DNA from: a virus
Strand: one strand, 5' to 3'
DNA: 22,030 bases
Virus record (IMG/VR): IMGVR_UViG_3300024518_001619
Coordinates: 1-22,030 of that record
Position numbers and translations under genes: made by a program. This document shows positions 1 to 22,030 of this stretch, one piece after another. How positions within the stretch are numbered: the first letter of the stretch is position 1; the number at the start of each line of letters is the position of its first letter. Below the pieces are notes generated by a model that saw only the letters and a program-made list of their open reading frames with translations, was not told the origin of the DNA and ran no database searches.

Positions 1-2
1 AA

Positions 3-1226
3 TTTGCTTATAGACCTTATAGGATTGAATTAATTAAAGAGCTTCTTCCAATATATGAAAAATACAAAAAAGATAATAATAAATGTGATTACACAGATAT
101 GATTGAAGACTTTATAAAACAAACATATAATGAAAAAACTAAAAAAATGGAGGATGATGTAAGAGATCCAGACATTGATGCAGTCATTATAGATGAATGT
201 CAGGATAGTAATGTTCCTCAAACCAAAGCTATTGAAAAAATGGCCATCAATGTAAAAGAGGGTCATTATTATTTAGTGGGTGATGCAGATCAAACCTTAT
301 TTGAATACGCAGGATCAGATGCAGACAAGTACCACAAATTAGCGGCTCATCCTTATAAAGAATTAAGAGAAGGCTTACGATGTAGCGAAGCTATAAATAA
401 AAAATGCAAAGAAATTATTTTAGATATTTGGAATCATTATGGGTCTCATAGAGTATGGACACCAGCTAAGTATACTGAGAAACATAATATGGGCCATATA
501 GGGGAAGTTATTAAAGGCAATGGCTATTATTTAGCTAACTTCGAAGGTTCTAGCCATTTAGATATTTTATTAGATAAAATAAAAAATACTAATCAAACAT
601 TTTTATTTACCTATAGAGGAACTCCAGGAGATATTCGTTGTAAAAAATTCTTTGATTCCCATGGATTAGAGTATGCCCATGTTAGAAATTCAGCTCATGT
701 ATCTAAAAAAGAACTAAGAGCTCATCATCTATGGCCCGATTTTATAAGAGGTGTACCAATGAGCCGTACTCAGGTAAAACATTTCTGTGAGTATGCAGGA
801 AGTAAAGTTAAAGTTAAATTAAAAAAAGGAGAAGTATTAAATTTTGAGGAGTGGGTTAACAAAGATTACACAATTGATGAATTAATACAAAAAAAAGTTC
901 TTAAAGAGGACACTAAACAATATAACGATTTTGATTTAGTTAGGGTTCCTTCTAAAACTACAAAAGAAAAATTACTTTATATTAAAAAAGTTTTATCAAA
1001 AGGGTTTGATTTTGATAAAAAGATTCAAATTAAATATGGAAACATTCATGAAGTCAAGGGCCTAACATTTGATAATGTTATTGTAGATCATACTCTAACA
1101 CGAAGAGAAAAAAATTGGTTTACTCAATGCAGACTAGCATACACTGCCTACAGTAGAGGAGTCTTTGACTATTGGACTTTAGCACAAAGCCCAGGAAAAT
1201 ATAAAACAACATTAGGGAGAAGATAA
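3..1226 (+). CDS. SF1 (UvrD/Rep-like) DNA helicase, 5'-truncated
   Basis: The reading frame is open from the window edge, so the start and the Walker A motif lie upstream. What remains is the rest of an SF1A helicase. Visible are motif II DECQD (192-206), motif III with GDADQTLFEYAG shortly after, the LREGLRCSEAI block typical of motif IV, motif V HEVKGLTF near 1045, and motif VI CRLAYTAYSRG near 1128. Such enzymes use ATP to unwind DNA in replication, repair or recombination. The polymerase gene two genes downstream supports a role in phage replication. The motif order and spacing are normal, and the protein ends soon after motif VI, so it lacks the long C-terminal tail of bacterial UvrD. 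Some phage Dda- or RecD-like helicases share these motifs, so the exact subfamily is unsure. Confidence 0.88.
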   Translation, partial: FAYRPYRIELIKELLPIYEKYKKDNNKCDYTDMIEDFIKQTYNEKTKKMEDDVRDPDIDAVIIDECQDSNVPQTKAIEKMAINVKEGHYYLVGDADQTLFEYAGSDADKYHKLAAHPYKELREGLRCSEAINKKCKEIILDIWNHYGSHRVWTPAKYTEKHNMGHIGEVIKGNGYYLANFEGSSHLDILLDKIKNTNQTFLFTYRGTPGDIRCKKFFDSHGLEYAHVRNSAHVSKKELRAHHLWPDFIRGVPMSRTQVKHFCEYAGSKVKVKLKKGEVLNFEEWVNKDYTIDELIQKKVLKEDTKQYNDFDLVRVPSKTTKEKLLYIKKVLSKGFDFDKKIQIKYGNIHEVKGLTFDNVIVDHTLTRREKNWFTQCRLAYTAYSRGVFDYWTLAQSPGKYKTTLGRR

Positions 1227-1228
1227 AT

Positions 1229-1303
1229 ATGGCAGCTAAAATGGATTTAATAACAATGGCTTTATTCACAGCGTTATGGATATATCTACATTTAGGAATA
1301 TGA
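1229..1303 (+). CDS. 24-residue membrane peptide
   Basis: A short frame (MAAKMDLITMALFTALWIYL...) starts right after the helicase stop. A good ribosome binding site, AGGGAG at 1214-1219, lies about nine bases before the ATG. Nearly the whole peptide is hydrophobic and would span a membrane once. Its stop overlaps the next start as ATGA (1300-1303), which suggests translational coupling to the DUF3310 gene. I do not recognise a family. Chance occurrence cannot be excluded at this length, but the binding site and the overlap argue that it is translated. Confidence 0.5.
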   Translation: MAAKMDLITMALFTALWIYLHLGI

Positions 1304-1644
1304 GCAACGTATATAAAAAACAAGTAGGAGGATCTCATTATCAATCGATGAAGATTCAACCTTCAGAATTTATAAACAAAAATAATTTGCCTTTCGCAGA
1401 AGGAAACGCTATAAAATATTTGTGCAGACACAAGCAGAAAGGACAAAAGCAAGATTTGGAAAAAGCTATTCACTACTGTCAAATGGCAATCGATAGAGAT
1501 TACCCTAAAGATTTCTTAGAAGAAGCTGAGAAAGAAAAGAAAGAATTAGAAGAATCATACCAAGAAGCAAGAAGACAAACAAAAGAAAGGAAGTCCGCCG
1601 ACTGGGCTAAAGACTATAACGAATGGAAGAAAAATAATGTGTGA
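1300..1644 (+). CDS. DUF3310 protein (T7 gp1.7-related family)
   Basis: A 114-residue protein. The first half carries the DUF3310 signature: GGSHYQSMKIQPSEF, then FAEGNAIKYLCRHKQKG, then DLEKAIHYCQ. The second half is charged and helical. Family members are common next to phage replication genes, and T7 gp1.7 has been described as a nucleotide kinase. A role in nucleotide supply here is inference. I chose ATG 1300 because it overlaps the upstream stop as ATGA and the conserved domain begins a few residues later. An in-frame ATG at 1276 would add eight residues but has no ribosome binding site. The 3' end overlaps the polymerase start by eight bases. Confidence 0.85.
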   Translation: MSNVYKKQVGGSHYQSMKIQPSEFINKNNLPFAEGNAIKYLCRHKQKGQKQDLEKAIHYCQMAIDRDYPKDFLEEAEKEKKELEESYQEARRQTKERKSADWAKDYNEWKKNNV

Positions 1645-3700
1645 AGTTCCACAATTAAATGAACTAGACCTAACAGGTATAGACACAGTTGCAATCGACT
1701 TAGAAACATATGATCCTAATTTAAAAACAAAAGGGTCCGGCGCGGTTAGAAAAGATGGTTTTGTTACCGGCATAGCCATAGCTACCAAGAATCAAGCTCT
1801 TTATTTCCCTATTGCCCATCACATGACAGCAAATTTAAACACTAAAGAAACATGGGACTATTTGAACAAAAAAGTGTTTAAAAACAAGGATTTACGTAAG
1901 GTTTTTCACAATGCCATGTACGACGTTTGTTGGATTAGATCGGCAACTGGAGAGATGCCACAAGGACCATTGCTCGACACTATGATCGCAGCTTCTGTAA
2001 TTGACGAAACAAGAATGAAATATTCTTTGGACTCAATTAGTAAAGATTATTTAAAAGAATCTAAATACAAATATGATCTAACAGCTAAAGTTTTAAAATG
2101 GTCTAATGGAACCATAAAAGATCCTATGACTAGCATGCACAAACTTCCGTATCACTTAGTAAAAGATTATGCAGAACAAGATGTAAATTTAACTTTAAAA
2201 CTGTGGGAACTGTTTGACACAAAATATTTGGACAAAGTATTATACACAAAAGATAATGAGGATGGAAGTAAAGAATTAAAAACATGTAGAAAAATATTTC
2301 AATTAGAAACTAAATTATTTCCCTGTCTTGTTGACATGAAATTCAAGGGAGTTAAAATAGATGTCGAAAAAGCGAAGATTCTTGGAAAATGGCTGGATAA
2401 ACGTAAAAATAATTTACTTAAAATTATTAAAAAACATACTAAGATTGATGTACAGATATGGGCGGCTTCTTCTATTAAAAAATTATTAGAGCATCAGAAA
2501 ATAACTGACTACAAAAAAACAAAAGATAGAACTAAAAAACTTAAAGATAAAAAAGGTAAACCTATTATTGATAAAGAAACTGGTAAAGTTAAAACAGAAT
2601 TAGTTAAATCTACCCTACCTAAATTACCAAAAGATTATTTAAAGACTCACAAGAATCGTTTCTTGCATATGATTTTAAAAGCACGAGAATGTGATAAAGC
2701 TAAGAATACTTTTATTGAAGGTTTATTAGAATTTGTACATAAGGGTAGAATCCATGCAGATATAAATCAAATTAGATCAGACCAAGGTGGAACAGTTACT
2801 GGAAGATTTTCTATGTCTAATCCTAATCTACAACAGATTCCAGCAAAAGGTATGGTTGGGAAAAGGATGAGGGAATTATTTATCCCTGATGATGGGTGTG
2901 TTTGGGGATCGTTTGATTACTCTCAACAAGAACCACGGATAGTTGTGCATTACGCATTAAAGCTAGGCTTACCCGGAACAGATACATTACAAGAGGAATT
3001 TAACAAGGACAACGCAGACTTTCACCAGATCGTAGCAGACATGGCTAACATACCACGGATCACGGCCAAGACCATCAACCTAGGACTCTTCTATGGAATG
3101 GGTAAAATAAAATTACAAAAAGAATTAAACCTTACGAAAGACGAAGCCAATAAATTATTTGCTACCTATCATGCCACGGTACCTTTTGTAAAACAACTAT
3201 CCCAAGATTTAATTGAGTTTGCAGAAGAACATAAATTACTCTTTACACTGGAAGATAGGTTCTGTCGATTTAACAAATGGGAAACACGGAATCGAGAATG
3301 GAATAATACAACTAATAGATATGAGCCAGTTCCAATATTAACAAAAGAAAATGCGGAAAAAGATTTTAAATCTGAATTATTAGATAAATTTAAAGATCAT
3401 ATCGCTGATGATTATATGAAGAACTTTGACAATTATTATAAATCCGCCTTTACTTACAAAGCTTTAAATAGACTAATTCAAGGTGGTGCAGCTGACATGA
3501 CTAAAAAAGCAATGGTAAATTTGTATGAAAAGGGAATTTTACCACAAATACAAATACATGATGAGTTGTGTCTCTCTATAAAAAATGATAAAGAGGCTGC
3601 AATTGTAAAGGAAATAATGGAAGAGGCTATTCCTCTTGAAGTTAAAAATAAAGTTAACTATAAAAAGGGTAAAAACTGGGGTACAATAAAAGAAAAATAG
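1637..3700 (+). CDS. polA: Family A DNA polymerase with 3'-5' exonuclease
   Basis: A 687-residue replicative polymerase. The N-terminal DEDDy proofreading domain has ExoI D21-L-E23, ExoII N92xxxD96 and ExoIII Y178xxxD182. The polymerase domain shows TGRFSMSNPNLQQIP (from T388), motif A DYSQQEPR (D427), motif B with K478, N481 and Y486, and motif C H641-D642-E643. No 5'-3' exonuclease domain is present, as usual for phage enzymes. The position matching E. coli Pol I Phe762 is Leu482. A lysine-rich stretch at about residues 290-330 sits where the thumb begins. It overlaps the DUF3310 gene by eight bases and lies downstream of the helicase, as expected for a replication operon. All catalytic residues are present, so the enzyme should be active. 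Confidence 0.97.
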   Translation: MCEVPQLNELDLTGIDTVAIDLETYDPNLKTKGSGAVRKDGFVTGIAIATKNQALYFPIAHHMTANLNTKETWDYLNKKVFKNKDLRKVFHNAMYDVCWIRSATGEMPQGPLLDTMIAASVIDETRMKYSLDSISKDYLKESKYKYDLTAKVLKWSNGTIKDPMTSMHKLPYHLVKDYAEQDVNLTLKLWELFDTKYLDKVLYTKDNEDGSKELKTCRKIFQLETKLFPCLVDMKFKGVKIDVEKAKILGKWLDKRKNNLLKIIKKHTKIDVQIWAASSIKKLLEHQKITDYKKTKDRTKKLKDKKGKPIIDKETGKVKTELVKSTLPKLPKDYLKTHKNRFLHMILKARECDKAKNTFIEGLLEFVHKGRIHADINQIRSDQGGTVTGRFSMSNPNLQQIPAKGMVGKRMRELFIPDDGCVWGSFDYSQQEPRIVVHYALKLGLPGTDTLQEEFNKDNADFHQIVADMANIPRITAKTINLGLFYGMGKIKLQKELNLTKDEANKLFATYHATVPFVKQLSQDLIEFAEEHKLLFTLEDRFCRFNKWETRNREWNNTTNRYEPVPILTKENAEKDFKSELLDKFKDHIADDYMKNFDNYYKSAFTYKALNRLIQGGAADMTKKAMVNLYEKGILPQIQIHDELCLSIKNDKEAAIVKEIMEEAIPLEVKNKVNYKKGKNWGTIKEK

Positions 3701-3709
3701 GAGAAAACT

Positions 3710-3811
3710 ATGAACAAAGTTAAACAACTATGGGCACTAGCACAGGCGCACCCAAAAGCAGCGGTCGGTGTCGTGGTAGTAATCATTGCTATATATTTTT
3801 TAGCAACTTAA
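3710..3811 (+). CDS. 33-residue single-pass membrane peptide
   Basis: A short gene with a ribosome binding site TAGGAG at 3699-3704 that overlaps the polymerase stop. The N-terminus (MNKVKQLWALAQAHPK) is polar and basic. Residues 17-32 are strongly hydrophobic (AAVGVVVVIIAIYFLA), giving one membrane helix with the N-terminus probably inside. No enzyme motif is present. A holin-like or signal-anchor role is possible but not supported by anything else here. Confidence 0.55.
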   Translation: MNKVKQLWALAQAHPKAAVGVVVVIIAIYFLAT

Positions 3812-3821
3812 GACATGAGTC

Positions 3822-4202
3822 ATGATCTTACTCGATACCTACTTACACCAAAGTAAAATCCACGGTATCGGAGTTTTTGCAAATATACCTATTAAAAAAG
3901 GTTCTCAAGTTTGTGATTATGATTCTCCACTAGCTAAAAAATTCGAGGTAAATTTTTCAAAAAAAGAGGTTTTGACTTATCCTAAAGTTATTTGTAATTT
4001 TTTATTAACTTATGGTTATGAGGAACCTCTTGGATCGGATAATTGGTGTGTTCAGTTAGATAATGAAAAATTTTTAAATCACTCTAATAATCCTAATCTT
4101 TCTCATGCGGGATTTGCTTTAAGAGATATTGACAAAGATGAAGAATTGATGTGTAATTATAAAACACTAGACAGTGATCATGAAAAATATAAATATATTT
4201 AA
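3822..4202 (+). CDS. SET-domain protein (putative protein-lysine methyltransferase)
   Basis: A 126-residue protein that is essentially a minimal SET domain. The start has the HGIGVFA block (residues 14-20) that shapes the S-adenosylmethionine pocket. The catalytic core FLNHSNNPNL follows at 84-93 (N86-H87-S88), and DEELMCNY ends with the expected catalytic Tyr113. SET domains transfer methyl groups from S-adenosylmethionine to lysine side chains. Phage members are known but their targets mostly are not. Pre-SET and post-SET zinc clusters are absent. It follows the polymerase and membrane-peptide genes. A second, divergent SET protein lies at 9383-9742. Confidence 0.85.
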   Translation: MILLDTYLHQSKIHGIGVFANIPIKKGSQVCDYDSPLAKKFEVNFSKKEVLTYPKVICNFLLTYGYEEPLGSDNWCVQLDNEKFLNHSNNPNLSHAGFALRDIDKDEELMCNYKTLDSDHEKYKYI

Positions 4203-4204
4203 TT

Positions 4205-4852
4205 ATGGCCTATTTAAATGTGAACATTCCTGTGATGTATTCACAGATCAGGAGAGAGTATCTCTATGATCTTAAAGAACATCATGGAGAAGTTGAAGAC
4301 TGCATTATCTTTGGCATCACATCGATGGCAGGGAATGCTATACTCTTTCATGCAATTATGGAAAATGGTGCTGTATTCTATAGGCTACCAATCTCCGCTT
4401 TCATTCAAAGAAATTTTAAAGCAGACAAAGTTCCTGGACATAGACTTGATGAGCTGGAGCTATGGAATTGCTTCAGTTATTATCCTGCTATTACTTGTTG
4501 GGATCTAATTAAGGGAAGTAGTGGAAAATATTGGGGTAAAGATAAAAAATGCCACAGAGGTAAATATCTTTTTACAGTTGACTGGGCACACCCAGAGAGT
4601 AATATAGTAGATACAGATCATTCCGAAATACCGCATGAACATAAGTGCGCCCACATCCTCGCATTAAAGGATGGAAATTATGCAGCACAACCTAACAATC
4701 GTATCCTTTGGGATATACCTTCATTCACAGTAAGAGATGAAGTACCAGATTGGAAAGTTCAAACTTCAGATTGGAATGTGGAAGACACAGGTAAATGGAA
4801 AACAGAAGATACCGATAGGTACTTCTATAATATTGAGAAAAAAAATGATTAA
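4205..4852 (+). CDS. Conserved phage protein of unknown function
   Basis: A 215-residue soluble protein starting two bases after the SET gene stop. I see no catalytic motif I can name. It is rich in aromatic residues and His, with REYLYDLKEHHGEVEDC near the start and YRLPISAFIQ around residues 80-90. The C-terminal tail (DWKVQTSDWNVEDTGKWKTEDTDRY) looks like a degenerate repeat of DWxVxxxDW/GKWKTED units. I recall similar proteins in marine phages, always without a function. Tight spacing suggests co-transcription with the SET gene. Confidence 0.8.
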   Translation: MAYLNVNIPVMYSQIRREYLYDLKEHHGEVEDCIIFGITSMAGNAILFHAIMENGAVFYRLPISAFIQRNFKADKVPGHRLDELELWNCFSYYPAITCWDLIKGSSGKYWGKDKKCHRGKYLFTVDWAHPESNIVDTDHSEIPHEHKCAHILALKDGNYAAQPNNRILWDIPSFTVRDEVPDWKVQTSDWNVEDTGKWKTEDTDRYFYNIEKKND

Positions 4853-4901
4853 AAATTTGTGGAAAAAACTTGTAAATTGGCTTTTTAATTGGCAAAAATA
4901 A
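4845..4901 (+). CDS. 18-residue amphipathic peptide, possible leader ORF
   Basis: A tiny frame (MIKNLWKKLVNWLFNWQK) overlaps the end of the upstream gene by eight bases and ends in a TAATG overlap with the Cys-rich gene. The peptide is basic and Trp-rich and would form an amphipathic helix. Its value may be in coupling translation from the upstream gene to the next one. Weak evidence: it is very short, and only a GAGAA stretch upstream resembles a ribosome binding site. Confidence 0.35.
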   Translation: MIKNLWKKLVNWLFNWQK

Positions 4902-5071
4902 TGACTAGAAAATGTAAAAATTGTAATTGTAAATGTCACTGTGATGGTGAACTGCATGCAGATGTATACGGAGTATGCACCTGTGAAAACTGTAAATGTG
5001 TAGAAGTTAAGAGTAAAGAACCAGAAGGACTTGTCATCAGTGATGAAGACGAGTGTTTATCATGTCAATAA
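4901..5071 (+). CDS. Cys-rich, metallothionein-like small protein
   Basis: A 56-residue protein with 11 cysteines in three groups: CKNCNCKCHC near the N-terminus, CTCENCKC in the middle and CLSC at the C-terminus, plus two His. Repeated C-x-C and C-x2-C spacing is the hallmark of metallothioneins, which bind Zn, Cd or Cu in clusters. The first two groups flank a short linker (DGELHADVYGV), as in two-lobed small metallothioneins. The tail (EPEGLVISDEDECLSCQ) is acidic. ATG 4901 is chosen for the TAATG overlap with the upstream frame; a TTG at 4889 would add four residues. It overlaps the lipoprotein gene by ten bases. Metal binding is inferred from pattern alone. Confidence 0.7.
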   Translation: MTRKCKNCNCKCHCDGELHADVYGVCTCENCKCVEVKSKEPEGLVISDEDECLSCQ

Positions 5072-5229
5072 TAAAAAAAATATTTTTAATACTATCACTA
5101 CTTGCATTCACTTCTTGTGTTGCAGTAGGACCTAGATGTACTTACACACAAGAAGGAACTAAACTATCGTCTTGGATTTGGTTTACAAAAGAGATACCGG
5201 TAGACTTAAGCAAAGAAAATTGTAACTAG
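5062..5229 (+). CDS. Small lipoprotein
   Basis: A 55-residue frame overlapping the end of the Cys-rich gene. It begins with two lysines and a hydrophobic run, then the lipobox-like FTSC with Cys19 as the predicted lipidation site. The mature part is about 37 residues with two further cysteines (Cys26, Cys54) that could form a disulfide. This points to export and membrane anchoring in a Gram-negative host. An o-spanin role (Rz1-like) is conceivable given the size, but there is no recognisable i-spanin partner, so I leave the function open. Confidence 0.6.
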   Translation: MSIIKKIFLILSLLAFTSCVAVGPRCTYTQEGTKLSSWIWFTKEIPVDLSKENCN

Positions 5230-5249
5230 TATGACTGATGGGGGCGTTA

Positions 5250-5375
5250 ATGAAGTACAGAACGTTAAAGCTTTTCCGGAGAAGAAGCAAGGCAAGGAAA
5301 AGAATTCACGCAACAGAAAAAGCGGTGCAGGCTTTAATAATTATCCTAATGTTAGTTCTGGTACTTTTGGTATAG
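5250..5375 (+). CDS. 41-residue membrane peptide with basic N-terminus
   Basis: The frame starts at ATG 5250 after a G-rich stretch (GGGGG at 5240-5244) that can act as a ribosome binding site. The first 20 residues are strongly basic (KLFRRRSKARKR), then residues 28-41 are a hydrophobic run rich in Ile, Leu and Val, so it should insert once with the N-terminus in the cytoplasm. An alternative frame on the same DNA, 5231-5386, encodes a polar 51-residue protein and ends in TAATG with the next gene, but has no ribosome binding site. I prefer the membrane peptide. Both could be used. Confidence 0.5.
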   Translation: MKYRTLKLFRRRSKARKRIHATEKAVQALIIILMLVLVLLV

Positions 5376-5385
5376 GGGATAACTA

Positions 5386-5643
5386 ATGGCACTTAAAATT
5401 TCAGACGAAGCAAAAGTTCAAATGCCTATGAAGACCGTAGCCAGCCTCATCGCGCTGGTCGCGATCGGCACCTGGGCTTTTTTCGGTATACAAGAAAAAT
5501 TAAATGCACACGCAACTAAACTACAAATTATGGAGAAGGATCTCGAAATGAATTCAGAGTTCAGGATAAAATGGCCTCGTGGATTACTCGGATCCTTACC
5601 CCGCGGATTCAGAGCAATTTATGCTGATCGAAGAATTATATAA
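5386..5643 (+). CDS. Membrane protein, N-terminal part before a +1 frameshift
   Basis: Starts after AGGGG (5374-5378) with good spacing. The protein has a polar N-terminus, one membrane helix at about residues 17-35 (VASLIALVAIGTWAFFG), then a helical region and the segment WPRGLLGSLP. After the Pro codon at 5599-5601 the frame runs through an unlikely basic tail and stops at 5643. A +1 shift at CCCC (5599-5602) joins GSLP to ADSEQFMLIEELY of the next frame and gives one protein of about 136 residues, with a membrane helix followed by a coiled coil. The break is therefore either a real frameshift mutation, a sequencing error, or programmed recoding. Confidence 0.75.
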   Translation: MALKISDEAKVQMPMKTVASLIALVAIGTWAFFGIQEKLNAHATKLQIMEKDLEMNSEFRIKWPRGLLGSLPRGFRAIYADRRII

Positions 5644-5794
5644 ACAAACTGACAAGCAACAGGAAAGAATTGATGGGATGCTACACAATGAAGTTAATAT
5701 AAAAGCTTTAACTAAAGCAGTTGAGAAGCTACAATCAGATGTAGAAAAATTAAAAGACAAACAAAGAGAATTCAGTAATGGAGGTACTCACTAA
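5579..5794 (+). CDS. Coiled-coil C-terminal part of the frameshifted membrane protein
   Basis: This frame continues the preceding gene after a +1 shift. Opened by itself it would need the GTG at 5579, which has no good ribosome binding site, and it would start inside the other frame. From ADSEQF onward it is helical and predicted coiled coil (IDGMLHN..., ALTKAVEKLQSDVEKLKDKQ). It ends in a TAATG overlap with the next gene at 5794, which suggests that the frame is really translated to its end. A likely arrangement is a membrane anchor from the first part with this coil in the cytoplasm or periplasm. Function is unknown. Confidence 0.65.
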   Translation: MDYSDPYPADSEQFMLIEELYKQTDKQQERIDGMLHNEVNIKALTKAVEKLQSDVEKLKDKQREFSNGGTH

Positions 5795-6099
5795 TGGAAG
5801 AAGTAATAATGTGCGTAGCACTTTGCCTCTTTATGGATGGTAAATTAGTCGAGCACACATACCAAAAATCGATGGCCGAATGCCTTCGCTCAAAGCGTGT
5901 CGCGGAACGTACGATCCAACCCGAGCGCGTTCAGTTTAAATGCGGTCCAAATGTTAAAGCAAAAGTAGAATACATAGAAGAAAAAGGACAAACTCAAGGG
6001 CGTATACGAATTATAGAAGTATTGAAACACGGCTATGATTCAGACAATTATGATAGTAGTGCTACACCGAGAGGAGAAGGTGGTAATTCGGGATATTAA
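5794..6099 (+). CDS. Small Cys-containing protein, possibly exported
   Basis: A 101-residue protein. The N-terminus is hydrophobic (VIMCVALCLF) and is followed by the pattern MDGKLVEHTYQKSMAECL, with Cys30 and a later Cys50 (QFKCG) that could pair. I recall similar small proteins in marine phages, function unknown. The pattern LF-DG-L-E-Y-M-CL reappears in the protein at 6929-7147, so the two may be paralogs. The last 30 residues are polar and Gly/Ser/Asp-rich, and their DNA overlaps the next gene. Local base composition around 5880-5930 is richer in CG than the surroundings. Confidence 0.7.
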   Translation: MEEVIMCVALCLFMDGKLVEHTYQKSMAECLRSKRVAERTIQPERVQFKCGPNVKAKVEYIEEKGQTQGRIRIIEVLKHGYDSDNYDSSATPRGEGGNSGY

Positions 6100-6220
6100 G
6101 AAAAGGAACTTCATTGCTAAAGCTTTAAAGTTCTTTACACAGAAAATTATAAGAGATAAAACTAAGTATAGGAGAAAAGATAAACATGTTCGGACAAGGT
6201 CCTTTTGGCAAAGCTCTTGA
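6080..6220 (+). CDS. Small basic protein
   Basis: A 46-residue, Lys/Arg-rich protein (RDIKKRNFIAKALKFF..., then KTKYRRKDKH). The most likely start is GTG 6080 behind GAGGAG (6071-6076), though the spacing is short; ATG 6050 or 6035 in the same frame would extend it into the upstream gene. The pattern N-x-A-K-A-L ... K-Y-x-R-K-x-K resembles short basic proteins I recall from marine phages. It could bind nucleic acid. It overlaps genes on both sides (5794-6099 and 6186-6422). Confidence 0.5.
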   Translation: MVIRDIKKRNFIAKALKFFTQKIIRDKTKYRRKDKHVRTRSFWQSS

Positions 6221-6422
6221 TGTAGCAGCACAAGTAACAGGTGGAGTATGTCCTACTTGTTCTTATGAAACCATGTTTGTATCTTTAAGTCCTGAAATTT
6301 ATAGATGCATGAACTGTGGTGCTGATTGTAAACAATATATTAATGGTAGTATAAGATATTTACCAGCTATAACCAAATTCCCTGAAGAAAAAGATGGCAA
6401 AAGTCCCAAAGTGGGGGGTTAG
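6186..6422 (+). CDS. Zinc-ribbon protein
   Basis: A 78-residue protein with CPTC at residues 19-22 and CMNCGADC about 20 residues later, the spacing of a four-Cys zinc ribbon. Between them sits YETMFVSLSPEIYR, and after them YINGSIRYLP. This is a compact fold found in several marine phages; the role is unknown but nucleic-acid or protein binding is usual for such ribbons. The ribosome binding site AGGAG lies at 6170-6174. Its end overlaps the start of the next basic protein by 29 bases. Confidence 0.72.
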   Translation: MFGQGPFGKALDVAAQVTGGVCPTCSYETMFVSLSPEIYRCMNCGADCKQYINGSIRYLPAITKFPEEKDGKSPKVGG

Positions 6423-6528
6423 CACCTACCACAAACAAACTAAAAAACATCGACCCGGACGCCATAAAAAGAATCGCAATAAACACGAGAAAAGAATGGG
6501 AAGATTTTTACCTAAAACTGGCACTTGA
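6394..6528 (+). CDS. 44-residue His/Lys/Arg-rich protein
   Basis: A short, very basic protein (MAKVPKWGVSTYHKQTKKHR, then PGRHKKNRNKHEKR). GVSTYHK-x-T-K, PGRHKKN and NKHEKR match a pattern I remember from several marine phages, so I regard it as a true gene although it is short. Charge and His content suggest nucleic-acid binding. It starts inside the zinc-ribbon gene, and its TGA stop lies inside the TTGACA of the promoter at 6525. Confidence 0.6.
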   Translation: MAKVPKWGVSTYHKQTKKHRPGRHKKNRNKHEKRMGRFLPKTGT

Positions 6529-6553
6529 CAGAAGTCATCTAATATCCTATATA
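6525..6553 (+). promoter_or_regulatory. Sigma70-type promoter
   Basis: TTGACA at 6525-6530, 17-bp spacer, TATATA at 6548-6553, preceded by ATCC. Transcription should start near 6560, at the ATG of the frame that includes the CxxC protein. Confidence 0.75.
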
Positions 6554-6574
6554 TACAGTATGAAAGGAGGAAAT

Positions 6575-6727
6575 ATGAATATTTGTAAAAGTTGTGAAAC
6601 TGAAACAAAGCCAGACGAGTGGTCAAACTATGACAAAAAAATTTGCATAGATTGTCAACAAGAATTAATAAATGAATATATCTCCGAGTGTGCATACGAC
6701 ACAGCAGATATGATTAAACAGGATTAA
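6575..6727 (+). CDS. Small two-CxxC zinc-finger protein
   Basis: A 50-residue protein with CKSC (residues 4-7) and CIDC (24-27), a typical four-Cys zinc site with 16 residues between the pairs, and an acidic helical tail. A perfect AAGGAGG at 6563-6569 lies six bases before ATG 6575. An in-frame ATG at 6560, at the predicted transcription start, would give a leaderless form five residues longer. It has its own promoter, and the next promoter follows directly after its stop. Function unknown. Confidence 0.65.
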   Translation: MNICKSCETETKPDEWSNYDKKICIDCQQELINEYISECAYDTADMIKQD

Positions 6728-6730
6728 ATA

Positions 6731-6759
6731 TTGACAGAAGTCCTATATTACCCTATATA
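6731..6759 (+). promoter_or_regulatory. Sigma70-type promoter
   Basis: TTGACA at 6731-6736, 17-bp spacer, TATATA at 6754-6759. The -10 and flank (TATATATACAGTATGAAAG) repeat those at 6548, so the two promoters look duplicated. The ATG at 6766 sits where transcription should begin, which implies a leaderless mRNA. Confidence 0.75.
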
Positions 6760-6765
6760 TACAGT

Positions 6766-7002
6766 ATGAAAGAAGTACATATAAAAGTATCTAATATATC
6801 TCAGAAACAATGGGCTAGCTTGCTTTTAGAGCTAAATCTTGTTAAGTCTTCCTGGCGAAGATTTGGTCCTGACATGAGTATTAAGGCCAAAAATTTTAAT
6901 AGAATTGTTAAATGGGGACAAAAAATACATGGTGAAGACACTCGTAATATTGATTTTACTTTTCGACGGAACGCTCCTACAAGAAAGATACGACCTAGGT
7001 AG
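6766..7002 (+). CDS. Small conserved phage protein
   Basis: A 78-residue basic protein (KVSNISQKQWASLLLELNLV, then KAKNFNRIVKWGQKIHGED). I recall similar short proteins in marine phages, without a known role. There is no ribosome binding site, since the start codon is six bases after the -10 hexamer, so translation is probably from a leaderless transcript. The last 74 bases also encode the start of the next protein in another frame. Confidence 0.65.
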   Translation: MKEVHIKVSNISQKQWASLLLELNLVKSSWRRFGPDMSIKAKNFNRIVKWGQKIHGEDTRNIDFTFRRNAPTRKIRPR

Positions 7003-7147
7003 ACCTATGGAAGTTCACGAATGTTTAATGTTCGCGGATGATCATAGAGAAGTCATAGCCACCTATAAAGAGTTTGAAGATTCAATAAAAAATGGATTCT
7101 ATTTGAATGATGGTCGAGGAACTTGGCAAGGTGTTATTTGTGAATAA
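6929..7147 (+). CDS. Small exported-looking Cys protein
   Basis: A 72-residue protein. I place the start at ATG 6929 so that it begins with MVKTLVILILLFDG, a short hydrophobic N-terminus, followed by LLQERYDLGRPMEVHECLMF and ending in YLNDGRGTWQGVICE. Two cysteines, one in HECL and one near the C-terminus, could pair. The start LLFDG-L-E-Y-M-CL parallels the protein at 5794-6099. The first 74 bases overlap the previous gene in another frame. A shorter start at ATG 7007 (46 residues) would avoid the overlap but lose the hydrophobic segment. Confidence 0.6.
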   Translation: MVKTLVILILLFDGTLLQERYDLGRPMEVHECLMFADDHREVIATYKEFEDSIKNGFYLNDGRGTWQGVICE

Positions 7148-7203
7148 ACCTATCCCAAAGGGAAAAGGAATAGGTTAATTGTGGTGAGAAGATTTCTCCT
7201 ACC
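7147..7203. terminator. Possible bidirectional terminator hairpins
   Basis: Two imperfect hairpins fill the gap between convergent genes: AACCTAT (7147-7153) with ATAGGTT (7170-7176), and GGTGAGAA (7183-7190) with TTCTCctACC (7194-7203, two-base bulge). There is no long T tract, so efficient termination is uncertain. Confidence 0.35.
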
Positions 7204-7220
7204 ATATTTCTGCCATATTG

Positions 7221-7442
7221 TCAAATAAGCTTCTCTACCTTACAAGCATAACGCGTAGCAAGTCTGGCTTCATTAACCATCTTATACCCAATCTGAGAAT
7301 AAATCTTTACAGATTCTTGGTGTGCGGCTCGAGAGCATTCATACCAGCTATTATATAGAAGTGGACTTTGTACAGGAGGCATACATACACTTGGCGTACT
7401 TAAAAAAGAACACACCCATAGTGTTAAAGTAAATTTTATCAT
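7221..7442 (-). CDS. Small secreted Cys protein
   Basis: The only minus-strand gene in this part. The 73-residue product starts with a signal peptide (MIKFTLTLWVCSFLSTPSVC) and continues with SPLLYNSWYECSRAAHQESV and a late YACKV. Small secreted proteins with a WxECxxxA...E motif and a terminal Cys are familiar from marine phages, with unknown function. ATG 7442 has AAAGGA about six bases upstream on its strand; a TTG at 7448 would add two residues. Its promoter must lie inside or beyond the divergent promoter at 7442-7470. TATAAT on the minus strand at 7479-7474 is a candidate -10, with a weak -35. Confidence 0.7.
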   Translation of the reverse strand: MIKFTLTLWVCSFLSTPSVCMPPVQSPLLYNSWYECSRAAHQESVKIYSQIGYKMVNEARLATRYACKVEKLI

Positions 7443-7470
7443 TGACAATCCTTTTAAAAAATCCTATATA
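7442..7470 (+). promoter_or_regulatory. Sigma70-type promoter, divergent
   Basis: TTGACA at 7442-7447, 17-bp spacer, TATATA at 7465-7470, preceded by ATCC. It drives the plus-strand genes from 7493. The -35 overlaps the start of the minus-strand gene. Confidence 0.75.
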
Positions 7471-7492
7471 GTCATTATAAATGAAAGGAACT

Positions 7493-7666
7493 ATGACTGA
7501 TATCAGTAAATATAGAAATGTTTCACTTACGCATGAAACATACAAGACTTTGATTAGTTTGTCGAAGGTATTATTACCGGATGCAAAATTATCAATTAGT
7601 AAAACCATTGAAGCATTAACCAACGAGAAAGCAAAAAAGTTAAATGGTAAAATTAAAAAAATATAG
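7493..7666 (+). CDS. Possible ribbon-helix-helix DNA-binding protein
   Basis: A 57-residue protein with KYRNVSLTHETYKTLISLSK followed by LSISKTIEALTNEKAKKL. A short beta strand (NVSLT), a helix and a second helix beginning at SISKTIE is the layout of ribbon-helix-helix (Arc/MetJ/CopG) repressors and antitoxins. AAAGGA at 7483-7488 is well placed for ATG 7493; an in-frame ATG at 7481 would add four residues. It is first behind its own promoter, where an autoregulator might be expected. No toxin partner is evident. Confidence 0.6.
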   Translation: MTDISKYRNVSLTHETYKTLISLSKVLLPDAKLSISKTIEALTNEKAKKLNGKIKKI

Positions 7667-7859
7667 AATCCACAAAGCAATTTGTGACGTGTGTAATGGC
7701 AATGGATATGTTAAGGTTGTCCATATAGATCAAAAGGATCACATTCACCAATGTTGGGAATGTGACTCAGAAGGAGAATTTTATGTATACGAACCCCCGA
7801 TGGTTTCAAGTGATGATGCTGATCACCATGATCGTAATACTTACAAGTTCTTGCACTGA
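7644..7859 (+). CDS. DnaJ-type zinc-finger protein
   Basis: A 71-residue protein with CDVCNGNGYV and, 20 residues on, CWECDSEGEF. CxxCxGxG and CxxCxxxG are the paired motifs of the DnaJ central zinc domain, here alone without a J-domain. The tail is acidic and His-rich. It overlaps the previous gene by 23 bases and the next gene by about 77. Stand-alone copies of this domain are frequent in phages and probably bind protein or nucleic acid; no partner is evident. Confidence 0.7.
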   Translation: MVKLKKYRIHKAICDVCNGNGYVKVVHIDQKDHIHQCWECDSEGEFYVYEPPMVSSDDADHHDRNTYKFLH

Positions 7860-8013
7860 GTTCGCTATGCTCAGCTCAACCGCTGGAATTGCTGCAAGTA
7901 ATAATATCTATGCCAAAGCTTATAGTGGTGTAGATTTTTTAACAATTATCAAAACGGAGAAAGATATTAAAACTCATATATATCATCGTTTACAGAAAGA
8001 AGATGAACGATAA
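7783..8013 (+). CDS. Small lipoprotein
   Basis: A 76-residue protein with a hydrophobic N-terminal segment (MMLITMIVILTSSC) ending in the lipobox LTSSC, so lipidation and anchoring in a host membrane are predicted. The mature part includes STAGIAASNNIYAKAYSGVDF and TEKDIKTHIYHRL, a pattern I recall from conserved phage and bacterial small lipoproteins of unknown role. AAGGAG at 7771-7776 fits ATG 7783. The signal has an unusually long polar lead (MYTNPRWFQ), so the ATG at 7816 could be used instead. It overlaps the next gene by 11 bases. Confidence 0.65.
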   Translation: MYTNPRWFQVMMLITMIVILTSSCTEFAMLSSTAGIAASNNIYAKAYSGVDFLTIIKTEKDIKTHIYHRLQKEDER

Positions 8014-8410
8014 TTTTAAACTAGACATTGCATACATAGCCGGAGTCTTTGATGGTAAAGGCAGTATTTATTACAAACAAATAATAGAAAAAAGAAAGAT
8101 CAAAAACCCTACTAAGGTTTGGAAAATAAGAATGGAAATATCTATGCCGGATAAAAATGTTATGGAATTAGTTCATGAGACTTTGGGTTGTGGCACATTA
8201 CGTGAAAAGAAAGCACCCGGGAAGAAAAAACAATATCGTTGGCAATGTTCCCACAGAGACGCTTTATATGTGTGTAAATTACTATGGCCTCATACCATTG
8301 TAAAATTACATAAGATAGAACAAGTTATAGATCACTATGAGCCGGATATACAGGATCTAGGAGATAATGTAGTGGACCTAGCATTAGAACGAGAGACTCG
8401 ACAATCATGA
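8003..8410 (+). CDS. LAGLIDADG-like protein, catalytic acid missing
   Basis: A 135-residue protein with one LAGLIDADG-type motif near the N-terminus, IAYIAGVFDGKGSIYY (residues 9-24). Single-motif members act as homodimers. In active enzymes the eighth motif position is Asp or Glu and binds the catalytic metal; here it is Lys19 (codon AAA). Basic segments (KRKIKNPTKVWKIR, KKAPGKKKQYRW) would contact DNA. The protein may be inactive as a nuclease but still bind DNA. The HNH nuclease gene follows two genes later in an unbroken chain of ATGA overlaps. Confidence 0.72.
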   Translation: MNDNFKLDIAYIAGVFDGKGSIYYKQIIEKRKIKNPTKVWKIRMEISMPDKNVMELVHETLGCGTLREKKAPGKKKQYRWQCSHRDALYVCKLLWPHTIVKLHKIEQVIDHYEPDIQDLGDNVVDLALERETRQS

Positions 8411-8490
8411 ACAACTTTTTTATAATTGTTTTTTCCGGGCTTACTCTTATGATTTTATTATCTTTGTATATGTTGGTGGTGGTACTATGA
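8407..8490 (+). CDS. 27-residue membrane peptide
   Basis: Starts in an ATGA overlap with the LAGLIDADG-like gene (8407-8410) and ends in another ATGA overlap with the next gene (8487-8490). The peptide (MNNFFIIVFSGLTLMILLSL...) is one hydrophobic segment. Position between two coupled genes makes translation likely even without a ribosome binding site. Function unknown. Confidence 0.5.
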   Translation: MNNFFIIVFSGLTLMILLSLYMLVVVL

Positions 8491-8681
8491 CCAATAAATA
8501 TTATATAAATTATTATTCCAAATCGGATGGTAAGAAGATTAAAAGACCTTACGATCCGCATGCTGAAAAGCAGCATGAATTCATCGCAGGCTCAGGTAAT
8601 CTTTGTAAAAGATATTGGGACGAAAGTAAGGATGGATTGCGCACGGCTAATGCACCATGGACCATTACGGTTAGGAAATGA
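8487..8681 (+). CDS. Small protein, paralog of 16678-16875
   Basis: A 64-residue protein. Its C-terminal half GNLCKRYWDESKDGLRTANA followed by PWTITVRK matches the protein at 16678-16875 (FYIYWD...GYRTATDSWTVRY), and the N-terminal YYSKSDGKKIKR matches YKSAKDKKTITR. The shared pattern Y-x-S ... K-K ... R ... YWD ... G-x-RTA ... W looks like one small fold duplicated in this genome. It overlaps both neighbours as ATGA. The role is unknown. Confidence 0.68.
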   Translation: MTNKYYINYYSKSDGKKIKRPYDPHAEKQHEFIAGSGNLCKRYWDESKDGLRTANAPWTITVRK

Positions 8682-9382
8682 GAAATAATACTTCAGTTGC
8701 GAGGCAGCTCAAAGAACAAATCCTTGTCCTAAGAAAAGATAATTTATCTTATAACAAAATTGCTCAAAAATTAAAATGTAGTAAGGGAACTATTAATTAT
8801 CATTTAACCGAAGGCGCAGCCGAGAAAATTAAATCCCGGGAGGGCAGACGTGAATGGAGAAAAATTTGGCGTTACGTATATGAAAAAGGAAAACCTAAGA
8901 AACCGTTTGTATATAAACAGTCTTTACTTAGAAAAATAGGTAGAGCATTTTTATATGGACCAACAAGAAGCAAAATAAGGAGAAATAGAATGGGATTAAA
9001 ACATAAAAATACAAAATTATTAGATTGTCTAAAGTTACTGTGGCCGGCGCTCACCAAAGACGGTATGACAAAAGAAAATGATGCAAAGCAAGCAGTTAAT
9101 CAATGGACGGGCGAGTTAGATTATTATGATGATGGCAAACCTATTATGACACCTATGGTCCGCTGCAAACTGTCTGATAAAGTTGTTGATGTAAAAGGGA
9201 ATGATATTCATACTGATCATATTAATGGTGACCGAACGGATAATGGTCCGGAAAATTTTTCTTTAGTACAAAGGGATTTTAATCACATGAAATCTGATGC
9301 TAAAAATTATAAAATGCTGTTTGAAAGAATAGAAACACTACGAAATACCTTGTTAAAATATAGACATGTTTGGGATGTATAA
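8678..9382 (+). CDS. HNH endonuclease with N-terminal helix-turn-helix
   Basis: A 234-residue protein. Residues about 14-43 (ILVLRKDNLSYNKIAQKLKC, then SKGTINYHL) form a helix-turn-helix like those of resolvases. The C-terminal half carries an HNH domain: TDHINGDRTDNGPENF, with H181, N189 and N193, then FNHMKS about ten residues later. HNH enzymes nick or cut DNA with one metal ion. Free-standing phage members are often homing endonucleases. Together with the LAGLIDADG-like gene just upstream, two different homing-nuclease families sit within 1.4 kb. The ATGA overlap at 8678 fixes the start. Confidence 0.85.
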   Translation: MRNNTSVARQLKEQILVLRKDNLSYNKIAQKLKCSKGTINYHLTEGAAEKIKSREGRREWRKIWRYVYEKGKPKKPFVYKQSLLRKIGRAFLYGPTRSKIRRNRMGLKHKNTKLLDCLKLLWPALTKDGMTKENDAKQAVNQWTGELDYYDDGKPIMTPMVRCKLSDKVVDVKGNDIHTDHINGDRTDNGPENFSLVQRDFNHMKSDAKNYKMLFERIETLRNTLLKYRHVWDV

Positions 9383-9742
9383 ATGATGAACGATAAAGAC
9401 ATAAAAGAATACCATGATCTAATAGAGCAGTTAGAGGCATATCGACCTCTGCCTTCAGGGATCACGGTTGCCGACTCAGGGATCGCGGGCCAGGGATTAT
9501 TCACAACACGCAGGTTAGTGATGGGAACGGCGCTTGGTATATCTCATTATAGAATTGATGGAGAGTACATTAGAACTCCACTTGGAGGATTTATTAATCA
9601 TGCTGAGACACCTAACTGTGAACGATCTCAAGTTAGAATCAGACCTGGATTTGATAGATGGAATATCATAGTTATTGAAGACATTGAAGAAGGCGATGAA
9701 TTAACATTAAAATATAAATTATATGACCCTAGCAAAGATTAA
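9383..9742 (+). CDS. SET-domain protein, second copy
   Basis: A 119-residue protein. After a short helical lead come SGIAGQGLFTTRRL (S-adenosylmethionine pocket), GGFINHAETPNCER (the NH of the NHS core, here NHA) and EDIEEGDELTLKYKLYD with the expected catalytic Tyr. It differs much from the SET protein at 3822-4202, so it is probably not a recent duplicate. The first Met is immediately followed by a second. Predicted activity is protein-lysine methylation with an unknown target. It starts right after the HNH stop. Confidence 0.82.
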   Translation: MMNDKDIKEYHDLIEQLEAYRPLPSGITVADSGIAGQGLFTTRRLVMGTALGISHYRIDGEYIRTPLGGFINHAETPNCERSQVRIRPGFDRWNIIVIEDIEEGDELTLKYKLYDPSKD

Positions 9743-9755
9743 AAAAATTTTAGGC

Positions 9756-9791
9756 TATAATGCCAAAATGACGTATAACATGGACACGTCA
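9756..9791 (+). promoter_or_regulatory. Possible promoter with downstream inverted repeat
   Basis: TATAAT at 9756-9761 could be a -10, although no good -35 is present. Downstream TGACGT (9769-9774) and ACGTCA (9786-9791) form a perfect 6-bp inverted repeat 11 bases apart, in the leader of the ParB-like gene. It may be a binding site for that protein or a repressor. Confidence 0.35.
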
Positions 9792-9801
9792 ACAAAGCGC
9801 C

Positions 9802-10608
9802 ATGCAAACAAGAAAGACAATAATGAAAAGTAAAAAGCACAATAAATACACCGACGTATATTCTACTAAAGACTATGCTTGGTTTAAGAAAACGAAAGGA
9901 AACAGACCATCCACAGATAGTCACTATAAAAAAATAAAAAATTCTATAGTGGAAAAAGATCTTAAAATGGTAATTTATGTTAATGCTGATGGTACTATCA
10001 GAGAAGGACATAATACATTTGAGGTCAGGAAAGATTTAGGGTTGCCTATCTATTATATCATTAATGATAATTTTGATGCATTAGATGTACCTAGATTTAA
10101 TTCTGGAAGAGAGAACTGGTCTTTTACTAACACTGTAAATTTTTATGCGGTGAGAGGAAGAAAACCGTACATGGTTATCCAAGAAAAAATGCAGCAGTAC
10201 AATATGCCTATTCAAGAGACTGTTGGATTATTAAAAGGAGTAACTAGTATTTCTTCTGAAACAGCTGAAGAGTTTAAGTGGGGTAAACTTTCAATAAGTG
10301 ATGAAGAGATTAAAACTTTTGATACTATTGCAGGAGCAATTCGTAACCTCTACGACATCAGATACACTGGTGAGAAATTAAGAAGAGGGTTTATTAGAAC
10401 TATCTTCTTTTCTTATAAAAGAGCTAATTTCAGTGTGGAAAGAGCTAAAACTGTAATTAAAAACAGTGGAGCTAAATTAGATGGTTGTAGAAGCACCGAA
10501 GACTATATTAATACATTAAGTAAAATGTATGATAGTGGTTTAGAAAAATCTAAAAGAATAAATCTAGCTAGATCTTACGAAAATAAAGAGGAACGAGTAG
10601 TACATTAA
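9802..10608 (+). CDS. ParB-like domain protein
   Basis: A 268-residue protein. Residues about 20-90 follow the ParB/Spo0J N-terminal plan: KDYAWFKKTKGNRPSTDSHY, IKNSIVEKDLKMVIYVN, then EGHNTFEVRKDLGLPIYYII. The last block corresponds to the DGQHRxxAxxxLG motif, with the His-Arg pair changed to His-Asn. Such domains bind DNA or CTP, or act as nucleases in phage proteins. The rest is helical with no motif I recognise. ATG 9823 is a shorter alternative start. A strong terminator follows. The repeat block at 11.5 kb is a possible binding target, which is speculation. Confidence 0.65.
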   Translation: MQTRKTIMKSKKHNKYTDVYSTKDYAWFKKTKGNRPSTDSHYKKIKNSIVEKDLKMVIYVNADGTIREGHNTFEVRKDLGLPIYYIINDNFDALDVPRFNSGRENWSFTNTVNFYAVRGRKPYMVIQEKMQQYNMPIQETVGLLKGVTSISSETAEEFKWGKLSISDEEIKTFDTIAGAIRNLYDIRYTGEKLRRGFIRTIFFSYKRANFSVERAKTVIKNSGAKLDGCRSTEDYINTLSKMYDSGLEKSKRINLARSYENKEERVVH

Positions 10609-10614
10609 ATATGG

Positions 10615-10634
10615 GGGGCCTTCGGGCCCCTTTT
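10615..10634 (+). terminator. Intrinsic terminator with UUCG tetraloop
   Basis: GGGGCC (10615-10620), loop TTCG, GGCCCC (10625-10630), then TTTT. The C(UUCG)G loop is extra stable. It ends the transcript of the ParB-like gene. Confidence 0.88.
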
Positions 10635-10639
10635 AAATT

Positions 10640-10792
10640 ATGAAAAAACCTAAATGGGACGGAAAGTCTAGAGTATCAAATGACAAGTATCGTAAAAGAT
10701 ACTCCGAGATTACTTGGGCCAATATAGATGAAGTACATAAAGGATTAATGAAGGACAAGGAGAAGAATTTAAAGAATGAAAAAATCAAATAA
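10640..10792 (+). CDS. 50-residue basic protein
   Basis: A short Lys-rich protein starting MKKPKWDGKSRVSNDKYRKR and then YSEITW. The pattern WDGKSR-x-S-N-x-x-Y-x-x-x-Y is familiar to me from small marine phage proteins, so I take it as real. It lies right behind the terminator, with no visible promoter or ribosome binding site, and overlaps the next gene by 17 bases. Function unknown. Confidence 0.6.
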   Translation: MKKPKWDGKSRVSNDKYRKRYSEITWANIDEVHKGLMKDKEKNLKNEKIK

Positions 10793-11516
10793 ATACAGCT
10801 ATATCAGCGGAAAACAGATCACGGACGTTGATACTGGAACCCGGTTTTATGACTTCCAGGGTATGAGATTGCCATCCGTTACGACTATCCTTGCAAAGAC
10901 AAAGAATCAGAGTTATTTAACAGCCTGGAAAAATAAGGTCGGACATGAAAAAGCAGAAGCAATTAAGAATCTATCATCAAAGCGGGGAACTTCCATGCAC
11001 AAATTCTTGGAACATCATATCGCGGGAACTGGCTACGATGATCTTACAGAGATCGGATGCCAGGCGAAGCCCATGGCCCAAAAAATTGTTGAGATGGGTC
11101 TTACACCTGTTTCGGAATACCATGGTAGTGAAGTTATGCTACACTATCCTGGGTTGTATGCTGGGAGTACTGATCTCGTGTGTGTTCATAATGATCTCGA
11201 GACTATTGTAGATTTTAAACAGTCCAACCGCCCGAAGAAGGAAGAATGGATAGAAGATTATTACCTGCAAATTGCAGCGTATGCCATGGCCCACGATGCG
11301 TACTACGGGAGTGAGATTAGACAGGGAGTTATAATGATATGTACGCCAGATTTATATTACCAGGAATTTCGGATCACGGACCAGGGCTTACGGACCTGGA
11401 AACATAAGTTTCTTAAAAGATTAGACCACTATAATGAGCTCATTCATGATGAGAAGGAGCGAGCCAAGGTTGATATGACCGATCTATTGAAAGAATTTGA
11501 AGAGGATAAATCCTAG
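10776..11516 (+). CDS. PD-(D/E)XK exonuclease, RecB/Cas4-like
   Basis: A 246-residue nuclease. SKRGTSMHKFLEHH is the helix preceding the core. GLYAGSTDLV gives the first metal ligand D133, TIVDFKQ gives D146-x-K148, and YYLQIAAYAMAH is the conserved Gln-containing helix (Q165). This is the signature of phage exonucleases used in recombination, DNA repair or host DNA breakdown. AAGGAGAA at 10754-10763 lies upstream of ATG 10776. The helicase and polymerase in the window are likely partners. The repeat block follows directly downstream. Confidence 0.85.
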   Translation: MKKSNKYSYISGKQITDVDTGTRFYDFQGMRLPSVTTILAKTKNQSYLTAWKNKVGHEKAEAIKNLSSKRGTSMHKFLEHHIAGTGYDDLTEIGCQAKPMAQKIVEMGLTPVSEYHGSEVMLHYPGLYAGSTDLVCVHNDLETIVDFKQSNRPKKEEWIEDYYLQIAAYAMAHDAYYGSEIRQGVIMICTPDLYYQEFRITDQGLRTWKHKFLKRLDHYNELIHDEKERAKVDMTDLLKEFEEDKS

Positions 11517-11522
11517 ACTAGA

Positions 11523-11706
11523 GCTTCGACACTTTGCCTTTCGAAGTGGTGTCGCAGGGGTATCGCAGGTATCGCAATCTTTACTCAAAACTGCGACATA
11601 AGTGTACAAATAAGGCAATTATGCATATTTCTGCCACAATTCGGCCACAATATCTCGACACTTCGAAAGCACTTCGAAAGCACTTCGAAAGGCAAAGTGT
11701 CGAAGC
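11523..11706. repeat. Nested inverted repeats and iterons, candidate origin
   Basis: A perfect 26-bp inverted repeat has arms at 11523-11548 and 11681-11706. Inside lies a second perfect inverted repeat, TGTCGCAG (11550-11557) and CTGCGACA (11591-11598). Direct 9-mers GTGTCGCAG (11549), GTATCGCAG (11560) and GTATCGCAA (11569) follow one another. The 11-mer CACTTCGAAAG is repeated three times in tandem at 11659-11691, once inverted at 11538-11548, and in part at 11759-11768. The stretch 11517-11895 holds no convincing gene. A run of A and T follows at 11769-11815. These features fit an iteron-type replication origin or a partition or regulator binding site. Confidence 0.75.
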
Positions 11707-11895
11707 AAAAAACAGCGTATACCAAGGGTTCTAAGGGAATAACATGGCTAATTTACCTACTTCGAAAGCCTTTTTATTTTTTCAGCGCGAATAGAAGAAA
11801 AAAATATTTTAGTCCTTTAAGGGTCGCAACCATGAAATAAGGCAAAAAGACATAATTTAAGAGGATGACAGGAGAGAAATTCTAGGATAAATTCA

Positions 11896-12219
11896 ATGAA
11901 AAACACAACTCAAAGTATTATAATGCCACGAAAAACAAAAAGAAGATTAAGCTTAAGCCAAAGCGCCAGCGACGATATCCCTTATTCAAAGGTCAGAGTT
12001 GAATGGATGGATATTTTAAGTGATAGTGGTTGGGCTGATGACAAACAATTTACTAAAATGAAACTAGCCTTCCCTGTCAATGAAGGTTGGTTGTACACTA
12101 AAGATAAAAAGGCTGTTAAGCTTTTTGCTTCTTACGATCGGGATGAGGATGGCTCTTTGACTTTTGGGGATCGGACAATGATTCCTTTGGCTTGTGTGAA
12201 GAGGATTCAGAAACTTTAG
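11896..12219 (+). CDS. Small conserved phage protein
   Basis: A 107-residue protein. After a basic lead (PRKTKRRLSLSQSASDDIPY) comes KVRVEWMDILSDSGWADDKQ, then PVNEGWLYTKDKKAVKLFAS and GDRTMIPLACVKRIQ. The fold looks like a small beta-rich domain. I recall it from marine phages next to packaging genes, with no known function. Its last 104 bases are also the 3' end of the terminase small-subunit gene on the other strand. ATG 11923 is an alternative start. Confidence 0.7.
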   Translation: MKNTTQSIIMPRKTKRRLSLSQSASDDIPYSKVRVEWMDILSDSGWADDKQFTKMKLAFPVNEGWLYTKDKKAVKLFASYDRDEDGSLTFGDRTMIPLACVKRIQKL

Positions 12220-12703
12220 GTGCCTCAATTGATTCACCTTCAACAACCTTCGCATTCAATAACGGTTCGTAATCGGTTAGAATTTGTTTCATTTTGGCTT
12301 CTAGTTGTTCCTCTGTTAGCTCTTCTAGCTTTCCATGTTTTATTATTTTGCGGTCTATATACAGCCCTGCTGCTTTGCCTCGATTGGTTTCGGCGTTTAC
12401 TGCAGAAGAAAAAGATCCCTTCTTCAAAGCCAGATTTTTAATTCTATCTAGTTCTGCTATATGTTTTTCATAACTGACTTCAAATTTCTTAAGTCTTTCT
12501 TCTTTAAGTTCCCCAACAAACTTTGCAACAAGTGGTGACAGTCTTGGATTCATAAGCTCTGATCCTTCTTGTCTTGCCCGGTTATGACTGTAGCCAGCTA
12601 GCTTCGCTGCTTCCATCTGTGAGACAGGTCCTTCAGGTCCACCAAATACTATAAATTCGGCAAATCTCTTCTGCATCTCTGTTAATCTTTTATGAACTCC
12701 CAT
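12116..12703 (-). CDS. terS: Terminase small subunit
   Basis: A 195-residue protein on the minus strand. The N-terminal part LTEMQKRFAEFIVFGG..., then QMEAAKLAGYSHNRARQEGS and ELMNPRLSPLVAKF, is the helix-turn-helix of phage terminase small subunits (Terminase_2-like), which recognise the packaging site. The middle is helical, for oligomer formation. The tail (SESSSHKPKESLSDPQKSKS and more) is Ser/Lys-rich and is encoded opposite another gene. I chose ATG 12703 over the TTG at 12712. The large subunit lies 4.8 kb away on the opposite strand, an unusual arrangement. Confidence 0.8.
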   Translation of the reverse strand: MGVHKRLTEMQKRFAEFIVFGGPEGPVSQMEAAKLAGYSHNRARQEGSELMNPRLSPLVAKFVGELKEERLKKFEVSYEKHIAELDRIKNLALKKGSFSSAVNAETNRGKAAGLYIDRKIIKHGKLEELTEEQLEAKMKQILTDYEPLLNAKVVEGESIEAPKVSESSSHKPKESLSDPQKSKSHPHPDRKKQKA

Positions 12704-12705
12704 GG

Positions 12706-12734
12706 TTGACAATTTAAGGTAACTATCCTATAAA
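12706..12734 (+). promoter_or_regulatory. Sigma70-type promoter
   Basis: TTGACA at 12706-12711, 17-bp spacer, TATAAA at 12729-12734, preceded by ATCC. The ATG at 12741 is at the predicted transcription start. The -35 abuts the terS start on the other strand. Confidence 0.75.
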
Positions 12735-12740
12735 GTCAAT

Positions 12741-12950
12741 ATGAAAGATGATCATGAAAATGGAGAAAGAGCCGAACAAGCTACTTATGAAGACGAGCAT
12801 ACCTCTAGACGTACAGTTACTATACCTCTTAAAGAGTATGATGAGCTTAAAGCTCAACAATCTTCTATTACAGATCCGTCTCTCATTTCTATCATTGATA
12901 AGGTAGAAGAATTAATAAGAGCATTAAGAAAACATATTATAAGAAAATGA
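12741..12950 (+). CDS. Small helical protein
   Basis: A 69-residue charged protein with an acidic N-terminus (DDHENGERAEQATYEDEHTS), a short TVTIPLKEYDELK segment like the strand-helix start of many small DNA-binding proteins, and a coiled C-terminal helix (IDKVEELIRALRKHIIRK). No family recognised. It is first behind the promoter at 12706, with a probable leaderless start. Its stop overlaps the next start as ATGA. Confidence 0.6.
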   Translation: MKDDHENGERAEQATYEDEHTSRRTVTIPLKEYDELKAQQSSITDPSLISIIDKVEELIRALRKHIIRK

Positions 12951-13390
12951 ATGAAATAACAGATAAGGTACAAGAGACAGATGATTTTATGTTGTTAATT
13001 GAACAACATAAGAAAGAAGTGTGGGAGTATAAGCAGAAAGAATCTCAATGGATAAGAGATAAGAATCAATTAGACGGTAATAAAAAAATTATAGAAGAAC
13101 TATCTGCTAAAATGGTTGAGATGGGAAAAGCCAATTTAGATCTTAAGAAGAGAGTACAAGAAGCTGAAGGAGAGAATACAATCATAAAAGGAATTGGAAA
13201 TAATTCTCCTGAGATGAAAGAATTACAAGCTAGGGTCAACGAGTTGGAAGGCACGTTAGGAAGTGCCCAAGATATTAATACCGATCATCAAAAATATAAC
13301 GGAGAACTACAAACAAGATTGACAGAGGTTGAAGAAGATAATAAGAAGCTAGCAAAACAAATTCAACATTTAAATAATAGATTATCATAA
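12947..13390 (+). CDS. Coiled-coil protein
   Basis: A 147-residue protein, almost all predicted coiled coil with heptads in KKIIEELSAKMVEMGKANLD and MKELQARVNELEGTLG, and again in the last 30 residues. A short Gly/Asn break (GIGNNSPE) lies in the middle. No enzyme motif. It is coupled to the previous gene by ATGA and to the next by TAATG. It may be structural or a scaffold, but nothing shows this directly. Confidence 0.65.
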   Translation: MNEITDKVQETDDFMLLIEQHKKEVWEYKQKESQWIRDKNQLDGNKKIIEELSAKMVEMGKANLDLKKRVQEAEGENTIIKGIGNNSPEMKELQARVNELEGTLGSAQDINTDHQKYNGELQTRLTEVEEDNKKLAKQIQHLNNRLS

Positions 13391-13629
13391 TGCGAGTACA
13401 AGATATGCAACAGTTCCTTACTTCCTTTACGGAAGGATCAGATGCAGTGAAAAATGCTGTAATATTTTGTGAAGTTAATGGTACGTTGTATGATGTGAGA
13501 AGAATGGAAGTGCATGAGAATGCTGCTCCTATAGTTGGTTTCAAAGGTCATACAGCCCACAGATTAGTTTTAAAAACTCAAAAACCATCTAGTATTATTC
13601 TACCAGATAAGCTCCAAAAAGATTACTAA
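13390..13629 (+). CDS. Small conserved protein
   Basis: A 79-residue protein with NAVIFCEVNGTLYDVRRMEV followed by GFKGHTAHRLVLKTQK. It looks like a compact beta-rich fold; I have no family name for it. The start lies in a TAATG overlap with the coiled-coil gene, so both are probably translated from the 12706 transcript. Confidence 0.65.
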   Translation: MRVQDMQQFLTSFTEGSDAVKNAVIFCEVNGTLYDVRRMEVHENAAPIVGFKGHTAHRLVLKTQKPSSIILPDKLQKDY

Positions 13630-13657
13630 TGCACGAGGTCGTTACCTCGATAAAGAC

Positions 13658-14035
13658 ATGGGTCCAGAGGCAAAATTATATCAAAAACTTCGTAAAAAAT
13701 CATCAGGAATTGTGTGGACCAGGCTTGAAAACCTTAGCTTACTTGGTACTCCTGATCTATTGGGCTATAATACTTTTGGGCACTTTTTCACAGTAGAGTT
13801 AAAAGTTACCCGAGGGTATAAACTCAAATTTTCTGCACACCAAATTGCATTCCATAAGACACATCCGAAGAATACTTTCATCATAGCCGAGAGCCTCGGT
13901 CCGAGGTCCTCGAAACTTATTCACATGTACCAAGGCTCACGAATCATGGAGCTTGTCGCTTGCGGCTTGAAGCTTGAAGCTTGCTGCTTGGGGCTTGAGG
14001 CTTGCAGCTTGGAGCTTAATTCGCTTGGTGCTTGA
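13658..14035 (+). CDS. VRR-NUC-like PD-(D/E)XK nuclease
   Basis: A 125-residue protein. GTPDLLGY gives D33, HFFTVELKVTRGYKLKFSAH gives E47-x-K49, and QIAFHKTH follows, which together are the PD-(D/E)XK core of VRR-NUC or phage Holliday-junction-resolvase-like proteins. About 85 residues are the domain. The last 28 (ELVACGLKLEACCLGLEACS and on) are encoded by the heptanucleotide repeat array, so the natural C-terminus may have been extended by repeat insertion. The start ATG 13658 lies 28 bases after the previous stop. Likely role: cutting branched DNA in recombination or packaging. Confidence 0.72.
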   Translation: MGPEAKLYQKLRKKSSGIVWTRLENLSLLGTPDLLGYNTFGHFFTVELKVTRGYKLKFSAHQIAFHKTHPKNTFIIAESLGPRSSKLIHMYQGSRIMELVACGLKLEACCLGLEACSLELNSLGA

Positions 14036-14112
14036 GGCTTGGAGCTTGGTGCTTGAAGCTTACGCTTCTCGGCCCGGAGGGCCGCGTAATATTTGGGGTG
14101 TTTGAATTCCAT
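13921..14112 (-). CDS. Repeat-encoded protein, doubtful
   Basis: A 63-residue frame on the minus strand, starting in a TAATG overlap with the gene before it. It begins MEFKHPKYYAALRAEKRKLQ, then becomes a repeat of PSSKPQA-like units from the heptanucleotide array, and ends with MIREPWYM. It overlaps the end of the nuclease gene antisense. The first 20 residues could be a real protein start; the rest is repeat. It is the last frame of the minus-strand operon. Confidence 0.4.
   Translation of the reverse strand: MEFKHPKYYAALRAEKRKLQAPSSKPQAPSELSSKLQASSPKQQASSFKPQATSSMIREPWYM
13951..14064. repeat. Heptanucleotide array GCTTGNN, 16 units
   Basis: Tandem GCTTGNN units run at 7-bp steps from 13951 to 14064, with one 9-bp unit at 14014 and a diverged last unit (GCTTACG). 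The last two bases vary (AA, CG, GG, GA, CA). The array covers the 3' end of the nuclease gene and the opposite frame. Two smaller arrays of the same unit lie at 14883 and 15371. Confidence 0.9.
14070..14084. repeat. GC-rich perfect hairpin
   Basis: CGGCCC (14070-14075), GGA, GGGCCG (14079-14084), at the end of the heptanucleotide array. There is no T tract on either side. It may slow transcription between the convergent units. Confidence 0.5.
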
Positions 14113-14249
14113 TATTTCCAGTCTCTACAGTCTTCACAATCTTCAGTGGAGGATACTTCATCAATGCTTTTTTTGTTTATCTCTTCAACTTCTTCTGTTG
14201 TTAAACGATCGCAAAATCTACAGTATATTATTTGTTTAGTGTTTTCCAT
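14112..14249 (-). CDS. Small CxxC protein
   Basis: A 45-residue protein starting MENTKQIIYCRFCDRLTTEE and ending EDCEDCRDWK. Two CxxC pairs at the ends of an acidic helical middle can bind zinc. It overlaps the end of the gp88-like gene by 14 bases. Longer starts run back into that gene and are not needed. Confidence 0.55.
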   Translation of the reverse strand: MENTKQIIYCRFCDRLTTEEVEEINKKSIDEVSSTEDCEDCRDWK

Positions 14250-14838
14250 ATGATATATTTTTAATTGATTTTGTCCAGCAGGCTCTACACTCTCTACACT
14301 TGCCTCCTTGCGATGGGGCCGGGCAGCTGGCGCCCTTCGTGACCACTGTCGACGTGTGAGTCCAACAGCTGGGCTGTGGTCCATCAACTTTCGAACCGGA
14401 CAACCTTATGACAAGATTGTCCGGAACTTCATCAGGAGCTACAGCCAGCAGGTATTGACGCTCTTGTGTGGGCAGCCAGTGTTTGGTGCCCGGCGTCAAT
14501 CTACAGACTTCAAAAATTTTACGTAAGTGATCAACAGACTGAAGGTCACCGGCATCATGCCATCTAAACCACTTCTGTCTTTTAATTTGTGCTACCATTG
14601 CCGTGGTCCATGAATCGTGGACCAGGCTGTCCAGTCTATAGTACTGAGCTTTTTTAATAGCTGGGTATCTTATATAATTTCCTTTAAGTGCATAGCATCC
14701 ATGGCACGGTGTGCCCGGAATCTTGCGCAGCTTGGCGCCGGTTTGGCAGGCCCACGCTGGCAGGCTGTATGATAGGCCCGGCATTTTTGATGTCCGGGTC
14801 ATCGAGCCAGTAATTTTTTGTGCTTCTGTTACTTTCAT
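14236..14838 (-). CDS. gp88-like phage protein
   Basis: A 200-residue Cys/His/Trp-rich protein on the minus strand. PGLSYSLPAWACQTGAKL, GTPCHGCYALKGNY, WFRWHDAGDLQSVDHL, TKHWLPTQER, NLVIRLSGSKVDG and CRECRACW match the phage family known as gene product 88 (mycobacteriophage gp88-like). The function is not established. The cysteine pairs suggest a metal or Fe-S site, and the fold has been compared to radical SAM-like barrels, which I cannot check here. AAGGAAG sits upstream of ATG 14838 on this strand. It is the longest gene of the minus-strand operon. Local GC is higher than in the rest of the window, which may point to recent transfer. Confidence 0.78.
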   Translation of the reverse strand: MKVTEAQKITGSMTRTSKMPGLSYSLPAWACQTGAKLRKIPGTPCHGCYALKGNYIRYPAIKKAQYYRLDSLVHDSWTTAMVAQIKRQKWFRWHDAGDLQSVDHLRKIFEVCRLTPGTKHWLPTQERQYLLAVAPDEVPDNLVIRLSGSKVDGPQPSCWTHTSTVVTKGASCPAPSQGGKCRECRACWTKSIKNISYGKH

Positions 14839-14856
14839 TCTGTATACTTCCTTATA

Positions 14857-15045
14857 CTATTTAATTGTGTCTTTTTTGTGGCGCTTGCGGCTTGCAGCTT
14901 GCAGCTTATAGCCGTTGGCCCTGGCCCATGCATCATGCAGCTTGTGAACACGCTTATGATCTACCGGTGGCTCAGGCTTTTGTTTTCTTTTAGCTCGGGC
15001 TCGCTCTGCAGCGAGCCCGGTATTCCAATTAACAGTTTTATGCAT
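14857..15045 (-). CDS. Small basic protein with repeat in its 3' part
   Basis: A 62-residue Arg/Lys/Ala-rich protein (MHKTVNWNTGLAAERARAKR, then DHKRVHKLHDAWARANGYKL). The codons for YKLQAASRKRHK come from the small GCTTGNN array at 14883-14910. It overlaps the gene before it by eight bases and lies 18 bases from the gp88-like start. No family recognised. Confidence 0.5.
   Translation of the reverse strand: MHKTVNWNTGLAAERARAKRKQKPEPPVDHKRVHKLHDAWARANGYKLQAASRKRHKKDTIK
14883..14910. repeat. Heptanucleotide array GCTTGNN, 3-4 units
   Basis: GCTTGCG, GCTTGCA, GCTTGCA, GCTTATA in a row, the same unit as the array at 13951. It sits in the 3' part of a minus-strand gene. Confidence 0.8.
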
Positions 15046-15205
15046 CTTTTGGATCTATTTCCGTTATATATTCATTCTCAACGCCTTCAGTCAAACTAGA
15101 GTGGTCACCTTCATACTCATAGAATTTCTGATTGCCTTTGTTATCTTCTCGGTACATGATAAACTTCCATGTTCCGAGTGGAAGTTTGTCCCATTTTTTA
15201 GTCAT
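15038..15205 (-). CDS. Small hypothetical protein
   Basis: A 55-residue protein starting MTKKWDKLPLGTWKFIMYRE, then NKGNQKFYEYEGDHSSLT and an acidic end. It looks like a small beta-strand-rich domain. ATG 15205 has GGAGA upstream and overlaps the previous stop as ATGA; the ATG at 15223 would add six residues. Function unknown. Confidence 0.6.
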   Translation of the reverse strand: MTKKWDKLPLGTWKFIMYREDNKGNQKFYEYEGDHSSLTEGVENEYITEIDPKDA

Positions 15206-15321
15206 CTTTTCTCCGCGTCCCATTGTCTTTGTCTCGCGGCACTGTCTTCTTGATCTTTTTTAATAAGACGCAGGATCTCTTCTATTGCATCCGCTATTCT
15301 TTTTAATTGTGCTGTATCCAT
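15202..15321 (-). CDS. 39-residue helical protein, first gene of minus-strand operon
   Basis: A charged, helical peptide starting MDTAQLKRIADAIEEILRLI. AAAGGA is well placed upstream, and the promoter at 15342-15370 lies just beyond. The stop overlaps the next start as ATGA. These signals make it a likely gene despite its size. It could be a small regulator or coiled-coil partner. Confidence 0.6.
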   Translation of the reverse strand: MDTAQLKRIADAIEEILRLIKKDQEDSAARQRQWDAEKR

Positions 15322-15341
15322 ATTTATTCCTTTCTAAGTTA

Positions 15342-15370
15342 ATCCTATACTATCCCGTAACCATTGTCAA
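15342..15370 (-). promoter_or_regulatory. Promoter of the minus-strand operon
   Basis: On the minus strand: TTGACA (15370-15365), 17-bp spacer, TAGGAT (15347-15342). The stretch GGGATAGTATAGGATTA resembles GGGATAGTGTAGGATAA of the promoter at 16944. Confidence 0.65.
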
Positions 15371-15390
15371 GCTTGAAGCTTGAAGCTTAA
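15371..15390. repeat. Heptanucleotide array GCTTGNN, 2-3 units
   Basis: GCTTGAA, GCTTGAA, GCTTAA, directly next to the -35 of the minus-strand promoter and just before the palindrome block. Same unit as at 13951 and 14883. Confidence 0.7.
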
Positions 15391-15393
15391 TTC

Positions 15394-15462
15394 CTGATCC
15401 CTGATCCATCACCGATAGTCACGCTGTGCACCCGTGACAGTAAGTAATGGATCAGGGATCAG
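15394..15462. repeat. Two-stem palindrome, 16-bp outer arms
   Basis: Outer arms CTGATCCCTGATCCAT (15394-15409) and its exact complement (15447-15462). An inner perfect stem GTCACG (15418-15423) and CGTGAC (15433-15438) encloses a 9-base loop. The whole could fold as one long structured RNA or cruciform. Confidence 0.85.
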
Positions 15463-15521
15463 CCATCTCGTGGCAAGCGGATTTCTCCGGCTGGACATTC
15501 CAACGCCATACGACACGACAC

Positions 15522-15585
15522 CTGATCCCTGATCCATCGGATAACATCGGGATCAAACCAATAGCTCCAATAGATCAGGGATCAG
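15522..15585. repeat. Second palindrome with the same arm sequence
   Basis: The left arm at 15522-15537 is identical to the arm at 15394-15409. The right arm GATCAGGGATCAG (15573-15585) pairs over 13 bp, with one mismatch before two more pairs. This makes four copies of the element in alternating direction within 192 bp. Confidence 0.82.
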
Positions 15586-15625
15586 TTCTGGTCGCTTAGC
15601 GCCATAGAAAGTATGAAAGACTAGG

Positions 15626-15684
15626 CTCGACAACCAGAAGTTGTCCCGAGACAGTTATTATAAAGGCTCATATCTCAGGAGCCT
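15626..15684. repeat. Two further hairpins
   Basis: CTCGACAAC (15626-15634) pairs with GTTGT and CGAG (15640-15650, two-base bulge). AGGCTC (15664-15669) pairs with GAGCCT (15679-15684). They extend the structured non-coding block 15371-15741, in which I see no gene. Confidence 0.6.
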
Positions 15685-15741
15685 ATGATCATTTATAACA
15701 TAGGAGATATATTAAGCAACAACTTTATTTAAATAAACTTC

Positions 15742-15770
15742 TTGACATTAGTAGGATTATCCTATACACT
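15742..15770 (+). promoter_or_regulatory. Possible promoter
   Basis: TTGACA at 15742-15747 with TACACT at 15765-15770 (17-bp spacer), or TATACA at 15763 (15-bp spacer). The element ATCCTATA (15759-15766) is shared with other promoters of the window. Confidence 0.55.
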
Positions 15771-15839
15771 TGGACGGTGGCTGGGGATGGTGGTTAGTAG
15801 TATAAACAATGCAACCACAGGTTGTGCGCATTTTTGCGC

Positions 15840-15868
15840 TTGACATGAGACAGTATTTATGGGATTAT
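15840..15868 (+). promoter_or_regulatory. Promoter for gene 15887
   Basis: TTGACA at 15840-15845, 17-bp spacer, GATTAT at 15863-15868, followed by CCTAT. Upstream are two small hairpins, CAACC-ACA-GGTTG and GCGCA-TTTT-TGCGC. The gene's ribosome binding site lies about ten bases downstream. Confidence 0.5.
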
Positions 15869-15886
15869 CCTATTAGAAAGGAATAT

Positions 15887-16435
15887 ATGCCAAAAATGAC
15901 AAAATACCAATTAGAGCATTTTAGAGACAAAGTTAAGAGAAATCTAAACCCTCTAATTGAAGAACAAGAATTGTTAGTTAAACAGTTCACAACTGAAGCA
16001 ACTAACAAAGCAAGTAAGAAACTTGCAATCAAAATAGGCGCACAAAGGATCATTGATGCTTTACAAGATGCTGAAGAAAATCTGACAAAGGCGCAGACTT
16101 CAGCACAAAGTTTCTTTGAGAAAAAAGCAACTACTAAAGAGATGAAGGAGGACTTGAGTTATAAACTGTCTCGTGATGATGATGATGAGAAAATAACAGT
16201 ATCAGATTGTGAAGATCAAATTAGAACCTGGGCTAAAACACTTGCTGAAAGGGAAATAGAAAAAAGACCTGAAGGCAAGCAGCTTGCTAAATTGAAGGGG
16301 ATCAAGCGTTCAGCGTTGGATAGTATCATGGAAAGTGAAGCGCCAGCAACTTTGATTGAAACTTTAAACAAGCACATGACAAAGTATCTAGGTGTATCAT
16401 GGCATGAAGAACCAAAAGCAATAGAGCATAATTAA
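15887..16435 (+). CDS. Helical protein of unknown function
   Basis: A 182-residue, highly charged, helical protein (YQLEHFRDKVKRNLNPLIEE, LQDAEENLTKAQTSAQSFFE). A second half with SRDDDDEKITVSDCEDQIRT and a C-terminal helical domain follows. I recognise no family. ATG 15887 is chosen because AAAGGAA lies just upstream. An ATG at 15809 in the same frame would add 26 residues that cover the hairpins and promoter, which is unlikely. It lies behind the palindrome block and in front of the operator-like promoter. Confidence 0.7.
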   Translation: MPKMTKYQLEHFRDKVKRNLNPLIEEQELLVKQFTTEATNKASKKLAIKIGAQRIIDALQDAEENLTKAQTSAQSFFEKKATTKEMKEDLSYKLSRDDDDEKITVSDCEDQIRTWAKTLAEREIEKRPEGKQLAKLKGIKRSALDSIMESEAPATLIETLNKHMTKYLGVSWHEEPKAIEHN

Positions 16436-16438
16436 CTA

Positions 16439-16476
16439 TTGACAATGGGGAGATTATAGGATATAATCTCCCCATT
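16439..16476 (+). promoter_or_regulatory. Consensus promoter covered by a perfect 15-bp palindrome
   Basis: TTGACA at 16439-16444, 17-bp spacer, TATAAT at 16462-16467, the full sigma70 consensus. Perfect inverted arms at 16444-16458 (AATGGGGAGATTATA) and 16462-16476, three bases apart, run from the -35 to past the -10. A dimeric repressor bound there would block RNA polymerase. It drives the genes from 16496. Confidence 0.88.
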
Positions 16477-16495
16477 AACAAATACAGGAGAAGTT

Positions 16496-16681
16496 ATGCA
16501 AACAAAAGAAAAAACCAGCGGTATAGCAGATGTCATGTTTGACTTATCTAAATCGTATTCAAAGATTTCTCAATCTTCAAGTCTACATGCAAGATTAGAA
16601 ATGATTATGGATATGAAACTATATCTGGCTGAACAAGAAAAAGAAGTAAGAATCAAAATACAGGAGGGGGAGAAGATATGA
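16496..16681 (+). CDS. Small helical protein
   Basis: A 61-residue protein (MQTKEKTSGIADVMFDLSKS, then HARLEMIMDMKLYLAEQEKE), all helical and possibly dimeric. Its ribosome binding site CAGGAG is part of a 24-base leader (16475-16498) found again at 16978-17001. It is first behind the operator-covered promoter, so it should be tightly controlled. Function unknown. Confidence 0.65.
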   Translation: MQTKEKTSGIADVMFDLSKSYSKISQSSSLHARLEMIMDMKLYLAEQEKEVRIKIQEGEKI

Positions 16682-16875
16682 TCAACTGGATACAGAAACC
16701 CTTTAAGATTACTTACAAATCCGCAAAGGATAAAAAGACTATAACGCGTGATGGATTGAATGATGATAAATCAATTCAAGATACATCAAAAGCAGGAAGA
16801 GCATTTTATATCTATTGGGATATAACTGCGGGTGGTTATAGAACTGCGACAGATAGTTGGACGGTGAGGTATTAA
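16678..16875 (+). CDS. Small protein, paralog of 8487-8681
   Basis: A 65-residue protein (FKITYKSAKDKKTITRDGLN, then AGRAFYIYWDITAGGYRTAT). It shares YxS..D.KK, YWD, GxRTA and a final W-TVR with the protein at 8487-8681. The start overlaps the previous stop as ATGA, with AGGAGGGGG upstream. The two copies sit in different transcription units, 8 kb apart. Role unknown. Confidence 0.68.
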   Translation: MINWIQKPFKITYKSAKDKKTITRDGLNDDKSIQDTSKAGRAFYIYWDITAGGYRTATDSWTVRY

Positions 16876-16964
16876 TGATCTGTATTCCAACAACATTACT
16901 AACTATAATTCTTGCGCCAATAATAGTTGGCGCAATTTATTACTTGACCACGGAACAGGGATAG
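16875..16964 (+). CDS. 29-residue membrane peptide
   Basis: Starts in a TAATG overlap with the previous gene and encodes MICIPTTLLTIILAPIIVGA and IYYLTTEQG, a single membrane helix. A perfect 9-bp inverted repeat, TTGCGCCAA (16912-16920) and TTGGCGCAA (16927-16935), lies inside the coding part, and its end contains the -35 of the next promoter. Confidence 0.5.
   Translation: MICIPTTLLTIILAPIIVGAIYYLTTEQG
16912..16935. repeat. Perfect 9-bp inverted repeat
   Basis: TTGCGCCAA, TAATAG, TTGGCGCAA, followed by TTTATTACTT. It could be a weak terminator for the 16439 transcript or an operator just upstream of the 16944 promoter. Confidence 0.7.
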
Positions 16965-16972
16965 TGTAGGAT
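16944..16972 (+). promoter_or_regulatory. Promoter for gene 16999
   Basis: TTGACC at 16944-16949, 17-bp spacer, TAGGAT at 16967-16972. The -10 region resembles that of the minus-strand promoter at 15342. Confidence 0.6.
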
Positions 16973-16998
16973 AAGGCTTAACAAATACAGGAGAAGTT

Positions 16999-17253
16999 AT
17001 GGCAACAATTAAATATAAGAACTTAAAAAAGGGGGACATGATTCGCAGCGTTCAACTTGGCACACCTATTAGTGGTAAGCTGTTGGAAAGTCCAAAGCAA
17101 GGTAGAGGATTAAAGAAGACTATTTTAATCTTTACTAACGGGGAAGATGCAGGATTATACGCTGAAGCAGGTAGCATCTATGCTCATGAACTAACTGAAG
17201 TTGTAAGAGATGGAGCATGGCTTAAGGTGACCGATAGTCCTAAAACCCTATAA
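16999..17253 (+). CDS. Small beta-rich protein
   Basis: An 84-residue protein (KYKNLKKGDMIRSVQLGTPI, then TILIFTNGEDAGLYAEAGSI). KKGD followed by strands suggests an SH3-like barrel, but I cannot name a family. Its leader is the second copy of the 24-base leader seen before 16496, with AGGAGAA as the ribosome binding site. It is the last gene before the packaging block. Confidence 0.65.
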   Translation: MATIKYKNLKKGDMIRSVQLGTPISGKLLESPKQGRGLKKTILIFTNGEDAGLYAEAGSIYAHELTEVVRDGAWLKVTDSPKTL

Positions 17254-17270
17254 TTAACAGAACACAAACC

Positions 17271-17294
17271 GTGTACGTCCTGTTGGACGTACAC
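17271..17294. repeat. Perfect 10-bp hairpin in the gap before terL
   Basis: GTGTACGTCC (17271-17280), TGTT, GGACGTACAC (17285-17294), without a T tract. The gap 17254-17507 has no gene. It also holds GCACAA-G-TTGTGC near 17302, CCCCTTT (17388-17394) with AAAGGGG (17402-17408), and CACCTT-AA-AAGGTG (17471-17484). The block could hold the packaging (cos or pac) site or a terminator. Confidence 0.75.
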
Positions 17295-17507
17295 TCACCC
17301 ACACGCACAAGTTGTGCGCCCCCTGATCACCCAATCAATAGTGGTACCAGACCCAATCCCAATCAAATCGCGCGCTTAAACATCGATCCCCTTTAATATA
17401 AAAAGGGGTCCCACTACTCTGGGTTATATTGCTTGATTTAGAGAGTTAATGCCGTTAAAAACATGTTGAACACCTTAAAAGGTGCAAAAAAATTATAAAA
17501 AATTTTT

Positions 17508-18974
17508 ATGAATTTAAATACTGTTGATATTAGTAAGCTTCCTGCTGACGTTAGAAAACAATTCCTCCAACTCCAAGTAATGTATGCTGAAAAAAGAATT
17601 CAAAATAAAGCTAAAGATGATTTTTTAAGCTTTGTCAAGTGTGTTTGGCCCGAGTTCATTGAAGGCGCTCATCACAGACACATTGCACAAAAATTTAATG
17701 ATCTGGCCAATAAAAAAATAAATAGATTAATTGTCAACATGCCACCAAGGCATACAAAATCAGAATTTGCGTCTTATTTACTTCCATCGTGGATGGTGGG
17801 CCGTAATCCGAAACTCAAAATCATTCAAGTAACGCACACAGGAGAATTAGCCATCAGATTTGGTCGAAAAGCCAAGCACTTAATTGATTCAGAAGAGTAC
17901 GGAAAAATTTTTAAAACTAGATTACAAGAAGATTCGCAAGCCGCTGGGAGGTGGGAAACAGCACAAGGCGGCGAGTATTTCGCTGCAGGTGTCGGTGGAG
18001 CAATCACTGGACGGGGTGCTGACTTATTAATTATTGATGATCCGCACTCGGAGCAAGATGCGATGTCAGCTAATGCATTTGAGAATTGTTATGAATGGTA
18101 CACTTCTGGTCCAAGACAAAGACTTCAACCAGGCGGACAGATTGTACTCGTTATGACTAGATGGTCAAAAAAGGATTTAACAGGAATTTTAATGAAGAAT
18201 CAGAAAGAAGTGAAGGGTGATCAATGGGAAGTGGTAGAATTTCCGGCGCTTATGGACCACGGACCAGTGTGGCCTGAGTATTGGAACAAAGAAGAGCTAG
18301 AAAAAGTTAAAACAACCCTTCCAGTTGGTAAATGGAATGCACAGTGGATGCAAAGACCAACTTCTGAAGAAGGAGCGCTTATAAAGCGTGAATGGTGGCG
18401 TAAATGGGAAGACGACAGCCCACCAGACATACATTATATAATTCAAAGCTATGACACTGCTTTTATGAAAAAAGAAACGGCCGATTACTCTGCTATTACG
18501 ACTTGGGGAGTGTTTTATCCTGAAGAAGGTAAACCAGCGAACTTAATTTTGCTAGATTGTGTAAAAGAGCGTTATGAGTTTCCAGAACTTCGTCGTGTTG
18601 CCTTAGACCAGTACAAATATTGGAAACCAGAGATGGTCATCATCGAAGCGAAGGCATCTGGACTGCCATTGACGTATGAGCTAAGACAAATGGATATTCC
18701 AGTTCAGACCTTTACACCGAGCAAAGGAAATGATAAGCATGTCAGAGTAAACACATGTGCACCTCTTTTTGAATCTGGAATGATTTGGGCACCCGACCAG
18801 AAATTTTCAGAAGAGGTAATTGAGGAATGTGCAGCATTCCCGCACGGTGATCATGACGATCTAGTCGATTCTATGACTATGGCTGTGATGCGCTTCAGGC
18901 AGGGCGGATTTATCCAGCATCCTGAAGATTATCTTGACGAAAAACAACCGCCTAGGAAGATGGAATATTACTAA
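17508..18974 (+). CDS. terL: Terminase large subunit
   Basis: A 488-residue DNA-packaging motor and nuclease. The ATPase domain has the variant P-loop NMPPRHTKSE (K84-S85) and Walker B LLIIDDP (D177-D178), preceded by GRGAD. The C-terminal RNase H-like nuclease has D316 in SYDTAF, E380 in IIEAKASG and D450-D451 in GDHDDLVDS. Length is normal. The enzyme cuts the genome concatemer and pumps DNA into the capsid through the portal. ATG 17508 has no clear ribosome binding site. The stop overlaps the next gene as TAATG. The small subunit is at 12116-12703 on the other strand. Confidence 0.96.
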   Translation: MNLNTVDISKLPADVRKQFLQLQVMYAEKRIQNKAKDDFLSFVKCVWPEFIEGAHHRHIAQKFNDLANKKINRLIVNMPPRHTKSEFASYLLPSWMVGRNPKLKIIQVTHTGELAIRFGRKAKHLIDSEEYGKIFKTRLQEDSQAAGRWETAQGGEYFAAGVGGAITGRGADLLIIDDPHSEQDAMSANAFENCYEWYTSGPRQRLQPGGQIVLVMTRWSKKDLTGILMKNQKEVKGDQWEVVEFPALMDHGPVWPEYWNKEELEKVKTTLPVGKWNAQWMQRPTSEEGALIKREWWRKWEDDSPPDIHYIIQSYDTAFMKKETADYSAITTWGVFYPEEGKPANLILLDCVKERYEFPELRRVALDQYKYWKPEMVIIEAKASGLPLTYELRQMDIPVQTFTPSKGNDKHVRVNTCAPLFESGMIWAPDQKFSEEVIEECAAFPHGDHDDLVDSMTMAVMRFRQGGFIQHPEDYLDEKQPPRKMEYY

Positions 18975-21355
18975 TGGGCAGAATGAAATTTTTACAATGG
19001 GCGGCAGCGCAAGGCTGGAAGCACGGCCAACGATATTTACAAAAAGCTTATAATCATTTTTATGATAAAGGAAAACTTCCTGATCCGAAAGCTATTTTGC
19101 AAAAAGCAAAAAATCTTTATGATGATGTGATAAAAAAGACTTCAACTAAACAAGTTCGTCAAAAAATTAAAGAAGATAACACTTTAGATTTCAGCGTTCC
19201 ATTTAGAAATAAGGAGAGTATAAAAATTATAGAACAGTTTAAAAAGAACACCTCACCTAAACAGTGGGAAAAAATTATAGAAAATTTAGAAGGTATTAAG
19301 ATTCCTAAAAGCCCTTTTCAAGGATTTAAACCTAAAATTGTTCCTAAAAAACCAAATCCATTAGCAGATGTTTTAAATGCAAGGAAATATACAAAAGTAC
19401 CTACGCCTCCAGGTCTAAAAAAATCTAACGTTATTCCTTTTCCTAAAAAGCCGCCTAATCTTAAGGCAGAAGGTGGTATCGCAGGCATGCTGGGTGAGAG
19501 AACCGGAAACGGCTTAAATTATTTGCTCGGTGAAGATGATCAGAATTCTAGAATGCCTTACGCAGAAGGTTCATCTTGGGAACAATTTCAAAAAGAAAAA
19601 TTAATGCAGACATGGCAAGAGTATCAACAATATTTAAAAAATAGAGAAAAGGAAGAGAGAGAAAAACCTTATATAGAAGAAAGACTAGGAATTGGTTCTG
19701 GTCCAGTATTAGAAGCAGCTGAAGGCGGACGAATCGGTCTTAAAGATGGCTCATGGAAGCCACCTTCACCAGGTGAAAATATTCTAGAAAGTACTTGGAA
19801 GAATATGGGACCATGGGAAAAGTTTATGTGGGGGCTATCTTTGGGAGGCTTTGAAAAAGGGGGTCGTGTAGGTCTTGCAGCAGGAATGACTCCAAGTGAA
19901 AGTTGGATGAGAGATTATTTCTATAGTGGTAAAGGGGGACATGATGATTCAGGGATGACTTTCGAGTTCTTCCAAAAAAACATTGGACCAGACCTTTGGT
20001 ACAAGCACATTGGAAAAGCTCAAGGCGGAAGAATCGGTTTTAAAGAAGGTGAAGGAATTATGAGTAGAGTCGGTAATATGGTAGATGCGCGTAACGTTCC
20101 TTATTACGGTGGTAAAGCTTTACAAGGACTGGTTAATTCTGCTGAAACTTTATCTAAACTCCCTCTTGCAGCAGGTGAATTGGGAAGTAAGTTAATTCAA
20201 CAAAAACCGAATAAAGAAATGTTTATGGAGGCAATAGAAAATATTACTCCCGGTTCATGGTCCGAGAATACTGGACTAACATCCTTGGTTGAAGGCATGG
20301 GAGAAAAAAGACCGGATGACGCTAAAACAGTTGGAGGAATTTTAGGTCTTGGAACTGAAATAGCAGTACCAACCGGTGGCGCATTTAAGGCAGGACAAAT
20401 TTTATTAAGCAAAGCTAGTAAAGCAATGGGTAAGGTAAAAGATGGGAAAACATTAGAAAAATTAGTAGATCAAAAATTAACCGACGCGGGTCAAAGTCGT
20501 AGAGATTTTAATATCATGGCAGCTACAAGTGGTTTAATGGTGGCATTAAAATCTATTGGACTAGGAGGTCTTCTTAAAGTAGGAGCTAAAAAAGACATTG
20601 GAATTAAATTTAAAAAACACTTTGTAAATGATGATGTCGATTATGGAACTTCAGGATTTATGAATTTTGATCTTGTAGGCAACACTAAAGCTGGAAAAGA
20701 GTTTCTTAAAAAATTTTATAAAGATAATAAGATGTTGGAAAAAACTATTAAACATGGAAATGTAGATCCTATAGATGCTAAAAAAATATTAAAGGCAGCT
20801 AAAAAAAATAAATTATCTACTTCAGTTGATGATTTAATAGAAGATGGGGTTTCTAAAGTAAAAGGAGGTGCTCCAGATCCTACTTACTATGCGCGTCCTA
20901 ATTGGCCTCATAAAATTTTTGGACCAGGAATAAAACAGTTTAAAAGATTTAAAGAGAGATTTAATAAACAAACTACAAAAGAAAATATAGATGATTTTGT
21001 CCAAGAAGGAAACTGGCATTATGACAATGATCAATGGAGAAATTTAGATAAAGTACCAGGAAGTACAAACGTATGGTCTGACTCTAGAGTTAGATCAACT
21101 ATAAAAGATACAATAGACATTATAACTAAAAAAGCATCCGGGGGCCGTGTTCCGTTGGCCGAGGGCAGTTCACCTATGCACGGGAAATATAGTGTTGATG
21201 AAATTTTAGAATTTAAAAAACAACTTAAGAATAATGGTTATAGTCCCGGTGAAGCAAACGACTACGTGCGTTGGTTATTAAGAAGAAATAAAATGTTAGA
21301 ATTTCCGAGTGTCGGTTTCTCATCCGGTGGACTTGCAGGAATGTTAGGCGAATGA
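18974..21355 (+). CDS. Large structural-type protein with Gly-rich motif repeats
   Basis: A 793-residue protein between the terminase and the portal-like gene. Short Gly-rich motifs recur: AEGGIAGMLGE (165-175), AAEGGRIGLKDG (248-259), EKGGRVGLAAGM (294-305), AQGGRIGFKEGEG (349-361), ASGGRVPLAEGSSP (721-734) and SSGGLAGMLGE at the C-terminus (783-793). Between them lie Lys/Pro-rich spacers and helical domains, one with a hydrophobic GGAFKAGQILLSKASKAMGK stretch near residues 470-490. I recall GGRIGF-type motifs in large marine-phage proteins. No enzyme domain is recognisable. It may be a virion or internal protein with processing or binding motifs, which is inference. It overlaps its neighbours as TAATG and ATGA. 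Confidence 0.75.
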   Translation: MGRMKFLQWAAAQGWKHGQRYLQKAYNHFYDKGKLPDPKAILQKAKNLYDDVIKKTSTKQVRQKIKEDNTLDFSVPFRNKESIKIIEQFKKNTSPKQWEKIIENLEGIKIPKSPFQGFKPKIVPKKPNPLADVLNARKYTKVPTPPGLKKSNVIPFPKKPPNLKAEGGIAGMLGERTGNGLNYLLGEDDQNSRMPYAEGSSWEQFQKEKLMQTWQEYQQYLKNREKEEREKPYIEERLGIGSGPVLEAAEGGRIGLKDGSWKPPSPGENILESTWKNMGPWEKFMWGLSLGGFEKGGRVGLAAGMTPSESWMRDYFYSGKGGHDDSGMTFEFFQKNIGPDLWYKHIGKAQGGRIGFKEGEGIMSRVGNMVDARNVPYYGGKALQGLVNSAETLSKLPLAAGELGSKLIQQKPNKEMFMEAIENITPGSWSENTGLTSLVEGMGEKRPDDAKTVGGILGLGTEIAVPTGGAFKAGQILLSKASKAMGKVKDGKTLEKLVDQKLTDAGQSRRDFNIMAATSGLMVALKSIGLGGLLKVGAKKDIGIKFKKHFVNDDVDYGTSGFMNFDLVGNTKAGKEFLKKFYKDNKMLEKTIKHGNVDPIDAKKILKAAKKNKLSTSVDDLIEDGVSKVKGGAPDPTYYARPNWPHKIFGPGIKQFKRFKERFNKQTTKENIDDFVQEGNWHYDNDQWRNLDKVPGSTNVWSDSRVRSTIKDTIDIITKKASGGRVPLAEGSSPMHGKYSVDEILEFKKQLKNNGYSPGEANDYVRWLLRRNKMLEFPSVGFSSGGLAGMLGE

Positions 21356-21573
21356 AAATTAAAGAATACTCGCAGATGATGCATTATCTAACAAGACCAA
21401 AGTCCACGGTCCCTGAACCACGAACCACGGAGAATCCAACACTTGTAAAAAACATGAAACATGTTAAATGGAATGCTATTCCACCTTTGAAAGGACCTGA
21501 TCCTAAAGGGTTGCTTAAAGATAAAAAACAAGATAAACCAATACAGGAGAATAAATATGGCAGATATCGATAA
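21352..21573 (+). CDS. Small basic protein before the portal
   Basis: A 73-residue protein (MKIKEYSQMMHYLTRPKSTV, then NPTLVKNMKHVKWNAIPPLK), Lys/Pro-rich and probably mostly disordered. ATGA overlap at 21352 fixes the start. Its 3' end overlaps the portal-like start by 17 bases. I recall similar short proteins before portal genes of marine phages; the role is unknown, perhaps in portal or head assembly. Confidence 0.7.
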   Translation: MKIKEYSQMMHYLTRPKSTVPEPRTTENPTLVKNMKHVKWNAIPPLKGPDPKGLLKDKKQDKPIQENKYGRYR

Positions 21574-22030
21574 AGGTCTCCCGAACGTTAAACGACCCGA
21601 CGAAGAAGTTGCAGCGGAAGTTAACCTTACGGAAGAAACCACTAAAGGACCAGTAGAGATCACAGAAGATGAGATGGGAGCAACTATAGACTTTGATCCC
21701 AATCAAATTGATATGCCTGACGAAGGCGATCCGTTTGCCAATCTAAATGATTTACTCCCTGAAGACATAACAGATAAAATTGGCAATCAATTACAAAACG
21801 ATTACAGAGAATATAAATTTTCACGTGGAGATTGGGAAAGAGCTTACATTGTTGGTTTAGATTTGTTAGGATTTAAATATGACAATAGAACTCAACCCTT
21901 CCAAGGAGCTAGTGGTGCAACTCACCCGGTACTTGCAGAAGCGGTTACGCAGTTTCAAGCGTTGGCATATAAAGAATTATTACCGGCTGATGGACCTGTA
22001 AGAACCATGGTCATGGGAGCAAGTAACCCG
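21557..22030 (+). CDS. Portal-like protein, 3'-truncated
   Basis: The first 158 residues of a longer protein cut by the window end. An acidic, disordered lead (about 75 residues) is followed by NDYREYKFSRGDWERAYIVG and LDLLGFKYD, then QPFQGASGATHPVLAEAVTQ and YKELLPADGPVRT. I recall this last block from portal proteins of marine podovirus- or siphovirus-like phages. CAGGAGAA lies upstream of ATG 21557. The position after terL fits a portal, through which DNA enters the capsid. A head protein of another type is possible, since the core of the protein lies outside. Confidence 0.75.
   Translation, partial: MADIDKGLPNVKRPDEEVAAEVNLTEETTKGPVEITEDEMGATIDFDPNQIDMPDEGDPFANLNDLLPEDITDKIGNQLQNDYREYKFSRGDWERAYIVGLDLLGFKYDNRTQPFQGASGATHPVLAEAVTQFQALAYKELLPADGPVRTMVMGASNP

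Follow-up and report, generated by a model that had tools for sequence, protein, structure and literature searches.

The DNA stretch analysed here (the window), a virus record of 22,030 bp, has Pelagibacter phage HTVC027P as a relative. The small terminase gene (terS) lies on the minus strand at 12116-12712 and the large terminase gene (terL) on the plus strand at 17508-18974. Between them are a GP88-family gene (PF17338; 14236-14838, minus strand; Pfam E 1e-29) and a block of palindromic repeats at 15371-15741, from which the GP88 gene is downstream on the minus strand. By blastn, HTVC027P (MN698241.1) and the window are 70.7% identical, with 41% of the query covered, and HTVC027P carries the same array of palindromes in the same gene order. 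Shared terminase genes and synteny identify the window as part of the genome of an HTVC027P-type (SAR11) phage. In the surface ocean SAR11 bacteria are dominant, and phages of the HTVC023P/027P type are among their most abundant viruses. The GP88 protein of the window has cysteine clusters and is frequent in marine phages. Elsewhere in the window, plus-strand ORFs at 3822-4202 and 9383-9742 appear SET-domain-like by eye, and those at 8003-8410 and 8678-9382 resemble LAGLIDADG and HNH homing endonucleases.

As reported in a preliminary description of this DNA, the block contains four copies of CTGATCCCTGATCCAT in alternating direction. They lie at 15394-15409 (+), 15447-15462 (-), 15522-15537 (+), and 15570-15585 (-), the last with one mismatch. 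At up to three mismatches there are six matches to this 16-mer in the whole window, whereas shuffled sequences average 0.22 and never exceed 2. The copies form two hairpins of 20 bp each on the minus strand, G.U pairs counted, and the second stem noted earlier inside the first hairpin was recovered as a predicted GUCACG/CGUGAC helix. The block is free of genes, as had been stated (no ORF of at least 60 aa was found in 15371-15741), and is indeed bounded by divergent promoter-like sites: TTGACA-17-TAGGAT for the downstream minus-strand genes (15370-15342, minus strand; layout as in HTVC027P) and TTGACA-17-TACACT for the plus-strand genes (15742-15770, plus strand). Dyads of the TAGGATTATCCTA type at 15335-15350, 15747-15770, and 15855-15873 overlap promoter-like sites, and relatives have an inverted repeat, TTGACAATCCTATTGTCAAG, at divergent promoters; these are probably a shared operator.

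The predicted structured RNA region, which we call the array, spans 15390-15740 on the minus strand, the strand being assigned by tests on relatives. Its minimum free energy is -148.8 kcal/mol (z = -9.3 against shuffles), compared with -113.8 kcal/mol (z = -5.9) for the plus strand. Nearest its low-coordinate end lies D element 1 (15394-15462), in which arms at 15394-15409 and 15447-15462 form a 20-bp stem around a cassette loop. Within this loop, an inner hairpin is predicted at 15418-15438, and its 9-nt apical loop GGUGCACAG holds the palindrome GUGCAC (15426-15431). A spacer module containing TGGCTGGACATTCCAACGCC (15463-15521) separates the two D elements and recurs in relatives: loci L098 and L091 also have it as a spacer, and in L113 it serves as a D loop. 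D element 2 (15522-15585) has arms at 15522-15537 and 15570-15585, and its innermost arm base is altered on one side, which is the single mismatch to the 16-mer; its loop class is also found in L025, L065, and L106. It is followed by a P element (15586-15639) with arms TTCTGG.. and ACAACCAGAA and a variable cap, and then by GTTGTCCC at 15640-15647. A 5' domain of the RNA at 15638-15725 was recognized by sequence inspection and is less well supported than the D and P elements. Its closing helix may be AAGTTGT (15638-15644) with ACAACTT (15719-15725), as seen by inspection; the minimum-energy fold draws the domain differently. The domain also holds a GGCTC/GAGCC hairpin (15665-15683) whose sequence is common to L029, L031, and L245. 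By eye, TATCTC/GAGATA gives it the appearance of a pseudoknot; few relatives carry the domain.

Distribution of the D element

Scanning IMG/VR for the 16-mer gave at least 120 stretches; exact-pattern scans favour canonical copies, and the relatives are drawn from one phage group and are not independent. Some of the lone 16-mer matches come from isolate-derived records of about 40 kb; these are probably due to chance and were set aside. The repeats, which the preliminary description had suggested looking for beyond the window, are present in related phages, where the D element consists of a left arm CTGATCCCAGATCCAT, a variable loop of 22-68 nt, and a right arm ATGGATCAGGGATCAG. The arms pair except for an A.A mismatch (plus-strand reading) that is kept in 194 of the 216 unique elements among the matches listed. 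The window has T at this position, so its arms are perfect.

All 148 D elements in the terL-bearing loci among the matches listed are found upstream of terL at a distance of no more than 4.5 kb. Wherever a locus includes terL, the element is positioned between terS and terL, its orientation there is fixed, and no D elements were found elsewhere in 1.37 Mb of terL-bearing loci. Where loci were picked by terL alone and had enough upstream sequence, 19 of 26 carried a D element, and no recognizable one was found in the other seven. Among 84,980 bacterial and archaeal species genomes, the arm pair occurred in one, on a scaffold of 6.5 kb from a single-cell assembly of Flavobacterium (L251). Because this scaffold also encodes a GP88 relative (71% identical), it is probably a phage contig. 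Hundreds of phages that infect abundant marine bacteria carry the predicted array, and its genomic position is shared among them.

RNA structure and strand

Compensatory changes in relatives, proposed earlier as a check on a possible RNA, were found beyond column-shuffled controls. Across 111 non-redundant D elements, pairs 11 and 14-19 show such changes beyond every column shuffle; for instance, pair 14 has 17 double changes (shuffle mean 1.8, maximum 7) and pair 15 has 31 (mean 5.1, maximum 12). The mismatch, U.U in the minus-strand reading, is kept in 101 of these 111 elements. In 44 unique relatives, the arms of the P element read on the plus strand contain 39 A.C or C.A oppositions against a single G.T, that is, wobble on the minus strand only. 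As A.C on the plus strand corresponds to G.U on the minus strand and only one strand shows this tolerance, the pattern points to RNA rather than cruciform DNA. The minimum free energy is lower on the minus strand in 187 of 215 elements (p 3e-29), and the loops taken alone fold better on this strand in 160 cases vs 54. A plus-strand RNA was ruled out by the wobble and energy tests. Some relatives have a hairpin followed by a T run on the plus strand, which at first resembled plus-strand terminators.

A minus-strand promoter (TTGACA-N16-18-TATxxx) is found beyond the array in 83 of 122 loci, compared with 6.4% of random 400-nt pieces, at a median distance of 111 nt. The window itself has no good minus-strand promoter by the array, the nearest candidates being weak. 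The Rfam family Flavobacterium-1 (RF02976) exceeds its cut-off, on the strand inferred for the RNA, in HTVC027P (L200) and in L230, L209, L211, L212, L223, L234, L238, L240, and L251; we had inferred the strand before seeing the Rfam result, so this match is an independent check. In HTVC027P it lies at L200:3007-3127 and scores 90.2 bits against a cut-off of 58.9; a covariance-model search of the window gave no RF02976 match at or above 58.9 bits. ATG-initiated ORFs of at least 40 aa occur on the RNA strand in 30 of 99 predicted RNA regions of relatives. Taken from sequence comparison, the block almost certainly corresponds to a structured RNA on the minus strand. Non-coding RNA is thus the one of the three readings in the preliminary description with strong support, which comes from the compensatory changes, the strand-specific wobbles, the minus-strand promoters of relatives, and the Rfam motif on the same strand of related arrays.

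Further modules and exchange of loops

In relatives, the P module has arms UUCUGGUUGU and ACAACCAGAA following GGGACAAC, with a variable cap. This module, two others (S3 and S6), and one P cap class were found by inspection and then aligned, and double changes are present at 10 of 19 consensus-fold pairs in S6, 6 of 18 in the P cap class, and 7 of 22 in S3. In L214 and L157, an S3-type inner part is nested in an S6 outer part. Scans for S6 alone and P alone led to new loci in which, among the matches listed, a D element was also present in 78 of 94 and 63 of 77 cases, respectively. All of them lay upstream of terL with a shared orientation, save one P match. Three separately scanned module families share place and orientation upstream of terL.

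The D1 loop of the window is identical to that of L039 over 41 of 41 nt, even though the GP88 proteins of the two share 50% identity and the flanks are no more alike than background; it differs at one position from that of L070, with unrelated flanks. We found 18 pairs with identical loops and GP88 identities of 47-78%, for most of which the flanks are near background (0.5). Identical loops beside a neighbouring gene of about 50% identity and unrelated flanks show, at the level of sequence, that loops move between phages as cassettes. The exchange of caps would probably proceed via recombination at the conserved arms.

Palindromic loops and possible self-association

In the S6 module, a 6-nt palindrome occupies a fixed position in 58 of the 78 unique inner parts (mean of shuffles 10.1, maximum 20). 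Among non-redundant inner parts it is present in 30 of 43 (mean 5.5, maximum 13), in the form of ten different hexamers including GGATCC, GATATC, GAGCTC, and GGTACC. A class of D loops marked by CTCTTCAC behaves similarly, with a palindrome in 28 of 34 (mean 9.9, maximum 17). Taking all D loops together the excess is modest (103 vs 69, maximum 92), and within predicted apical loops D palindromes are not clearly enriched (4 of 48 vs 1.8 expected, maximum 5). A loop that changes in sequence and is still self-complementary fits a predicted pairing of two RNA copies, and since the apical D loops are not clearly enriched, the argument for a dimer rests on S6, the CTCTTCAC class of D, and the modest overall excess. 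On balance these data lean towards homotypic contacts between loops. The dimerisation initiation site (DIS) of HIV-1 is a hairpin whose 9-nt loop holds a 6-nt palindrome. The predicted GGUGCACAG loop of the window D1 has the same layout, which is an analogy only and implies no homology.

Probable transcription of the array

Arrays of the relatives are commonly followed on the minus strand by tandem heptamers, (CAAGCNN)n. In the window, such a repeat at 15369-15388 (minus strand) immediately precedes the -35 box of the next minus-strand promoter. In relatives, TTGAC follows the heptamers within 12 nt in 84 of 116 (control 1.6%), and a heptamer-marked promoter lies between the array and the downstream genes in 93 of 116 loci. 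The span from promoter to heptamer, taken as RNA length, has a median of 441 nt (10-90%: 271-608). No clear terminator was found between the array and the next promoter. Given that the downstream genes usually have their own promoter, a separate RNA is favoured over a leader, and heptamers directly before the -35 box mean that these genes need not depend on the array promoter. The array is probably its own transcription unit. Further minus-strand heptamers occur at window 13950-14061 and 14883-14907 and at 2650-2690 and 2970-2993 of L200, and some extend into coding sequence, as at the end of ORF 13658-14035. They are possibly activator or UP-element-like sites.

In HTVC027P, gp34 and gp33 (GP88), which are located behind the array, make up a separate class of expression, at 6-9 h (PMC12753301); intergenic or non-coding RNA is not mentioned in that study. 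The same work annotates HTVC027P gp30 (L200 1022-1198, minus strand) as ArfA, for which the Pfam match is 20.2 bits against a curated cut-off of 25.5.

Proposed function and alternative explanations

We take the block to be the window's version of a structured, modular non-coding RNA that occurs in HTVC027P-type pelagiphages and may act in trans via self-pairing loops, a reading to which we give a probability of roughly 0.6. In relatives, the RNA would be transcribed from the minus strand, starting at a promoter about 100 nt beyond the array, and would be roughly 270-600 nt long. Its hairpin domains (D, P, S3, and S6, with Flavobacterium-1 added in some phages) would follow one another in a chain, with arms and junctions conserved in structure and caps swapped between phages. 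Most likely a stand-alone, trans-acting molecule, it could pair with other copies through the palindromic loops, and the paired copies would build an assembly of RNA, or of RNA and protein, that resembles GOLLD and ROOL in type. A role of such an assembly in scaffolding or sequestration is a tentative suggestion. More speculative, and on present evidence doubtful, is the idea that the loops are identity tags: with hairpin caps swapped at the arms, palindromic loops would let like RNAs assemble with like, giving a phage-specific RNA assembly during infection. If true, each pelagiphage would build its own RNA assembly from a swapped-cap, self-associating RNA. Cells infected with HTVC027P have been reported without detectable rRNA signal (PMC11066056), and a link of this to the array is speculative.

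The array could instead act in cis as a leader of the minus-strand operon, which includes gp34 and gp88/gp33 among its genes; it could, for instance, serve in antitermination or in stability. In phage HK022, the put RNA is a hairpin RNA encoded just past a phage promoter, and the array likewise lies upstream of genes on the same strand, shortly past a conserved promoter; the separate expression class of gp33 and gp34 (PMC12753301) would also suit a leader. Unlike put RNA, however, the array has downstream genes mostly with their own promoter: judged from sequence, a promoter-like site intervenes in 93 of 116 loci where a leader calls for an uninterrupted shared transcript. The size and modularity of the array are also far above those of known leaders, and arrays persist where no gp88 match was found, which together make this an unlikely explanation. 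A partnership with the GP88 protein was rejected. The gp88 gene is a frequent but non-obligatory neighbour (73 of 120 loci among the first-scan matches listed); arrays occur without a gp88 match in the terS-terL intervals of L027/L130, L058, L169, and L065, and the GP88 phages HTVC033P, CRP-4, CRP-171, and CRP-603, outside the group, lacked a D element in the stretch read. We regard as rather improbable a transcript processed into several small RNAs, each hairpin module acting alone, for instance as a protein decoy. The modules are autonomous hairpins in any order and number, one type serves as spacer or inside a D loop (L113), and RF02976 is classed as an sRNA in Rfam; yet D, P, and S6 are kept together at one locus in fixed orientation, and the arms and junctions of one module abut those of another.

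Two further possibilities concern DNA rather than a transcript. The perfect palindromes of the window and their placement between terS and terL could suit a cruciform operator, a replication origin, or a packaging (pac) site. A preference for one strand in wobble and folding, seen across hundreds of elements, is not expected for double-stranded DNA, and the variation in loop content and copy number is greater than suits a pac site, so that a DNA-level site is very improbable and the cruciform regulator of the preliminary description is not upheld. That description had also raised a mobile palindromic element. Terminal inverted repeats flanking variable cores, which move between phages, would agree with an element of the REP/BIME or MITE kind, and REP/BIME and BOX elements resemble the array in their alternating palindromes and modular make-up. 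Those elements are dispersed in genomes, whereas the array is confined to one locus (148 of 148 copies among the matches listed, in one orientation), no insertion into genes was seen, and bacterial genomes nearly lack it. Mobility as a dispersed repeat is hardly credible; what survives of the claim is that hairpin loops are exchanged between phages.

Relation to known RNA families

Large phage RNAs of the ornate kind have been described before, and Rfam already lists one domain of related arrays. This domain, Flavobacterium-1, lies close to the 3' end of the RNA and shares its strand. The family covers about 121 nt; the D, P, S3, and S6 modules, the cassette exchange, and the phage locus fall outside it. 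On the Flavobacterium single-cell scaffold L251 it matches at 652-771 (+), on the same 6.5 kb as a D element and GP88, and the bacterial name of the family may, we infer, derive from a phage contig like this one. Like GOLLD and ROOL, the array would be a phage-encoded, complex, multi-domain RNA (PMC12286853), and in GOLLD and OLE intermolecular loops covary as palindromes (PMC12286853). The covarying palindromic loops in two module classes of the array are compatible with a homo-oligomeric, RNA-only complex of the GOLLD/ROOL type. In contrast to GOLLD and ROOL, no universal core was found in the array and its caps are exchanged between phages; the former are found near tRNA islands, the latter near terminase genes. 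No GOLLD or ROOL match at the Rfam gathering threshold was found in the window and 27 loci, nor any at E up to 1 in window 15300-15900, L070, L052, L119, L010, L013, and L200:2900-3500. Rfam matches to mir-3923, mir-351, rox1, and mir-7445 are to animal families, far below cut-off, and were taken as chance.

The arm sequences were not found in the literature searched. No non-coding RNA was described in the pelagiphage literature searched, which did not extend to the RF02976 source paper and gave one match concerning Actinomarinales. The array appears to be a new large phage RNA that is kept across this phage group and had escaped notice, except for a single fragment that Rfam lists under Flavobacterium, and we found no report of such cassette-like exchange of RNA domains. 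The set of arrays is a natural test set for palindromic loop-loop assembly, and with HTVC027P in culture and strand-specific infection RNA-seq publicly available (PRJNA1253180), the array is directly testable. In L103, a Flavobacterium-1 match at 9025-9142 (-) lies several kb from the D elements of the same contig and is possibly a second RNA locus.
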